A stretch of DNA of 64,000 bases from Thalassospira lucentensis MCCC 1A00383 = DSM 14000 (GTDB lineage: Bacteria > Pseudomonadota > Alphaproteobacteria > Rhodospirillales > Thalassospiraceae): contig NZ_ATWN01000004.1 of assembly GCF_000421265.1 (NCBI RefSeq), forward strand, positions 124,001 to 188,000. The letters are read 5' to 3'. Position 1 is the stretch's first letter. The number at the start of each line of letters is the position of its first letter. Under the pieces are notes generated by a model. It was given only the letters and a program-made list of their open reading frames with translations, ran no database searches and was not told where the DNA came from. Made by a program: the position numbers and the translations under genes. Below, piece after piece: positions 1 to 64,000 of the stretch.

Positions 1-1
1 C

Positions 2-148
2 GACCATGCCGCATGGATCAATCCGCAAGCAGAAAATTGGTGGCCGTACCACCAGTCAATCCAGATCATGCATCAACTGATGGCGGGGCGGATGTTCCCG
101 CTGACGCTTGATGGGCTGGATCGCATGACCGGGGAACTTAATCGTTAA
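2..148 (+). CDS. C-terminal fragment of an unidentified protein, cut by window edge
   Basis: An open frame runs in from the left edge and stops at TAA 146-148, giving the last 48 residues of a protein. The tail is rich in Trp, His and Met (for example NWWPYHQS and IMHQLMAG) and ends TGELNR. No family can be assigned from this fragment. It converges on the Lrp-type gene that ends 42 bp further on; no clear terminator hairpin separates them. Confidence 0.55.
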   Translation, partial: DHAAWINPQAENWWPYHQSIQIMHQLMAGRMFPLTLDGLDRMTGELNR

Positions 149-190
149 AGCCCGCCCGCAGTCCATGCATGCGCACATTCTGGCTCCCGA

Positions 191-607
191 TCAGGCCGGG
201 CCAAGAAACAGATAGCTTTCGGTTTTGGCGATGCCTTCCATGGCGCGGACTGTGGTCACTGTCTGATGGAAATCGGAAAGGGCGGGGACCTGAATTTCTG
301 CAATCAGGTCCCATTGGCCATTGGTGGTATGCAGGGCAGAAAATCCAAGGTTCTTGCGCAAGGTTGCCACCATGGATTTGACGTTCTTGCCCGACAGCTC
401 AATCATCATCATCCCACGAATGGTCCCATCCGCGGCATTATCACGCAGCCGGACCGTGAAACCGGCAATCACGCCCTGTTCGGTCAGGCGGTCCATCCGG
501 GTTTTGACTGTACCAGCTGCCACCCCCAGAAGTTGGGCCAGTTTCGGGACCGAAGCCCGGGCATTGATACGCAGTTCGGCAAGCAGGCGACGGTCAAGAT
601 CATCCAT
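191..607 (-). CDS. Lrp/AsnC family transcriptional regulator
   Basis: A 138-residue protein with the classic Lrp/AsnC layout: an N-terminal winged helix (LDRRLLAELRINARASV, then LAQLLGVAAGTVKTRMDRL, residues about 4-45) and a C-terminal RAM ligand-binding half (about 60-130). Family members bind amino acids and act as octamers or dimers that repress or activate a neighbouring catabolic gene. It is transcribed divergently from the RocB-like M20 peptidase starting at 746, with 138 bp between the two starts, so local control of that gene is the natural inference. Length is normal for a minimal Lrp protein (about 140-165). The effector amino acid cannot be read from the sequence. Confidence 0.9.
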   Translation of the reverse strand: MDDLDRRLLAELRINARASVPKLAQLLGVAAGTVKTRMDRLTEQGVIAGFTVRLRDNAADGTIRGMMMIELSGKNVKSMVATLRKNLGFSALHTTNGQWDLIAEIQVPALSDFHQTVTTVRAMEGIAKTESYLFLGPA

Positions 608-745
608 AGCGGGCTCTTTGGGATTGACGATTTCAGCAATTGTTCTGATGAAAGTGTCAGTTTGTCGCGTAAAATTCCACTAAATTGACGTTTTAAATGG
701 TTTTGGCGCGGCATATTATTGCCTCTATCATTAGGGAGTAATCAC

Positions 746-2452
746 ATGACCACGTCTGAAACTCCGTGGGCGCCTTATGCCCGGACTGCCGAAATTGCCG
801 ACCGACTGACCCGGTTTGGCAGTGTTACCGGCACGGCTGGCGAAGCCGACATCACCGGTCTGATTGTCGAAATTCTAAGTGAAATTCCCTATTTCTGCGA
901 TCATCCCGACGATATCGCCGTGATCGACAGCCATCCGGTTGCCGGTGGTGCGAAAATGGCAAAAAGTGTCGTGGCGCTGGTGCGGGGCACCGGGCGACAG
1001 GCATTGAGACAGACACTGGCAATGGCTGGGCATTTCGATGTGGTGTCGATTGAAAACTATCACGATCTGAAACATCTGGCTTTCAGCCCCGATCAATTGC
1101 GTGATGCCTTGATACGCGATCTGTCCGGACGGGCGACGCCAAGTGAGGCCGAAAAACTGGCACTGCGTGATTTTCAAAGCGGCGATTTCATTCCCGGTCG
1201 TGGGTTGCTGGATATGAAAAGCGGTGATGCGGCAGGCATTGCCTTTCTCGAACATTTTAGCCAGCAAGCTGAGCGACAGGGCAATGTCGTTTTGTTCCTG
1301 ACCCCGGATGAGGAACGCAATTCCTGTGGGATGCGCAGTTTGCGCAATGCGTTGCCCGAGCTTTCGCGACGCTGGGATATCGAGATTGTCGGCGGGGTCA
1401 ATCTCGACGCCAGCAGCGATCCGGCAAATGGTGAAATCGGCAGGGCCATTTTCCATGGATCGGTCGGAAAATTGTTGCCCTTTGCGCTGGTGGCCGGGTT
1501 GCCAACCCATGTCGGATATCCGTTTGACGGCATTTCTGCCCATGCGATGGCATCTGAAATCATGGGGGCGATTGAAGCCAACAGCGATTTATGTGACAGC
1601 GGTACGCATGAAACGGCCCCACCTCCGGTCTGTCTCGAAGCCCGTGATCTGCGCGATAATTATGAGGTCACCACGCCGGAACATGTCTGGATGGCGTTTA
1701 ACTGGCTGGTGATGGGCAAAAGCTGCGCGGACCTGATGGCCGATTTTGCCGACATCGTGACCGCGGCAGGCAACCGGGCATTGGATCGGTTCGAACAAAA
1801 TGCCAAGTCCTATGCCAAAGCAAACCAGCAAGACGCCCCCGCACCGATGCCGCCTTTGCGTGTTGTAACGGTGGCGCAATTGCTTGACATGGCATTTGCC
1901 GCTGGTGGGGCGGACGCGCTTGATCGGATTGATGCCGTTTCGACGGCAAGTGCGGCGGAGGGTAATCCACTGAACCGCAGCCGCAAGCTGGTCCGCGCGA
2001 TGCTTGACGAGGCCCATTTGCGCGGCCCGGCCGTGGTGGTCGGGGTTGCCGGATTGCATTACCCGCCGGTCCATGTCGATCCGAACCAAGAAACTGACAG
2101 GGTTTTCCTGGATGCGATTGATCGGGCCCGGTTCACGATCGAGGCCCGGCATAAAACGGAGATTTGTCACCGTGGCTATTTCATGGGGATTTCCGATATG
2201 AGCTTTTTCGGGCATGCACCGGACGTGGGCAATACTGAAATCATCGCCGCGAACACCCCGATTGCAGAATTGGTCGATCATCCGGTGGCGGATGCGCTAC
2301 GCTATCCGGTGGTCAATATCGGACCATGGGGACGTGAATATCATCAGCGTCATGAACGGCTTTACGCGCCTTATGCTTATGGTGTGCTGCCCGATTTTCT
2401 GGCGGAGATTGCGTCGGAATTTCTTGGGAGTGCAGATGCCCCCGACAGGTGA
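746..2452 (+). CDS. M20 family peptidase, RocB-like
   Basis: A 568-residue zinc-dependent hydrolase of the M20 superfamily, resembling arginine-utilisation protein RocB. Visible motifs are GHFDVV at about 95-100 (first metal His and following Asp), GRGLLDMKSGD at about 151-161 (bridging Asp) and the TPDEERNS Glu-Glu pair at about 189-190 (catalytic base and metal ligand). The sequence also opens further upstream at 719, but ATG 746 is preferred because GGGAG lies about 8 bp in front of it. The protein is cytoplasmic, with no signal peptide. It is divergent from an Lrp-type regulator, which suggests amino-acid or dipeptide catabolism under that regulator. RocB itself has no firmly assigned reaction, so the substrate is unknown. 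Confidence 0.85.
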   Translation: MTTSETPWAPYARTAEIADRLTRFGSVTGTAGEADITGLIVEILSEIPYFCDHPDDIAVIDSHPVAGGAKMAKSVVALVRGTGRQALRQTLAMAGHFDVVSIENYHDLKHLAFSPDQLRDALIRDLSGRATPSEAEKLALRDFQSGDFIPGRGLLDMKSGDAAGIAFLEHFSQQAERQGNVVLFLTPDEERNSCGMRSLRNALPELSRRWDIEIVGGVNLDASSDPANGEIGRAIFHGSVGKLLPFALVAGLPTHVGYPFDGISAHAMASEIMGAIEANSDLCDSGTHETAPPPVCLEARDLRDNYEVTTPEHVWMAFNWLVMGKSCADLMADFADIVTAAGNRALDRFEQNAKSYAKANQQDAPAPMPPLRVVTVAQLLDMAFAAGGADALDRIDAVSTASAAEGNPLNRSRKLVRAMLDEAHLRGPAVVVGVAGLHYPPVHVDPNQETDRVFLDAIDRARFTIEARHKTEICHRGYFMGISDMSFFGHAPDVGNTEIIAANTPIAELVDHPVADALRYPVVNIGPWGREYHQRHERLYAPYAYGVLPDFLAEIASEFLGSADAPDR

Positions 2453-2619
2453 TTGTGGAACTCAATCGATCACCATGCGTTGTCCCTAACGTGTAACAGT
2501 TTCATGAAGAACATAAAAACGGCGCATTGGCGCGTTTGTGTGTGATGAAGCTGAGCCTATAGTCCAGAAAACACAGCCTGAAATAAGGGCGGTGGCACAT
2601 GGAATTTAAGGAATTTGGG

Positions 2620-3690
2620 ATGCTGGTACAAAAAATGATCCGCGCGGCGCTGTTGAGTGTCGGCCTGTCGGTCGCAGGGTTTCTGATGGCGCCGGGACTG
2701 GGTGTTACACCTGCGGCGGCACAGGATATTACCCAGGAAAGGATGGTAATTGCCCATCGCGGGGCATCGGGTTATTTGCCTGAGCATACTTTGCCCGCGG
2801 TGGCACTGGCCTGTGGCATGGGGGCTGATTACATCGAACAGGACGTGGTGCTGTCAAAGGACGGTGTGCCGGTCATCCTGCATGATATTCACATTGATAC
2901 CACCACCGATGTCGCAGCCAAATTCCCCGATCGCAAACGCGAAGACGGGCGGTATTACGCGATTGATTTCACGCTTGCTGAACTCAAAACCCTGAATGTC
3001 ACCGAACGGTTCAAAGCCGACACCGGAGAGCAGGTCTTTGGCGGACGTTTCCCCAAGGAATTCGGGATGTTTAAAATCCCGACCCTTGATGAAGAAATCA
3101 TGATGATCCAGGGGCTGAATAAATCCAACAAACGTGACGTCGGAATTTACCCGGAAATCAAGGATCCGGCATTCCATCATGCCGAAGGCAAGGACATCGC
3201 CAAGACCGTGATCACGGTGCTGGAAAAATGGGGATATAACAATCCTTCGTCCAATTCCTTTGTGCAGTCGTTTGACTGGGCGGAAACCAAGCGCATCCGT
3301 AATGAGCTTGGCTATCAGGGTAAGCTGGTTCAGCTGATTGGCGAGAACAGGTGGGGCGCGCCCGAAGGTACGGATTACGACTATCTGAAATCCGACGATG
3401 GTATCGTCGAAATGGCCGGCGTGGTCGATGGGATCGGTCCATGGTTGCCCCAGGTTATCGAAGGGCTAAGTGCGGATGGTAAGGCCATCATGACGCCAAC
3501 CCTGATTGCCGCCCAGCGTGCGCAACTGATGATCCATCCCTATACCCTGCGTGCCGATCAATTGCCCAAATGGGCGGGGGATATGGATATTGCGCTCGAC
3601 GCGATTTTTGATGATGCCGGGATTGATGGAATCTTCACCGATTTCCCTGATCAGGTCGTGCAATATCTGGCCGAACATCCCGCATCCTGA
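2620..3690 (+). CDS. glpQ: Secreted glycerophosphodiester phosphodiesterase
   Basis: A 356-residue periplasmic enzyme that hydrolyses glycerophosphodiesters to glycerol-3-phosphate and an alcohol. Family hallmarks are HRGASG (about 46-51), PEHT, YIEQDV (about 71-76) and the catalytic HD pair (88-89), followed by a TIM-barrel ending in GIFTDFPD. Start 2620 is preferred over ATG 2599: AAGGA sits 7 bp upstream, and this start gives a clean signal peptide ending in an Ala-rich AAAQ site near residue 35. The product glycerol-3-phosphate could feed a UgpBAEC-type importer like the one at 17-21 kb, though the genes are not adjacent. It is a single gene, followed by the separately spaced wrbA gene. 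Confidence 0.92.
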   Translation: MLVQKMIRAALLSVGLSVAGFLMAPGLGVTPAAAQDITQERMVIAHRGASGYLPEHTLPAVALACGMGADYIEQDVVLSKDGVPVILHDIHIDTTTDVAAKFPDRKREDGRYYAIDFTLAELKTLNVTERFKADTGEQVFGGRFPKEFGMFKIPTLDEEIMMIQGLNKSNKRDVGIYPEIKDPAFHHAEGKDIAKTVITVLEKWGYNNPSSNSFVQSFDWAETKRIRNELGYQGKLVQLIGENRWGAPEGTDYDYLKSDDGIVEMAGVVDGIGPWLPQVIEGLSADGKAIMTPTLIAAQRAQLMIHPYTLRADQLPKWAGDMDIALDAIFDDAGIDGIFTDFPDQVVQYLAEHPAS

Positions 3691-3821
3691 TGTGCTGATA
3701 AACTCAAACATTTTACAGTCTGTTGCGTTATGCGCACCAGACTGTTTCTAACTTTCACGTTCCCAATGCGTGCCTGCAACGGCACTATTGCAGGCGATGA
3801 AATTCAACCAAGGAGGCGATA

Positions 3822-4424
3822 ATGGCTAAAGTTCTCGTGCTTTATTATTCGATGTACGGACATATCGAAACCATGGCGAATGCCGTGGCCGACGGCGCGC
3901 GCGGTGTTGCCGGAACCCATGTCGATGTTAAACGTGTGCCTGAAACCATGCCCGAAGACGTGGCAAAGGGTGCAGGTGCCAAGCTTGATCAGGCAGCCCC
4001 GGTCGCCACGGTTGACGAATTGCCTGAATATGATGCGATCATCTTTGGTGTGCCGACCCGCTTTGGCAATATGCCCGGTCAGATGCGCACGTTCCTTGAT
4101 CAGACCGGTGGTCTTTGGGCCAAGGGCAAACTGATTGGTAAAATCGGTTCTGTGTTTACATCCACCGGGACCCAGCATGGCGGTCACGAAACCACCATCA
4201 CCTCGACCCATACGACGCTTCTGCATCAGGGAATGGTGATTGTTGGTGTGCCTTATAGCTGTGCGGGCCTGACCAACATGGATGAAATCACCGGTGGGTC
4301 GCCTTATGGCGCGGGTACGCTTGCGGGTGCGGATGGTTCACGCCAGCCGTCACAAAACGAACTCGATATCGCCAAATTCCAGGGCAACCACGTTGCCGAA
4401 CTGGCCGCAAAACTGGCGGGCTGA
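3822..4424 (+). CDS. wrbA: NAD(P)H:quinone oxidoreductase, WrbA flavodoxin family
   Basis: A 200-residue flavodoxin-like protein. WrbA uses FMN and NAD(P)H for two-electron quinone reduction, protecting against redox-cycling quinones. The phosphate-binding loop is [12 protein letters not shown] (residues 9-20), the FMN-contacting loops are [12 protein letters not shown] and [12 protein letters not shown], and the length matches E. coli WrbA (198). A strong ribosome site, AAGGAGG, lies 7-8 bp before the ATG. An 8-bp inverted repeat (GCCTGCAA...TTGCAGGC, 3772-3795) lies just in front of it and may be an operator or an mRNA leader hairpin. It is a stand-alone gene closed by the hairpin at 4455-4488. 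Confidence 0.95.
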
Positions 4425-4454
4425 TCGCGATCAGTCGCAATCACGTAAACCACC

Positions 4455-4488
4455 AAAGGCAGCCTTGGGAAACCGGGGCTGCCTTTGA
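4455..4488 (+). terminator. Rho-independent-like terminator after wrbA
   Basis: AAAGGCAGCC and GGCTGCCTTT form a 10-bp stem around a 12-nt loop, 30 bp after the wrbA stop. The T-run is short, so termination may be partial. Confidence 0.6.
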
Positions 4489-4646
4489 TATGGGCTTGGG
4501 CCCAAAGGCGATCTTCAGACGTGTTTGTTGGTCATAGGGAAACAATCAGGTGCCTGATTGAACCTTGTTTGGCGACAGTTTTGTGCGAAAGTGGGGTATG
4601 ACATTTGCCCGGTTTTGCGGGCGCATCAAAATACAGGAGGTCACCC

Positions 4647-5510
4647 ATGTCCGACGCTGTTTCCAATCTGCGCAATGTCGCCAAGGTTTTACGGGCGATG
4701 GATACATCCGATGGTGCGGGTGTGTCGCTTAAACGGTCTATCGGGACGCCAGAGCTTGATATGCTTGATCCGTTTCTGATGCTGGACTCGATTTCGACCG
4801 ATAATGCCGATGAATACATCGCCGGTTTCCCCGAGCATCCCCATCGCGGGTTTGAGACCGTGACCTATATGGTCGAAGGGGCGATGCGCCATCAGGACAG
4901 CATGGGCAACGAGGGCGTTTTGCGTTCTGGCGGTGCGCAGTGGATGACAGCTGGAAGCGGTATCGTCCATTCGGAAAAGCCTGAACAGGAAGGTGGCCTG
5001 TTGCAGGGGTTCCAGCTTTGGATCAATTTGCCTGCAAAGGACAAAATGATCGATCCGCGCTATCAGAACCTTGAGCCAAACGAAGTACAGGAACTGTCAC
5101 CGGCCAAGGGGGTGAACCTGCGTTTGCTGGCGGGTGAAATGTTTGACAAAAGCGGCCCGATCAATGGCATTTCGACAAATCCTGTTTTTGTTGATGTCAA
5201 ACTTGATGCGGGGGCCGAGGTCACCATCCCGTTGCCCAAGGGGCACACCGCCGTGGTTTATGTCTTTATCGGGGATGCCGTGGTTGCGCAGAAAGACGTC
5301 CCGACCCATCATCTGGCTGTTCTGGCCAATGGGGAGGGTGTGACGCTTACGGGTGGTGAAGATGGCGGACGAATGCTGGTGATTGCCGCACGTCCCTTGC
5401 GTGAAGAGGTCGTGCGTTATGGCCCGTTTGTCATGAGCAGTAAAAAAGACCTGATGCAGGCGTTTGACGATTTCCAGAACGGAAACTTCGTCCGCAAGGC
5501 GGCATCGTAA
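4647..5510 (+). CDS. Pirin family protein
   Basis: A 287-residue bicupin of the pirin family. The metal ligands are intact: H64 and H66 in HPHRGF, H108 and E110 in IVHSE, matching H56/H58/H101/E103 of human pirin. Bacterial pirins bind Fe(II); some (YhhW) oxidise quercetin, others modulate metabolic enzymes. ATG 4647 is chosen because AGGAGG lies 7 bp upstream, and translation from an earlier in-frame codon at 4605 would add an unconserved leader. It is a single cistron with its own terminator and directly follows wrbA, which fits a shared redox or quinone theme, but this is only suggestive. Confidence 0.92.
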   Translation: MSDAVSNLRNVAKVLRAMDTSDGAGVSLKRSIGTPELDMLDPFLMLDSISTDNADEYIAGFPEHPHRGFETVTYMVEGAMRHQDSMGNEGVLRSGGAQWMTAGSGIVHSEKPEQEGGLLQGFQLWINLPAKDKMIDPRYQNLEPNEVQELSPAKGVNLRLLAGEMFDKSGPINGISTNPVFVDVKLDAGAEVTIPLPKGHTAVVYVFIGDAVVAQKDVPTHHLAVLANGEGVTLTGGEDGGRMLVIAARPLREEVVRYGPFVMSSKKDLMQAFDDFQNGNFVRKAAS

Positions 5511-5544
5511 AGTTTTACGGTGCCACGCGCGGCAAACTATAATG

Positions 5545-5591
5545 CAAAAGCCCCGGTCTGTTCAGTCATCTGTTCTGGCCGGGACTTTTTG
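5545..5591 (+). terminator. Terminator after the pirin gene
   Basis: AAAAGCCCCGG pairs imperfectly with CCGGGACTTTTT and ends in a T-run, 35-80 bp after the pirin stop. Confidence 0.6.
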
Positions 5592-5695
5592 TATGTCAAA
5601 GGTTTGAAGCCCGTTTTGATATAATTGCAACCTTGAAAAGCTAGTGAGTTTTTCTAACCTATAGGATGTACGAAACAGACGGTGAAGACTGCGCA

Positions 5696-6478
5696 ATGAC
5701 ATTTGCAGTACGACGCATCTTTTATACTGCCGTGATATTGGCAAGCTTGGCGGCAGCGATGCCTGTAAATGTGCCCGCAAATGCACATGACCTGCGTATG
5801 GAAATGCGTTTGGTCACGGGGGATGCTTTCCCGCCTTTTGCCGACCGGGCATATGATGGGGGCGGTATTGTTACCGAAGTTGTCCGCCGAAGTTTCGATG
5901 CCATGGGCTATCAAAATGTTTCGGTGATCTGGCGGTCATGGCTCAAAGGGTTTGAAATGACCGTTGAGGGACGGGTGGATGGCACGTTCCCCTATGCCCA
6001 GACGCCATCGCGCAAGAAACTGGTGCTGTTTTCCGAACCGATCGCCAACCTGTCGGCCTATGGCTGGTTTGCCAGAAAACACGAAAAATATGATGACAAT
6101 ATAGATCTTCTGGGAAAGTCGCTTTGCCTGCCGTTGGGGCACGGGGAACTTGGCCATACCGGAAAACTTTTGGCATCGGGACAGGCGAAACGTGTGTCGC
6201 CGCCCGATATGAAAACCTGTTTTAAACTGTTGGCTGCAGGACGGGTCGACAGTGTCGTGTCTCCGGTGCCAGAGGCCCTCAATGCCATGTCAGAGGCAGG
6301 CCTTTCGCCCGATGATTTCGACCATATCGGCCAGAGCCTGTCGAACATGCCGCTGTATTTCGTTGTTGGCGTCAATCACCCATCGGCACAAAGGATCATC
6401 AAGGATTTCAATGCCGGTCTTGCGGTGTTGCGTGCGAACGGTGAACTTGAGAAAATCCTGGGACAAGGGCATTACTGA
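5696..6478 (+). CDS. Orphan periplasmic solute-binding-like protein (SBP_bac_3 type)
   Basis: About 260 residues with an N-terminal signal peptide (hydrophobic stretch about residues 8-24, then NAHDLRME), followed by a two-lobed family-3 binding fold (LVTGDAFPPFADR, GGGIVTEVVRRSFDA, VDGTFPYAQTPSR). Start 5696 gives the better signal peptide; ATG 5666 is an alternative with an AT-AGG site. There is no ABC permease or ATPase beside it, so it is probably a stand-alone periplasmic sensor or binding protein of the kind found in many copies in Rhodospirillales. The ligand is unknown. Three more orphan proteins of this type are in the window, at 31176, 32224 and 60994. Confidence 0.8.
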   Translation: MTFAVRRIFYTAVILASLAAAMPVNVPANAHDLRMEMRLVTGDAFPPFADRAYDGGGIVTEVVRRSFDAMGYQNVSVIWRSWLKGFEMTVEGRVDGTFPYAQTPSRKKLVLFSEPIANLSAYGWFARKHEKYDDNIDLLGKSLCLPLGHGELGHTGKLLASGQAKRVSPPDMKTCFKLLAAGRVDSVVSPVPEALNAMSEAGLSPDDFDHIGQSLSNMPLYFVVGVNHPSAQRIIKDFNAGLAVLRANGELEKILGQGHY

Positions 6479-6518
6479 CGCCAGTGTGGGCTAGGATGAC
6501 AATCATATCATGAGACAC

Positions 6519-6556
6519 GAAAGGTTCCTGACGGATAACCCGCTAGGAGCCTTTTC
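6519..6556 (+). terminator. Imperfect hairpin between convergent genes
   Basis: AAAGGTTCCT and AGGAGCCTTTT can pair across a 15-nt loop, with a T-run on the plus strand. It lies between the solute-binding gene and the convergent lipoprotein gene. Confidence 0.4.
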
Positions 6557-6572
6557 TCAATGTCGCGTAGCG

Positions 6573-7583
6573 TCAGGATGCATTTGCGGTTGTCTGTGCC
6601 GCAACGTCATCTTCAAGAACCCAGCCGTCATCCGTGCGGCAGGCTGATTTTATCTGCTGACTGGTGCGGTTGCGGGCGGTCAGTTCCTGTCGGTAGGTAC
6701 GACACCAGACACCTTTTTCAGTTTGAACGGTCTTAAGCGGTGTGATTGCAATCTCAAGCGTTGCCAATGATGCAGTTTGTGTTTCACCGGAATTGTTGTT
6801 TTCAAGCGCGGCCTGAACGGTTTTACTCAGGCTTTGACGATCGCGTTCGGGAATTTTTGCCGGTGCCGGACCAAAGGTGGTCAGTTCTTCGCTTTGGTCC
6901 TGTCCGGAATTCCATTTGCGTTCACGTTTGACATAAAACCCGACTTCTGGCGCGTACCACCACGTGGTTGTTTGCATCCACCACTGTTTATAGTACCGCG
7001 AACATTCCACGACAAAACTGTCAAACGTGCCCGCAGGAACCGTTACCGCCTCAGTTGCCGGGACCTTGCAGGTTAACCATTGTTCATAGGTGTTGGTTTC
7101 ACCAGTATCTGGGGCCGTACTTTCCGATCTGGTTGAAACACGCACCATCTTGTCGACTTCAAGCGGCCAGATGCTTTCAGATCTTTCCTTGATCGTCGCG
7201 GTGCCGGTTCGTTTTTGGTCATCCTTATCTGTATAAGACCAATCAAGGTTGGGGCCGGTGAAGTCGGCAGTTGTTTCAAACACATAGTCGCCGCCGCCAT
7301 TCCATTCAATGCGGTCACCCTTGATGTCACGGACATAAATCGCGCGCCCGCTATCATAGACAAAGGCGTCCCCAATCCCGAAATTGGGTAAGGACGCGGT
7401 GCCAAGTTCTGGACCGGTATTCGGGGTTTTTTCAGCATATTCACCCAGTCCATCGTTCATATTGTTCAGGGACTGGGAAAAATCGTTCATGGTGTTTTCA
7501 AACGTCTGACAGGCGCCAAGTGTCCCCAGGCCCGTAACGCAAGAAAGCGCCAGAAAATGGCGCAGAAGTTTTGACGTGCTCAT
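6573..7583 (-). CDS. Lipoprotein with 17-kDa-surface-antigen-like C-terminal domain
   Basis: A 336-residue lipoprotein. The lipobox LGAC puts the lipidated Cys at residue 25. A middle domain of about 200 residues is rich in Trp and Tyr and resembles no family I can name. The C-terminal 50 residues carry CRTYRQEL...ACRTDDGW, the pattern seen at the end of rickettsial-type 17-kDa surface antigens. The same pattern ends the anti-sigma factor encoded just upstream (CREYRVTF...ACRTDEGIW). Start 7583 is chosen over ATG 7601 because AGGA lies 8 bp ahead. It is the third gene of the sigma / anti-sigma / lipoprotein operon, with a hairpin at 7640-7665 in the gap. A role as envelope sensor or as effector of the sigma factor is inference. 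Confidence 0.75.
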   Translation of the reverse strand: MSTSKLLRHFLALSCVTGLGTLGACQTFENTMNDFSQSLNNMNDGLGEYAEKTPNTGPELGTASLPNFGIGDAFVYDSGRAIYVRDIKGDRIEWNGGGDYVFETTADFTGPNLDWSYTDKDDQKRTGTATIKERSESIWPLEVDKMVRVSTRSESTAPDTGETNTYEQWLTCKVPATEAVTVPAGTFDSFVVECSRYYKQWWMQTTTWWYAPEVGFYVKRERKWNSGQDQSEELTTFGPAPAKIPERDRQSLSKTVQAALENNNSGETQTASLATLEIAITPLKTVQTEKGVWCRTYRQELTARNRTSQQIKSACRTDDGWVLEDDVAAQTTANAS

Positions 7584-7639
7584 TGTCTTGATCCTGCTCA
7601 TTCTTTTTATTTAGTGCGTCCTACGATCAATCGCAGCCA

Positions 7640-7665
7640 ACAGCCCCGCCGAACGCCGGGGCTGT
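7640..7665 (-). other. GC-rich hairpin between anti-sigma and lipoprotein genes
   Basis: ACAGCCCCG and CGGGGCTGT form a perfect 9-bp stem with an 8-nt loop, just after the anti-sigma stop. No T-run follows on the minus strand, so it looks more like an mRNA-stabilising or processing hairpin than a full terminator. Confidence 0.55.
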
Positions 7666-7673
7666 CAGTTGCC

Positions 7674-8459
7674 TTAAAGTTTCTGTTTCGGGCTGTCGGG
7701 CGTGTCGGCATCGCGAAGCTCAACGCCGGGGATCAGGCGATACACGGTTTCCCAAATACCTTCATCGGTCCGGCAGGCGCGGCCATAAAACTCGTCAAGC
7801 CCGTCGCCATTGACCGGATTAACCGGAAAAGTAACCCGGTATTCCCGGCAGAACCGCCCGGCCTGACGGAAGGTTCGTAATGGTTCAATCTGGATTTCTT
7901 CGTTGGCACGATGATCGGGATCAAGTGCCACGTTGCGGATATTCCCACTCAGCGTTTTTTCCAATGTCTGGCTTATTTCCATGTCCAGAACCGGGTTGTT
8001 CACAGGGGAATAGGAAGCAGACTGAGCATTGGGTGTTGTGAAAGCCCCAATGTTGTCCGTGGTCATATTCTGATTAAACAAATTACCCCCGACAAAGGCG
8101 ATCAGAACCGCCGCTGCTGCCCCGATGCCGGTCCAGATTGCACTGTTGCTGTTGGCAGCCTTGCGTATGACAGCAGACTGATCTTTTCTATCCGTCGAAT
8201 GCACATGACCAGAGATCGGTTTCTGATCAAGGATATCCGCAATATTTTGCGAAAGCTCCGGATAGATCGCGTCATTGAGAAGTCGTTCAGACTGATTGCG
8301 CAGCATGACGGATTGTCCGGCCATGACGTTGAATTGCCGTGTTAGAACAGGACAATTGGCAATCCGGTCCTCGAGCTTGCGGCATTCCGTCGGGGCAAGT
8401 TCGCCGTCGATATAAGCCGACAGCAGGATATAGTCTTGTTCTGTGAGTGCTGTGGTCAT
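7674..8459 (-). CDS. Transmembrane anti-sigma factor with periplasmic sensor domain
   Basis: A 261-residue single-pass protein. The cytoplasmic N-terminus (LSAYIDGELAPTECRKLEDRI, about 13-33) is a typical anti-sigma fold, a membrane helix spans about 107-126 (AIWTGIGAAAAVLIAFVGG), and the periplasmic part ends in a domain with CREYRVTF (C204) and ACRTDEGIW (C229). That last domain matches the C-terminus of the lipoprotein encoded next and of 17-kDa surface antigens. Its ATG overlaps the sigma stop codon (ATGA), so the pair is translationally coupled. The expected role is to hold the sigma factor at the membrane until an envelope signal releases it. The signal is unknown. Confidence 0.85.
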   Translation of the reverse strand: MTTALTEQDYILLSAYIDGELAPTECRKLEDRIANCPVLTRQFNVMAGQSVMLRNQSERLLNDAIYPELSQNIADILDQKPISGHVHSTDRKDQSAVIRKAANSNSAIWTGIGAAAAVLIAFVGGNLFNQNMTTDNIGAFTTPNAQSASYSPVNNPVLDMEISQTLEKTLSGNIRNVALDPDHRANEEIQIEPLRTFRQAGRFCREYRVTFPVNPVNGDGLDEFYGRACRTDEGIWETVYRLIPGVELRDADTPDSPKQKL

Positions 8460-8980
8460 GGCGAACCTCTTTGAATGTCGTCACTGTTGGTGTTCTGGCT
8501 ATCATCATCATGCATCATCGCAAGCGCCTTGCGTGCCCGTGCGACGCGGCTCATCACTGTGCCTGCCGGGGCGTCAAGAATGTCGGCAGCTTCGCGGTAG
8601 CTGTATCCTTCAATAAGAACCAGTGTGACCGCTGCGCGCTGATCTTCGGCAAGTGCAGCAAGCGCTGCCTGCAAGAACAATCTGTCTGTCCCACCATGGC
8701 TCTGTCCGGGAAGTGTACTTTCGCGCGCATCTTCAAACGAAATGACATTGCCTCGGCGTTGTTCGCGGCGCTTTTCATCAATCCAGCTTGTCTGGATAAT
8801 GCGATAAAGCCAGCTGTCGAGACGCGTGCCCTGTTCGTATTGATCAATGCGTTCGACGGCTTTGATATAGGCAGTTTGGACAAGGTCTTCGGCGGCGACA
8901 ACGTCGCGCGTCAATGACCGCGCAAATCGAAGCGCGCGCGGTAAAAGGTCTGTCAGTTCCGTCTTTAGTGCGGTGTCCAA
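8456..8980 (-). CDS. ECF sigma-70 family RNA polymerase sigma factor
   Basis: About 174 residues. Region 2 runs from RALRFARSLTRD through EDLVQTAYIKAVERI and WLYRIIQTSWIDEKRR; region 4 carries ALAEDQRAAVTLVLIEGYSYREAADIL and the HTH AGTVMSRVARARKAL. No ATG lies near the conserved start. The frame is open to 9253 but that extension would overlap the divergent gene, so TTG 8980 is proposed, giving a normal ECF length and an N-terminus MDTALKTELTDLLPR. A GTG or other weak start nearby cannot be excluded. It is coupled by ATGA to its anti-sigma factor and divergent from the secreted repeat protein, the obvious candidate target gene. Confidence 0.88.
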   Translation of the reverse strand: MDTALKTELTDLLPRALRFARSLTRDVVAAEDLVQTAYIKAVERIDQYEQGTRLDSWLYRIIQTSWIDEKRREQRRGNVISFEDARESTLPGQSHGGTDRLFLQAALAALAEDQRAAVTLVLIEGYSYREAADILDAPAGTVMSRVARARKALAMMHDDDSQNTNSDDIQRGSP

Positions 8981-9051
8981 TCCAACCGTCCCATTCTGGT
9001 TCTGTTGTTTATATTGTGTATAGAACGCGCGCGCGGCGCTGTTTCTTCCAT
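8965..9051 (-). CDS. Possible 28-residue upstream ORF overlapping the sigma start
   Basis: ATG 9051 lies in the only ATG context near the sigma gene and is preceded by a run of T on this strand. It reads 28 codons in another frame (MEETAPRARSIHN... ending in DWTPH) and stops at 8965, 13 bp inside the proposed TTG-started sigma frame. It may be a leader ORF that controls sigma translation, or it may be chance. Only the sequence arrangement supports it. Confidence 0.25.
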   Translation of the reverse strand: MEETAPRARSIHNINNRTRMGRLDWTPH

Positions 9052-9168
9052 CACACTTCAAAAAAAAAATGTTCGAAAAATTTTCAGGAAAGGGGAAGAA
9101 AACCACTCGCGGTTTCGTTGTTCTGCCAAATGAACGCATCTTTCCACCTAATGGACTGGAGAAAAACA

Positions 9169-10103
<935 letters not shown>

Positions 10104-10106
10104 TCA

Positions 10107-10145
10107 AAACCCCGCTTGGTCTTTACCAGCGGGGTTCTTTTTTTG
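10107..10145 (+). terminator. Strong Rho-independent terminator
   Basis: AACCCCGCTTGG / CCAGCGGGGTT stem followed by TCTTTTTTT, about 70 bp after the secreted repeat-protein gene. Confidence 0.85.
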
Positions 10146-10251
10146 TCGTGGTGCGATCATCATGCTGGTCAATTCATCCGGTCTGGCTCGCACTGGCTTC
10201 GCGGGCCTTTCGATCAACCGCCCTAAGTTTAGCGTCTTTCGCATGCTGCAT

Positions 10252-10292
10252 AAAAAACAAAACCCCGCCGGTGCATCCGGCGGGGTTTCTTG
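10252..10292 (-). terminator. Rho-independent terminator of icd
   Basis: AACCCCGCCGG / CCGGCGGGGTT stem with a 6-nt loop. On the minus strand it is followed by TTGTTTTTT, 25-60 bp after the icd stop. Confidence 0.85.
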
Positions 10293-10314
10293 ATTGGCGC
10301 AAAGCTTAGGGCAA

Positions 10315-11529
10315 TCAGCCCATTGCAGCTTTGAGACCTTCGTCCAGTTTGTCGAGGAACTGGGTGGTGGTCAGCCATTTCTGGTTCGGGCCGATCAGAA
10401 GTGCCAAATCCTTGGTCATGAAGCCGGCTTCGACGGTGTCGACGCAAACTTTTTCAAGGGTTTCAGCAAATTTGACGACTTCTGGCGTGCTGTCGAATTC
10501 ACCACGGTATTTCAAGCCCTGCGACCATGCAAAGATCGATGCAATCGGGTTGGTCGAGGTTTCTTTGCCCTGCTGGTGCTGGCGATAGTGACGGGTCACG
10601 GTGCCGTGTGCGGCTTCTGCTTCGACGGTCTGCCCATCCGGGGTCATCAGAACAGAAGTCATCAGACCGAGCGAGCCAAAGCCCTGTGCCACGGTGTCAG
10701 ACTGAACGTCGCCGTCGTAGTTCTTACAAGCCCAAACAAAACCACCGTTCCATTTCATGGCGCAAGCAACCATGTCATCGATCAGGCGGTGTTCATAGGT
10801 GATGCCGGCAGCTTTGAATTTATCGGCAAATTCAGTCTGATAGACTTCTTCGAACAGGTCTTTGAAACGGCCATCATAGGCTTTCATGATGGTGTTCTTG
10901 GTCGACAGGTAAACCGGCCAGCCAAGGTTAAGACCATAGTTCAGGCTGGCACGTGCAAAGCCCTTGATGCTGTCATCAAGGTTATACATCGACATCGCAA
11001 CGCCCGAAGACGGGAAGTCGAAGACTTCGTGTTCGATGGCTTCACCGCCGTCTGCCGGCTGGAATTTAATCGTCAGTTTACCTGCGCCCGGAACTTTGAA
11101 GTCGGTCGCACGGTACTGGTCGCCAAATGCATGACGGCCAATAACGATCGGCTGGGTCCAACCCGGAACCAGACGCGGCACGTTCGAGCAAATGATCGGC
11201 TGACGGAAAACGGTACCGCCGATGATGTTACGGATGGTGCCGTTTGGCGACTTCCACATCTTTTTCAGGCCGAATTCCGTAACACGTTCTTCGTCCGGGG
11301 TGATGGTCGCGCATTTAACACCAACGCGGTGTTCCTTGATGGCGTTTGCCGCATCAATGGTGATCTGATCGTCGGTCTCGTCCCGTTTCTGAACCGAAAG
11401 ATCGTAGTATTTCAGGTCAATGTCGAGATACGGCAGGATCAGCTTGTTTTTGATGAAGTCCCAGATGATGCGGGTCATTTCATCGCCGTCAAGCTCGACG
11501 ACTGGATTCTTAACTTGAATCTTGCTCAT
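10315..11529 (-). CDS. icd: NADP-dependent isocitrate dehydrogenase
   Basis: A 404-residue TCA-cycle enzyme converting isocitrate and NADP+ to 2-oxoglutarate, CO2 and NADPH. It is of the eukaryote-like subfamily common in alphaproteobacteria, not the E. coli type. Recognisable segments are [14 protein letters not shown], the substrate loop [41 protein letters not shown] (read in parts: metal-binding Asp cluster) and [11 protein letters not shown] for NADP. ATG 11529 is preceded by GGGAG 6-7 bp upstream. It is monocistronic with its own terminator. Confidence 0.97.
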
Positions 11530-11956
11530 AGAATACTCCCTTGCTGGCCGCTGCCGGAATACAGCGCGGCTGCCATTCAAGATGATTAAATCTTTGTCTT
11601 CCGGCGCGCGAGGGAGCGCCCTGGCCGCGTCGGGAGCCCGAACATACAGGAAGCCATCAGAAAATCAAAGAGGGCGACGCAACATCATCGTTGTCGCGCA
11701 TGGAAACCGAGGATTCTGTTGGGTTTGTACATGTCGAGGCCAGCGGTTTTGACCGATAAAAAGGCAAATTTGCCCGTTGTTTAGCGCAAAGCAGCGCGAA
11801 ATTTAAAACAGGACGTTGCGGTGTTGAAAAAACAAAGTCACCTGACACGGATCAAGGAAAGCACATCCCAAACGGTTCTAAACTCGGACCGTTGAGCGAA
11901 AAGGACGAAGACTCCGGTGAGTGTGCAATCATTTTAAAATGGGGACTGTCAGAAAC
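11530..11956. other. 427-bp intergenic region upstream of icd
   Basis: It holds the icd promoter region and leader. A small AAGGCAAATTTGCCCG-like dyad near 11761-11776 is the only evident structure. I see no RNA gene or conserved ORF. Confidence 0.5.
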
Positions 11957-12124
11957 ATGGCAACCGAAAACAATATCATCCTCGTCCTGTGTGTGGTCGG
12001 CTTTGGATTTTTGGCGGTGGGGTTTAACAACCGTGACCGGGGCTGGGGTCTTGCTATGATGTGGGGCGGTCTGGTGACGATGCTGGCCCCTATTGCATGG
12101 CGCTTGCTGACCCTGTTTGCGTAA
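11957..12124 (+). CDS. Small two-helix membrane protein
   Basis: A 55-residue hydrophobic protein with two likely membrane helices (NIILVLCVVGFGFLAVGF, about 6-23, and MMWGGLVTMLAPIAWRLL, about 35-52) joined by a charged loop NNRDRGWG. ATG 11957 is chosen; a GGGGA sits rather far upstream (about 12 bp), and an earlier in-frame ATG at 11921 exists. No family is recognised. Its compact size, even hydrophobicity and codon use like its neighbours argue for a real gene. Confidence 0.5.
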   Translation: MATENNIILVLCVVGFGFLAVGFNNRDRGWGLAMMWGGLVTMLAPIAWRLLTLFA

Positions 12125-12204
12125 CGCGGTCAGCTATCTGTAAACGGGGTCGGGGGGCTGTGTTTACAGCACTTTGGGTTTGCAGCACTTTGGCGCGGTT
12201 GGTG

Positions 12205-12858
12205 TTAGCGGGTTTGTTGCGGATCAATCCCATACCCGCGCAGGAACATGTCCACAGCCGCAATCACATGGCTGTGCAAATCCTTGGCTTGGGGTTCCCA
12301 GTCGATATAGGACATCTGGCGAATGTCGTAGTCGGCTTTGACCAGGCTTGAGAAAAACACCGCAGCCTGTTTTGGGTCGGCCTTGGGAAAGTTTCCTTCG
12401 GCCATTTGGCGTTCGAAATAGGATGCAATGAACTTGCGCCCGGTCATCAATCCGCTTTCATAAAACACTTTTCCAAGTTTGGGAAAACGGGGAACTTCGC
12501 CCAGAAACAGCCGCATATACCGGATGGTATCGGGTGTTGTCAGAAGCGTCATCAGGGTTTCGCCGTAATGAATAAGGGCCGCGCGCAAGGGCAGGTCGGT
12601 CAACTCAAGCCCCGCCATGACGGAGGTTACCCGCCCCGTGCAATCACGGATAACGGCCTCAAAGACCCCATCTTTATTGCCAAACAGCTCATAAATTGTC
12701 CGGCGTGATCCGCCCGCTTCGGCGGTGATCATTTCAAGTGTCGTGCCCGCAAGACCGTGCTCACAAAACAGTTCTCTCGCTGCGTCGATCATGACGTCGC
12801 GGCGTTTGAGCGTTCTGGGATCTATTTTCCGTGTTTCGGACTTTTTTGCGTCGGACAA
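12205..12858 (-). CDS. TetR family transcriptional regulator of the EmrAB-type pump
   Basis: About 217 residues. The N-terminal HTH is plain (RRDVMIDAARELFCEHG, then TTLEMITAEAGGSRRTIYELF), followed by a helical ligand-binding domain with a TetR_C-type MRLFLGEVPRFPKLG segment. There is no good ATG at the expected N-terminus. TTG 12858 (MSDAKKSETRKID...) with GGAACAG 8 bp upstream is proposed. The frame stays open far upstream but there it lies antisense to the efflux gene. It is divergent from the HlyD/EmrB pair with operator-like dyads in the 96-bp gap, so it very probably represses that pump in response to a toxic ligand. Confidence 0.88.
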   Translation of the reverse strand: MSDAKKSETRKIDPRTLKRRDVMIDAARELFCEHGLAGTTLEMITAEAGGSRRTIYELFGNKDGVFEAVIRDCTGRVTSVMAGLELTDLPLRAALIHYGETLMTLLTTPDTIRYMRLFLGEVPRFPKLGKVFYESGLMTGRKFIASYFERQMAEGNFPKADPKQAAVFFSSLVKADYDIRQMSYIDWEPQAKDLHSHVIAAVDMFLRGYGIDPQQTR

Positions 12859-12880
12859 ATGATCTGTTCCAATTCTGCAC

Positions 12881-12924
12881 TTGACGTTTGGTACTGTCTG
12901 GTACCATAAAGATGTAAATGGTAC
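12881..12924 (+). promoter_or_regulatory. Promoter with overlapping TetR operator dyad
   Basis: A TTGACG -35 (12881-12886) and CATAAA -10-like box (12905-12910) are 18 bp apart. GTACCAT (12901-12907) and ATGGTAC (12918-12924) form a perfect 7-bp inverted repeat with a 10-bp spacer over the -10 region, and a further GGTAC lies at 12890-12894. This suits repression by the adjacent TetR protein. Confidence 0.6.
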
Positions 12925-12954
12925 TAGGCAATACCAAAAGGAATTAAGACAGTC

Positions 12955-14058
12955 ATGAGTGTGAAGAAAATCATCCTGCCCCTGATCGCAGCGGCGGTTA
13001 TCGGTGGCGGTGGATATTACGGGTTCTACTGGGTGACCGAGGGTCAGTATTTTGAAAATACCGACAATGCCTATTTGCAGGCCGACGAGGTTGCCATTTC
13101 GCCCAAGGTCTCTGGCTATGTCGGGCAATTGCGGGTTGATGAAAACCAGTCGGTCCGCAAAGGCGATCTGTTGTTGTCGATCAAGGACGAAGATTACCGT
13201 CTTGAACTGGCACAGACAGATGCGGCACTCGAAGCGCGCCGTGCGGCTGTAATCACGATGGATCAGCAGATCGTGCTTCAGGAAGCCGCGATTACGCAGG
13301 CCGATGCCAATGTGCGTATCGCCAAGGTCGAATTGGACCGCACGACCGAAGATTTCCAGCGCTATGACGATCTGGTTAAAAAGGGGGCTGCCAGCCGCCA
13401 GAAATTTGACTATGCCAAAGCCGACCGCCAGAAAGCACAGGCGCAGGTTGCGGCTGCCAATGCGACCATGGCGGTTGAAAAAGGCCGCCTTGGTGTTTTG
13501 CGGGCCCAAAAAATCGAAGCTGAACGTGCCGTCGGTCAGGCAGAATCTGCCCGCGACCTTGCCATGCAGGCATTGGACGATACCAAGATTTATGCACCGT
13601 TTGACGGCGTGATCGGCAACCGGTCGGTTCAGACCGGCGCACTGGTTCAGCCCGGTGAACAATTACTCGTCCTTGTCCCGTTGCCGGGCGTTTACATCGT
13701 GGCAAACTTCAAGGAAACCCAAATCGGCCATATGGCACGTGGCCAAAAGGTCCGGGTGGAGGTTGATGCCTTTCCCGATGCCGATATCACCGGCCATGTC
13801 GAAAGTTTCGCACCCGCCACGGGCGCACAGTTCAGTCTATTGCCGCCTGAAAATGCAACCGGCAACTTCACCAAGATTACCCAGCGCGTGCCGATCCGCA
13901 TCGCACTTGATAACAGCAAATGGGCAACAGCCCTGCGTCCCGGTCTGTCGGTGGTGGTTGATGTCGATACCCGCGATGCCGACGGGACGCAGCACATCGC
14001 CGGGTCCGGACTTGTGCCCGGTGTGATTGCCAGTACGGAAGTTTCGGAGCTTAACTAA
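12955..14058 (+). CDS. HlyD/EmrA-type membrane fusion protein
   Basis: A 367-residue periplasmic adaptor of an MFS-based tripartite efflux pump. It has an N-terminal anchor helix (about 5-26), the EmrA signature FENTDNAYLQAD, a lipoyl-like half-motif (VSGYVGQLRVDENQSV), an alpha-helical hairpin of about 100 residues rich in Ala/Gln/Lys, the second lipoyl half (YAPFDGVIGNRSVQTGA) and a beta-barrel. AAGGA precedes ATG 12955 by about 14 bp. Its stop codon overlaps the start of the EmrB-type gene (TAATG), so the two are co-translated. The pump should export hydrophobic toxins across both membranes. Confidence 0.93.
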   Translation: MSVKKIILPLIAAAVIGGGGYYGFYWVTEGQYFENTDNAYLQADEVAISPKVSGYVGQLRVDENQSVRKGDLLLSIKDEDYRLELAQTDAALEARRAAVITMDQQIVLQEAAITQADANVRIAKVELDRTTEDFQRYDDLVKKGAASRQKFDYAKADRQKAQAQVAAANATMAVEKGRLGVLRAQKIEAERAVGQAESARDLAMQALDDTKIYAPFDGVIGNRSVQTGALVQPGEQLLVLVPLPGVYIVANFKETQIGHMARGQKVRVEVDAFPDADITGHVESFAPATGAQFSLLPPENATGNFTKITQRVPIRIALDNSKWATALRPGLSVVVDVDTRDADGTQHIAGSGLVPGVIASTEVSELN

Positions 14059-15668
14059 TGAGCAGTACCGCCGCCAGTTCACCTGATACATCCGCCTCAT
14101 CCGCGCACGGGGAAATGCCCGTGCAAAGCGGACAGGTTGATCGTATCCAGTTCATTGGCTGGGTGGCGATGGTTGTCGGTATGTTTCTGGCAATCCTTGA
14201 TATTCAGATCGTCGCCAGTTCGCTTGAAAACATTCAGGCCGGGCTGTCGGCAAGCCCTGATGAAATTGGCTGGGTACAGACAAGTTACCTGATTGCCGAG
14301 GTCGTGATGATCCCGCTTTCAGGGTTCCTGTCGCGCCTGATGTCAACCCGCTGGCTGTTTGTTATTTCGGCCATCGGTTTCACGGTGATGTCGATTGCCT
14401 CGGCCTTTGCGTGGTCAATTGAAAGCATGATCTGGTGTCGGGCGCTGCAGGGGTTCCTGGGCGGGGCGATGATCCCGACAGTCTTTGCCACGACCTACAT
14501 CATTTTCCCGCCGGAAAAACGCAACACCGCCTCGGTGATGATTGGCCTGATTGCCACCATGGCCCCAACTGTCGGTCCGACATTGGGCGGGTTTTTGACC
14601 CAGTCCCTGTCGTGGCACTGGCTGTTTTTGATCAACGTCATTCCGGGGGTTTTGATTGCCACGGTGGTTGGCATGACCCTTCGGATTGATAAGGGCGACA
14701 GATCCCTGCTTAAGGGGTTTGACCTTAAGGGCCTGATTGCCATGGCGGTGTTTCTGGGCAGTTTGGAATATGTGCTCGACGAGGGGCCGAAAGACGACTG
14801 GTTTGATGAAACTGCAATCGTTTACGGGACCATTGTCTGTGTGATTGCCGGGATTTATTTCTTCTGGCGGATGTTTCGCTATGACAAGCCGATTGTTGAT
14901 CTGAAATCCTTTGCCGATCGCAATTTCACCATGGGCTGTGTATTCAGCTTCACCCTTGGCATCGGCCTATATGGCAGTGTCTATATCATGCCGTTGATGC
15001 TGGGCCGTATTCGCGGCTATGACAGTCTTGAGATTGGCATTGTCATGGCGGTGACCGGCATTTCACAGTTCCTGTGTGCCCCGATTGCCGGGAAAATGAC
15101 GGCGAAATATCCGCCGCGTGTCGTGCTGGGCATTGGATTGATCATGTTTGCGATTGGTCTTGCCATGCATGGCTTTAATACCAGCGAAGTGTCCTTTAAC
15201 GAATTGATCTTCCCGCAAATCGTGCGCGGAGCGGCCTTGATGTTCTGCATGTTGCCGGTGACCAATCTGGCACTTGGTACTTTACCGCCTGAAAAGATCA
15301 AAAACGCCAGCGGGCTTTATAACCTGATGCGCAACCTTGGCGGTGCAATGGGCATGGCGGGGATCAACACGTTGCTCGATAAGCGGATTGATTATCACTT
15401 TTCGCATCTGGCCGAGCACATCAACCCGGCCAGTACCGCCTTTAAGCAATATCTTGCCACCATCATGGCGCGTTATTCGGACATGGGTATTGCCGATCCG
15501 CATGCGGCGGCGATGAAATTCATCGTCAACCTTGTCACGCGCGAAGCATCAATGATTTCGTTTAACGATGTCTATCTTGCCATGGCGGCAACATTCTTTA
15601 TTGCGTTCTTGCTTTTGCCCCTTGCACGTCCGGCGCGCCAAACGTCGGCTGGTGGCGGAGGGCATTGA
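14058..15668 (+). CDS. EmrB/QacA family (DHA2) MFS drug exporter
   Basis: A 536-residue 14-helix major facilitator. Hallmarks are the first helix motif MFLAILDIQIVASSLENIQ, motif A-like SGFLSRLMSTRW, and antiporter motif C in APTVGPTLGG. It is proton-driven export of hydrophobic drugs or uncouplers together with the upstream adaptor. Translation is coupled by the TAATG overlap. A TetR regulator lies divergently upstream. The gene is followed by the GC-rich terminator at 15772-15812. Substrate specificity cannot be read. Confidence 0.94.
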   Translation: MSSTAASSPDTSASSAHGEMPVQSGQVDRIQFIGWVAMVVGMFLAILDIQIVASSLENIQAGLSASPDEIGWVQTSYLIAEVVMIPLSGFLSRLMSTRWLFVISAIGFTVMSIASAFAWSIESMIWCRALQGFLGGAMIPTVFATTYIIFPPEKRNTASVMIGLIATMAPTVGPTLGGFLTQSLSWHWLFLINVIPGVLIATVVGMTLRIDKGDRSLLKGFDLKGLIAMAVFLGSLEYVLDEGPKDDWFDETAIVYGTIVCVIAGIYFFWRMFRYDKPIVDLKSFADRNFTMGCVFSFTLGIGLYGSVYIMPLMLGRIRGYDSLEIGIVMAVTGISQFLCAPIAGKMTAKYPPRVVLGIGLIMFAIGLAMHGFNTSEVSFNELIFPQIVRGAALMFCMLPVTNLALGTLPPEKIKNASGLYNLMRNLGGAMGMAGINTLLDKRIDYHFSHLAEHINPASTAFKQYLATIMARYSDMGIADPHAAAMKFIVNLVTREASMISFNDVYLAMAATFFIAFLLLPLARPARQTSAGGGGH

Positions 15669-15771
15669 GTTAATTGAGTTAATATCGAGCTTGTCAAAAC
15701 CGAACGGTCACGACAGCGAGACGAGCCGCACACAGTCCCCCCCGACCCCGCAAGCGTATGCTTGAGTGCGG

Positions 15772-15812
15772 CTTGGCCGGTCCCCGTCCCCCGGGGGCCG
15801 GCATTTTTATTG
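15772..15812 (+). terminator. Terminator after the EmrAB-type operon
   Basis: GGCCGGTCCCCG pairs with CGGGGGCCGGC and is followed by ATTTTTAT, about 105 bp after the MFS stop. Confidence 0.7.
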
Positions 15813-15819
15813 TGAAATG

Positions 15820-15856
15820 AAAAAACGAAACGCCCGGGGAAAATCCCGGGCGTTTC
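15820..15856 (-). terminator. Terminator of the DMT transporter gene
   Basis: AAACGCCCGGG and CCCGGGCGTTT form a perfect 11-bp stem. On the minus strand it is followed by CGTTTTTTC. Confidence 0.7.
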
Positions 15857-15981
15857 TGGTTTCCGGCAGGGAGGTTGCCGGAAGACGACAAGGTGGGGTG
15901 ACATTCCAACCACAAGATCGGGGGACGGTTGAAATGTCGCTCCCCCGGGGAAAGGGAACCACACCTTGTCTGGAATCGCTT

Positions 15982-16017
15982 ACATCGGTGACATCGGTGA
16001 CATCGGTGACATCGGTT
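15982..16017 (+). repeat. Four-copy 9-bp tandem repeat ACATCGGTG
   Basis: Three perfect ACATCGGTG units and a fourth ending in T lie just downstream of the DMT transporter gene, in no supported reading frame. Confidence 0.85.
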
Positions 16018-16035
16018 GATCGATGTGCTTGGTGA

Positions 16036-17001
16036 TCAGGTTTCGATCCGTATTGGTTCTGTGCCAAGGGCCCGAAGTTTTGCTGAATGACGTTGTTTTG
16101 AAACGGTAATCTGGACTATCCCGATCATCACCAGAAGGGAAGAGATCCAGAACACACTGTCATGTGCGGGCGTCGGGGCCAGGCCAAAACGCGCTGCGAT
16201 CATCTCAAGCCCCAGCAGGATAAAGGGCAGGACCGATGTCGACAGGATGTATTTTTCAATCCCGGCAGTTTTGATCGATCGCAGCGATAACACCATGGCA
16301 GGCCCGCGAAACAAAACACCAATCAACAGTCCGGCAATCAGCGTTTCGGTGCCAAACAGACCGGCTGTCGAGATATAGGGGATCGGCACCGGACTGATCA
16401 GGTCAACCAGCGGCGGAACCGCCAAAAAGATCGATGCTGTGATCAGTAACAACACCCCGGTAAAGCGCAAATGCGCCCAGGCGTCCTTGATTTGATTATC
16501 GGGATGCTTTTCTGCGAGAACCGACGATGAAATGGCCGTAACTTCGGATGCCAGCATCAGCAGTACGGCAGGATTGGTAAAACCGCCGGGCAGATGCCAT
16601 GCCAGCCAAGCCGCCCCGGCAATCAAGGCGGCATGACCCAGCCATTCAGACCGTCCGGGTGGTCTGCCCAGAATAAAGGTCGCGGCAAGGGCCGCCAGTG
16701 GCATGCCGGTTTGTGATAAAATGCCGCTTTGAGGTGCGCTGATATAGACAAGTGCAGCGGTCCATGTCACCCCGGTTATCACCCGCAAAATACCATAGGC
16801 CCAATTGATCGGCAGGGTAAATTGCCGCCACGGAATGCGCCTGCCTGGCGCCATCAGCACAAGTGCAATCCCGCCAAACACCAACTGCCAGCAGGTCATG
16901 GCATAGGGATCAATGTCAAAGCTGGTCAGCGCAATTCGGTTGCATACCAGCAACATCGCCCAAAACAAGGTGGTGGTGAAAAGCAGGACCAATACGGGCA
17001 T
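16036..17001 (-). CDS. DMT superfamily transporter (EamA type)
   Basis: A 321-residue inner-membrane protein with about ten helices in two EamA repeats. The first begins LLFTTTLFWAMLLVCNRIAL, and each repeat holds a typical Trp/Gly-rich helix pair. Such proteins usually export metabolites or amino acids. It is monocistronic on the minus strand, with a terminator some 180 bp downstream. The ligand is not predictable. Confidence 0.88.
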   Translation of the reverse strand: MPVLVLLFTTTLFWAMLLVCNRIALTSFDIDPYAMTCWQLVFGGIALVLMAPGRRIPWRQFTLPINWAYGILRVITGVTWTAALVYISAPQSGILSQTGMPLAALAATFILGRPPGRSEWLGHAALIAGAAWLAWHLPGGFTNPAVLLMLASEVTAISSSVLAEKHPDNQIKDAWAHLRFTGVLLLITASIFLAVPPLVDLISPVPIPYISTAGLFGTETLIAGLLIGVLFRGPAMVLSLRSIKTAGIEKYILSTSVLPFILLGLEMIAARFGLAPTPAHDSVFWISSLLVMIGIVQITVSKQRHSAKLRALGTEPIRIET

Positions 17002-17104
17002 ATGATAAATTCATAAAAGTTATGATTGATCAAACATTCTGCACCCGTTCCGCCAAAATGACGACCAGATTTTTGCGATAAACATCTGAAATTAATTCAT
17101 GAAA

Positions 17105-17145
17105 CCAAAACCCCGCCGCAAGGGGTTCTCGGGGCGGGGTGCATC
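17105..17145 (-). terminator. Terminator of the UgpBAEC-type operon
   Basis: ACCCCGCC and GGCGGGGT form an outer stem with further GC-rich pairing inside. On the minus strand it is followed by TTTTGGTTT, about 40-75 bp after the last permease gene. Confidence 0.7.
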
Positions 17146-17181
17146 AAAGGATGCTGATTTTCGGTGTGTGTGTATTGCGGC

Positions 17182-18030
17182 TTAGCGAATGCCTGCGCGC
17201 AAAAACGCCTGAATGAATTGGCGCTGGAAAATCATGAAGGCGATAAGCAATGGCAAGATCGTCGTGAGGGTCGCAGCACTGATCACTGAAATATCCACCC
17301 CGGTTTCCGGTGCGCCGAATAAGGATAACCCAACTGTCAGGGGGCGGGTATCGGGTGAATTGGTGACAATCAGCGGCCACAGGAAGTTGTTCCAGTGTGT
17401 CGCGATCGACACCAGCGCATAGGCCAGATAAACCGGCTTGGCGGCAGGCACATAGACCTTCCACAAAACCCCCATCCAGCTGCAACCCTCAATCCGGGCG
17501 GCTTCCTCAAGCTCAATCGGAACCGATTTAAATGCCTGTCGCAACAGAAAAATGCCAAAGGCGCTGGCCATATAAGGCAGTCCAATGCCAAGGGCGGTAT
17601 CAAACAGGCCAAGTTTTGAAACAATGGCGTAGTTTTCAACAATCAGCACTTCGGGCAGGATGAAAAGCTGCAAAAGAACAAGGATAAACACCGTATCGCG
17701 GCCCTTGAATTCAAACCGGGCAAAGGCAAATCCGGCCAGCGTACAGAGCACAAGCTGCCCCGCCAGAATAAGTGTCACCAGCACAACGGTATTGGTGAAA
17801 TAGCCAACCCATGGCACCGCGTTCCAGACATAGACAAAATTCTCAAACGTCAGCGGGCTTGAAAAATCCATGCCAAGGGCCGTGCCTGATGGCTGCAATG
17901 CCGCCCATGTGGCAAACAGCAACGGCGAAATCCAGACAATCGCCAAAACCCACGCCCCGACGGCATCGAAAACTTTATCAAGGTCGGGCAGGCGGCGTTT
18001 GGGTGATATTGATGTAACAATCGTGTTCAT
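17182..18030 (-). CDS. Carbohydrate ABC transporter permease (UgpE/MalG type)
   Basis: A 282-residue inner-membrane permease with six helices. The EAA loop (ELEEAARIEGCSWMGVLWKV), which docks the ATPase, is well preserved. ATG 18030 is chosen because it overlaps the previous stop in an ATGA arrangement; upstream codons in this frame lie inside the partner gene. It pairs with the MalF-type permease encoded directly upstream to form the translocation channel. The gene order regulator, ATPase, binding protein, two permeases and the UgpB-like binding protein suggest glycerol-3-phosphate, a glycerophosphodiester or a sugar as substrate. Confidence 0.92.
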   Translation of the reverse strand: MNTIVTSISPKRRLPDLDKVFDAVGAWVLAIVWISPLLFATWAALQPSGTALGMDFSSPLTFENFVYVWNAVPWVGYFTNTVVLVTLILAGQLVLCTLAGFAFARFEFKGRDTVFILVLLQLFILPEVLIVENYAIVSKLGLFDTALGIGLPYMASAFGIFLLRQAFKSVPIELEEAARIEGCSWMGVLWKVYVPAAKPVYLAYALVSIATHWNNFLWPLIVTNSPDTRPLTVGLSLFGAPETGVDISVISAATLTTILPLLIAFMIFQRQFIQAFLRAGIR

Positions 18031-18920
18031 CGGTAATGGGTCCGTTTTTCCACCAGCCGGAACTGAATGACGGCAACAATGCCAAGGGTCAGAAGGACAA
18101 GGATGGTCATGGCCGCGGCGTGCGGGCTGTCGAAATAGGCAAATGCCATTTCCCAAATCCAGTACAGGATCAGCTTGGACGCATTGTTCGGCCCGCCCTT
18201 GGTCAGGATGAACAGATGGTCGATCAGCTTGACCGAATTGATCATCGCATTGACAAAAACAAAGATCGTCGTCGGCATCAAAAGCGGCAATAAAATCCGC
18301 CGGGTATAGGTCCAGCGACCCGCCCCCTCAATCCTCGCTGCTTCGCGCAGGTCCGGCGGAATGGTCTGAAGGGCGGCGAGATAAAAGATCATGAAAAATC
18401 CGGATTCTTTCCAGATCGTCACGATAATGATCGATGCCAGTGCGGTTTCAGGCTGACCGAGCCAGTTGGTCGGTTCCGCCCCGAAAAAACCGGTGATCTG
18501 ATCAATGACGCCAAGATCAGGGGTATAGAAAAACAGCCACAAATTGGCCGCAGCAATCATCGGTAAAATGGTCGGCGTGAAATAGGCACTGCGCACAAAG
18601 CTGCGTGCGGGAATATGCGCATTGGCCCAAAGCGCCATCGCCAACGCAAAGAAAATCGACACCGGAATGGTGATGCCAGCATAAATCAGATTGTTAGACG
18701 CCACTGTCCAAAAGGTCGGATCGGCAAACAGATCGCTATAATTATCAAGCCCGGCAAACACCGACGGACGGCGCGTGGTGCCGCGCGTAAACAGGCTATG
18801 CCACAAGGTCGCAATGGCCGGGTAAAAGGCAAACAGGCTCATTAATGCCAAGGCCGGGGCCGCCAGCATCCAGCCATAAAGCGCCAGTCGGCGCTTTTGA
18901 AGTTGGGCCATCTCGTTCAT
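18027..18920 (-). CDS. Sugar ABC transporter permease (UgpA/MalF type)
   Basis: A 297-residue six-helix permease. The EAA loop reads LREAARIEGAGRWTYTRRIL. ATG 18920 is selected: AGGA lies 10 bp upstream, while the earlier GTG at 18929 is too close to it. The downstream partner overlaps by ATGA, so the two permeases are made together. It follows the binding-protein gene across a strong hairpin at 18960-19003, which probably lowers permease expression relative to the binding protein. Confidence 0.92.
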   Translation of the reverse strand: MNEMAQLQKRRLALYGWMLAAPALALMSLFAFYPAIATLWHSLFTRGTTRRPSVFAGLDNYSDLFADPTFWTVASNNLIYAGITIPVSIFFALAMALWANAHIPARSFVRSAYFTPTILPMIAAANLWLFFYTPDLGVIDQITGFFGAEPTNWLGQPETALASIIIVTIWKESGFFMIFYLAALQTIPPDLREAARIEGAGRWTYTRRILLPLLMPTTIFVFVNAMINSVKLIDHLFILTKGGPNNASKLILYWIWEMAFAYFDSPHAAAMTILVLLTLGIVAVIQFRLVEKRTHYR

Positions 18921-18959
18921 GGTCGGCACGTCCTGAAATCAGAAAACTGAAAGTCATCA

Positions 18960-19003
18960 AAGAAAAAAGGTGCCGAAGCGGGCATTGGGACCCGCTTCGG
19001 CGT
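18960..19003 (-). terminator. Intra-operon hairpin after the binding-protein gene
   Basis: GCCGAAGCGGG and CCCGCTTCGGC form a perfect 11-bp stem with an 8-nt loop. On the minus strand it is followed by ACCTTTTTT. It likely acts as a partial terminator or 3' stabiliser giving more binding protein than permease. Confidence 0.75.
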
Positions 19004-19017
19004 GCAGACGGGCAATC

Positions 19018-20283
19018 TTAGTGGAAGGCCCGAAGAAGACGGTTTGCTTCGGCCTGTGCGCCTTCAAGGGCTTCTTTTGGCGTTTTCTCGCCGGTCAAAG
19101 CCGCCTGAATGGCGTTGTTCAAACCATCGCGGACACGTGCGGTGTCATAAGTGGAGAATTCCGGGATCGCGACTTCAAGCTGATCACGGGCGACCAATGC
19201 CTGCGGGAAGTCAGCCGCATAGGATTTAAGCGCATCGGTTTCGTATGCTTCTGGCGTCACACCAACATAACCGGTTGCAATCGACCATTCCGCGGCACGG
19301 TCCGGTGCGGTCATGTATTTGATCAGGGCAAGCGATGCTTCTTTCTGTGCATCGGTTGAATCTTTGAACAGATAGAAGTTACCACCACCGGTCGGCGACC
19401 CCGATTGTTTGTGTTTTGGCAACATCGCCACACCGAAATCAAATTTGGCTTCGCGCTTAACCGCCGACAGGTTGCCGGTTGAATGCCACATCATGGCTGT
19501 CTGACCCTGAACAAAGGCCTGACGCAGGGTTCCCCATTCAATCGTGCCTTCGGGCATGATTTTTTCATCCGTCGCAAGTCCGCGCCAGAATTCAAGCGCC
19601 TCAACCACGGCCGGATCATCGAAATAGGTTTCCGTGCCATCATTGCTCATAAGCTCTTTGCCATTCTGAACGGCAAAGCACTGGAACATCCAGTAAGGAT
19701 ACCCGGTTGATGGCACCATCAGGCCCCATTTGCCGTCTTTGGCAAGCGCCTTGCCATCGGCAACCAGTTCTTCCCATGTTTGCGGCGGGTTTTCCGGATC
19801 AAGGCCGGCTTCGCGGAACATGTCCTTGTTGTAGTACATAACAATGGTCGAACGCTGGAACGGGATGCCCCAGGTTTTGTCATCGACTTTGCCATTGGCC
19901 ATCAGGGCCGGGTAAAAACCGTTCAGCCATTCTTTGTCTTCGGCGGTTTTGACAACGTCATCAAACGGGACAATCAGGTCCTGCTCGATCAGGTCATAAA
20001 CGTCGATGGAAAACATGACCGAAAGCTGTGCCGGATCGCCGCTTTTGATGGCGGACACAGCACGCAGGCGGGTGTCGTCATAATTGCCAGCATAGATGGC
20101 ATTGACCTTGACGTCCGGGTGTTCGGACTCAAAACCGTCAATCATGCCGTCGATCACGTCGGTCAACGGGCCGCCAACGGCGACGGGATAATACATGGTG
20201 AGCTCAGTCGCAGCAAAGGCAGGTGTCGCCGCCGTTGCCATCAATCCGGCGGCAAAAGCAGCACGGGTTACGATGTTACGCAT
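19018..20283 (-). CDS. Extracellular solute-binding protein, UgpB-like family 1
   Basis: A 421-residue periplasmic binding protein with a clear signal peptide (AAFAAGLMATAATPAFA-ATEL). UgpB-like features are the N-terminal LTMYYPVAVGG, the central FQRSTIVMYYNKDMF followed by AGLDPENPPQTWEEL, and the WHSTGN ligand loop. UgpB binds sn-glycerol-3-phosphate. This assignment rests on resemblance only; related proteins bind sugars. It is encoded after the ATPase gene and before the two permeases. The DeoR regulator heading the operon also fits a phosphorylated sugar or glycerol inducer. Confidence 0.88.
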   Translation of the reverse strand: MRNIVTRAAFAAGLMATAATPAFAATELTMYYPVAVGGPLTDVIDGMIDGFESEHPDVKVNAIYAGNYDDTRLRAVSAIKSGDPAQLSVMFSIDVYDLIEQDLIVPFDDVVKTAEDKEWLNGFYPALMANGKVDDKTWGIPFQRSTIVMYYNKDMFREAGLDPENPPQTWEELVADGKALAKDGKWGLMVPSTGYPYWMFQCFAVQNGKELMSNDGTETYFDDPAVVEALEFWRGLATDEKIMPEGTIEWGTLRQAFVQGQTAMMWHSTGNLSAVKREAKFDFGVAMLPKHKQSGSPTGGGNFYLFKDSTDAQKEASLALIKYMTAPDRAAEWSIATGYVGVTPEAYETDALKSYAADFPQALVARDQLEVAIPEFSTYDTARVRDGLNNAIQAALTGEKTPKEALEGAQAEANRLLRAFH

Positions 20284-20299
20284 GAAGATATCTTCCCTG

Positions 20300-21433
20300 T
20301 TAGAGTGTCGAAACTGTCGAAGGTGAAGTTTGAAATTCTGTCGTCTGTGATGTTTCCTGCGCTGCTATATCGGTCGTCGCCTGTGCATGACGAAGACCGG
20401 TTTCGCGATCAAACCAGTGGGCCGCAGCACGCACCCAGCTGAGCGAGACTTCCGTCCCGGGCGAAATGTGAACACGTCCCGGAAGGCGGGCGGTGGCCCC
20501 ATCCGTTCCGGCGATCGCGACATAAACAAATGTTTCCGCACCCAAAAATTCACTGCCCGTGACGGTGGCGGAAATACCCCATGCCTCACTCGCCGGATCG
20601 GTTGAAAGGTTGAGGTCCTCGGGGCGGATACCAAACGTGAGGTCCTTGGGGGGAAAGCCACTTGGCAAAACGTCATTTGGCAACGCCGTGGCAGGCAAAA
20701 GTGCCATCGGCGGGCTGCCGACAAATCCGGCGGCAAAGGCGGTTGCGGGCTGAAGATAAAGCTCTGCCGGGTCGCCTGCCTGCTCAATACGGCCATCCTT
20801 CATCAGGATAACGATGTCGGCCATGCTCATGGCTTCGGTTTGGTCATGGGTGACATAGACCACCGTAATGCCAAGGCGCTGTTGCAAATCGCGGATGTCC
20901 TTGCGCACGGCATGGCGCAATTTGGCATCAAGGTTGGAAAGTGGCTCATCCATCAGACACAGCGGATGGCCCGCGACAATGGCGCGCGCAAGGGCAACAC
21001 GTTGACGCTGCCCACCCGACAGCTCCGACGGTTTGCGGTCTTCACATCCTTCAAGGCCGGTCACACTCAGGGCCTCGGCAAGGCGGGTTTTGATTTCCTC
21101 CTTGTCGGTTTTACGTACCTTCAGGCCAAAGATGATGTTTTCAGCAACGCTTAAATGCGGAAACAGCGCATAGGATTGAAACACCATGGATAATCCGCGC
21201 TTGGACGGCGGGGTATTGGTGACATCCTTGCCATCAATCCGGATCAAACCCTGATCGGCTGTTTCAAGCCCGGCAATCAGACGCAGGGTGGTTGACTTGC
21301 CACATCCCGACGGGCCCAGCAGAACGACAAAACTGCCGCGTGGAATATCAATGGAAAGATCATGCACCCCGTTGCCGCCGTTAAAAACGCGCGATACGGA
21401 ATGGATCTCGATAAAGGGGGATTGGGCCGTCAT
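20300..21433 (-). CDS. ABC transporter ATP-binding protein (UgpC/MalK type)
   Basis: A 377-residue ATPase. Walker A is GPSGCGKST (40-48), the Q-loop Q86, signature LSGGQRQR (138-145) and Walker B CLMDEP (about 159-164), followed by the TOBE/OB regulatory domain typical of MalK/UgpC (FGIRPEDL). It powers import through the two permeases. Its start overlaps the end of the DeoR regulator gene by 4 bp, so the regulator and transporter form one transcription unit. Confidence 0.93.
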   Translation of the reverse strand: MTAQSPFIEIHSVSRVFNGGNGVHDLSIDIPRGSFVVLLGPSGCGKSTTLRLIAGLETADQGLIRIDGKDVTNTPPSKRGLSMVFQSYALFPHLSVAENIIFGLKVRKTDKEEIKTRLAEALSVTGLEGCEDRKPSELSGGQRQRVALARAIVAGHPLCLMDEPLSNLDAKLRHAVRKDIRDLQQRLGITVVYVTHDQTEAMSMADIVILMKDGRIEQAGDPAELYLQPATAFAAGFVGSPPMALLPATALPNDVLPSGFPPKDLTFGIRPEDLNLSTDPASEAWGISATVTGSEFLGAETFVYVAIAGTDGATARLPGRVHISPGTEVSLSWVRAAAHWFDRETGLRHAQATTDIAAQETSQTTEFQTSPSTVSTL

Positions 21434-22227
21434 TTCAGAACTTCGCTTTTTGCAAGTTGAAGGCGCACACGGACGTCCTGGCGTTCAAACAAGGGATTGA
21501 AAGGTCCGCCGGGAATGCGGTCGATAACCACAACATCCGGGTCGGTGATGTGCCCGCCCTTGGCCGGGGCCGGGCGACCGAATTTCGATTGATCGGCAAC
21601 CAGAATGGAATTGCGGCAATTCTCGGCAATGGCTTGGCGTAAAGACACTTCGCGATGGTCAAAATCGGTCAAGGTGCCATCGGGTTCGATCCCGCCGACG
21701 CCAAACAGGCCGTAATCGACCTTGTAATTGTGAAACATTGCCTCGGCTTCGGGGCTGATGATGTCACGGTCGGGCAGGCGCAATGTGCCGCCGGGCACCA
21801 CAATCCGGTTACCGGTATTGTTGCCCAGCGCCATGGCGGCATTCATATTGTTGGTGATCACCGTCAGATGGCGATGATTGACCAAATTCAACGCGACAAG
21901 TTCCAGTGTGCTGCCAATCCCGATCAGGATCGACGCCCCATCGGGGATCAGGTTGGCGACATGCAGGGAGATGGCGTGTTTGGGCGCAATATTGGTGACC
22001 TGACGACTTTCATACGACAGGTTCATGCCCGGTTCCCCGGCATATTCCACCCCGCCGTGACGCCGCCGGACAAGGTTGGAATCATTAAGGATATTAACGT
22101 CGCGTCGCACAGTTTGCGGCGTTACATCAAAATGATCGGCCAGCGCATCGATGGAGGCAAATCCATCGCGCCGCAGGATGTCGATAATGTCACGCTGTCG
22201 CGTTGATATATTCATTTGATCGTTCAA
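21430..22227 (-). CDS. DeoR family transcriptional regulator
   Basis: A 265-residue repressor. The N-terminal winged HTH (RQRDIIDILRRDGF, DALADHFDVTPQTVRRDVNIL) is followed by the DeoRC sugar-phosphate-binding domain (IGIGSTLELVALNL, GVGGIEPDGTLTDFD). ATG 22227 or 22215 could be the start. It is the first gene of the ABC operon and presumably autoregulates it in response to a phosphorylated sugar or glycerol-phosphate. The GlpR subgroup of DeoR senses glycerol-3-phosphate, which agrees with the UgpB-like binding protein. Confidence 0.92.
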   Translation of the reverse strand: MNDQMNISTRQRDIIDILRRDGFASIDALADHFDVTPQTVRRDVNILNDSNLVRRRHGGVEYAGEPGMNLSYESRQVTNIAPKHAISLHVANLIPDGASILIGIGSTLELVALNLVNHRHLTVITNNMNAAMALGNNTGNRIVVPGGTLRLPDRDIISPEAEAMFHNYKVDYGLFGVGGIEPDGTLTDFDHREVSLRQAIAENCRNSILVADQSKFGRPAPAKGGHITDPDVVVIDRIPGGPFNPLFERQDVRVRLQLAKSEVLK

Positions 22228-22404
22228 TTTGTTGTTTTGAACATGAAAACGATCATACGCGGCTTCGTTGTCACTAAGATTTCAGAAGCATGACATTCAG
22301 ATGAATGTTGGTCCGGGTGGTGAAAGTCGCAGAAAACCTTGCTTTGGCGGTGGATGTTTTTCCGAATGCTGCTGAAAATACCGCTCAAAAGGGCTGTTTT
22401 GTGA

Positions 22405-22436
22405 CAAAAAATGCCGCCCCAAGGCGCGGGGCGGCA
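22405..22436 (-). terminator. Terminator of the amidase gene
   Basis: GCCGCCCC and GGGGCGGC form an 8-bp stem with a 7-nt loop. On the minus strand it is followed by ATTTTTTG, about 75 bp after the amidase stop. Confidence 0.75.
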
Positions 22437-22508
22437 GATGTCAGATGGGTAGATGACGGGGCGAGTTTGGCCATCAACCCAGTAGTGGCGCACGTAATGT
22501 GACCTTGG

Positions 22509-23960
22509 TTATTTCCCTGCCCAGATTTCTGGTTTCCGTTCGGTCCAGGGGGCCGCCCGTTCCAGCTGTCCAGCCAATTCAAACAGAGTTGTTTCATCAC
22601 CAAAGGGGGCGGTGAACATAGAGCCGACCGGAAGATGGCTATGGTTGTCTTGTGCCAGTGGTACCGACATCGACGGAACACCGGTCACATTGGCAAGGGC
22701 AGTATAGGGCGACTGGTCAAACACATGGGAAATCCAGCCATGCCCGTCGCATTCGCTCTGGATATTGTTATATTCACCTATGCGCAGAGGCAAGGTTGGC
22801 AGGGTCGGCGTCAGAAGCAGGTCATACTTCTGAAAATAGGCACCGACTGCGCGTGTCACAGTGTTGCGCAGGCCAAGGGCTTCGACCATATCGGTACCGC
22901 TGACTGTTTTGCCATGGTGATAGACCGCAAGACTTGCTGGTTCAAGATACGCATCCGAAATGTCGCGACCGGTAAGCGATGCGATCAGATCAATCCATGC
23001 TGCCGTATTGACGTTCCATATGCGTGCATTGGCTGTGACGAAGGCCTGCCAGCTGATGCCGGGATCAAGGGGGGCATGCTCAACATCATGACCAAGGTCG
23101 GCGCAAAGTTTCATCGTATCTTCGAAAGCCTTGCGGATTTCGGGGGCAACATTACCACCGTTAAGCGGTGCCATCATCGCCCCGATCCGTAGTTTGCGGG
23201 GGTGGGTTGTGACCGATGCGGCAAAGCTCCGGTGTGGAGCTGCAATATAATAGGGCTCGCCAATTTGCGGGATACTGATGGCATCAAGCAAAATAGCACT
23301 GTCACGAACAGACCGGCTGACGCCAAGTTGGGTCACCATCCCGTTCCAGCCTTCGTCAATTGCCGGGCCGTTTGAGACCCGCCCACGTGTCGGCTTCATC
23401 CCAAATAGGCCGTTGACCGACGCCGGAACGCGGATGGAGCCGCCACCATCTGTTGCATGGGCCAGTGGGACCATGCCCGCCGCAACAGCAGCACCGGCAC
23501 CACCGCTTGATCCGCCTGAATTGTAATCGGGGTTCCATGGATTGCGTGTCGGGCCATCAAAAACGGCTTCTGTTGTGGTGCTTATAGCAAGTTCCGGTGT
23601 TGTGGTGCGGCCGAGTGTAATCAGACCGGCCTTACGAAACAGCGTCATCAAATGGGAATCCGCATCCGCAATCATGCCTTGGGCAAGGCGGCTGCCTAGT
23701 TCACTTGGCTTGCCGATCATGCTGACGGCCAGATCCTTGATCAGAAACGGGACGCCCTTGAAAACGGTGCCGGGATCTTGTGATGAGCTGCCCGCTTCGG
23801 CCGCTCTCCAGTGATTGTTCACTGCATTGATTTTGTCGTTGGTTGCGATGATTGCCCGCGTGGCGGCATCTGCGACCTCAGGGGCGGAAACATCGCCCTT
23901 GTTGATCAGTTCGGCCAGCCCGGCGCCGTCATAAGAAACATAATCCCGCAATTCCATCAT
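22509..23960 (-). CDS. Amidase signature family amidase
   Basis: A 483-residue cytoplasmic amidase. The Ser-cisSer-Lys triad is intact: K75 in PFLIKDLAVS, the cis-Ser in NSGGSSGGAG (about 151-152) and the nucleophile S175 in DGGGSIRVPA. The family includes GatA, 6-aminohexanoate-cyclic-dimer hydrolase and fatty acid amide hydrolases; the absence of GatB/GatC next door argues against a tRNA amidotransferase role. It is divergent from a TetR regulator with two strong palindromes between them, so expression is probably inducible, possibly by the amide substrate. Two adjacent ATGs are possible starts. Confidence 0.9.
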   Translation of the reverse strand: MMELRDYVSYDGAGLAELINKGDVSAPEVADAATRAIIATNDKINAVNNHWRAAEAGSSSQDPGTVFKGVPFLIKDLAVSMIGKPSELGSRLAQGMIADADSHLMTLFRKAGLITLGRTTTPELAISTTTEAVFDGPTRNPWNPDYNSGGSSGGAGAAVAAGMVPLAHATDGGGSIRVPASVNGLFGMKPTRGRVSNGPAIDEGWNGMVTQLGVSRSVRDSAILLDAISIPQIGEPYYIAAPHRSFAASVTTHPRKLRIGAMMAPLNGGNVAPEIRKAFEDTMKLCADLGHDVEHAPLDPGISWQAFVTANARIWNVNTAAWIDLIASLTGRDISDAYLEPASLAVYHHGKTVSGTDMVEALGLRNTVTRAVGAYFQKYDLLLTPTLPTLPLRIGEYNNIQSECDGHGWISHVFDQSPYTALANVTGVPSMSVPLAQDNHSHLPVGSMFTAPFGDETTLFELAGQLERAAPWTERKPEIWAGK

Positions 23961-23997
23961 TGCTCGTCATCCTTTGTTCTGGATAAAATGGGAGATA

Positions 23998-24032
23998 CAT
24001 TGATGCATCAATGATACGTTGATGTATCAATG
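23998..24032. promoter_or_regulatory. Twin palindromic operator between amidase and TetR genes
   Basis: TTGATGCATCAA (24000-24011) is a perfect 12-bp palindrome, and TTGATGTATCAA (24019-24030) matches it at 11 of 12 positions. Their starts are 19 bp apart. A weaker third copy may begin at 24031. They sit in the 106-bp divergent intergenic region and are likely bound by the adjacent TetR protein. Confidence 0.75.
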
Positions 24033-24066
24033 ATGCATTCGAGTATCATGTCAAGGGATTCTTCGC

Positions 24067-24654
24067 GTGGACCAGCAACCGATGTTCAAAACAGCCGCCC
24101 GTATTTCCCTGCGCGAGCGGATCACACAGGCGGCTTTCGAATTGTTCGAACAAAATGGAATCAACCATGTGACGCTTGAAAACATTGCCGTTCATGCGGG
24201 TACGACGCGTATGGGCGTTTATCGTCATTTCACGACCAAAGATGATTTGGTCGAACTTTGGGTAACAACCTGGATTAACAGTTACCGTGCTGTTCTGGAT
24301 GGTCTCGAAGCCGATTATCCCGACGATGCTAATGCACAGCTCAGAGGCTGGATTGATTATGTGGTAAATTCACTCACCGACATTTCGCATCGCGGCTGTA
24401 ACTTCATCAACACCATAGCTGAGATTCCCGACCCGGAACACCCGATCCGTGGTGCAATCGAAACCCACAAACGCACCCAGTCGCACCGGATGCTGGAACT
24501 GTGCCGCAAGGCTGGTTTGGCTGAACCAGACCTTGCTGCGGCTGAGTTCAATTTCCTGCTAGAAGGGGCGCAGGTTGCCGTCCAGATCGGTAGCAACGAC
24601 GATGTCGACAAATATGTTAAACGCATTGCCGAGCGCATTCTTGATAACCGCTAG
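24067..24654 (+). CDS. TetR family transcriptional regulator of the amidase
   Basis: A 195-residue repressor. The N-terminal HTH is typical (RERITQAAFELFEQNG, then VTLENIAVHAGTTRMGVYRHF, about 17-60), followed by a helical ligand domain. It starts at GTG 24067 (an ATG lies at 24082). It is divergent from the amidase gene with twin palindromic operators in between, which makes it the probable local repressor of both genes. A hairpin-like dyad (ACGGGCC...GGCCCGT) near 24678-24708 follows the gene and may serve as a terminator between the convergent units. Confidence 0.9.
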   Translation: MDQQPMFKTAARISLRERITQAAFELFEQNGINHVTLENIAVHAGTTRMGVYRHFTTKDDLVELWVTTWINSYRAVLDGLEADYPDDANAQLRGWIDYVVNSLTDISHRGCNFINTIAEIPDPEHPIRGAIETHKRTQSHRMLELCRKAGLAEPDLAAAEFNFLLEGAQVAVQIGSNDDVDKYVKRIAERILDNR

Positions 24655-24733
24655 CGGAATGTGCTTGGAAAAATGTGACGGGCCCCAAAAAACATTGCGT
24701 GGCCCGTCGCATTGAGTGGTTTCGAAAACGCGG

Positions 24734-25732
24734 TCAGCCAAAAATCAGTGATTGATGCACTCCGACCCCGGCCATGACACCTGCTGCTGAGGCCAGTGTC
24801 GCATTATGGCGGGCGGTGGCGGCGTCACCAGCGGCGAAGATGCCCGGAACGCTGGTTTCCTGCGAACTGTCGACGGTAATAAACGGGCCTTGGGGTCCGT
24901 CGTCAAAGGCACAGCCCAGCATTTCCACCACGGGTGACGGCATGGTGACTTTCGGCCCGGTAAAGATCGCCGTCATTGGCAAAATACGGCCGTCGGCCAA
25001 ACGCACCGCATCAAGGGACGGGGCGGTGCCCAGAAGTTCAACCACCGGACTGTTTTCAACCACAATACCGCGCTGGATCATTGCGGCCTGTGTCTCGGCA
25101 TCAGGAAGATAGATGCCTTGGGTAAAATAGGTGGTTGGTCCCCAGTCGGGCAGCATCATTGCCTGATGGCTTGAATGGGACATGGTGGCGATGACGCCGA
25201 TCTGCTCATCGCGCACTTCATAGCCGTGGCAATAGGGACAATGTAAAACCGTAGTTCCCCAACGGTCCGTCATGCCGGGAATATCGGGCAGGATATCGCG
25301 GACACCGGTTGCCAGAAGGATGCGCCGTGCGGTGATGACGTCGCGGTCGTTGATTGTGATGTCAAACCGCATATCCCCGTCATCCGTTCCGGCGGTGGAC
25401 CGGGCACTGGATTTGGCACTCGGGCTGGCATGACTTACCCACCCGTCGCGGACGGTCACGGTTGGATAGGCCCGAAGTTGCGACATGGCGATATCGCGAA
25501 TGTCCATGGGGTTTTTACCATCCAGACCAAAGAAACCGTGTGAGGTGGCGGCAAACCGATTGCGTGGTTGGCCCGCATCAATCACGCAAATCTTGCGCCG
25601 TGCACGGGCAAGCTGCATTGCCGCTGAAAGTCCGGCAAAACTACCGCCGATGATGGCAACATCAAAGGGCGGGGTATCGGGTGACGCGTTGGCATTTGCA
25701 TTGGTGGCGGTGGCGGCGATGTGGTCGGTCAT
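24734..25732 (-). CDS. Thioredoxin-reductase-like FAD/NAD(P)-dependent oxidoreductase
   Basis: A 332-residue flavoprotein. The FAD dinucleotide fold is VAIIGGSFAGLSAA (25-38) and the redox CxxC is HCPYCHGYE (C165, C168), the variant common in a TrxB-like clade rather than the CATCDG of true TrxB. The late GIFAAGDAA motif for FAD is present. The length is normal for TrxR. Partner proteins are unknown, since no thioredoxin gene is nearby. Upstream dyads at 25776-25838 suggest regulation by a small dimeric regulator. Confidence 0.88.
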   Translation of the reverse strand: MTDHIAATATNANANASPDTPPFDVAIIGGSFAGLSAAMQLARARRKICVIDAGQPRNRFAATSHGFFGLDGKNPMDIRDIAMSQLRAYPTVTVRDGWVSHASPSAKSSARSTAGTDDGDMRFDITINDRDVITARRILLATGVRDILPDIPGMTDRWGTTVLHCPYCHGYEVRDEQIGVIATMSHSSHQAMMLPDWGPTTYFTQGIYLPDAETQAAMIQRGIVVENSPVVELLGTAPSLDAVRLADGRILPMTAIFTGPKVTMPSPVVEMLGCAFDDGPQGPFITVDSSQETSVPGIFAAGDAATARHNATLASAAGVMAGVGVHQSLIFG

Positions 25733-25775
25733 GGTTGGGGTCCTGCCTGTTTGAATGACACGCGATGGTATTGTT

Positions 25776-25838
25776 CATGTAACTTTATAAGTATCATGAC
25801 GGATCGATGTCAATTATCTTGTAACTTTTAGTGTTACA
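25776..25838. promoter_or_regulatory. Two dyad operators upstream of the flavoprotein gene
   Basis: CATG...CATG with inner ACTT/AAGT forms an imperfect 23-bp palindrome at 25776-25798. TGTAAC (25820-25825) and GTTACA (25833-25838) form a perfect 6-bp dyad with a 7-bp spacer. Both contain TGTAACTTT, so they look like two sites for one regulator, in the AT-rich promoter of the TrxR-like gene. Confidence 0.55.
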
Positions 25839-25869
25839 GAAAGGCTGGAAAATGCGCCAAACAGGAGGA

Positions 25870-25907
25870 GGCAAAAGAAAACCGCCCTTGTGACAGGGCG
25901 GTTTGTC
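25870..25907 (-). terminator. Terminator of the LOG-family gene
   Basis: AAACCGCCCT and AGGGCGGTTT form a 10-bp stem with a 6-nt loop. On the minus strand it is followed by TCTTTTGCC, about 75 bp after the LOG stop. Confidence 0.7.
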
Positions 25908-25982
25908 GACGTCGTCATGGCCTTAAAAGGCCCTGCGACATTGGGATGTCATGCTTGATTTAGCGGTGTGGCACGTCGAAAA

Positions 25983-26567
25983 TCAGAACAGCTTTTCGCG
26001 CGGATCGAATTTCGGGGCCGGTTCGGCGGCAAGTTGCTCAAAGATTTCGTCGAGCGTATCGGCCACCGTAAACAGGTTCTTGTGGCTTTCACGTGCAAAG
26101 CCATCGGCAATGATGCCGTCAATCATCGCAAGGCACTTGTCCCAATACCCAAGGGCGTTGAAAAACACCATTGGAGTGTCATGAATGCCAAGCTGGCGCA
26201 GCGTCATGGCTTCAAACGCTTCGTCAAGGCTGCCCAATCCACCGGCAAGGGTGACAAACGCGTCCGAGCGCTTGAACATTTCGACTTTGCGTTCATGCAT
26301 GGATTTGCACACAATCAATTCCGAAAGTCCGGTATGCCCGACTTCGATGTCATCAAGATGTGCCGGGATGATCCCGACAACCTTACCGCCATTTTTCATA
26401 ACAGCATCGGCAACGGCCCCCATCAGGCCAATGCGCCCGCCGCCATAGATCAGCGTGATGCCGCGTTCGGCCATCATCTTGCCAAACGCAATGGCGTTTT
26501 CCATATGGCGGGGGTCTTTGCCGTCCGAAGCACCGCAGAAGACACAGATTGATTTTACATTTGTCAT
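25983..26567 (-). CDS. LOG family protein (nucleoside-5'-monophosphate phosphoribohydrolase)
   Basis: A 194-residue Rossmann-like protein of the LOG (TIGR00730) family, which cleaves cytokinin riboside monophosphates or AMP-like nucleotides to base and ribose-5-phosphate. It has GGGRIGLMG (42-50) and the MHERK motif (90-94). The catalytic loop, usually PGGxGTxxE, reads AGGLGSLDE (108-116): the leading Pro is Ala and Thr is Ser, while the Glu is kept. ATG 26567 is used; the frame extends upstream without a better start. It is a single cistron with its own terminator. Confidence 0.88.
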   Translation of the reverse strand: MTNVKSICVFCGASDGKDPRHMENAIAFGKMMAERGITLIYGGGRIGLMGAVADAVMKNGGKVVGIIPAHLDDIEVGHTGLSELIVCKSMHERKVEMFKRSDAFVTLAGGLGSLDEAFEAMTLRQLGIHDTPMVFFNALGYWDKCLAMIDGIIADGFARESHKNLFTVADTLDEIFEQLAAEPAPKFDPREKLF

Positions 26568-26969
26568 GGCGACCTGCCTTTTGTTTCTTGTTTCGCAGGT
26601 AGCGGGACGGCACCGGGATGTGCCGGGTATCCGCCCCGTACGGGGGCTGTACGCGACGTAACTTCGTGCGTACATTGGTGACCATAGCCGATGACAGGCA
26701 GGCAGGGCCAAGATTTTCCGTGCCGCAGTATATTAAATCTGGGTTCTGACCCTAAATGACGCGCGACTGCCGCAATTTGGTTGCTTTTGCCTGCACGATA
26801 GGAGACCTGAAACGCGCGCATCGGAATTTCGGCCGTACTGTCAGATTAATCGGCAAAGTTTCGCGCGATGGTTAACAAGTTCTGAACCTGATTGTGGGAA
26901 GGGTAGTTCCGTGCGAGCTCCTTCTCGCATCACATAATATCAAACGAAAAGAAGGCAGGATCGCCCAAC
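26568..26969. other. 402-bp divergent intergenic region
   Basis: It should hold the promoters of the LOG gene and of the membrane-protein gene. I see no conserved ORF, RNA gene or strong dyad in it. Confidence 0.5.
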
Positions 26970-27962
26970 GTGTTTGTCGACAATCCTTTTTGGCTGGCCA
27001 TTTTGGTGTCAGCCGTCATTGCCGCTGTATTGATGCTGGCCTTATGGCTTGGTCTGGACCGTGCGATTGCGCGGCGTATTGTGCTGGGCGCGGTTATTCC
27101 CGCTGTTGCGGTGGCGGTCCCTGCGGCCATCGGGCTGCCTGAAACCGCACGCGGCGGTATTGGTGCGGCCTTGCTGATGCTGGTTCTGGGCGGGGTTTGC
27201 GGCGCGATCCTTGATTTTTCAAAGATTTCCGAACGTATTTGTCTGGGGATCGCGGCGGTTTTACTGCTGCTTGGGGCGTGGATGGTGTTGGCCGCCCCAA
27301 TAAGCGGGCTTGCCTATCACCCGACATCGATCAAGGTTCTGGCGTGGCTTGCCTATGTGATTGTCGGTGGATGCTTCCTGTGGGTAACGCGGCCCGACTT
27401 TTCACAAGACGATATCGCCGATGCCCCGAAAGGAAAGAAAACCAAGACCCGTTCCACCAAATCGACCAAAACGGTCAAGGCTGGCAAAGCCGCGTCTTCT
27501 GTCAGTGACGGTGATGTTGCCGGTTTTGCAACACCGGGACCGGTTGCGGTATTGATGACCCTGTCACTGGGGCAGGGCATCATTGCCGATCAGTTTGGCT
27601 TAAACGATTTTGTTGTGTTTCAGGCCGCATTGACCGTGGCCTTGCTGGTGGCGTTGGTATCGGAAAAGGCTGCACCACAATATCGCGCGGCAGTTTGGCT
27701 GGCGGTGGTATGTGCGCTGATGGCCAGTGCGACCGGCGTTATGATCTTGATGCCCGCGTCGTGCTTTGCGGTGGCTGTCTTGTTGCTGGTGGTCTCTGCC
27801 GGTCCGGCGGCGGCCCGGATTTCAGTCATTTTACCACAAGATAATCCGGCACAAACGGCACTGCTTGGTGCGGTGATCCGCGTCGGGGTTTTGGGGTTGC
27901 CCTTGGTGATGGCGGCATTGGTGGCTTATGTCGGGGCAATGATGCGCGTCAGTGCGTATTAG
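26970..27962 (+). CDS. Multi-pass inner-membrane protein, unknown function
   Basis: A 330-residue protein with about nine to ten hydrophobic helices. A polar loop at about 150-185 (KGKKTKTRSTKSTKTVKAGK) splits it into an N-terminal four- or five-helix half and a C-terminal half. It starts at GTG 26970 with an AGGCAGGA site about 11 bp upstream. No transporter signature is recognisable. The basic loop should be cytoplasmic by the positive-inside rule. No operon partner is evident. Confidence 0.7.
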   Translation: MFVDNPFWLAILVSAVIAAVLMLALWLGLDRAIARRIVLGAVIPAVAVAVPAAIGLPETARGGIGAALLMLVLGGVCGAILDFSKISERICLGIAAVLLLLGAWMVLAAPISGLAYHPTSIKVLAWLAYVIVGGCFLWVTRPDFSQDDIADAPKGKKTKTRSTKSTKTVKAGKAASSVSDGDVAGFATPGPVAVLMTLSLGQGIIADQFGLNDFVVFQAALTVALLVALVSEKAAPQYRAAVWLAVVCALMASATGVMILMPASCFAVAVLLLVVSAGPAAARISVILPQDNPAQTALLGAVIRVGVLGLPLVMAALVAYVGAMMRVSAY

Positions 27963-28171
27963 GAAAACAGCAAACAGACTGATTCTATTCATCTTTACCT
28001 AACGGTTGCAAGATATCGTAAGTTCGTTACGGTATGGAAACCGAGGGACGAAAGTAGTACAAGTCTCTACTTCACGCGTCCAAGGCGGTTGTTTGGGGGG
28101 AATATGACAAGCAAATTCAAAGCATTGGTCGCGTCCGTAAATAACATAAACATCGTTCAAGGATATTTCCG

Positions 28172-29344
28172 GTGAAACGACCCTATATCCTCGTCATTAT
28201 CGGCGTTGTACTGATCCTGGCCGCGATTGTGCTCAACTACATGTTGACGCAAACCGCCGACGAAGATCTGGCGACGACCGCACCGCAAGCACCGCCAACG
28301 GTTTCAAGCACCGAAGAACCGACGCCCCCGGCAGAGCCATCTGACGGATCGGACCCTGTTGCGCCGAAAATCAAAAATCCAAGTTTTGATGTCGTGCGCA
28401 TTGGCCCGGATGGCAATGCGGTGATTGCCGGTCGTGCGGAACCCAACAGCAAAGTCCGCATCCGCGAAGGCGAAGAAGTCATTGGCGAAGCAACGGCCGA
28501 TGAACGTGGCGAATGGGTTGTCCTGCCGGGTAAGCCGCTGACAAGCGGTGACCGTGAACTTTCGCTTGAAGCCGAAGACGACACCGGAACCGTCAGCAAG
28601 GCCGACGACAAGATCGTTGTCCTGATCCCGGATGAAGCGCCAAAGAAAAATGAGGCTGCTGAACCGACGGATGCACCGGTGCCGGCCACTGACATGGCGA
28701 CCGCGGATAGCAGCGACACTAAAGATACCGGCGACGCTGCCGATACCAGTGCAGATAAAAAAGATCAGCCGATCATTGCCCTGAAAGTCCCGAATGAAGG
28801 CGGTGCTGTCACCGTGATGCAGGGACCGGCAGCCGAAAAAGCCGCTGAACCCAAACAAGACAGCAAAGACGCGGCTGAAAAAATGCCGCGCCTGTCGATT
28901 GGGGTTGTTGATTATGACACCGAAGGCCGCGTTGCGATGTCGGGCAATGCCGACATGGACCATGACGTTCAGGTATATCTTGATAACAAGCTTGTCGGGA
29001 CCGCACCGGCCGATGAAAGCGGCAATTGGTCGCTAACTATTGGTGAGCCGATTGAACCGGGCAATTACACCATGCGTGCCGATCAGCTTGATCCGGCGGG
29101 CAAGGTGACCGCACGTGTTGAAATTCCGTTTGAACGGGCCCGCCCGGAAGAAATTCTTGAGCCGGGATCGCGTTATGTGGTTCAGCCGGGCAACAGCCTG
29201 TGGCGGATCGCGCGCAGCACCTATGGCGAAGGGCTGAAATACTGGGTTATCTATGCGCAGAATCGCAAACAGATCCGCGATCCTGACCTGATTTACCCGG
29301 GGCAGATTTTCGCCCTGCCGACCACGGAAAATGCAGCGGAGTAA
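28172..29344 (+). CDS. LysM domain protein with single membrane anchor
   Basis: A 390-residue protein. An N-terminal helix (about 4-24) anchors or exports it. It is followed by an acidic, Pro/Ala/Asp-rich linker with Ig-like or bacterial-adhesin-like repeats (FDVVRIGPDGNAVIAGRAEPN; later VVDYDTEGRVAMSGNAD) and a C-terminal LysM (YVVQPGNSLWRIARSTYG...YPGQIFALP, about 340-387) for binding peptidoglycan. It starts at GTG 28172. It is followed by a strong terminator and then psd-pssA. Similar proteins are widespread in alphaproteobacteria, with a presumed envelope role. Confidence 0.88.
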   Translation: MKRPYILVIIGVVLILAAIVLNYMLTQTADEDLATTAPQAPPTVSSTEEPTPPAEPSDGSDPVAPKIKNPSFDVVRIGPDGNAVIAGRAEPNSKVRIREGEEVIGEATADERGEWVVLPGKPLTSGDRELSLEAEDDTGTVSKADDKIVVLIPDEAPKKNEAAEPTDAPVPATDMATADSSDTKDTGDAADTSADKKDQPIIALKVPNEGGAVTVMQGPAAEKAAEPKQDSKDAAEKMPRLSIGVVDYDTEGRVAMSGNADMDHDVQVYLDNKLVGTAPADESGNWSLTIGEPIEPGNYTMRADQLDPAGKVTARVEIPFERARPEEILEPGSRYVVQPGNSLWRIARSTYGEGLKYWVIYAQNRKQIRDPDLIYPGQIFALPTTENAAE

Positions 29345-29360
29345 CAGCTGTTCTTTGCGA

Positions 29361-29404
29361 GGGGCAAAACACATGATAAGTGTGTTTTGCCCTTTTCTTT
29401 TTGA
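29361..29404 (+). terminator. Terminator after the LysM gene
   Basis: GGGCAAAACAC and GTGTGTTTTGCCC pair around a short loop and are followed by TTTTCTTTTTG. Confidence 0.8.
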
Positions 29405-29530
29405 AAAGAAGAACAGTTTTGTCCGGGTTGCGTTGCCCTGTATCATCACTAGATGCTAAGAACGCGCCCGAACGGTACCAATCGTACCAATTTGATGTGC
29501 CCAACCCATGGCAACCAGGGAATTAAGACT

Positions 29531-30220
29531 TTGAAATCCGTTCTTGTGCCGATCAATCCAGAAGGCTGGAAATTCGTTGCGATCTTCGCGGCGATCACTG
29601 TGATCCTGTTTTTGATCGCCGAACCACTGGGGTGGGCCGGTGTGATCCTGACGCTGTGGTGCGCGTATTTCTTCCGCGACCCGGATCGTATTACCCCGAC
29701 CGACGAAAACCTTGTCATTTCCCCGGCAGATGGCCGCGTATGCATGATCTCGCAGGCGCCACTGCCCAAGGAACTTGAACTTGATGACAAAACGCCGCGC
29801 ACGCGCGTTTCGATCTTCATGAATGTGTTCAATGTTCACGTTAACCGCTGCCCGATCAATGGCGAAGTGGTGGGCGAGGCCTATGTGCCCGGAAAGTTTG
29901 TGAATGCCGAACTTGATAAGGCATCAGACAACAACGAACGTCAGATCCTGCTTGTCCGTGACAAGGAAGGCCGCGAGTTTGGTGTTGTCCAGATTGCCGG
30001 TCTGGTGGCACGCCGCATCCTGTGTGACGTTGGCACCGGATCGCAGCTTAAGGCCGGTGAACGTTTCGGCCTGATCCGGTTTGGTTCGCGCGTTGATGTC
30101 TATCTGCCCGAAGGTGTCTCGCCGAACGTGATTGTCGGTCAGACCATGATTGCCGGTGAAACCATCCTTGCCGATGTGTTGGTCAAGGGTAAGGAAGCCG
30201 CCATCGGGGAGATCCGTTAA
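29531..30220 (+). CDS. psd: Phosphatidylserine decarboxylase proenzyme
   Basis: A 229-residue pyruvoyl enzyme converting phosphatidylserine to phosphatidylethanolamine at the inner membrane. It is the short archaeal-type Psd used by alphaproteobacteria. An N-terminal membrane helix pair (about 14-44), SPADGRV (64-70) and [11 protein letters not shown] are visible. The self-cleavage site is FGS (G185-S186), which yields alpha and beta chains. TTG 29531 is preferred, with AGGGA 9 bp upstream; an earlier in-frame ATG at 29495 is an alternative. Its stop overlaps the pssA start (TAATG), coupling two consecutive steps of one pathway. Confidence 0.93.
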
Positions 30221-31080
30221 TGGCTGGCGGCATCCGACCGATCAACCGTCCGCGCAGGTTCAAGGCCCTGTCCTTGACCCGCCTTGTGCCCAATGTCGCA
30301 ACCCTGATGGGGATGTGCACGGGCCTGACGTCGATCCGCTTTGCCATGCAGGATCGCTGGGAAGCCGCGGTTGCCGCCATTCTGATTGCCGGGATCATTG
30401 ATGGTCTTGATGGCCGTCTGGCCCGTATGCTGAACGCCTCAAGCCGCTTTGGCGCCGAACTCGATAGTCTTTCGGACTTTGTCTGCTTTGGCGTCGCACC
30501 TGCGATGATGCTGTATTTCTGGTCGCTGCATGAATTGGGGCCAATCGGTTGGGCCTTGTCGCTTTTGTTTGCGGTCTGCATGTCGTTGCGTCTGGCGCGG
30601 TTTAACACCCAGATGCTGGGCGAACCGGAAATGCCGACATGGGCCTACCGCTTTTTTACCGGGGTTCCGGCCCCGGCGGCGGCCGCCCTTGCAATGTGGC
30701 CGATTGTCCTGACCCTGCAGTTTGGCGAAGGCATTTTTGACAGCCCCTATATCGTTGCACCTTATGGTGTTTTGATTGCCTGTCTGATGGTGTCGCGTTT
30801 GCCGACCTATTCATTTAAAAAGGTCAAAATCCCGCGTGCATGGGTCTTGCCCTTGATGCTGGCATTTGGGGCGTCGGTGGCGTTTCTGGTGTCCTCACCG
30901 TGGCTGACACTGTCGGCGATTGCGGCGATTTATTTGATCAGCATGCCGCTGTCTTATCGGTCCTACCGCCGTATGGGCGTTGAAAATCAGCACGAGATGG
31001 ACAAGGCAGACGAAGAAGACGATGACGGGGAATCTGACGAAGACCCCGAAGAGGGACTTAATCGCGTTCATCAGAACTGA
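30220..31080 (+). CDS. pssA: CDP-diacylglycerol-serine O-phosphatidyltransferase
   Basis: A 286-residue integral membrane enzyme that makes phosphatidylserine from CDP-diacylglycerol and serine. The CDP-alcohol phosphotransferase motif is complete at residues 61-86: D61, D64-G65, A68-R69, G78, D82, D86. About eight helices follow, ending in an acidic tail (DEEDDDGESDEDPEEG). It is coupled to psd by the TAATG overlap and closed by the terminator at 31107-31136. Confidence 0.95.
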   Translation: MAGGIRPINRPRRFKALSLTRLVPNVATLMGMCTGLTSIRFAMQDRWEAAVAAILIAGIIDGLDGRLARMLNASSRFGAELDSLSDFVCFGVAPAMMLYFWSLHELGPIGWALSLLFAVCMSLRLARFNTQMLGEPEMPTWAYRFFTGVPAPAAAALAMWPIVLTLQFGEGIFDSPYIVAPYGVLIACLMVSRLPTYSFKKVKIPRAWVLPLMLAFGASVAFLVSSPWLTLSAIAAIYLISMPLSYRSYRRMGVENQHEMDKADEEDDDGESDEDPEEGLNRVHQN

Positions 31081-31106
31081 CTTTAATATGTGGTGATCTG
31101 TTACGC

Positions 31107-31136
31107 AAAAGCCGGCATCACGTGCCGGCTTTTTTG
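31107..31136 (+). terminator. Terminator of the psd-pssA operon
   Basis: AAGCCGGCA and TGCCGGCTT form a 9-bp stem followed by TTTTTTG. Confidence 0.85.
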
Positions 31137-31175
31137 TGTTTGCAGTCATGTCCGCGTGTGACACGGCAAGACCGG

Positions 31176-32090
31176 TTACTCTGTGATGTCGTCTTTGTGC
31201 GCCTGCCAGAAACGGACTTCACGGGCATACCGTTTGCGGTCGGACTGCGACAGTGACGCGGTATAGAATGTGACCCACGGCATTTCGGGGTGTTCAACAA
31301 CCAGTGCATTGATGTCATTGACGACCGCGTGCCCGGTCTGGGTTTTAGTGCAGGCAATCGATGCTGGAATAACATGATCATTCCCCGCAATCGGCCAGGT
31401 GGTAAAGCGGGTGTCGGGTGTTTTTTGACGCCGGTGATATTCAAGCTCGGCCGGGAAATAGAGCGTCCAGTCAATGCGATCCAATGTGATCATCGGGAGA
31501 AACTGCTCATCCGTTCCGATGACGGTCATGGTCGGATTGCCCGAAAACGATTTAAGGATCGGGTCAACGACCGCGCCATAGGACCGTTGGGCGCGAATGG
31601 CACCATTGAGTTTCCCGCTTTTGATCAGGCGCACCAGATCAACATGGTCGTCATCATCAAGATACGGCGTAAGGCGATCATCATTCTTTGTCTGTGTCAC
31701 CAGACTGACGGGGAGATGGGGTAAAACGGCATCGGAAAAAATCAGGATCTGTTCGCGTTCCGGGGTCTTGTTCATGCCGATGTTGCAAAGCGTCCCGCCT
31801 TCGGTAAGCGACTGCATCAAGCGCGGAAGCGGCACGATTTCCTTTTTGTGACGATAGGCCGGCAGGCGATCAATAAACCAGTCAAGCGTATCGACCCCAT
31901 AACCAACAATCTTGCCGTCTTTTTCGACCATCGCCGGGGGCAATGGCGTCAGGGTCCAGACAATTTCATTGACGGGCTGGGCCAGCACCGGAGTAATAAA
32001 TGCTGGTCCACATAATGCCGGGGCAAACAATCCCAGTGCCATCCATCGGGCGCGCTTAAGGCAGGAACGAAATAACAGCATCAACACCAA
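31176..32090 (-). CDS. Orphan periplasmic solute-binding-like protein, paralogue 1
   Basis: A 304-residue exported protein (signal peptide about 1-37, ending PVLAQ) with a family-3-like binding fold. The motifs TLCNIGMNKTPEREQILIF and DWTLYFPAELEYHRRQ are shared with the next gene (DWSLYFPSEAEYYRRQ), so the two are tandem paralogues. It resembles the TIGR02285-type group of SBP_bac_3 proteins that have no cognate ABC partners. ATG 32090 or 32081 may be the start. Ligand and role are unknown; a chemosensory or periplasmic sensor partner is possible. Confidence 0.75.
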   Translation of the reverse strand: MVLMLLFRSCLKRARWMALGLFAPALCGPAFITPVLAQPVNEIVWTLTPLPPAMVEKDGKIVGYGVDTLDWFIDRLPAYRHKKEIVPLPRLMQSLTEGGTLCNIGMNKTPEREQILIFSDAVLPHLPVSLVTQTKNDDRLTPYLDDDDHVDLVRLIKSGKLNGAIRAQRSYGAVVDPILKSFSGNPTMTVIGTDEQFLPMITLDRIDWTLYFPAELEYHRRQKTPDTRFTTWPIAGNDHVIPASIACTKTQTGHAVVNDINALVVEHPEMPWVTFYTASLSQSDRKRYAREVRFWQAHKDDITE

Positions 32091-32223
32091 GCCGGTTGTT
32101 CATTAAAATCTATTCTACCCTTAGTAATAAGTGTACTGCAGATGGAATTTGCAAATTTTTTCTGATTTTAATCAGATGCTTGCTCAGATGAACGATCCAG
32201 CTTGAGGGGAAGTTGGACCAAGG

Positions 32224-33111
32224 TTAGAAAATGCTGGCACTGATAAATTGCTGGCGGGCCTGCTCAAACCATTCGCGGTCCTTGGTATTAAGCCATGCGG
32301 CGTAAAAGTCGGTCCAGGGCATGGTTGGGTTGGCATCAATAATCGCATTGATCCGCGCGATGACTGTGCGTCCCGCCGGTGTGTTGGCACAGCCAATCGT
32401 TGCTTCAAGCAAATTGGTGTTGCCTTCAATCGGTAATGCCATGATCGCCTGATCGGGGGCTGACTGGCGGCGGTAATATTCTGCTTCGGACGGGAAATAC
32501 AGGCTCCAGTCGATCCGTTTTAACGCCAGCATCTTTAAAAGTTTGGTGTCATCGACAACTTCCATCACCTGATCGGAGGTGCGATAGCGTGCCAGATGGC
32601 TGTCAACCAGCCCGCCATAAGCGCGCTTAAGGCGCACCGCACCTTGAAAATGAACGTTCGACAGCAACTGCCACAAAAGAATGTGGCCCTGATCATTCAT
32701 GAACGGTTTGTAACGATCAAAATCTTCTTGGCGGATAACAATCGAAATCGGCAGATGCAAAAGAACCGTTTTCGCAAAGACGATGAATTCGCGCCGATCC
32801 GGGGTCGGGATCAGGGTGGTGCTGCACCGGATGCCATCGGCCGTATTGCGCATTTCCGCAAGCAGGCGTGACAAAGGAATGTGCAGGACAGTGTGGTCGT
32901 AATCGGTCAAACGCTTCACGAACCAATTTTGGGTATCGGCGGCATAGCCTGTCAGGTTTGACTGATCGGTGATGAAGGCCGGCGCAAACGGGGGAACCGC
33001 CCATGTTAGCATTTCTTTTGCCAACGGCGCGGCAGGCCTTGCAAAGGCGCACATCACAAACGCACCAACAAACGCGATGCACCTCAGCCACTTTTTAACA
33101 GCTGTTTTCAT
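32224..33111 (-). CDS. Orphan periplasmic solute-binding-like protein, paralogue 2
   Basis: About 295 residues with a signal peptide (hydrophobic stretch about 10-28) and the same fold and motifs as the gene downstream (IRCSTTLIPTPDRREFIVF; DWSLYFPSEAEYYRRQ; ATIGCANTPAGRTVIARIN). ATG 33111 is chosen because GGGAAG lies 5-6 bp upstream. The 133-bp gap between the paralogues has no clear terminator, so they may be co-transcribed. The ligand is unknown. Confidence 0.75.
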   Translation of the reverse strand: MKTAVKKWLRCIAFVGAFVMCAFARPAAPLAKEMLTWAVPPFAPAFITDQSNLTGYAADTQNWFVKRLTDYDHTVLHIPLSRLLAEMRNTADGIRCSTTLIPTPDRREFIVFAKTVLLHLPISIVIRQEDFDRYKPFMNDQGHILLWQLLSNVHFQGAVRLKRAYGGLVDSHLARYRTSDQVMEVVDDTKLLKMLALKRIDWSLYFPSEAEYYRRQSAPDQAIMALPIEGNTNLLEATIGCANTPAGRTVIARINAIIDANPTMPWTDFYAAWLNTKDREWFEQARQQFISASIF

Positions 33112-33276
33112 TCGATCTTCCCACACGGACTATTCTTATGTGTCTTCTTCTTAGTGCTAAGGATAAGCCAGAAACCCTTATCAAAATATGTATGTAAGGC
33201 GATACGCATCTTAAAGAGGGGGCTGCTGTGGGGATAAACCGTTCGGGCAGTGTCGTGGGCCGTGATCCTAAAGATA

Positions 33277-33310
33277 ACCAGCCCCCAAACGGGGAAGTTT
33301 GGGGGCTGGT
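33277..33310 (-). terminator. Long hairpin terminator after the RND operon
   Basis: ACCAGCCCCCAAAC and GTTTGGGGGCTGGT form a perfect 14-bp stem with a 6-nt loop. It ends with TTATCTTT on the minus strand, about 50 bp after the RND pump stop. Confidence 0.75.
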
Positions 33311-33357
33311 CTAACCGCGCGGCGGGGTCGGGGGGGAAGTGTCGCGCGGCTATTGGG

Positions 33358-36300
33358 TTAACGTGAGGTCGCGGGTCTGATCTTTCCCATTACCTCGGAC
33401 GTTTTTTGTCCAATCCATGGTTTAAGCCGCCTGAAACCACCGCCCATCTTGTGACGCATCATCAGCGCACAGGGAGTAAAGATCAGGGTCAAGACCGTGG
33501 CAAAGGCCAGACCAAACGCAATGGAGGTTGAAAGCTGCACCCACCATTGCGTGGAGGGCGCACCGATGCTGACGTCACGGGCGACGAAATCGATATTGAT
33601 CTGAAGCACCATCGGCACCAGACCCAGAATGGTCGTCACCGTGGTCAGCATCACCGGACGCAAACGTTGCGCACCGGTCTGAAGAATGGCCGCCTCGATA
33701 CTGCCAGCGGTATGTTTAAGCCGGTCAAACGTATCAATCAGAACGATGTTGTTGTTCACAACAATACCCGCCAGTGCCACCACCCCGATGCCATTCATCA
33801 CGATGGAAAATGCCTGCCCGGTGATCATTAGGCCAACGAACACACCGGCTGTCGACATGACGATCGCAATCATGATCAGAAGCGAACTTGAGATGCTGTT
33901 AAACTGCGTCACCAGAATAATGAACATAATGAACAGCGCTACCGTAAAGGCATTCATCAGGAAGTCCGCCGATCTTTGCTGTTCTTCGTCCTGACCTTTG
34001 AATTCAATCGATACACGCGGATCAATATCAAGGTTGCTCATCCATGCCTTGACTTCACCAAGCTTGGTATCGACCAGAACACCATCGGCAACGTCGGCCT
34101 TAACCGTCAGCGCCCGGCGGCTGTCAACACGGGTCAGTGTACCGGTTTTAAGCTTCGGCGTGCGTTTGACAAAGTTCGCCAGCGGCACCAACCCCTTTTC
34201 GGTGGCAATCTGAAGGTTGTTAAGCTCATCAAGGGATCGATATTTGGCCGGGAACCGCCCGACAATGTCGATCTCCTCGGTGGAATCATCGGGGCGATAG
34301 GTCGAAAAATCGATCCCGTTGGTCACCAGTTTAATCACATTGCCAATCTGATTGATGTCGGCGCCAAATTTAAGCGCCTGTGCGCGATCAACGCTAAATT
34401 CCCAATCAATACCGGGTGGTGATTTACCATCCTCATAATTGTACATTCCGCCGATTTCCTGCAATCCGGCAATCAGTTTGCTGGCGGTTTCGTCAAGAAG
34501 CTCGGGATAGAACGACCGCAACTGGATCTGGATATCCTTGCCTTGCGGCGGGCCTGCTTCCTCGGCACGGACTTCGATCTGAATGCCCGCCAGATCGGCG
34601 GTTTCGGCCAAAATACGTTTTTCAATTTCGCTAGCTGTGGGGCGTGTTTGCCAATCGGCATATTCAAGTTGAACCACACCAATGACGTCTTCCGGGGCCT
34701 CGTTGCCGCCTGCACCGTTGCCTGAACGGGCATAGACCGTATCAAACCAGTTCTCACCTTCATGATGGGTATCAAGGGCCAGGATGCGGTCTTCAACTTC
34801 TTTAAGCAACGCATCCTGTTCGTAATAGGACATGTTGCCGCGCGCACGGACCTGAACAATGGCGACTTCCGGTTCAACTTCGGGGAAAAACTCAACCCCC
34901 TTGCCGAGGATACCAAATGATGCCCAAACAGAAGCAAGGATCACAAACGCCGCGGGCACCACGGCCCAGTAATAGCGAAGCGACCCGCGCAGCATGCGGA
35001 TATAGAACCCGGTGCCACCTCTGACCTTATCAATGTCATCGGCATGGTCGGCGGCAATGGCTTGGAGGCTTTCATTCGAAGTTGCACCGGGTTTGCCAAA
35101 CCATGCGCCAACGGTCGGTACAAAGATCAATGCCATGGCAAGCGATGCGGTCAGGGTAAACAGCACCGTAATCGGCAGGAACTTCATGAATTCGCCAACA
35201 ACATCGGGCCAAAATGCCAGCGGCAGGAAGGCCGCAAGTGTCGTTGCCGTCGATGCAATGATCGGCATTGCCATGCGTTTGGCCGCCAGTGGATAGGCTT
35301 TGCTACGATGCAGGCCATCGATCATTTTACGATCGGCATATTCGGTGACAACAATTGCCCCGTCGACCAGCATCCCGACCGCCAAAATCAGGCTGAACAG
35401 CACGACCATATTAACCGTCATGCCGAGCGCCCACAGGACCAGAATAGCAGTCAGGAAAGATCCAGGGATCGCAAGACCTACCAGCAAGCCTGACCGCCAG
35501 CCAATGGACCAGATCACGACAACCATCACCAGCAGGATCGCCAAGATGACACTGTTTTGCAGGTCATTAAGCATCATTCGGATGTCAGATGATTTGTCCT
35601 GCGAATAATTGATGGTCAGGTTGGGCGGAAACGCTTGTTGTGCTTCGGCCGTGGTGGCCTTGATGGCATCAATCACCTCGATGATATTTTCACCAACGCG
35701 TTTGGAAACTTCAATTGCGATGGCGGGTTGACCATTGAGCCGGGCAAAGCTTTGGGCGTCTTTGAACGTCCGGCGAACTTCGCCGATATCGCGGAAACGA
35801 ATGACGGAATCGCCATCGACAATCAACGGCATATCAAGGATGTCATTGACCGATTCAAACAGGCCGGGAACCTTGATGTTAAAGCGCCCCGTACCGGTAT
35901 CAACCGCACCCGCAGCCACCAGCGCGTTCGAATTGCGCACAAGCGATACGATGTCGATGCCATTAAGCCGATAGGCCTCGATCTTCATCGGATCGATGAT
36001 GAACTCAACCAGTTCTTCGCGGTCCCCTGCAAGATTGGCTTCAAGAACGGCAGGCAATCCTTCGATGGAATCTTTCAGGTCGCGCGCCATACGCAGCAAT
36101 GCGCGTTCGGGCACATCCCCCGACAGGGTGACAACCAGAACCGGGAACAGCGACAGATTGATCTCGTGAACTTTGGGCTCGTCTGTTTCTGCGGGTAATT
36201 CGGATTTGGCGATATCAACCCGTTCGCGCACATCGGCAAGCGCTTCGTCGATATTAACATCGGAATAAAATTCAAGCGTGACAGACGCCCCGTCCTGATA

Positions 36301-36558
36301 GGACTGGGAACTCATTTCCTTCACACCTTCGATGCTGCGCAGTTCCTGTTCCATCGGACGCAGCAAAAGCCGTTCGGCATCTTCGGGCGATACGCCGTCA
36401 TGATGCATGGTGACATATAAAACCGGGATCTGAACATCTGGATCGGCTTCTTTGGGGATGGTGTTATAGCCAATCCAACCGGTCGCCAGCAACAGGATCA
36501 GAACCAGAATAACAGTGCGTGATCTGTGTAATGCGTGATCAATCAGGGACATTTTCAT
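33358..36558 (-). CDS. RND efflux pump inner-membrane subunit (AcrB family)
   Basis: A 1066-residue proton-driven exporter with the RND plan: N-terminal helix, large periplasmic loop (DNA for TLEFYSDVNIDEALADVRERV), helices 2-6 (LVMVVVIWSIGW, AVGMLVDGAIVVTEY), a second large loop and helices 8-12 (GVVALAGIVVNNNIVLIDTF). The relay residues are placed as in AcrB relatives: Asp in the VDGAIVV helix and the following acidic residue. An adaptor gene is directly upstream; there is no outer-membrane channel gene, so a TolC encoded elsewhere is presumed. It is under PadR control (37904-38488). The substrate is unknown. Confidence 0.95.
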   Translation of the reverse strand: MKMSLIDHALHRSRTVILVLILLLATGWIGYNTIPKEADPDVQIPVLYVTMHHDGVSPEDAERLLLRPMEQELRSIEGVKEMSSQSYQDGASVTLEFYSDVNIDEALADVRERVDIAKSELPAETDEPKVHEINLSLFPVLVVTLSGDVPERALLRMARDLKDSIEGLPAVLEANLAGDREELVEFIIDPMKIEAYRLNGIDIVSLVRNSNALVAAGAVDTGTGRFNIKVPGLFESVNDILDMPLIVDGDSVIRFRDIGEVRRTFKDAQSFARLNGQPAIAIEVSKRVGENIIEVIDAIKATTAEAQQAFPPNLTINYSQDKSSDIRMMLNDLQNSVILAILLVMVVVIWSIGWRSGLLVGLAIPGSFLTAILVLWALGMTVNMVVLFSLILAVGMLVDGAIVVTEYADRKMIDGLHRSKAYPLAAKRMAMPIIASTATTLAAFLPLAFWPDVVGEFMKFLPITVLFTLTASLAMALIFVPTVGAWFGKPGATSNESLQAIAADHADDIDKVRGGTGFYIRMLRGSLRYYWAVVPAAFVILASVWASFGILGKGVEFFPEVEPEVAIVQVRARGNMSYYEQDALLKEVEDRILALDTHHEGENWFDTVYARSGNGAGGNEAPEDVIGVVQLEYADWQTRPTASEIEKRILAETADLAGIQIEVRAEEAGPPQGKDIQIQLRSFYPELLDETASKLIAGLQEIGGMYNYEDGKSPPGIDWEFSVDRAQALKFGADINQIGNVIKLVTNGIDFSTYRPDDSTEEIDIVGRFPAKYRSLDELNNLQIATEKGLVPLANFVKRTPKLKTGTLTRVDSRRALTVKADVADGVLVDTKLGEVKAWMSNLDIDPRVSIEFKGQDEEQQRSADFLMNAFTVALFIMFIILVTQFNSISSSLLIMIAIVMSTAGVFVGLMITGQAFSIVMNGIGVVALAGIVVNNNIVLIDTFDRLKHTAGSIEAAILQTGAQRLRPVMLTTVTTILGLVPMVLQINIDFVARDVSIGAPSTQWWVQLSTSIAFGLAFATVLTLIFTPCALMMRHKMGGGFRRLKPWIGQKTSEVMGKIRPATSR

Positions 36559-36577
36559 TGCTCCTCATGTCCACGCA

Positions 36578-37789
36578 TCAGCGCGCGACTTTTTCCGACA
36601 GGGTGGTCGCACTTTGGTCATCGGCATCCGTCTCGGCATCTTTCACCTGGGTCGGGATCGGCAGGCCGTTTTCATCTGTTTCCAGATGCACAACGCCGAC
36701 AGTCGCCCCTTCCTTGACCCAGTCATGGCCGACAACGATCAGTTCGAACTTTTCGGGCAGGCCGCCAATCCAGACCCGTTCACGATTGCCGCCCTGAAGC
36801 TCGACGGGCAGGAAATCGACCTTGTTGCCGTCAACCACCGAGCGCACGCCAAGTTTTCCGTCGTCATTCAGGGTCAAGACCGATGGCAGAACCTGATGGG
36901 CGCGTTTGGTGCCAACCGGAATTTCCATCTCGGCGGTCATGCCATCGGGAATGGAAAGATCGGTGTTGTCGATTTCAACTTCGACCCGGAAGGTGCGGGT
37001 GCTGTTGTCAGCAACGCGCGCCGCATACCGCACGATACCGTCATATTCAGTCCCGTCATACAGCCGCACATGGGCAAGCTGGCCCAGATCAATTGCCCGG
37101 ATTGAATGTTCGGGAACATGGGCGACCACCAACATCGGGTCTGCCTTGATCAGGGTTGCAACAGGATCACCAATCGACATCAGATCGCCGATGTCTGCGG
37201 GCAGGTTTTCAACAATGCCGTCAAACGGGGCGCGGATTTCGGTGTGGTTCAATTCGGTTTGGGCGATTTTAAGGTCGGCACGTGCCTCTTCGAGCAATGC
37301 CAGCGTTTGGGCAACACCGGTTTTCGACCGGTAGTTCTTTTCGGCCAGACTTTCGGCCGCCTTGCTTTCAAGTTCACGCTGGGCCACAAGCGCACGCGCC
37401 TTTTGGACCTGTGCCATGCGGCCATCAACGGCCAGCTTGGCAATCAGATCGCCTTTGTTGATGGGCTGGCCTTTGGCAATGCCAAGTTCAACAACGCTTG
37501 CTTCGGTTTCTGCCCGGATTTCAACGGAAATGACCGCTTCTGTCCGTCCCGATACTCTCAGAAAATCAACATGATCAACCGCATTGCTGGTGATGGTGCG
37601 GACACTGGCGCGTGTGGCCCCATCGGTGCCGGGGGCATTCGCGGCACCTGAGGCACCTGTCGTGCTGGCGTCATCAGCCTGTGCCATGGCGGCGTCATCG
37701 GCAGTATCGTCTCCGACCAGATAGGCCGAGCCAATCCATATGACGGTCCCAACGACCAGAAAAATGGCAATAAGCCGTGATGCATTCAT
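36578..37789 (-). CDS. RND periplasmic adaptor (membrane fusion protein)
   Basis: A 403-residue adaptor linking the RND pump to an outer-membrane channel. An N-terminal helix (about 5-25) is followed by an acidic Ala/Asp/Thr linker, the lipoyl halves (AKGQPINKGDLIAKL and FDGIVENLPADIGDL), a helical hairpin and beta-barrel domains. GAGGGAA precedes the start by about 8 bp. It lies 19 bp before the pump gene and 114 bp after the PadR gene, all on one strand, giving a PadR-adaptor-pump operon. Confidence 0.94.
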   Translation of the reverse strand: MNASRLIAIFLVVGTVIWIGSAYLVGDDTADDAAMAQADDASTTGASGAANAPGTDGATRASVRTITSNAVDHVDFLRVSGRTEAVISVEIRAETEASVVELGIAKGQPINKGDLIAKLAVDGRMAQVQKARALVAQRELESKAAESLAEKNYRSKTGVAQTLALLEEARADLKIAQTELNHTEIRAPFDGIVENLPADIGDLMSIGDPVATLIKADPMLVVAHVPEHSIRAIDLGQLAHVRLYDGTEYDGIVRYAARVADNSTRTFRVEVEIDNTDLSIPDGMTAEMEIPVGTKRAHQVLPSVLTLNDDGKLGVRSVVDGNKVDFLPVELQGGNRERVWIGGLPEKFELIVVGHDWVKEGATVGVVHLETDENGLPIPTQVKDAETDADDQSATTLSEKVAR

Positions 37790-37903
37790 GTTCTTGTTCC
37801 CTCAAATATTCCGGTGGCGGAATGCGTCTTTGACATCATCGTAGGCACGTCTTTGGCGTGGTGATCAGATGTAGTCCGGGGCCGTTCGGGGCTTGCCGTC
37901 TGA

Positions 37904-38488
37904 TCAGGATTTGTTGGACTTGAAGGTCTTCAAATCTTTGATCAGGTCCTGTTTGTTGTCTTTGATGAATTTCACCGTGGCATCGCACATTGCCTGACCC
38001 AATCCGGCAACGAACTTGCAACCGGGCTTGATATTGCCGTCATCATCGCGGCCGGGACCCGATGCACAGTCATCTTTGTCCGGGTTGTTCGGATCAATCA
38101 GGTTGTTCATGGTTTCATAGCGAACGGAAAATTCATCTATCAGCGCCTCGGTCAGCTCAATCGGAAGCTCTTCGGCAAAGGTCAGCGTGAACAGAATATC
38201 GGAACGGTATCGATCTTCCGCCGGACGGTTTTGCAACAGGGTGCGGATGAATTTCTGTCGACCATCAGACGTCAGTCGATAGATTTTCTTGTCCGGGCGG
38301 TTTTCCTGTTCATGTTCGACAAACGTCACAAGCCCGTCTTGTGTCAGTTTGGTCAAAGCCGGATAGATCGAGCCAAGCGACGCGATTTGAAAATGGCTAA
38401 ACGGGCCATCTTCAAACATCTTGCGGATTTCATATCCGGTCGCTTCCCCGCCCATCAGGGCGCCCAGGCAAAGTGTACGTACATCCAT
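37904..38488 (-). CDS. PadR family transcriptional regulator of the RND pump
   Basis: A 194-residue repressor with the PadR winged helix (TLCLGALMGGEATGYEI, SLGSIYPALTKLTQDGLV, about 5-60) and a C-terminal helical dimerisation domain (Vir-like). It is the first gene of the efflux operon. Two identical 16-bp half-sites in inverted orientation lie 69-121 bp upstream (38557-38609), the expected position for autorepression. PadR repressors typically respond to phenolic acids or drugs. Confidence 0.92.
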   Translation of the reverse strand: MDVRTLCLGALMGGEATGYEIRKMFEDGPFSHFQIASLGSIYPALTKLTQDGLVTFVEHEQENRPDKKIYRLTSDGRQKFIRTLLQNRPAEDRYRSDILFTLTFAEELPIELTEALIDEFSVRYETMNNLIDPNNPDKDDCASGPGRDDDGNIKPGCKFVAGLGQAMCDATVKFIKDNKQDLIKDLKTFKSNKS

Positions 38489-38556
38489 ATTCTGTTCAGT
38501 GTCCTTTTTGACTTCCCCCGAACTGACGACGTGCTGGCGGGGGAAGATGCCAGAAC

Positions 38557-38609
38557 GACTATATCAGTTCGATATATGCTGAATTGTCATATGTCGAACT
38601 GATATAGTC
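38557..38609. promoter_or_regulatory. PadR operator: perfect 16-bp inverted repeat
   Basis: GACTATATCAGTTCGA (38557-38572) and its exact reverse complement TCGAACTGATATAGTC (38594-38609) are separated by 21 bp. The left arm with the next bases also contains ATATC-5-GATAT, so each arm may be a full dimer site. This is in the upstream region of the PadR-adaptor-pump operon. Confidence 0.8.
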
Positions 38610-38771
38610 AATAGAATATGAGCGAAAATTTTGTAACGGCTTTTCCATCAGGACGATCCAAGATGGTGCGATGTTACAGACAGCCCGCAAAACTCTATGG
38701 CCGCACATCAAGGGGATGTTGATCGGTTGCCGCCAAATTGTCTTAAAATGCGACATCCTGCGTCCGTTTGT

Positions 38772-38804
38772 GCATAGTCGGACGCTTTTCACGTCCGACT
38801 ATGC
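38772..38804. other. Perfect 13-bp inverted repeat upstream of the AraC-type gene
   Basis: GCATAGTCGGACG (38772-38784) and CGTCCGACTATGC (38792-38804) flank a 7-nt loop CTTTTCA. No T-run follows, so it is not a classical terminator. A partial PadR-like half-site GATATAGT..GACTGAT follows at 38814-38830. The dyad may be an operator, or an RNA hairpin in the leader of the gene at 38885. Confidence 0.65.
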
Positions 38805-38884
38805 CTATTGAAACGATATAGTTGGACTGATGGGGCAAAACGGACCAACGCAGATGCAATATAAATGAACAGGAGCACGCCGGA

Positions 38885-40213
38885 ATGGCAAGTTGGACGG
38901 ACTATGTAAGTGTCGTGGTTGCGGTGATCGGATTGGCGCAGGCGGTATTCTTATGTCTGCTGCTACGCTCCGAAGGCGGACGTGCGTTTGGCGCGAACCG
39001 CTGGATGATCCTGTTTATCATCACCATCGCTTTTAATCTGATCGAAGACGTCGCCGATATCTTCGTCATTGGTGACAGTGAAAGGCTACTGAACCTCTTT
39101 TTCGGGCCAATCAATTTCGTGATCGCACCCGCTGTCTATCTGTACTTCCGTGAAATATCGGGAAACCCTTCACGCCGACCATGGGTGCATTTCATTCCTG
39201 CCCTGATTGTTTTCAATCTGATGGGCTGGACGGTTTTCCGTCAGGAAGAGCAGACCGGGGCTCTTTCGATGGCCGAGGTCGTCGATGCAATTTGCTGGGG
39301 TGCCATTTTCGTTCAGATATCGGCCTATATAGCACTTCTGTGGCGTGTGGCGTGTCGTTACTTCCGCCAGACACAAGTACAGCTCGGCGCGGATAGGAAG
39401 GCGATGCAACGCTGGATGTGGGTTATTCTGGGCGGCGTGACGTTTGCTTTTATTTCCGTGGCCGTGGGGCGGATTATCGGACTTTATATGCCTGACAGTA
39501 CGGACATGTTTGGCACCGAAATCGCCTTTACCCTCGCGCTGTTTGCCATGAGTTATGAAACCGCGACCCGCCCGGTTCTGTTTGTCATGCCCGACTGGCC
39601 ATCCGACTTTGAATCTGACGACATCAGGGGCGGCGGCGACCTTGCCCGTCCATCAAATGTTTCAAACCTGCCCAATCGTAACATGTCCAATGCGATTGCC
39701 GGCTCAATTACCGGTGTGACGGCACGAAGCACGGATGCGACAGACAAAGAAGCACGTCCGGCAACAACCGAGCCGACAGGCGTGCGGCCGTTGCTCGATG
39801 AGGACGGGGTTGAACGGGTGGTCGCCTTACTGGGTGATTTTCAGCGGCGTGGGGACATCCTGAACGATCCGCTGGTGTCGATGCCAAAGCTTGCACGTGC
39901 AGTTGGCGTATCGCCCAATCAGTTGTCTTATGTGCTTAATCACCATATCGGGCAGAATTTCTTTGATTTCGTCAATAGTGCCCGGATCGAGGAAGCCCGA
40001 TCGGTTTTGCTGCTGGAGCCTGATCGCACCATTCTTGATGTGGCGCTCAGTGTCGGGTTCAATTCGAAATCGACGTTCAATCTGGCGTTTAAGAAAATGA
40101 CCGGTGAAACCCCAAGTGCGGTGCGCGAGGCGGCAAAGAAGGCGGAAAATCAACAACCCGACGCGTCCGATGTAGCACCCGAACGACCAGATGCGCAGCA
40201 TAGGACGCCATAA
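38885..40213 (+). CDS. Membrane-bound AraC-family regulator
   Basis: A 442-residue protein with two parts. Residues about 5-230 hold seven hydrophobic helices, a membrane sensor module of the kind fused to helix-turn-helix domains. A disordered linker (about 240-310, rich in Asn/Thr/Ala) leads to a C-terminal AraC/XylS pair of HTHs (MPKLARAVGVSPNQLSYVL; TILDVALSVGFNSKSTFNLAF followed by KMTGETPSAVRE). A ligand in the membrane or periplasm presumably alters DNA binding from the membrane. RBS GGAG is 7-9 bp upstream. It is followed by the ICMT-like gene at 40266 and may co-regulate it. Confidence 0.88.
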   Translation: MASWTDYVSVVVAVIGLAQAVFLCLLLRSEGGRAFGANRWMILFIITIAFNLIEDVADIFVIGDSERLLNLFFGPINFVIAPAVYLYFREISGNPSRRPWVHFIPALIVFNLMGWTVFRQEEQTGALSMAEVVDAICWGAIFVQISAYIALLWRVACRYFRQTQVQLGADRKAMQRWMWVILGGVTFAFISVAVGRIIGLYMPDSTDMFGTEIAFTLALFAMSYETATRPVLFVMPDWPSDFESDDIRGGGDLARPSNVSNLPNRNMSNAIAGSITGVTARSTDATDKEARPATTEPTGVRPLLDEDGVERVVALLGDFQRRGDILNDPLVSMPKLARAVGVSPNQLSYVLNHHIGQNFFDFVNSARIEEARSVLLLEPDRTILDVALSVGFNSKSTFNLAFKKMTGETPSAVREAAKKAENQQPDASDVAPERPDAQHRTP

Positions 40214-40265
40214 CAGTAATTTGACGATAGAGCTTCTGCAGTTTTTAGTGCAGGAGCTCGAGAAA

Positions 40266-40937
40266 ATGTATCGCCAGTCTAAGGCCCATTCTCCCAATAA
40301 AGGGACAAAAACCGTAGCACCGACGGTCGATGATCTGCGACAGATACAGCGTCGTCGAAAATTGGTTCTGCGGATTGGGGTCGTGATGCTCTTGGTCTTG
40401 GTGGCCGGAAGTCAATCGATGGCTGCCCGCGAAGGCTATGTTCACCAGATGATCACGACGACTGGAATTGTTGCGATTGCAATCTGTATTTTCGGTCGGG
40501 GGTGGTGTTCGCTTTATATTGGCGGACGCAAGAGAACCGAACTGGTGACGCGTGGTCCATATTCAATCTGTCGTAACCCGCTTTATGTTTTCAGCTTTAT
40601 TGGTGCTTTCGGGTGTGGGGCACAGACCGGCAGTGTGGTGATGGGGTTTATCTTTGCTCTGGGATGCTGGCTGGTGCTTCGAAGCGTCGTTTTGCGTGAA
40701 GAGGCAATGTTGGCTGAACGGTTCGGCGTGGTCTTCACGCGCTATCAAAACACGGTCGCACGCTTTCGGCCGACCTGGTTCCGCTGGCAGGATGAAAACA
40801 AACTGATCTGCCAACCATCATTATATCTTGCCACCACACGCGATGCCCTGTGGTTCCTAATCGCAATCCCGGCGTTTGAAGGTGTGAAGCTCTTGCAGGA
40901 TCATGGCTGGCTGATGCCACAGATCAGGTTGCCGTAA
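40266..40937 (+). CDS. Isoprenylcysteine methyltransferase-like membrane enzyme
   Basis: About 223 residues with four or five membrane helices and the PEMT/ICMT cluster (TRGPYSICRNPLYVFSF, then REEAMLAERFGVVFTRYQNTVARF). Bacterial members methylate isoprenylcysteine mimics, phospholipids or small metabolites using SAM. ATG 40266 is chosen because AGGAG sits 9 bp upstream; the frame stays open into the end of the AraC-type gene. It is 52 bp behind that gene on the same strand, so probably in one transcript. The substrate is unknown. Confidence 0.78.
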   Translation: MYRQSKAHSPNKGTKTVAPTVDDLRQIQRRRKLVLRIGVVMLLVLVAGSQSMAAREGYVHQMITTTGIVAIAICIFGRGWCSLYIGGRKRTELVTRGPYSICRNPLYVFSFIGAFGCGAQTGSVVMGFIFALGCWLVLRSVVLREEAMLAERFGVVFTRYQNTVARFRPTWFRWQDENKLICQPSLYLATTRDALWFLIAIPAFEGVKLLQDHGWLMPQIRLP

Positions 40938-40999
40938 CATAAACGGGTGGGGGCAAGGTTGGGGGTGAGCGGCCTCTATCGGGTTTGGCTAAGGCTTTC

Positions 41000-41329
41000 T
41001 CAGGCCGCATCATCCTCTGGCTGGCCACCATGCGATATGATCATTTGCTTGCGATCAGAGGCCCGCAGCGGATCAGAATCAAGGGCGAGGGCCGCCTCAA
41101 GCTTCTGCGGATCAACGGTCAGGATGTTGGTGGCTTCGCTTTTGTCTTTTTCCGACCAGATATGGACACGACATTCCAGCGCTATGTAGCGGCGCATGGG
41201 GGCGTCAAGATCAAGCTTTTCAAGCGTATCGATCTCATATTCACCTGCGGGCAGCAATCCGTCATGACCGGGCAGGTGGGTTGGATGAAAGAACGTCACC
41301 GTGCGATGGGTTGTGCGGGTAATGCTCAT
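41000..41329 (-). CDS. Conserved small protein, paralogue of 41587 gene (unknown function)
   Basis: A 109-residue cytoplasmic protein. The motif TVTFFHPTHLPGHDGLLPAGEYEIDT (in part) is shared with the neighbouring paralogue, as are the later RRYIALECRVHIW and the LTVDPQKLEAALALD tail. ATG 41329 is chosen because AAGGAG lies 8 bp upstream, while an ATG six bases earlier overlaps it. Proteins with this layout are annotated as hypothetical in many alphaproteobacteria. The beta-rich core and a conserved PAG-Y..DT motif suggest a compact fold; nothing more can be said. Confidence 0.7.
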   Translation of the reverse strand: MSITRTTHRTVTFFHPTHLPGHDGLLPAGEYEIDTLEKLDLDAPMRRYIALECRVHIWSEKDKSEATNILTVDPQKLEAALALDSDPLRASDRKQMIISHGGQPEDDAA

Positions 41330-41586
41330 GATCATGGCTCCTTCGAGCAACCGGCGCTTCGCGATGCGATCTATTGATACGCAAAGCGTTCCGGCAGTTT
41401 GACAGGGCCCGTGTTCCTGATTTTAAGTCCCGATCTTTCGGGGCATCCTGTTGCGGGCAGGGACCCTGAAACAACATGCGTGCTATTTTGCAAGTTAGAC
41501 GCGAAATAGCTTATAGCTATAATATGGTAAGGTTGCCGCGAATGTGCAATTCCATACCCGCCATGTATTTGGAATTACGCATGTTT

Positions 41587-41889
41587 TTAGTGGTTTAGAA
41601 TGTCGGTCGGGGTGGATGGGGTACCCAAAAAGGCTGCATCCTTGGCAAGGGCTGCATCCAGATCCGTCGGAGTGACGCTTAAAATCCGTTCGGACATCAT
41701 GCCGTTGATTTTGGTCCGCAGGTGCAGTTCCGTCGACACCCGGCGATAGGCCGTGATCGAGACGCTTTCGATCAGCTCCTCGGTGGTGTCGACCACGTAT
41801 TTCCCCGCCGGAAAAAGGTCTTTAAACCCGCTAAGCTGAAACGGATGGCGGAACGTCACTGTCTGGTTGGATGTGCGCGAAATGGTCAT
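41587..41889 (-). CDS. Conserved small protein, paralogue of 41000 gene (unknown function)
   Basis: A 100-residue protein with the same plan: MTISRTSNQTVTF, HPFQLSGFKDLFPAGKY, VVDTTEELIESVS, YRRVSTELHLR, then SVTPTDLDAALAKDA. It is more similar to the common family form (TEELIE.VS..AYRRV) than its neighbour. ATG 41889 has a weak AGGGCACC upstream. The paralogues are 257 bp apart on the same strand. No enzymatic motif is visible. Confidence 0.72.
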   Translation of the reverse strand: MTISRTSNQTVTFRHPFQLSGFKDLFPAGKYVVDTTEELIESVSITAYRRVSTELHLRTKINGMMSERILSVTPTDLDAALAKDAAFLGTPSTPTDILNH

Positions 41890-41970
41890 GGCTTTGGTGC
41901 CCTGTAACGTTGGCGAACGGCAAAACAACGACGGAGGGGCATGCCCCTCCGTCCATGCAAAGATCAAAGA

Positions 41971-42132
41971 TCAGTCGTTCGCACCTTGATGCGGGGCGGG
42001 CATCGGGGCGTGTTCTGCGGCCGATTTATCGGGCAGCGATCCGGGCGCATCGCGTGCGACGCCGTCCAATGGCTGAATGGGGATGTTTTTGACCGTCTCG
42101 GGATGGGTTTTGGAAAAATCGCGAAATGACAT
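41971..42132 (-). CDS. Possible 53-residue small protein
   Basis: An open frame from ATG 42132, with GGAAAG about 8 bp upstream, codes 53 residues that are Pro/Ala/His-rich toward the end (LPDKSAAEHAPMPAPHQ). It lies 81 bp before the small paralogous gene on the same strand, so it might be in the same operon. It is not similar to any family I recognise. Confidence 0.4.
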   Translation of the reverse strand: MSFRDFSKTHPETVKNIPIQPLDGVARDAPGSLPDKSAAEHAPMPAPHQGAND

Positions 42133-42329
42133 GATCTGTACTTTCCATGGTGAAGCACAAAATGCGCTTCCTTCTTGGAAATGTAGAGGATCGGCGCAAT
42201 AGCAAATCGCTATGATCGATCCAGTGGCACCGGCAACCGCCATCCCCATGATAAGGATCAGCAATTTGGGATAAAATATATTTTCATATCATCTGATGAA
42301 ATAAAACCAGTGCACCCAACCGCCGATCT

Positions 42330-43121
42330 CTATACCCCGCGCAGATTGCCCCAGACATGCACATGCCATTGCGGCAATACACGCACATCAAACCATTTGC
42401 GTTTGGCCACCTCATCGACCAGCCAGCGATAGCGCGCGGTCAGCGCGTCAAGATCAACACCGTCCGCGCCATCGGGATGCGGGGCGGCGGGCGTTGTGTT
42501 GACCGGCTGCACACAGACCGGAATGCCGGTGTGAAGTTTTCGCACGTGATCGGCAAACAGAAGGTCGGCCTCATCGCGCACCGGGAATTTCAACGTGATC
42601 GCCGGGCCGGAAAGCATCCCCTTGGCATTGGCCGCATCAATGCACGCGTTAAGCGCATCGGCGTCAAAGCTGGTCGAGGCACTGGGCGGCTTGGGGCTGA
42701 TGGTCAGGTAATTAAGATCGGCAAACCAGTCCTTGGCAATACTACCCTGGGTTTCTAAGGCAAAGCTGAATCCTTCTTTCTGACCGAGCTCAATCAACCG
42801 GCCCAGCGGCTGGATCGCCGGATTGCCGCCCGACAGCGTAATCAGGATCGGCGCACCACCGGTCAGTTTTTTAACTTCATCAAGTACGGCCTCTGCGCGC
42901 ATCGGTTTCCAGTCGGCGCGAAAGGCCGGATCAACCGCATAGAGCGTATCACACCACGAACAACGGAAATCACAGCCGCCCGTGCGCACAAACACGGTCG
43001 GGATGCCGATCAGCGTTCCTTCGCCCTGCACGGTGGGGCCGAAAATCTCCGATATGCGGATTTTGCCGTTTTTATCCTGTGTGTCTGAAAGTGCGGCAAG
43101 GTTTGGATCATGCGCGCTCAT
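42330..43121 (-). CDS. queE: 7-carboxy-7-deazaguanine synthase
   Basis: A 263-residue radical SAM enzyme converting 6-carboxy-tetrahydropterin to 7-carboxy-7-deazaguanine in preQ0/queuosine synthesis. The [4Fe-4S] ligands are C50, C54, C57 in GGCDFRCSWCD, with Gly-rich LSGGNPAIQP downstream. ATG 43121 is chosen because it overlaps the queD stop as ATGA; a few more codons are open upstream. It is co-transcribed with queD. Confidence 0.95.
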   Translation of the reverse strand: MSAHDPNLAALSDTQDKNGKIRISEIFGPTVQGEGTLIGIPTVFVRTGGCDFRCSWCDTLYAVDPAFRADWKPMRAEAVLDEVKKLTGGAPILITLSGGNPAIQPLGRLIELGQKEGFSFALETQGSIAKDWFADLNYLTISPKPPSASTSFDADALNACIDAANAKGMLSGPAITLKFPVRDEADLLFADHVRKLHTGIPVCVQPVNTTPAAPHPDGADGVDLDALTARYRWLVDEVAKRKWFDVRVLPQWHVHVWGNLRGV

Positions 43122-43474
43122 GGACGATATTCCGCCCATGTTTTCGGCGTTTCCGAAACCCGCACAGCCGATACTTCCGGCCAGCGATCATGGGCCCAGT
43201 CATAGAAAAACAGGGCCAAATTCTCCGCCGTCGGATGGTCATGACCCAGAACTTCATTAAGGTGCCGATGATCAAACTCATCATCAATCATGCGCTTAAG
43301 CGGCCCAAGTTCGCGGTAATCACGCACGAACCCGCGCGCGTCAAGTGTGGCATCCTTAAGCTCCACCTCGACAATATAGTTATGGCCATGCAGGCGCGAG
43401 CACGGGTGGTCGGCATCAAGCCCGGCCAACTGATGGCTGGCGGAAAAGGCGAATTGTTTGGTGATGGTAAACAT
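43118..43474 (-). CDS. queD: 6-carboxytetrahydropterin synthase
   Basis: A 118-residue enzyme making 6-carboxy-tetrahydropterin from dihydroneopterin triphosphate, the first committed queuosine step. Zn ligands are H14, H29 and H31 (SASHQL, RLHGHNY) and the catalytic Cys is C25 (HPCSRLHG), with a D-H pair later (EFDHRHLN). It overlaps queE by 4 bp (ATGA). A 196-bp gap with a palindromic element separates it from queC. Confidence 0.95.
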   Translation of the reverse strand: MFTITKQFAFSASHQLAGLDADHPCSRLHGHNYIVEVELKDATLDARGFVRDYRELGPLKRMIDDEFDHRHLNEVLGHDHPTAENLALFFYDWAHDRWPEVSAVRVSETPKTWAEYRP

Positions 43475-43518
43475 CGGTTTTCTTTCGGTGTTTCTATGGC
43501 GCGGCGAACTTGCGGCGC

Positions 43519-43574
43519 GAGATCCCCATACCGCGCCTTCGCGGGCACAGGCTCTTCGCGGGGATGACGATGTG
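43519..43574. repeat. Dispersed palindromic element (variant copy)
   Basis: GAGATCCCC ... GGGGATGACGATGT form an outer stem around CGCGCCTTCGCGGG-type inner sequence. The right flank matches the copy at 51151-51180. A second dyad, TTCCCTTAATTTAAGGAA, lies at 43575-43592. It sits between queC and queD. Confidence 0.5.
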
Positions 43575-43670
43575 TTCCCTTAATTTAAGGAAGTCCCGTC
43601 ATGACAGCTTCGGCGGGCATCCATGGTCCATGCCGCTGCACATAAATTGTATGAGGATTTCTTTGCCGCG

Positions 43671-44408
43671 TTATCCCGGTGCGTTCTGACGGCCAAACTT
43701 GCGCGCCACATGCTCGGCGTGGGCCTGTTTCCAGTACTCGCGATCCTCATAAACCGTCGGATCTTTCACACACGCCAGTTCAAGCGCTTCGCGCCGCTCG
43801 ACACAGGTGCCACACCGTCCGCAATGGGTGTCATGGCCCTTGTAACACGACCATGTCAGGTCAATCGGCACGCCAAGGCGCCCGGCTTCAAGGGCGATGT
43901 CGGCCTTTGATACATGGACAAACGGCGTATAAAGCGAAATGTCCTTAACGCCTTCAAGCGCATGGTTTTGCATCGCCCCAAACGCGTTGATGAAATCGGG
44001 TCGGCAATCGGGATAGATGAAATGATCGCCGCCATGTACGGCGGTCGCCACCGCGTCCGCCCCGGCACTTGCCGCAGCACCAAAGGCCACGGCCAGCATG
44101 ATGGCATTGCGGTTGGGCACAACAGTAATGCGCATGGTTTCTTGCGCGTAATGGCCATCGGGCACATCAATCTCATCACTGGTCAGCGACGATCCACCCA
44201 AAAGCGCACCGACCGAGGTCAAATCCACAATGTGATGTTTAACCCCAAGATCACGTGCAGTACGGGCGGCGTAATCAAGTTCCTTTTTATGGCGTTGGCC
44301 ATAATCGAACGAAATCAGGGAATGGAGCTTATGCTCGGCCGCGACCTTATAGGCCAGCGTGACGGAATCCAGCCCGCCAGAGCAGACGACAATCGTCTTC
44401 ATAGTCAT
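43671..44408 (-). CDS. queC: 7-cyano-7-deazaguanine synthase
   Basis: A 245-residue ATP-dependent enzyme converting 7-carboxy-7-deazaguanine to preQ0. The PP-loop is SGGLDS (10-15) and the zinc site is the C-terminal CYKGHDTHCGRCGTC cluster. ATG 44408 or 44402 may start it. With queD and queE just downstream it forms the core preQ0 set. No queF or 7-deazaguanine DNA-modification (dpd) gene is near, so the end product here is inferred to be tRNA queuosine. Confidence 0.96.
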   Translation of the reverse strand: MTMKTIVVCSGGLDSVTLAYKVAAEHKLHSLISFDYGQRHKKELDYAARTARDLGVKHHIVDLTSVGALLGGSSLTSDEIDVPDGHYAQETMRITVVPNRNAIMLAVAFGAAASAGADAVATAVHGGDHFIYPDCRPDFINAFGAMQNHALEGVKDISLYTPFVHVSKADIALEAGRLGVPIDLTWSCYKGHDTHCGRCGTCVERREALELACVKDPTVYEDREYWKQAHAEHVARKFGRQNAPG

Positions 44409-44585
44409 ATGTCTTTCGTGTTTTTAACCTGGTGCTACGACAGGGGAACGTTACATCGTTCCAAGGCTGCGCGGTGTGCCACGCCATCGGCCAAAAGGCA
44501 AGAAAAAACCCGCGCATCTCCACCATGTCACATTGGCAGGGATGCTTGGTTTTTGATCAAAATATCGGGGGTGCCAAACGCCGCC

Positions 44586-45470
44586 TTACCCGTGCGTTCC
44601 GCTAAGCACATGAAAACAAATCGGAACCTGAAAATGGCCGTCTTCGATATAGGGTGAAAGTGTTTCAAACATCGCCGCATTAAGTGCGCCCATCTCCATA
44701 TCCGATGCTTCGCGCAGGATATGGCCAAACAGCATGTCCATCTGCGGTTTCCAGAAGGCCACCGTTTCGGGAATGCGCCCGGCCGGGCTGTGGGTGGTGG
44801 CCTGAATGCCCCGAAACCCGGCACTTTCAAGGCGCATCATCGACTGATCGACATTGCCAAAGCTAAACGGATCAAGCCCGGCCTTATCAAACCCGATGCC
44901 AAGGATATTGCCCAGCACCGCATCCATCGCGGCAAAAAGCGGATTATCGACCAACGGCGCCCAGACCATAAAGACCGCCCGGCCGCCAGCCCGCAACACC
45001 CGATGACTTTCACGCAAGGCCAAATCTGGATCACCACAAAACATCACGCCAAACCGGCACGACACCACATCAAACGATTGGTCGTCAAACGGCAGTTTTT
45101 CCATATTGGCGGGCATGACGGTGATGTTGGCAATGCCGTCTTCTTGGGCGCGTGCGCTTAATCCATCGCACATTTCGGGCACGATATCGGTGGCGGTGAC
45201 ATGGCCGGTAATACCGGGTGTGTTAGCGCTAACATCGCGCTGCCCCGACAGGGCCCGGGCAAAGGTAAAGGCCGGTTCACCCACCCCGGATGCCAGATCA
45301 AGTACCGCCAAATCCGCCCCGCCTCGCGCATGGGCAAGGGCGGGCAGATCAACCGCCTCAATCATATGACGATTGATTTTCCCGGCTGCGGGGGCAAGGC
45401 GATCCGCCCAGTTGATCCAGTCAGCGGAAAGGTTGTGCCACGTCGTTTGGTCCTGATGGGTCATGATCAT
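44586..45470 (-). CDS. Class I SAM-dependent methyltransferase
   Basis: A 294-residue Methyltransf_11-type enzyme. Motif I is VLDLASGVGEPAFTFA (about 56-71), motif II DQSFDVVSCRFGVMF and the post-II segment RVLRAGGRAVFMVWA. Substrate unknown; UbiE-like or small-molecule methylation is typical. ATG 45470 or 45464 may be used. A shrunken partial copy of its 5' part occurs at 47288-47404. It is divergent from the membrane coiled-coil gene starting at 45617. Confidence 0.88.
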   Translation of the reverse strand: MIMTHQDQTTWHNLSADWINWADRLAPAAGKINRHMIEAVDLPALAHARGGADLAVLDLASGVGEPAFTFARALSGQRDVSANTPGITGHVTATDIVPEMCDGLSARAQEDGIANITVMPANMEKLPFDDQSFDVVSCRFGVMFCGDPDLALRESHRVLRAGGRAVFMVWAPLVDNPLFAAMDAVLGNILGIGFDKAGLDPFSFGNVDQSMMRLESAGFRGIQATTHSPAGRIPETVAFWKPQMDMLFGHILREASDMEMGALNAAMFETLSPYIEDGHFQVPICFHVLSGTHG

Positions 45471-45616
45471 CCGAGCTGTCGGTTTAAAGATGCGACGACA
45501 ATAGGGGGAAAGATAGGGCGAAAGAAAGACCGATTTCCCCCAACGCGCCCCTCACATGTGTGATGGCCACACGTCAATAAACCGATGCCCGCATAAATTG
45601 CGACGTGAGAGGCACC

Positions 45617-47038
45617 ATGTCCCTTCAGAAAGAGAGCAACACAGCACTCGCACGCCTTGGCAGTGCCGGGATTCTGATGAGCCTTGCCTGTGTGCTGTAT
45701 GTTGGATTTGTTGTCACCCTGTTTGCCGGGTTCACCGCCGATATTCAGCGCGACATGCTCAGCCGTGAAATCGCCACCTCCGCGCCCGGTGATCTGGAAC
45801 GCATGATCCGCCAAAGCTTTTACGAGGCCGAACTTCACGAAGAAATCAAACAATTACAAAGCGATATTCGCAAAACAAATACTGCCGCACTTGAAAAATT
45901 CCGCATCGGACTGACCCTTCGCAAAGACGCGATGGCGGCCTTCTGGCAGGCCTATGATGGTGCCGCCGCCCTAAGCACAACCGTAACGCAAAACCGCGCA
46001 ACGTTTGAGGATGATTTTGTTGCCGCCTACCTTGACGCCATGACGATGGCACATGATTTTGTCGCCCGCTTTCAGGCGCAAAAGCAAAGCCCGTCTTCTG
46101 ATCAAAATCCGCTTTCTGATGAAAACAAGGACGACACGCAGACATCCGGTGGACTGCACGCAGATAACGGGGCACGGGTCGTTGCGGCCCTTCGCGCTGC
46201 TCTGGCCAAATTGGCCTTTGCAGGCGCGACAGGCGATATCGGTTTAACGGTTGTGAGCACGTTTGAACAAGGGGTCTATGACACGGTTGATCAGCTTGGC
46301 AACACGTTTCGACACTTTGATGATCAAAACATCCAGTCGCGGGTCGTGTGGGAAAACATCCGGGCGGAGCAACGCCAGGTCGACAAGATTTTACGCAATA
46401 TGCAGGCCCAGATTGACGAGATCGAAGCAGAGCTTGCGCAGAGCAAGACCAAAAAGGAGATCGATCTTTCCGCCCTTGTCGCCCTGTTTCAGAACCCGAT
46501 TGGCGGTTTTCTGTCCATTCTGGTGCAATTGCCCACCATCATGCTGACCCTGCTGGTCACGGTTGCGGCCGGGGGATTGGGGGCGGTGGTTGCCTTCACC
46601 CGTCAGAACTTTGGGCACAGGTCAAAAGAGACGCAGCCAAACACAGACCCCGGCCCCCCTCAACCCGGTTCAGATCAACCAAGTTCAGACCAACCCGACC
46701 CAGCAGCACATGCGCCCCTCACGCCCCATACACCCTTTGACACTGCACCGGATGACACCGCGTATGGCCTCATGGCCTCGGCCCGTCTTTTGATGATGAC
46801 GGGGGAGGGGATCGCCGCCGCGATTGCAATCTTCCTGTTCTCGGAAGCCGGGATGTTGATGCTGACCCAAGGCGGCCCGAATGGCAGCGGTCAGGTCGAT
46901 ATCAGCCCGTATCTTGTGACCTTCATGGCGTTTGTCTCGGGCTTTATGGCCAAGGACGCCTTTAGCAAAATTCAGGATGCCGGGCACAAGATTTTCAAAA
47001 TCCGCGATAATGACGATGCGTCTGGTATGGGGCTTTGA
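45617..47038 (+). CDS. Membrane protein with coiled-coil region, unknown function
   Basis: About 473 residues. It has an N-terminal helix (about 18-40), then a long polar helical part with likely coiled coils (EAELHEEIKQLQSDIRKT; AEQRQVDKILRNMQAQIDEIEAELAQ), a central hydrophobic helix pair (about 295-335: FLSILVQLPTIMLTLLVTVAAG), a Pro/Gln/Ser linker, and a C-terminal module with two helices (GIAAAIAIFLFSEAGMLML; LVTFMAFVSGFMA). ATG 45617 follows GAGAGG. Its 3' end is directly duplicated at 47068-47251. It could be a membrane-scaffold or sensing protein, but no family is recognised. Confidence 0.7.
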   Translation: MSLQKESNTALARLGSAGILMSLACVLYVGFVVTLFAGFTADIQRDMLSREIATSAPGDLERMIRQSFYEAELHEEIKQLQSDIRKTNTAALEKFRIGLTLRKDAMAAFWQAYDGAAALSTTVTQNRATFEDDFVAAYLDAMTMAHDFVARFQAQKQSPSSDQNPLSDENKDDTQTSGGLHADNGARVVAALRAALAKLAFAGATGDIGLTVVSTFEQGVYDTVDQLGNTFRHFDDQNIQSRVVWENIRAEQRQVDKILRNMQAQIDEIEAELAQSKTKKEIDLSALVALFQNPIGGFLSILVQLPTIMLTLLVTVAAGGLGAVVAFTRQNFGHRSKETQPNTDPGPPQPGSDQPSSDQPDPAAHAPLTPHTPFDTAPDDTAYGLMASARLLMMTGEGIAAAIAIFLFSEAGMLMLTQGGPNGSGQVDISPYLVTFMAFVSGFMAKDAFSKIQDAGHKIFKIRDNDDASGMGL

Positions 47039-47251
47039 GGCTGGTTTGATACGGGCGTGATCGGCAAGGGGATCGCGGCTGCAATTGCGATCTTCCTGTT
47101 TTCAGAAGCCGGGATGTTGATGCTGACCCAAGGCGGCCCGAATGGCAGGGGGCAGGTCGATATCAGCCCGCATCTTGTGACCTTCATGGCATTTGTCTCG
47201 GGCTTCATGGCGAAAGACATCTTGAGCCGCATTCAGGACGCAGGCCGAAAA
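46807..47251 (+). repeat. Direct repeat of about 184 bp (3' end of membrane-protein gene)
   Basis: Positions 46807-46990 recur at 47068-47251 with an offset of 261 bp and high identity, including a shared run such as GGGATGTTGATGCTGACCC. The two copies differ at scattered, mostly synonymous positions, so the duplication is not recent. Confidence 0.9.
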
Positions 47252-47308
47252 CTATTTCGGCGGCATATGGATGGCGGTGGTTCCGGTTCAGCAGTGTCGG
47301 GTGGATAG
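47057..47308 (+). pseudogene. Truncated copy of the membrane protein's C-terminal module
   Basis: An 83-codon frame from GTG 47057 codes IGKGIAAAIAIFLFSEAG and the rest of the C-terminal module of the gene just upstream, ending differently (GGGSGSAVSGG). It lacks the N-terminal and coiled-coil parts. It is probably a remnant, although a short two-helix product is possible. Confidence 0.65.
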
Positions 47309-47404
47309 AGGCATGGGTGGTTCATTCCGCCCAGATGCCAGATCAAGTGCCGCTAAATCCGCCTCATTGATCCAGTCAGGGGAGAGGTTGTGCCAAGTGG
47401 TCAT
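47288..47404 (-). pseudogene. Shrunken copy of the methyltransferase 5' end
   Basis: A 38-codon frame from ATG 47404 reads MTTWHNLSPDWINEADLAALDLASG, clearly parallel to the N-terminus of the methyltransferase at 44586-45470 (TTWHNLSADWINWAD ... LAVLDLASG) with about 100 bp deleted between. It stops soon after at 47288. The ATG overlaps the stop of the DUF4062 gene (ATGA). Confidence 0.75.
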
Positions 47405-49863
47405 AGATATCTCTTTTGTAACTCTTTCTGGGCACACGATTTCGCAATTTTTCTACTGAATGAACAACCTAGGTCGAGCCATTGGCAGGTGTCATAATAA
47501 ATTTTTTGTGACTCTTCCGAATACTGCTTTGTTACCGTTTTTATCTGAGAGGTACTCATACTTCTAACGACTTGGAGTGCTGAGGCAATACGAACATTTC
47601 CGTCATTATGTCTTAACAGCGTCTCTATCATCTCATTTTGCAGTTCCGCAAAATTTCTAATCGGAATGTTTGCAACTAGATATGGGATTACGCTTTCCCG
47701 AATAGAGCCGTTGAGTAAATCACCAATTCGATCACGACCAAGCTTGTAATAAAGTTTCCCGAGTTCGCGGTCAGTGCTTTGCGTTATGTCTATCTGTAGG
47801 GCTAATGTTATTCCCTCAGATCTAAGTTGTGCCTTTTCTTCCATCAGAGCGATGTCGTCCCAACACCCATGTTTCTCAAAGTAATTTAGAACGTCTCTCG
47901 ATACCTTGATGTTGGGTTTCCTGATGAGCTCACGAATCTCTTCCAAATCGTTTTTGTTGTTAAACGAGCATAATGTATTGATAGCCGATTGACACAGGGC
48001 ATAGTTTGCCTCTGAGTTTTCCATAAATTTGGGGATAGTTAGTCCTAATAGATCGCTGGCGCTTGGACGGGGGAACACACTCCTGACGGGTTTGATTAGA
48101 GATGATCGTTTGTGAATCGTCTCTATCAATTCTTTTTTTGAAGATGTTCTCTTCTTCTTGAATCGAACTATAGTTGCAATCCAGTTGTCATCTCTTTCAG
48201 CTATTTCAAGTTCAGAAACTTCAAGATGAAACAAGTATTCAGTAATAATTAAATTTATTTGAGAGCGAGAGGTTATATCCGACTGGTATGTTTGCCAGCA
48301 AATCGGTGTGTTGATTTCATTGTTGTCTAAAGAGTTCAGCGTTTTTGATACTGAATCACTGTTTATCTTAACTCCTCGTTTTTTTGCTGCGATAAAGCCT
48401 GTGATGCTCACTGTAGGAGAGGGGTCGCTGGAAATGGTTTGTATTTCATCTATAGATAGAGCGTTTCTAGAAACAAGTGTTCTTGCTGCCATGTGGCGCA
48501 AAATTCGTGATGGGCATTGCAAGCATGCTCTGAGAGTTTCGGTTTGAACAACCGCTACTTTCTCAAATAGGCCCCTAACCAGCGTATTGTTTAGTTCTTC
48601 AATATCGGGTTCAGTTGCTCGCTTGAGAGCATGATCAATACTATTTCTACTGAGGATTTGGATCGTAGCAGTTGACGCAGCTTCACGAATTTTTCGAGAT
48701 TCATTTGTAAGTAAATATTTTAACTCGCCAACATCTTCTGGTCTTCCAAAGTTCGCAAGGTGGTAGATAAGTGCGCAGGTGTCTTCTTCTTTTTCATGCT
48801 CTAGGCTGATCCGGATTGTTTCAGCTCTCGATACATCATTACCTAAATATGAAGGAAAGCGCAGTTCCAAGTTTAGTATTTCTAGAATACGCAGTGCATT
48901 CCGACAGACTACACCTTTCTTGAAAATAGCTAAGGCGGAAAGTTTATCCTGACAATCGGTGGTTTTGGAAAGCCAGTACCAGAGTGGAAAGTACGAAGAC
49001 CAATACTTTGCAATTCCGGTTTCAAGTAGCTTTGCTACTTCCTGTTTTGAGAGGGTGATGTCTTCTTTTGCTAAGAAAATGAGAAAGGCGTCGTGTATGC
49101 CGATATCACTATCATCATTCCCTACGCGTCGAAGGGACGCTGCAAGTAACCGGAAGCGCGCAATTTCGATTGAAGTTGTGGCATCCCAAGCATTGTCCTT
49201 GGCGCAAATAGTTTGGATGAGTTCGTATGCAATACTGTCGAACAACTTTCCTTTTTGCTGCGCGCCAGTAACTTGGAGTGTGGTAGAATTATTTTCGGTT
49301 GTTATACTTGAAGGGTCTTCTGTCGTTTCTTTTTCGATTATGCTGTATATGTATTGACTGATAGTTTTTGATAGTTTTCTTTCAAACTCTTGAGTTTCGT
49401 CAAATTCTTGAAAAATAAGTCTCTTTTTGTCTATTTCATTCTGTCGGAAATCTAGAACTTTTTTAAGTTCCACACCAGGATCTCTCAGTAGGTCGGGGTG
49501 AACTTTCTTGAACATGAGAGAAATAAAAGGCTTCTTCGTTTGTTCCATTCGATCAGTAGCTCGAACAAACTCCTCCTCAAAGCCTGACGTGAAGTGACCG
49601 TCGTTATCTGGTGGCGTGCCCCATCTCTTCCAGAGCATGCCAATAAACAGTTCGCATTGATCAAGCTCTCTGTTGATGATCTCTTGTGGACGGCCATACT
49701 GAGAAATAGTGTCCTCCCAGCCAAACAGTTCTAGGTTGCATTTCCAGTAGGCTGAGTGCGTTTTGTTTAGCTCGTTAACAACTTCAGAAGCTATTTTACG
49801 TTCGTTTGATAAATCTCCTGGGGATGCCAAAAATATTCTAACAATTCTTCTGTTGTCTGACAT
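47401..49863 (-). CDS. DUF4062 (TIR-like) protein with long helical-repeat C-terminus
   Basis: An 820-residue protein in AT-rich DNA unlike its flanks. The N-terminal 170 residues fit DUF4062: FLASPGDLSNER (11-22), NLELFGWEDTISQYGRPQEI, ELDQCELFIGMLWKRWGTP (about 66-84), TSGFEEEFVRA, and PFISLMFK. DUF4062 is a TIR-like flavodoxin-fold domain seen at the N-terminus of NLR-like and other conflict proteins. Residues about 200-800 are made of HEAT-like helical pairs (FGRPEDVGELKYLLTNESRKIREAAS; RHMAARTLVSRNALS) with no NTPase motif visible. ATG 49863 has GAGGG 5 bp upstream. A single-gene anti-phage or stress sensor-effector is a plausible inference. Confidence 0.8.
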   Translation of the reverse strand: MSDNRRIVRIFLASPGDLSNERKIASEVVNELNKTHSAYWKCNLELFGWEDTISQYGRPQEIINRELDQCELFIGMLWKRWGTPPDNDGHFTSGFEEEFVRATDRMEQTKKPFISLMFKKVHPDLLRDPGVELKKVLDFRQNEIDKKRLIFQEFDETQEFERKLSKTISQYIYSIIEKETTEDPSSITTENNSTTLQVTGAQQKGKLFDSIAYELIQTICAKDNAWDATTSIEIARFRLLAASLRRVGNDDSDIGIHDAFLIFLAKEDITLSKQEVAKLLETGIAKYWSSYFPLWYWLSKTTDCQDKLSALAIFKKGVVCRNALRILEILNLELRFPSYLGNDVSRAETIRISLEHEKEEDTCALIYHLANFGRPEDVGELKYLLTNESRKIREAASTATIQILSRNSIDHALKRATEPDIEELNNTLVRGLFEKVAVVQTETLRACLQCPSRILRHMAARTLVSRNALSIDEIQTISSDPSPTVSITGFIAAKKRGVKINSDSVSKTLNSLDNNEINTPICWQTYQSDITSRSQINLIITEYLFHLEVSELEIAERDDNWIATIVRFKKKRTSSKKELIETIHKRSSLIKPVRSVFPRPSASDLLGLTIPKFMENSEANYALCQSAINTLCSFNNKNDLEEIRELIRKPNIKVSRDVLNYFEKHGCWDDIALMEEKAQLRSEGITLALQIDITQSTDRELGKLYYKLGRDRIGDLLNGSIRESVIPYLVANIPIRNFAELQNEMIETLLRHNDGNVRIASALQVVRSMSTSQIKTVTKQYSEESQKIYYDTCQWLDLGCSFSRKIAKSCAQKELQKRYL

Positions 49864-50212
49864 GTAGACCCTCAAAAAACTCTATTCTAGAAAATTAGTG
49901 CGAACACTGGGCAATTTTTGATTGGTAATCAGGGCTAATTTTACGTGAATAGGTGGAAATTTTGAATGAGATTAAAGCTAAATGTTAGGGTGTTGCTACA
50001 CTTTGTTTTGGAGCAGCGTTAGTTGTTAAACGCAATGAGTGTAGTTGAGGCTCATAAGCCTTATGATCTTTTAAATGTATTGATGTCAGTAAATCAGGCA
50101 TTGCAAGCCTGAATATGTGCCTGATTGAAATATAGTGGCATACGTAACCAACAAAAAAACCGGAGGCCTTGGCCCCCGGTTTCTAATGTGTGCGAACAAG
50201 ATGTTCGAATGA
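49864..50212. other. 349-bp AT-rich intergenic region
   Basis: It holds the promoter region of the DUF4062 gene and the terminator of the DUF5610-like gene. No further gene is seen. Confidence 0.5.
50150..50187 (-). terminator. Terminator of the DUF5610-like gene
   Basis: AAACCGGGGGCC and GGCCTCCGGTTT pair and are followed by TTTTTGTTGG on the minus strand, about 25-60 bp after the stop. Confidence 0.75.
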
Positions 50213-50881
50213 TCAGCCGTTCGTCCCATACCGTGGCGCATTGCGCTGGGCGTTGGTGGCGGACTCGGCATAGGCTTGGCTGGCCTGTGCGGTCTGGGTG
50301 ACCTGCGATTGCAGGACCTGCTCGTCACGTTCCGGGGTTATGTCGGCGGCTTCTTCTGACGGGCTGCTGTTATAAAGCTCGGTCAGGCGCTGCTCGATGG
50401 ATTTAAGGCCTTCGTTCAGGCGGTCTTCGGTCTCGGTGATGTTGCCGTTGATTTGCTCATTCAGCGCACCGAGGCCCTCAAGGAACTCACGCGCATCATC
50501 AAGGCCGCGCTTAATGCCTTCGCTGGCCTTTTCGAAAATCTCGCGGGCTTCGCCTTCGGTATCGGAATTCGCCGCAATCAAATCACCGACACGGGCCAGA
50601 ATACGGTCAGCCACGGCTTCGGGGGTGTAATCACTGGGATCAACACCCTGAATGGAAATGCCGGTTGACGACAGGCTTTCATTGATTGCTGCGACGATCT
50701 TATCAGCCGATAAAAGATTGGCCGATTGAGAGGACAGGGAAACCGATGTCGCGGCCGCAAAGGCCGATGTGCCGTTGTTCCCGGTTTTGTCCGCGTCACT
50801 TTGACCGGGCAAATACGATTGCGCCGAGCGCGAAGAAGCGCCGGTTTGCTGGGACGTCAGGCCGCCAATGGTGATATCCAT
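50213..50881 (-). CDS. DUF5610-like protein
   Basis: A 222-residue protein without signal peptide. It has an Ser/Gln-rich N-terminus (MDITIGGLTSQQTGASSRS), the DUF5610-like block (SVSLSSQSANLL, DPSDYTPEAVADRILARV, about 48-100) and a helical, probably coiled-coil C-terminal half (REFLEGLGALNEQINGNITETEDRLNEGLKSIEQRL in parts). ATG 50881 has AGGGAGG 7 bp upstream. The function of the family is not established. It ends in a strong terminator. Confidence 0.75.
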   Translation of the reverse strand: MDITIGGLTSQQTGASSRSAQSYLPGQSDADKTGNNGTSAFAAATSVSLSSQSANLLSADKIVAAINESLSSTGISIQGVDPSDYTPEAVADRILARVGDLIAANSDTEGEAREIFEKASEGIKRGLDDAREFLEGLGALNEQINGNITETEDRLNEGLKSIEQRLTELYNSSPSEEAADITPERDEQVLQSQVTQTAQASQAYAESATNAQRNAPRYGTNG

Positions 50882-51084
50882 ATTCGTCCTCCCTGGACGA
50901 GAGCGTTGAAAGCTGTGCCACACGACGGCACGTGGACCCAAGCACCAATGCACACGCCAAATCCGTGCACAATCAACGACTTGGTAAATACCAATCCCTA
51001 ATATGGCATGGATGGGGGTAAAAATCCAGTGGTGTTGCGAAATTTCGGGTTGATCATCGTGTCGGGGGACGCTGCGTTTGCGGT

Positions 51085-51136
51085 GGGGATGGGGATGGGG
51101 ATGGGGATGGGGATGGGGATGGGGATGGGGATGGGG
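51085..51136 (+). repeat. GGGGAT hexanucleotide microsatellite (eight copies plus GGGG)
   Basis: Eight perfect GGGGAT units followed by GGGG. The G-runs of four, each two bases apart, are suited to G-quadruplex formation on the plus strand. It sits about 250 bp upstream of leuS and 200 bp upstream of the DUF5610-like gene. Confidence 0.92.
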
Positions 51137-51150
51137 CATGTGTTGCGATG

Positions 51151-51180
51151 AGATTCCCGCCTTCGCGGGAATGACGATGT
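51151..51180. repeat. Dispersed palindromic element
   Basis: ATTCCCGC-CTTC-GCGGGAAT (51153-51172) with right flank GACGATGT. A related variant lies at 43519-43574. This matches the common alphaproteobacterial extragenic palindrome type CGTCATTCCCGCG..., though the full family extent is unknown here. Confidence 0.7.
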
Positions 51181-51380
51181 AGTATGAACCAGAACAGTCT
51201 GGGCCAAGGGGCAAATTGACAGTATTTGCGCCGATTTCATGTGATCTGATGTTGCACAGCGGCCAAAGCCCGCTTATGAACACAGGTTCAGATTTATATG
51301 TAACCCAATTTGGTATGGCAGGCGCGCTTTTATGATCCGCGCCCGAGGCCAACAAACGGGCCCCGATAGGCAGGAGTTGA

Positions 51381-54300
51381 GTGAGCGTGGCGAACTATCA
51401 GGAAAGTGCGCAGGAATTCGAAAAGCGCTGGCAGACATATTGGCGCGAAAACGATACCTATCGCACGCCAAATCCCGGCGATGCCGATTTTGACGCGACC
51501 AAAAAGAAAAGCGTCATCCTTGATATGTTCCCCTATCCAAGCGGGGTTGGCCTGCATATCGGCCATCCGCTGGGCTATATCGCGACCGATGTGAAGGCAC
51601 GGTTCGAACGCATGCGTGGCTATAACGTGCTTCATTCGATGGGGTTTGATGCCTTTGGCCTGCCGGCTGAACAGTTCGCCATTCAAACCGGTCAGCACCC
51701 GCGCATCACCACCGAAGCCAATATCGAAAACATGCTGCGTCAGCTCCAGGTCATCGGGCTTGGCCATGATCCGCATCGTCGTTTTGCCTCCACGGACGTT
51801 GATTATTACAAATGGACGCAGTGGATTTTCCTGCAACTTTTCAACAGCTTCTATGACTCGACGATTGAGTGGAAAGGCCCGCAAGGCCAGACCATTTCAG
51901 GCCGGGCCCGCCCAATTGCCGAGCTGCGCCCGCTTTTGGAAAGTGGTGAATGGTTGCTCGATGAAGATGGCGTGCCGCAACCCAAAGCCGTGATTGGCGA
52001 TGGGACCAAGGCCGAGGGATCGGAAGTTGACCGGGCGATTGATCGCGGGCGTCTGGCCTATGTCGATGAAGTGCCGGTTAATTGGTGCCCGATGCTGGGC
52101 ACGGTGCTTTCGAACGAAGAAGTCACCAACGACGGCAAGTCCGAACGTGGTGATTATCCGGTGTATAAACGCCCGCTCAAACAGTGGATGTTGCGCATTA
52201 CCGATTATGCCGACCGTCTGGTTGGTGATCTGGAAGGGCTTGATTGGCCCAACGGCGTTGTTGAAATGCAAAAGGGCTGGATCGGCCGTTCGGTTGGCGC
52301 ACGTGTGAACTTCCCGGTCACCCGCACCGATGGCATCGAGGATAAAATCGCGGTCTATACCACGCGCCCCGATACCATTTTTGGCGCGACCTATATGGTT
52401 CTCGCCCCGGAACATCCGTTGGTCGATAAACTGACCAGCGCCGACGCATCGGCCGCGGTCGCGGCATACCGTGAACAGGTCAAACTGGCCGGGCCGGTAT
52501 CGTCGAAGGATGAAGCCAACCGCGAAAAAACCGGCGTGTTTATTGGCGCACATGCCACCAACCCGGTGACCGGCGAAGACATCCCGGTCTGGATTGCCGA
52601 TTACGTCCTGATGGGCTATGGCACGGGTGCTATCATGGCGGTTCCGGCGGGTGATCAGCGCGATTTTGAATTTGCCCATAAATTCAACCTGCCGATCAAG
52701 GCAACGACCAAGCCATCCGATGGCTGGCTGCGCGCCAATGCACCGGCGGACACCGATGACCTTGATGATGCGGCATTGCTGGCGCTTTATGAAACGGCAC
52801 CGGGTCAATTTAAGGTCGCACAGACCGACACCGGCGATACGATCAATTCCGCCAATGACGACGTTTCGCTGAACGGGCTTTCGACCCCGGATGCCAAGGC
52901 GGCGATCATTGACTGGATGGAAGCCAAGAACATTGGCCGGGGCCGCGTACAGTATAAACTGCGCGACTGGCTGTTTTCGCGTCAACGCTATTGGGGCGAG
53001 CCGTTCCCGGTGCTGTTTGATGAAAAAACCGGGCAGGTGCACGGTGTGGCCGAGGCCGCTTTGCCGGTTGTCCTGCCCGAAATGACCGATTTTAAACCGC
53101 AATCAAACGAAGACCCCAATTCAGAGCCGGAACCACCGTTGGCACGCGCCAAGGACTGGATGGCGGTGACCGGGATTGTGCTTTCCGATGGGTCGGTTCT
53201 GCCGGTTGATGCGGCGGTTGGTTCGACCCATACCCACGACGGTGCGGAGTATGAAGTACGCGCGTTTAAACGCGATGCCAACTCCATGCCGAACTGGGCG
53301 GGCTCCTGCTGGTATTACCTGCGCTATTTCGATGCGAATAATAATGATGCCTTTGCATCTGATGCGGCTGCGGCTTATTGGGCCAACACCACCGATGACA
53401 AGGGTAATCCGAAACCCGGTGCGGTTGACCTTTATGTTGGCGGGGCGGAGCACGCAGTCCTTCATCTGCTGTATTCGCGGTTCTGGCATAAGGTCCTGTT
53501 TGACCTTGGCCATGTCGGCACGCCCGAACCGTTCCAGAAGCTGTTTAATCAGGGCATGATTACGGCGGATGCCTATACCGATGCGCGCGGCGTTTATGTT
53601 GATATTCACGACGTTGAAATGCGCGATGTCGATGGCAAAAAGGCACCGTTTAACGCCAAAACCAACGAGGCCCTGACCACGGTTCCGGGCAAGATGGGCA
53701 AGCGCTATAAAAACGGCATTCCGCCCGAAGAAATTTGCGATCAATACACGATCGATACCTTCCGGACCTATGAGATGTATATGGGCCCGCTTGACAGCTC
53801 CAAACCGTGGCAGTCCGATGCGATTATCGGCATGATGCGGTTCCTCTCCAATGTCTGGAAAGTCACGACCCAGATGGAACGCACCGATGCGGTGGATGGC
53901 AAGATCGAAACGATCCTGCATAAAACCATCGCCAAGGTGACCAAGGACGTGGCCGAGCTTCGCCATAACACCGCGATTGCCGCCCTGATCGAGCTCACCA
54001 ATGCGTTGACCAAACAAAATGCCGTGCATGACGACCATGCCAAGGCATTGGCATTGATGGTGGCCCCGTTTGCCCCGCATCTGGGCGAGGAACTGATGAG
54101 CCGACTGGCCGCCGACGAGTTCGGGGTCAAAAAATCGGTGATCAAGTTTGACTGGCCGGAATTTGATGCCGAAAAAGCCAAGGACGATGAATTTGAAGTC
54201 CCGGTTCAGATCAATGGCAAAAAGCGTGCGTCGGTGATGGTGGCTGCCGATGCCGATCAGGCAACGGTCGAAGCACTTGCCAAGTCGGATGAAAACATTG

Positions 54301-54389
54301 CCCGCCACCTTGAAGGCAAGGAAATCGTCAAGGTGATTTACATCGCCAAGCCGACCCCGAAATTGCTTAATATCGTGGTGAAGGGCTGA
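51381..54389 (+). CDS. leuS: Leucyl-tRNA synthetase, long divergent clade
   Basis: A 1002-residue class I synthetase, against about 860-880 for the usual alphaproteobacterial enzyme. The HIGH motif is HIGH (59-62) in PSGVGLHIGHPLGYIATD, and the N-terminal LPAEQFAIQTGQHP is typical of the LeuS clade found in Actinobacteria and Bacteroidetes. The KMSKS loop reads KMGKR (771-775), and the following FRTYEMYMGPLDSSKPW also fits that clade. CP1 editing-domain T-rich and D residues (TRPDTIFGATYMVL) are present. It starts at GTG 51381 (AGGAG 4 bp upstream) or GTG 51387. It lacks the usual lptE-holA downstream, so it may be a second or replacing LeuS. Confidence 0.95.
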   Translation: MSVANYQESAQEFEKRWQTYWRENDTYRTPNPGDADFDATKKKSVILDMFPYPSGVGLHIGHPLGYIATDVKARFERMRGYNVLHSMGFDAFGLPAEQFAIQTGQHPRITTEANIENMLRQLQVIGLGHDPHRRFASTDVDYYKWTQWIFLQLFNSFYDSTIEWKGPQGQTISGRARPIAELRPLLESGEWLLDEDGVPQPKAVIGDGTKAEGSEVDRAIDRGRLAYVDEVPVNWCPMLGTVLSNEEVTNDGKSERGDYPVYKRPLKQWMLRITDYADRLVGDLEGLDWPNGVVEMQKGWIGRSVGARVNFPVTRTDGIEDKIAVYTTRPDTIFGATYMVLAPEHPLVDKLTSADASAAVAAYREQVKLAGPVSSKDEANREKTGVFIGAHATNPVTGEDIPVWIADYVLMGYGTGAIMAVPAGDQRDFEFAHKFNLPIKATTKPSDGWLRANAPADTDDLDDAALLALYETAPGQFKVAQTDTGDTINSANDDVSLNGLSTPDAKAAIIDWMEAKNIGRGRVQYKLRDWLFSRQRYWGEPFPVLFDEKTGQVHGVAEAALPVVLPEMTDFKPQSNEDPNSEPEPPLARAKDWMAVTGIVLSDGSVLPVDAAVGSTHTHDGAEYEVRAFKRDANSMPNWAGSCWYYLRYFDANNNDAFASDAAAAYWANTTDDKGNPKPGAVDLYVGGAEHAVLHLLYSRFWHKVLFDLGHVGTPEPFQKLFNQGMITADAYTDARGVYVDIHDVEMRDVDGKKAPFNAKTNEALTTVPGKMGKRYKNGIPPEEICDQYTIDTFRTYEMYMGPLDSSKPWQSDAIIGMMRFLSNVWKVTTQMERTDAVDGKIETILHKTIAKVTKDVAELRHNTAIAALIELTNALTKQNAVHDDHAKALALMVAPFAPHLGEELMSRLAADEFGVKKSVIKFDWPEFDAEKAKDDEFEVPVQINGKKRASVMVAADADQATVEALAKSDENIARHLEGKEIVKVIYIAKPTPKLLNIVVKG

Positions 54390-54618
54390 TAGGGGTGATC
54401 CTTGTGTGATCTCCTGCGTAAAACAATGTTAACGGTTCAGGAGCACTGTTGTCAGGCAGGGGTGTTGAAATTTGGTGCTCGGGCCTGCTTGTGCTGCGGA
54501 AGCTTGTAATCATATAACTTTTTGTGTAATTTAACTGCGAGTTTTATCACGGTGACGCTAGTTTTGCCGTCTATGACATGCGTTACAGTTCTTATGTGAT
54601 GCAGAAAAGTGAGGTGGG
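54390..54618. other. 229-bp AT-rich gap after leuS
   Basis: Base composition shifts to AT-rich here, at the edge of the RADAR block. No terminator hairpin, gene or repeat was recognised. Confidence 0.4.
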
Positions 54619-54720
54619 ATGATAGGAATCGGTTGGATTACCAATCTGATTAGACCGCCAAAGTTGTTTGTGTGGATGCTGTTTGGATGGCGTCACGTGG
54701 TTTTTGTGTTTGCTGATTGA
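54619..54720 (+). CDS. Possible 33-residue membrane microprotein
   Basis: ATG 54619 is preceded by GAGGTGGG and reads 33 residues ending at TGA 54718-54720. The sequence is hydrophobic and Trp-rich (WITNLIRPPKLFVWMLFGW, then HVVFVFAD), suggesting one membrane helix. It directly precedes the receiver-like gene and could be a leader or an accessory peptide. The evidence is only position, RBS and composition. Confidence 0.3.
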   Translation: MIGIGWITNLIRPPKLFVWMLFGWRHVVFVFAD

Positions 54721-54731
54721 AAGAGTTGTAC

Positions 54732-55136
54732 ATGGCTGTGCTGCAGAGGAAAGCTTTGGGTAGAGTTAGGCAGAATGACTTAAGTGCGCGCGGGTCTGAG
54801 AGAACCGCTACGGCCAAGATTTCTGTGCGTACAAAAAATATCATCGTGGTTAGCGAAGACGAAGTTTTGTACAGGAAAGCTTTGGTCGAGTATCCACGAG
54901 AAAGGGGGTACCGCGTGCACCGTGTCTGGAACCCACTTGATGCAGCCAGCGCGGTGGAATATTACCGTGCCACTTTCGTTGTTATGGATCGAGTTTTCCC
55001 CAAAGCCCATCAGACGAGTCGCGAGATAACCAAGCAGATTCATCGCGTGAAACCAAATGCGCGGGTGTTTGTCGCCCCAGACAAAAGTATTAAGAGTTTG
55101 AAAACCGGTTTGGTGTCTGCAGGGGTACTGGGGTAG
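54732..55136 (+). CDS. Degenerate receiver-like protein
   Basis: A 134-residue protein with a basic N-terminus (LQRKALGRVRQND) and a receiver-like fold: first strand NIIVVSEDEVLYRKAL with an acidic pair, candidate phospho-acceptor in FVVMDRVFP, and a final strand RVFVAPDKSIKSL where the usual Thr/Ser is Ala. No output domain is attached. ATG 54732 is chosen (an AAAGAG site about 6 bp upstream); TTG 54717 is a less likely start. It is closed by its own terminator, hence separate from RADAR. A partner-switching or DNA-associated role is inference. Confidence 0.55.
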   Translation: MAVLQRKALGRVRQNDLSARGSERTATAKISVRTKNIIVVSEDEVLYRKALVEYPRERGYRVHRVWNPLDAASAVEYYRATFVVMDRVFPKAHQTSREITKQIHRVKPNARVFVAPDKSIKSLKTGLVSAGVLG

Positions 55137-55162
55137 CTATATCTCAGCCGTTCCAGCGAGTT

Positions 55163-55196
55163 TAAGCCGACAGCATATTGCTGTCGGCTTTTTTAT
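55163..55196 (+). terminator. Terminator between the receiver-like gene and rdrA
   Basis: AAGCCGACAGCA and TGCTGTCGGCTT form a 12-bp stem with a short loop, followed by TTTTTATT. Confidence 0.9.
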
Positions 55197-55262
55197 TGTT
55201 GTCTTATATGCGGTTTCTGTTTCAATCTGTAATTGTGTGAAACGATATAGCAGGGGGCGATA

Positions 55263-58200
55263 ATGCGTAGTGGCTATTCGCAGGATAATGAGAACGGGTC
55301 TCTTAACGGCATGGGGGGTGGAGCAACCCGTTTCCAAACTGTTGAAAGCTTGTATCAGCAGCAGGCTGATGCTTTACGAAAAGTCCTGTATGGTATCCAG
55401 ACGATCGCTTACGAAAGTGAGGTGAAAGAGCCTACGGCTAATGGCTCAGTTAGTGACCCTTCTCTTGAAACAGACCCCATTTGGCGGTCAGAGAGACTTT
55501 CCTATGATCGGCCTCACCAGGTTTTTGTAATCGACGGCGCACGCGGTACGGGCAAAACAAGCCTTCTGATTACCCTGATTGATCTGTTGAGTTCACAAAA
55601 TATGACTGGGCAGAATCCTGATCTGGCTAGTTTCCTCCGTGTGCAGGAAGATGGGGGCGATCATCGCAACCAATATGACGTCAAAAAGAGTGTTTGGGAA
55701 AAATGGGTTCCCCAGCGTGTCGGGGTAGGTCGCCGCGTTGAACGCAAGGTGGCTTTGGTTTTACCGGTGATCTTCCCTCATGACCTGAGAGACAATGAAT
55801 CTCCGATGGAGGCCATTTTCGCGGAAATTCAGGACGTCTTGCAGCGCGAGCGTAAGAAGGTTTCGAGTGGCGATACCGATAAGCAAAGAAAGATAGAAGA
55901 ACTGATAAAGGAGCTGCAAAACGAAGTTGCGATGGGGTGGATATTTAACGAACCAAACGGCAGCAGCGTTTTATCAAACGACGCATATGACTATAAAGAT
56001 TATGCGAGGCTTTATATCAAATCGGTCAGGCAAGGGTATAAGCGTATAGAAGCATGGCGCGGGTTTGTTGAGAAGCTGCTCGACGTGCTTGGTTATCAAA
56101 TTCTTGTGCCAAGTTTTGACGATACAGATTTGGGTTCAACCTTGGAGAAGGGGATCGTTGAAACGATCCGGCATTATCTTACGCATCCGCGTATCGTAAC
56201 GGTAATGGCAACAAGTTTTTCGGATCTTGTGAAGCGAATAAAGATTGAAGAAATTGAGAACAATCAAAAGGCATTAACTGCTCTTCGAAATAATAATCTT
56301 GATAAATATCATTACGCAAATTTGTTGGAGGAGCGGGTAGAGCAATCTTTGGAAAAAGTGTTCCCTGCTGTTTTCCGTACGAAAATTGGCTTGTTTAGCC
56401 GCACGAATCTTGATGAAATTTCCGACCCCACTTTCACAGAATATTGTGTGCGTCATTTCTTTTATGCCGATAGAAACCTTGTTCACATTGATGAACAGAA
56501 TACGGCCGATTCACGCGAAAAGTTCTCTGAGGATAAGAAAAATGCCGATTCCGACAGCATGGCGAGCCAGCATCGCTTAGATATGACGAGGGAGGTATTG
56601 CAAAATCTGCTCGATGAAGAGCGGTTGTCTTGGTGGCTCTTGAACGCCCCCTACAATGAGTTGGTTCGTGAAAGTGTTCGTGGGCACCTAGCTTTTCGGC
56701 ATCAAGTCTCGGCAAGAGAGGGGCTTGATCTGCTTAAAAAGGTACCTAATATTGCTTGCGGAATCTCGCAAAATGCACTGCCTGCTCAGCTAATAGCAAA
56801 TTTGGCAAAATATCACGATTTGACCAATCACTTTGTGCAAGGTCTTGGGGATATAGGCATTTCAATTGCAACAGGTAAGTTGACCAAGCTCTGGGAGTCT
56901 TCCCCGCCTGCAATTGAGGTTGATGAAGGTTTGCCAAGCGAGTGGGGGCTACTTCATTCTGAAGCGGAATATGCGACGGTGGTAGATGGCTCTGATACCC
57001 CAACGTCTTGGTACAAGCTTATTGAGTTTTGGTTAGATTTACAAATTGCAAAAGCCAAACTCAAATGCGGAAACGATCCAGTTATTTCAGCTTGGTTGCC
57101 GAGAGCGTTTGCTAAAACTTTAACTCTATCGAATATGTCTCAGTTTAAGCGGCTTGGTGTTGGGCAATGCTTTCCAAATAGATTCATCCCGTTGAACTGT
57201 GTTTATTTCTATCAGTTCAACGTTATTGAACCATATCTCGGCAACGGAGCAAAATTCGAAGACATCAATGCCAAAGTTATCCCTGCTTTAGGGGATAATG
57301 GAGATGAGTTGCAGGCGCTTGCAGCCGCGTTTCGTAAAGCAGTTGATAATTTCGACGATTTCCAAGACGCTAATTGGCTACCTGAAAATTACGAGTTCTA
57401 TGTAACGGTTTTCAGGCTCTTTTGTGCTCGGGAAGGAAGGCGTCATGAAAAGTCCATTTTTGAGTTCATGGCAAAGTTCCTTGAATTTCGTACAAGGTCA
57501 AATTTTGATTATTATCAAGACATTGAGCAGTATGGAGTTTGGTCATTTTTAATTAATGATATTGAAAAGGCGTTGGAGAATCTGAATGTAAATGGTGAAG
57601 TTAATGATGATGATCTGATCGTGAAATCTTTGTATGGAGGTACGGAAAAAGAGTCCTTGAATAAAAGCGGTTTGCTTAAACTTATTGATCGGTTGTCTCT
57701 AAATTTAAAAGAGATGTTGAATTTGACGATACGATTCAATGATTTCTTGGATAAGTTCTTAGATCCAATGTTCCGGATGAATAAATCGAGATCTTTCTGC
57801 GAAGTTTACTGGACTCTTGCCGTTCGTCTCGGGCAGTTCGGGTGTAATTATGATGCAGATTTAAAACAAGTTTCCACTGAGCCTGCTCTAGTATTGCATC
57901 ATGACGTGCATGGAAGATTGGAGGACTTGTTAAGGCTCTCTTCCGATCTGATCGGCAAAGAGAATTTGCGCAGCTTCAGGTCTAAATTGCTGTTTGCTTA
58001 TAGTTTGGCACCGATTGTTGAGCCAATGTTCAAGTATGGGTCTGTTGGGGATAGTAGCTGGGATAATTTACGGAAAGCGTGGCAGCATCTCCACGAAGGG
58101 CTTTCCTCTTTCGCGAGGCAGATGGAAGCTGTCTTTAATACAGCTTTTTCCGACTATGACACAGCTAACGAAGCAGAGCGTTCCCAAGAAGCGCAATCTG

Positions 58201-58541
58201 CTATCACTGGTGTTCGTGAACACATAAGCCGTGTTGAAAAGCGGTATCGTAGCTGTCCAGAATCAGTAACAATCGACAGGGGCTCTTCCAAAGGAATGAG
58301 CGTTTCTGAAATTGTTCGTTGGTATTTCCCGGATTTCGAGAAGGAGGAGTTGTACCGAATTCTCGGAGATGTGAAGAAAACTTGTGAAAAGCTGAGCGAG
58401 CTTATTGATTTGGCGGACCAGCAGTTCGATGAAAAGTCGGAAAATCCGAACGCGGAGAAATGGGCTCAGATAGAATTGCTTGAGAGAATGACCGGCATTC
58501 AGGGATATCCGATGGTGCTTCTAAATGAAGAAATTAAGTGA
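55263..58541 (+). CDS. rdrA: RADAR system ATPase RdrA
   Basis: A 1092-residue KAP/AAA-type P-loop ATPase. Walker A is GARGTGKTS (92-100), preceded by a strand QVFVID, and a Walker-B-like LVPSFDDTD sits at about 281-289. The rest is long and helical with no nuclease motif. The identity is supported most by the directly overlapping adenosine-deaminase gene downstream, the defining RADAR pair. In RADAR, RdrA forms a ring that senses infection and recruits RdrB, which deaminates adenosine in RNA or ATP to inosine forms and aborts infection. AGGGGG lies 6-7 bp before ATG 55263. It is AT-rich relative to the chromosome, which suits horizontal transfer. Confidence 0.88.
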   Translation: MRSGYSQDNENGSLNGMGGGATRFQTVESLYQQQADALRKVLYGIQTIAYESEVKEPTANGSVSDPSLETDPIWRSERLSYDRPHQVFVIDGARGTGKTSLLITLIDLLSSQNMTGQNPDLASFLRVQEDGGDHRNQYDVKKSVWEKWVPQRVGVGRRVERKVALVLPVIFPHDLRDNESPMEAIFAEIQDVLQRERKKVSSGDTDKQRKIEELIKELQNEVAMGWIFNEPNGSSVLSNDAYDYKDYARLYIKSVRQGYKRIEAWRGFVEKLLDVLGYQILVPSFDDTDLGSTLEKGIVETIRHYLTHPRIVTVMATSFSDLVKRIKIEEIENNQKALTALRNNNLDKYHYANLLEERVEQSLEKVFPAVFRTKIGLFSRTNLDEISDPTFTEYCVRHFFYADRNLVHIDEQNTADSREKFSEDKKNADSDSMASQHRLDMTREVLQNLLDEERLSWWLLNAPYNELVRESVRGHLAFRHQVSAREGLDLLKKVPNIACGISQNALPAQLIANLAKYHDLTNHFVQGLGDIGISIATGKLTKLWESSPPAIEVDEGLPSEWGLLHSEAEYATVVDGSDTPTSWYKLIEFWLDLQIAKAKLKCGNDPVISAWLPRAFAKTLTLSNMSQFKRLGVGQCFPNRFIPLNCVYFYQFNVIEPYLGNGAKFEDINAKVIPALGDNGDELQALAAAFRKAVDNFDDFQDANWLPENYEFYVTVFRLFCAREGRRHEKSIFEFMAKFLEFRTRSNFDYYQDIEQYGVWSFLINDIEKALENLNVNGEVNDDDLIVKSLYGGTEKESLNKSGLLKLIDRLSLNLKEMLNLTIRFNDFLDKFLDPMFRMNKSRSFCEVYWTLAVRLGQFGCNYDADLKQVSTEPALVLHHDVHGRLEDLLRLSSDLIGKENLRSFRSKLLFAYSLAPIVEPMFKYGSVGDSSWDNLRKAWQHLHEGLSSFARQMEAVFNTAFSDYDTANEAERSQEAQSAITGVREHISRVEKRYRSCPESVTIDRGSSKGMSVSEIVRWYFPDFEKEELYRILGDVKKTCEKLSELIDLADQQFDEKSENPNAEKWAQIELLERMTGIQGYPMVLLNEEIK

Positions 58542-60909
58542 GAGTGAACTTGCCCTTTGGTTTGTCACATGGCCTTCACGAAGGAAATGTGCACTAGACC
58601 TTGTTTCGAAACCGAAGGATATTCTTGCTGGAATCGATGAAACTATCGATGTCGATTACAAGCGTGATGAAAAGTTTATTGAGCAGTTTGTCGAGTTTGT
58701 TCGGCACGAAAACCGGATGTGCCATCCGGAGGATATTGACGCCACATCACGGAAGCTTTTTACCGATCATTCCACCTTCTTGGATTGGTATGATTGCATT
58801 CTTGAGAAAAGCGGCTTCGAACTCAAGATATTCGCCTCACGGCCTGTTATCGGTTTACTCGGTCTGCCTCAGTGGCGGCACGCAACAGCACATTGCGATC
58901 CGGATGCGCTGATTTGTCTGTACGCGGCCAAGCGGCTAACAGACAGCCCTTTCGGACAGGAAAGCATTGTTGAGCAGTTAAAGGGGTGGAAAACACTTAT
59001 CCGTGCAGAAGACCCTGACCTCGACGATGTTCTGCGAGACGGATGTTCCGATACTCACATCCACCTTGAAGCTGCAGACCCGATTCCGGTCGCTTGGTTG
59101 CGTTTGATGGCTGGTTGGGTGCGCGTTGAAGATTTCAAGCGCTACAATAGCGATGAGATAATTGAACTTGCTAATGACAACTTTGCGGCAATTGATAGAG
59201 AGCGCGAAAAACTGGCGATTTCGGAAGCTTTAGAAATTCGGTCATCTTTACTGAGACATTGTGGGATTGCAGAAGTTGCAAATCGCGATTGGGTTGAAGA
59301 TGAGCTTTCTTCTGAAGCATATCTTGCGGAGGAAAGAGAGTTTCTGTTTGCCGCTTGGAGAATACTGCTCATCGGTGACAGAAAATTGGCGTCAGGGCTT
59401 AGTCGATACTTGTATGGGAAAAATCTTTTTTTGTACCGGCATCAACAGTTTCCTGGCAGCGGGATCGGTCTTAATGTTTTCAGGGACTACCTTGATCGGG
59501 GGGAGACCATTATTGAAAATAGACTTAAAAAATCCTCCAAACGAGCACAGGAAAATCGGATATTCAGGTTGTCATCTTGTGCGTTTGAACCAGAAGTTAT
59601 CAAGCATATTGAGTTTCGTATCGCCCCGCAAAAAACAAAGAAAAAATATTATCAGTTCTTCGATCTATGGGAGAAGAGAGTTCTACCAAGACTGAAGCTT
59701 GATGAGAAGGATCGCAGCGCAGCCTTCGTTGTGCATTTCATACGTAACAATATGTACGGGGGGGGACGTAAATTAGACGAAGGCGTGCCTTTTGAGAAAG
59801 TCCGCAAAGACTTGGATAAGCAAACAGTCGAACTTCATATGTTCAGGCGAGAACAACCGGTGCTAAGTCGGAATATTGTGGGTATTGATGTTGCCAATAT
59901 CGAAAGGGGATGTCCGCCTGAAATATTTTCTCCTTTCCTCAAGCTGCTTCGTGGAGAAGTGTCTCTTGCGGATAACCGGCGGGAGTGGGGACAAGCTCAC
60001 GTCCCCAAGTTCTGGCGACGCCTTAAAGAGGAGTTTCGCGGGAATCTGCATCGACATCCTTATGGTTTGCCAAGGCTAGGACTTACATACCATGCCGGAG
60101 AAGATTTTTACCATCTAACTGATGGACTTCGCCAAATAGACATGTTGAGCAATCACTTGTTGTCGGAAGGGGACAGAATTGGACATGGTCTTGCATTGGG
60201 CATTGACCCCAACGATTTCCAAAGTGGTTTTTCCAGAAATAGACAAGCCCCTGCCGGGGTGCTTTTAAGCAACTTTATTTGGTTATTGCGTATGGGGGAT
60301 GAAAACGGCTTATTAAGCTCTGCTTTGCGTCATACTCTGAAAAACGCAGTATTTCGTTTGGCGGAGAGAGCTTATGGGACTGACTTGAGACTTGATGCGC
60401 TCAATTCCTTGCAGTCAATCAGATTTGACTTCTTACCTGATCAAAACGCCGAACCAACAACACTCGCAGGGAAACTATATTGGCGTGAGACATATAAAAA
60501 AACGGTACGTGAAACGCTTAACAGTGCTTCCGACCCCTCCGATTTTGCCATATTGAACGAATGCTCGGAGTTGTTACGTTCGGTTCAAGAGCTTGTAATT
60601 AGAAAGTTACAGCGAAAGGGGATTACAGTTGAGGTTAACCCTAGCAGCAATACGGCAACAGGGGCCGTTGATGAAATGGTTAATCATCCCTTGTTCAATA
60701 TCGTTGAAACCCTGGATTCTGGGGCAGGTATTTCCGTAAATACGGACGACCCTGGTGTTTTCTCGACGCGATTAGACAATGAGTTTGGAATGGTTTTCGG
60801 TGCGATGCTTGTGCGTTTTGACGGGGATCGCCCGAGAGCTCGAAGGTATCTTCAGCAAATGCGAGATGCGGGAAACTACAGCCGCTTCATGAAGGATCCA
60901 ATCTCATGA
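58525..60909 (+). CDS. rdrB: RADAR system adenosine deaminase RdrB
   Basis: A 794-residue adenosine deaminase-superfamily protein. The catalytic motifs are in order: HxH metal ligands H178 and H180 in SDTHIHLEA, the HAGE motif H523-A-G-E526 in TYHAGEDFY, H554 in RIGHGLALG, and D741-D742 in SVNTDDPGVF (metal and catalytic Asp), with VEVNPSSN before them. It is about twice the length of a housekeeping ADA, as expected for RdrB. The gene overlaps rdrA by 17 bp, so the two are coupled. In the family it deaminates adenosine (ATP to ITP or RNA A-to-I) once activated by RdrA. A strong terminator follows. Confidence 0.93.
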   Translation: MKKLSESELALWFVTWPSRRKCALDLVSKPKDILAGIDETIDVDYKRDEKFIEQFVEFVRHENRMCHPEDIDATSRKLFTDHSTFLDWYDCILEKSGFELKIFASRPVIGLLGLPQWRHATAHCDPDALICLYAAKRLTDSPFGQESIVEQLKGWKTLIRAEDPDLDDVLRDGCSDTHIHLEAADPIPVAWLRLMAGWVRVEDFKRYNSDEIIELANDNFAAIDREREKLAISEALEIRSSLLRHCGIAEVANRDWVEDELSSEAYLAEEREFLFAAWRILLIGDRKLASGLSRYLYGKNLFLYRHQQFPGSGIGLNVFRDYLDRGETIIENRLKKSSKRAQENRIFRLSSCAFEPEVIKHIEFRIAPQKTKKKYYQFFDLWEKRVLPRLKLDEKDRSAAFVVHFIRNNMYGGGRKLDEGVPFEKVRKDLDKQTVELHMFRREQPVLSRNIVGIDVANIERGCPPEIFSPFLKLLRGEVSLADNRREWGQAHVPKFWRRLKEEFRGNLHRHPYGLPRLGLTYHAGEDFYHLTDGLRQIDMLSNHLLSEGDRIGHGLALGIDPNDFQSGFSRNRQAPAGVLLSNFIWLLRMGDENGLLSSALRHTLKNAVFRLAERAYGTDLRLDALNSLQSIRFDFLPDQNAEPTTLAGKLYWRETYKKTVRETLNSASDPSDFAILNECSELLRSVQELVIRKLQRKGITVEVNPSSNTATGAVDEMVNHPLFNIVETLDSGAGISVNTDDPGVFSTRLDNEFGMVFGAMLVRFDGDRPRARRYLQQMRDAGNYSRFMKDPIS

Positions 60910-60958
60910 AAATGCTCACTAGGAGTTAGTCTAAGCCCCTTACCGTGATCGGTTTTCA

Positions 60959-60995
60959 AGCAGGGCGCGTTGATATGACGCGCCCTGTTTTGTTT
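60959..60995 (+). terminator. Terminator of the RADAR operon
   Basis: CAGGGCGCGT (60961-60970) and ACGCGCCCTG (60978-60987) form a perfect 10-bp stem with a 7-nt loop, followed by TTTTGTTT on the plus strand. It also ends the convergent gene at 60994. Confidence 0.85.
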
Positions 60996-61815
60996 ACCGG
61001 GTCTTGTTGGAGCCGGACGCAACACAGTCCTTGCGCTGGTTTTGCACCGGGATGTCGCGTTCAAGAAGCGATAAGTCGGGCACAACGTCATCTCGCCCAA
61101 AAAGGGTCGCCAAAGTTCCGTCGCACAGCATGTCATAGAGCGCCAGATTAAATGCCTTCTGGTTCTCAATGCCCTTTCGATTGGCCTGAAACAGGGGGAA
61201 TATATTCTCCGTTGTGACCGAGACATCCGCGATATCAATCACATCGGAAAGACCCAACTGATCGCGCAAATGAAAGCCCGAGAACTTTTCAAGGATCGCG
61301 GCGTCAAGTCGGCCATTGGCAAGCATGCGCAAAAGCGATTGATCATTGGGGGCGCGTTCAAAATTAACGCCCGCAAGATTGGTGATGGCGGGGGGATAAG
61401 GATAGGCCGAAAGGCCAACATTGTGTCCGGCCAGATTGTCAGGATGTTGAAGGCTGTCCGCGGGAAAGTGGCCTGATTTATAGAAAATCAGGTTTTCGCG
61501 CAGGTAAAAGGGCACGGATGCCAGTGATACCGGCAGGGCGGTCAGCGACGGGAAGGCGCCCAAGGCATCATAAACGCCAGATACAAAGGCCTGAACCGCG
61601 CGACGAGGGGGCGCAACGTCAATTACGATGTCCTTATCCGTGCGCTTGGCTATTTCCTGATACATCTCGATGAAAAATCCCTCGGTCGGGCCTTCGGCCA
61701 TCAGCGGGATATAGGGCAGGACAATGCGCACCGGAGCACTCTGTGCGCGGGCGCAGGGCATGGCGACGCCAAGGCAAAAAACAGCCATGAGAATGATGGA
61801 AGATAATTTTCGCAT
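60994..61815 (-). CDS. Orphan periplasmic solute-binding-like protein (SBP_bac_3 type)
   Basis: About 273 residues with a signal peptide (MRKLSSIILMAVFCLGV... ending ARAQ) and a family-3 binding fold (VRIVLPYIPLMAEGPTEG; YDALGAFPSLTALPVS; LANGRLDAAILEKFSG). Start 61815 is preferred over 61821. There are no ABC partners; it converges on the RADAR operon across the shared terminator. It is another orphan binding-like protein similar in plan to those at 5696, 31176 and 32224. Confidence 0.78.
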   Translation of the reverse strand: MRKLSSIILMAVFCLGVAMPCARAQSAPVRIVLPYIPLMAEGPTEGFFIEMYQEIAKRTDKDIVIDVAPPRRAVQAFVSGVYDALGAFPSLTALPVSLASVPFYLRENLIFYKSGHFPADSLQHPDNLAGHNVGLSAYPYPPAITNLAGVNFERAPNDQSLLRMLANGRLDAAILEKFSGFHLRDQLGLSDVIDIADVSVTTENIFPLFQANRKGIENQKAFNLALYDMLCDGTLATLFGRDDVVPDLSLLERDIPVQNQRKDCVASGSNKTR

Positions 61816-61956
61816 GAGCAACAGATTGATTTTCCAAAGATTTATTCTATCACATATTTTTGGGGTTCCTTAAAGCAGTTTGGGCTTTGCTCTTTTATTG
61901 ACGGGTATGGCCAGTCTGGCTAGAAGTCAGTCAGACTTCATTTCAAGGGTTGAGCA

Positions 61957-63246
61957 ATGGGCCACGGGCGCAAGATTTCGGTTATCGGTTTGGGCTATGT
62001 CGGGTTGCCGGTTGCGGTGGCTTTTGGCTCGGCCATCGGGCGTACCGTTGCCTTTGATATCAATACGTCGCGCATTGAACAGCTGAAAGCTGGCCACGAT
62101 GCTACGGGTGAAGTGGACGCGCATGAGTTGGCGGCAGCCGATCTTTTGATCAGTGATGATCCGCAGGATCTGGCGAAGGCCGATTTTCATATCGTCACCG
62201 TGCCAACCCCGATTGACAGTTCCAACCGCCCCGATCTGTCCCCACTTCGCTCTGCCTCAAAAACCGTTGGCGCCATTCTTAAAAAGGGCGACATCGTTGT
62301 GTATGAAAGCACGGTTTATCCCGGTGCCACCGAAGAAGTCTGCGTGCCGATCCTTGAAAAGATGTCGGGGCTGAAATCGGGCACTGATTTCACCGTCGGC
62401 TATTCCCCCGAACGGATCAATCCGGGCGACCGTGAGCATCGCTTTACCACCATCACCAAGGTTGTTTCCGGCCAGAATGCCGCGACGCTTGATATCGTTG
62501 CCGATGTCTATGGCAGCGTTGTCACGGCTGGTATTCACAAGGCACCGACGATCAAGACCGCCGAGGCCGCCAAGGTGATTGAAAACACCCAGCGTGATTT
62601 GAATATCGCGCTGATGAATGAATTGTCGCTGATCTTTGACCGGGCGGGGATTGATACCCGTGATGTGCTTGAAGCAGCCGGGACCAAGTGGAACTTCCTG
62701 AAATTCACGCCGGGTCTGGTTGGCGGGCATTGCATCGGGGTGGACCCTTATTACCTGACGCATAAATCCGAAGAACTTGGCTATTACCCGCAGGTGGTTC
62801 TGGCCGGGCGTCGGGTGAATGATGGCATGGGCGAGGTTGTCGCCAATAAAGTCATCCGCGCGTTGCTGCGTGAAGGGGCGACCAAAAACCCGACCGTGAC
62901 GGTGCTGGGCCTGACCTTTAAGGAAGATGTGCCCGACATCCGCAATACCCGAGTGATTGACATTATCCGATCGCTGGAAGATGCCGGTATCACGGTTCAG
63001 GTCCATGATGTGCACGCCAATAAAGATGAAGTGGCGCATGAGTTTGATGGCCTGGAGCTTTATGGCGACAATGACCTCAAACCGGCCGATGCGTTGGTGC
63101 TGGCGGTTTCGCACAAGGAATATGTCGCCAAGGGCTGGCCGCTGGTGCAAAGCCTGCTGAAAGACGGCAGGGGTTTTGTTGCTGATGTGCGTGCTGTTTT
63201 GCCGCGTGATGCGGTGCCCGCTGATATCGACCTTTGGCGTCTGTAG
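61957..63246 (+). CDS. UDP-N-acetylglucosamine 6-dehydrogenase-like enzyme (TviB/WbpA type)
   Basis: A 429-residue nucleotide-sugar dehydrogenase oxidising C6 of a UDP-HexNAc or UDP-Glc to the uronic acid with 2 NAD+. The NAD fold is SVIGLGYVGLPVA (8-20), the middle region has YSPERINPGD, and the catalytic Cys is C259 in GGHCIGVDPYYL, with TFKEDVPDIRNTR for UDP binding. The GGHCIGVDPYY form is typical of the TviB/WbpA group that makes UDP-GalNAcA or UDP-ManNAcA-like precursors. It precedes glycosyltransferase material and probably serves capsule or O-antigen synthesis. Confidence 0.93.
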   Translation: MGHGRKISVIGLGYVGLPVAVAFGSAIGRTVAFDINTSRIEQLKAGHDATGEVDAHELAAADLLISDDPQDLAKADFHIVTVPTPIDSSNRPDLSPLRSASKTVGAILKKGDIVVYESTVYPGATEEVCVPILEKMSGLKSGTDFTVGYSPERINPGDREHRFTTITKVVSGQNAATLDIVADVYGSVVTAGIHKAPTIKTAEAAKVIENTQRDLNIALMNELSLIFDRAGIDTRDVLEAAGTKWNFLKFTPGLVGGHCIGVDPYYLTHKSEELGYYPQVVLAGRRVNDGMGEVVANKVIRALLREGATKNPTVTVLGLTFKEDVPDIRNTRVIDIIRSLEDAGITVQVHDVHANKDEVAHEFDGLELYGDNDLKPADALVLAVSHKEYVAKGWPLVQSLLKDGRGFVADVRAVLPRDAVPADIDLWRL

Positions 63247-63269
63247 ACCGATATAATCGGCCTGATTAT

Positions 63270-63635
63270 TCACTTTTGGTGAAGAGTAAGTTCTCGCTGC
63301 AGTTTCTTGGTTAGTCCTTTGAAAACAATGCGGTGCGAACTTTCGATGTGACTTTTAAGGTCGTCATCGGCAAGGCCGGGTATGTCGTAATGCTGAATCC
63401 ATTTCATCCCACGCGACGCCAGATAGGGCGCCGGGCGCAAGCCGGGTTGATCCTTTAGGACTTCATAGCCGATTTCGGATGTTTTAAACGTGATGCCCAG
63501 CGTATCGGTTTTGGTCCAGCCGCCAATGGCAAAAACCTTGCCGCCCACCTTCCAGACATCCGCACCACCCCATTGCACCACATGTGTTGCATGGGGCAGG
63601 GATTTGCAAAAATCGTTGAATTCATCGCGGGTCAT
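63270..63635 (-). CDS. MmcQ/YjbR family protein
   Basis: A 121-residue YjbR-type protein with the CyaY-like DNA-binding fold: FNDFCKSLPHATHVVQWGG, VWKVGGKVFAIGGW, LGITFKTSEIGYEVL, and a C-terminal KLQRELTLHQK. Its ATG overlaps the stop of the next (upstream) glycosyltransferase gene as ATGA. The function of YjbR proteins is largely unknown; single-stranded or double-stranded DNA binding is reported for MmcQ-like members. Co-transcription with a glycosyltransferase may be incidental. Confidence 0.88.
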   Translation of the reverse strand: MTRDEFNDFCKSLPHATHVVQWGGADVWKVGGKVFAIGGWTKTDTLGITFKTSEIGYEVLKDQPGLRPAPYLASRGMKWIQHYDIPGLADDDLKSHIESSHRIVFKGLTKKLQRELTLHQK

Positions 63636-64000
63636 TTTTTGTCGGGTCCTTCTTTTGGGGCAGGTTCGATTTTACAGACTCTACCCATAACGCCGCAGAT
63701 ATCACGTGCAAAACGATCCATGGTGAAATCGGTTTGGCACATCAACTGCGCGGCCTGTGCCATGGCATATGTTTGGTCGGGGCTGTTGATGGCCTGCTTG
63801 ATCGTGTGTGCCAATTTGTCAGGGGCATCGGGCTGACATAACCGCCCGGTTTCACCGTCATGGACAAATTCGGGCAGGGTGGCGATATTGCTGGTGATGA
63901 CCGGCACACCGGCGGCCATGGCCTCCAGCACAACAAGCGGCTGGGCCTCGTTGGGGTAATTGCTGGGAAAGACAAACAAATCTGACATTTCAAAAAGTGC
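63632..64000 (-). CDS. GT4 glycosyltransferase, C-terminal part, cut by window edge
   Basis: The last 122 codons of a glycosyltransferase family 4 protein, continuing past the right edge. It has the nucleotide-sugar-binding EX7E region: FPSNYPNEAQPLVVLEAMAAGVPVI in parts, followed by EFVHDGETGRL. Such enzymes add sugars to lipid-linked or surface polysaccharides. Its stop overlaps the YjbR start (ATGA). It supports a polysaccharide cluster continuing to the right. Confidence 0.9.
   Translation of the reverse strand, partial: ALFEMSDLFVFPSNYPNEAQPLVVLEAMAAGVPVITSNIATLPEFVHDGETGRLCQPDAPDKLAHTIKQAINSPDQTYAMAQAAQLMCQTDFTMDRFARDICGVMGRVCKIEPAPKEGPDKK

Follow-up and report, generated by a model that had tools for sequence, protein, structure and literature searches.

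Avs and NLR-like STAND proteins carry an effector at the N terminus and a repeat sensor at the C terminus, the same order as in the 820-aa protein described here. DUF4062 was presented in a bioRxiv preprint of May 2026 as a TIR-like NADase in phage defence, under the name Swarozyc (PMC13174449). According to the preprint, the phage portal activates KpSwz from Klebsiella, which depletes NAD+ and cannot do without E97 or its HTH/winged auxiliary domain. The products of NAD+ hydrolysis by KpSwz are nicotinamide and ADP-ribose, as they are for human TEP1, which also hydrolyses NADP+ (to nicotinamide and ADP-ribose phosphate). The preprint also describes DUF4062 as frequently paired with auxiliary domains, and the term "HEAT repeat" was not found in its main text. 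In DSR2, which combines SIR2 with HEAT repeats, the HEAT-repeat region with the C-terminal domain is described as sensing a phage protein for an NADase (PMC11263360). That was the one paper on HEAT-repeat NADase or TIR antiphage proteins found in the open-licence literature, where we found no report of a DUF4062-HEAT combination or of Thalassospira defence islands.

Here, we analysed a DUF4062-HEAT protein encoded in a 64,000-nucleotide stretch of Thalassospira lucentensis DNA (hereafter, the window). It resembles Swarozyc in the DUF4062 TIR-like effector, a conserved Glu, named catalytic in the preprint and a candidate for that role here, the NTPase-free sensor region and the defence-island context, and differs in having a HEAT solenoid of ~610 residues where KpSwz has an HTH/winged portal-binding domain, a comparison of domains and not of the KpSwz sequence. 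An HTH/winged domain after a helical stalk is absent from the model of the 820-aa protein. With DSR2 it shares an N-terminal NADase-type effector and a long helical C-terminal HEAT region, here a putative sensor of a phage protein, whereas the effector of DSR2 has a SIR2 fold and the present one is TIR-like; we claim no homology. Unlike Avs/STAND proteins, it lacks an NTPase module. By its auxiliary domain the protein is not Swarozyc sensu stricto, by its effector not DSR2, and by the missing NTPase not an Avs/STAND protein; it probably works like Swarozyc and DSR2. The initial annotation had called it a candidate new defence module with a build unlike the described plans. Both statements went too far, because the reported DUF4062 NADase (PMC13174449) deprives the effector of its novelty, and because Swarozyc and DSR2 already represent the NTPase-free effector-sensor plan, DSR2 in the very form of an NADase with a HEAT sensor (PMC11263360).

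An AT-rich gene encodes a DUF4062 domain and a predicted HEAT solenoid

The gene is an intact single ORF of 820 codons at exactly the coordinates first given, to which we add the minus strand (Table 1), with the ATG at 49863 and the stop at 47401. A TTG 12 bases upstream of this ATG also lies in the open frame, and the opposite plus strand contains many stops. The description of the gene as AT-rich is borne out by a GC content of 41.1% against 52.9% for the window, the lowest among the 41 non-overlapping window ORFs of at least 200 aa; the RADAR-like pair discussed below has the second and third lowest. A chance ORF can be dismissed, given 577 protein matches at E ≤ 0.001. The DUF4062 model matches nowhere else in the genome.

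Table 1. Features of the locus (positions in the window) and cargo of the corresponding slot in congeners.
Feature	Position	Strand	Remarks
DUF4062-HEAT gene	47401..49863	-	820 aa, single gene
TIR/NDT-like DUF4062 effector domain, residues 1-182	49318..49863	-	
Presumed BB-loop and helix B start, residues 48-60	49684..49722	-	W49, E50, R58, Q60 invariant in 120 sequences
Presumed catalytic motif S93-G94-F95-E96-E97-E98, helix start	49570..49587	-	E97 and E98 invariant, 120/120
Linker, residues 183-208, partly disordered	49240..49317	-	pLDDT <50 at 186-203; 17% mean pairwise identity
All-helical HEAT-repeat solenoid (putative sensor), residues 209-820	47404..49239	-	C-terminal ~746-820 better conserved
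AT-rich insertion, approximate extent	47310..50150	.	no match in 20 congener loci except 34-46 bp copies of flanking DNA
Left anchor, 477-aa gene	45605..47038	+	no Pfam family at 0.001
Right anchor, ~222-aa gene beside leuS	50213..50881	-	conserved in congeners; start codon chosen by eye
Partial duplicate (89%) of left anchor 3' end	47067..47238	+	copy of 46806-46977
Slot cargo L143: OLD nuclease			PADLOC 2.4e-208
Slot cargo L145: PD-Lambda-2_B			PADLOC 6.7e-46
Slot cargo L147, L148: NsnA/GmrSD			PADLOC 2.2e-67; 3.4e-58
Slot cargo L149: type II R-M, cytosine methyltransferase and REase_II-like partner			MTase_II 1.9e-79; partner 5.7e-11
Slot cargo L150: PDC-M11A			PADLOC 7.3e-118
Slot cargo L151: LmuA/DUF4297-like 1343-aa protein			PADLOC 4.2e-12
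Slot cargo L153: type II Zorya ZorA2-ZorB2-ZorE2			
Slot cargo L152: MazG_C protein			no strong PADLOC match
Slot cargo L157: 1108-aa protein			weak PADLOC matches, best SduA 4.8e-8
Slot cargo L158: HsdR_N/AAA protein			best PADLOC 2.2e-6, not strong

Pfam identified DUF4062 (PF13271) at residues 9-102 (1.4e-8; 35.2 bits against a curated cut-off of 24.7) and HEAT_2 at residues 355-423 (2.3e-7, above the cut-off). The 820-aa protein contains no Walker A pattern, and none of the four Pfam families listed for it is an NTPase or P-loop family, consistent with the proposed absence of an NB-ARC/STAND motor. SIR2 did not appear among its Pfam hits up to E 1, and NCBIfam returned nothing up to E 0.1. 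The PADLOC candidate PDC-S60, of which we found no report in the open-licence literature, matched with 1.7e-33 at N-terminal residues 5-197 only, where the alignment spans profile positions 2-187 of 906; the likeness lies in the N-terminal domain, and the remaining profile is unaligned.

Two AF2 models predict a TIR/NDT-like N-terminal domain of alternating beta/alpha elements with five strands, as in the TIR-like superfamily, for which TIR and DNPH1/NDT folds are equally good fits. The last strand is modelled at or before residue 154 and the HEAT solenoid over residues 209-820, which together with HEAT_2 agrees with the ~600 residues of helical repeats initially noted. Re-ranking of the fold matches with VIA-align placed TIR or TIR/DNPH1 first. 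The Foldseek rankings were uninformative, being headed by PP2A-type HEAT proteins for one model and by flavodoxin-like and other alpha/beta proteins for the other (NDT at rank 4, DNPH1 at 20, TIR at 29). DSR2 is absent among the listed fold matches, which says nothing on relatedness. Sequence-only searches for solved relatives, using the single protein, the full profile or the domain profile, found no TIR; the full profile retrieved designed alphaReps and other HEAT-type proteins. Profile comparison with the canonical TIR domain that stands beside DUF4062 in one homologous locus (L079) was not significant. A predicted fold without a TIR-like pocket had been named as evidence against the initial reading; at the level of the fold, the AF2 models are TIR/NDT-like.

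The putative effector is conserved and the solenoid diverges

In an alignment of 119 homologues and the query (A1), the members of which were chosen by words shared with the query, W49, E50, R58, Q60, N64, W81, G82, S93, G94, F95, E97 and E98 are invariant, so that every position of SGFEEE except E96 is fixed in the 120 sequences. In a second alignment (A5), conservation of the motif arises partly by construction because the GTDB scan patterns contained SGFEEE. The initial annotation suggested a search for a catalytic Glu; E97 and E98 are candidates, a role drawn by analogy from KpSwz E97 and TEP1 E1008 as given in the preprint (PMC13174449) and not from residue-by-residue alignment. The name "BB loop" for residues 48-60 is likewise given by analogy, the loop being of low confidence in the models.

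Overall identity of the 119 homologues to the query is 26-30%. Between pairs of sequences, 2000 of them drawn at random, identity averages 55% in the effector and 17% in the linker; along the solenoid it averages 38% (209-350), 37% (351-510), 30% (510-640) and 33% (641-745), rising to 42% over the last 75 residues. The solenoid of the query stands apart from those of the other homologues (14-30% by segment). These alignments portray the protein as a conserved presumptive enzyme joined to a recognition part that diverges, though less so at its C-terminal end.

The DUF4062-HEAT build recurs in several phyla and is patchily distributed

Of the matching proteins, the 120 listed, among them the window's own, are 796 to 887 aa long; in their best local alignment, all except P0006, P0057 and P0113 (59%) span at least 96% of the query. 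The single sequence retrieved no relative from GTDB; the alignment-based scan of GTDB contigs yielded 92, of which 80 were kept. We applied a profile of the C-terminal part to 22 loci with partial matches (the short or cut L076, L080 and L081 and several others were omitted), and 16 matched, with whole-sequence E-values from 4.7e-54 to 2.4e-5 at a set size of 1000; L056, L062, L066, L073 and L078 among them match only as weak pieces or are truncated, and L050, L064 and L068 match in two pieces. Going by record titles, we take these 16 loci to include Cyanobacteria, Acidobacteriota, Nitrospirota, Planctomycetes, Actinobacteria, Bacteroidota and Clostridia, several of the records being MAGs. Five of them were scanned with Pfam; all show DUF4062 and a HEAT_2 match, and L063 is the one in which HEAT_2 clears its cut-off. 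By these profile matches, the ~800-aa DUF4062-HEAT build recurs across several phyla with the effector conserved and the sensor diverging.

The C-terminal profile did not match the other six loci, five of which were scanned with Pfam (L053, L069, L079, L077 and L067; L074 was omitted). DUF4062 is fused to a phage-type tyrosine integrase in L053 (4632-6089), is followed within one protein by a canonical TIR_2 and TPRs in L079 (9998-11584, a Methanophagales archaeon MAG), and is combined with an FtsK/SpoIIIE-type (FtsK/HerA-like) ATPase domain in L069 (9989-11473, an Arthrobacter record); L077 shows weak BNR/sortilin-like matches, and L067 has no Pfam match. DUF4062 is therefore a module with varied partners, in agreement with the account in the preprint (PMC13174449).

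Within the genus, the gene is present in this genome and absent from the 28 others. The full model is matched in 3 of 385 genomes of the class, one with an internal TAG. No phage record matched the query; 21 plasmid records did, one covering most of it, in two pieces, with an IS5 transposase annotated under the match. Broken copies of homologues seem to be common. In L033, L048, L058 and L061, the open frames are short (559, 598, 611 and 465 aa), although the matches extend over most of the protein.

Neighbourhoods of the homologues

Neighbours were counted at 30 of the 80 loci, those with a full-length ORF and enough sequence to either side of it. They comprise 314 ORFs of at least 90 aa within 5 kb; the 211 of at least 180 aa were scanned with PADLOC, and 106 of these with Pfam. 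As a control, 106 ORFs were drawn at random from 251 leuS neighbours of those genomes, a lenient control because leuS is a core locus. At E ≤ 1e-10, 40 PADLOC models were matched among 106 homologue neighbours and 150 among 105, compared with none among the 106 leuS neighbours; we give no percentage per protein, since these set scans count models, many of which match the same protein. Phage integrase (5/106) and resolvase (3/106) lead the Pfam tally, which otherwise holds many ordinary genes, and neither is among the 25 Pfam families listed for the leuS control. Predominantly housekeeping contexts had been named as grounds against a defence role. The gene's own locus is not such a context, and at the homologue loci PADLOC models exceed those beside leuS and ordinary genes are common. 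Among 562 neighbour ORFs, no family occurs in more than 6 of the 30 loci, which leaves the DUF4062-HEAT gene without a conserved partner; it seems to act alone.

A cargo slot beside leuS holds different defence genes in different species

When 47310-50150 was compared with 20 congener loci, nothing matched except 34-46 bp copies of flanking DNA (query from 47260). The decayed duplicates said to adjoin the gene are indeed present; besides the 89% copy in Table 1, 47330-47363 and 47357-47395 are copies of stretches upstream of the 477-aa gene. leuS itself, named by eye, has a match in 30 of 30 other genomes.

We surveyed the corresponding slot in 28 congeners, reading 20 regions and calling G036, G037 and G048 empty from match coordinates alone; G039, G040, G043, G047 and G049 were left out, their anchors being weak or absent. 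Of the 23 readable slots, 12 have no cargo and 11 are occupied by other genes. In 8 of these 11, PADLOC identified defence or candidate-defence genes at E ≤ 1e-10 (Table 1), in a scan that covered 20 cargo ORFs, some small or secondary ones lying outside it. The slot is a genus-wide cargo site with different defence genes in different species. The slot has conserved flanks, the 477-aa gene to the left and the 50213-50881 gene to the right. In five congeners (L157-L161), the 477-aa gene is unmatched and flagellin-like genes (by eye) stand at the left side, so the right gene and the gene at 44586-45470, further left, are the firmer anchors.

Two of the cargoes deserve separate mention. L152 (3263-6313) holds the MazG_C protein (3985-5283) with small partners, two of them without a PADLOC match, and is possibly an undescribed defence operon. 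In L157 (3454-8148), the 1108-aa protein is accompanied by two response-regulator-like ORFs (by eye), with no obvious defence system.

On the other side of leuS, 5.4 kb from the DUF4062-HEAT gene, begins a divergent pair (55263-60909) of an RdrA-like KAP NTPase and an RdrB-like adenosine deaminase. The initial annotation placed RADAR about 5 kb away; a pair does stand at that distance, but its scores of 36 and 116 bits fall far below the NCBIfam equivalog cut-offs of 600 and 800. A full-length RdrB-like match occurs in this genome only of the 29 in the genus, the others having none or ~70-80 residues. The defence role judged plausible from the outset finds much stronger support in the genus-wide slot than in the RADAR-like pair. 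A small response-regulator-like ORF (54717-55136; Pfam 0.0013, below the cut-off) directly precedes the pair. At ~51085-51186, a run of GGGGAT hexamers adjoins a short palindromic sequence (core ~51150-51176), near-identical copies of which are scattered over numerous positions in many of the listed genomes of the genus, as a dispersed repeat element.

Discussion

The explanation that we consider likely is that the gene is a single-gene, horizontally acquired abortive-infection system, encoding an NADase that detects infection through its HEAT solenoid. The defence reading is supported by the predicted TIR/NDT-like fold, the invariant residues, the conserved effector with its diverging solenoid, the slot with defence genes, the patchy presence, and the PADLOC matches and lack of a recurrent partner at the homologue loci; NADase activity, a phage trigger and oligomeric activation are inferred. 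The protein would be inactive in an uninfected cell. During infection, a phage component would bind the C-terminal HEAT solenoid, and binding would rearrange or gather the protein, letting the TIR-like DUF4062 domains at its N terminus pair into active sites. The paired sites would hydrolyse NAD+, and its loss would stop the infected cell before phage release. By analogy with Swarozyc and DSR2, our leading guess for the trigger is a phage structural protein such as the portal or tail tube. The HEAT region of a defence protein might instead sense a non-structural cue (a phage enzyme, host damage or the state of a nucleic acid), or the protein might guard a host factor, which we regard as rather unlikely. 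The strong divergence of the sensor would suit such a cue, as would the last 75 residues, whose 42% identity against 30-38% in the rest of the solenoid is like that of a fixed host or self contact; yet for KpSwz and DSR2, the closest proteins studied in detail, the trigger is in each case described as a virion protein (PMC13174449, PMC11263360).

Less probable again is a defence protein of the same build in which DUF4062 acts as an NDT/DNPH1-like N-glycosidase on nucleotides or makes an ADP-ribose-type signal. Against this stand the activities reported for KpSwz on NAD+ and for TEP1 on NAD+ and NADP+ (PMC13174449), and no gene is conserved beside the homologues as a possible target of a signal. 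It is very improbable that a housekeeping or regulatory HEAT-repeat protein merely happens to carry a TIR-like domain without a role in defence. Ordinary metabolic genes among some homologue neighbours would fit such a protein, but the patchy presence in genus and class, the AT-rich insertion, the lack of a conserved neighbour and a slot that in congeners holds Zorya, OLD, R-M and other cargo all argue against it.

We also offer a broader proposal, tentatively and short of calling it probable. The ~800-aa DUF4062-HEAT proteins may form a defence system separate from Swarozyc sensu stricto and present in several bacterial phyla, with a TIR-like enzyme that came to the DSR2 plan by convergence. 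The solenoid would clamp a phage protein and so elicit cleavage of NAD(P)+ or nucleotides, and the trigger would be set by a sensor that diverges beyond the reach of BLAST while the effector remains ~55% identical. The protein described here would widen the range of the newly recognised DUF4062 NADases from one studied type of sensor, HTH/winged and portal-binding, to a large family with HEAT-repeat sensors, and would offer a testable case of convergence with DSR2. For work on defence in Thalassospira, the slot beside leuS offers, across the genus, a ready supply of genes yet to be tested.
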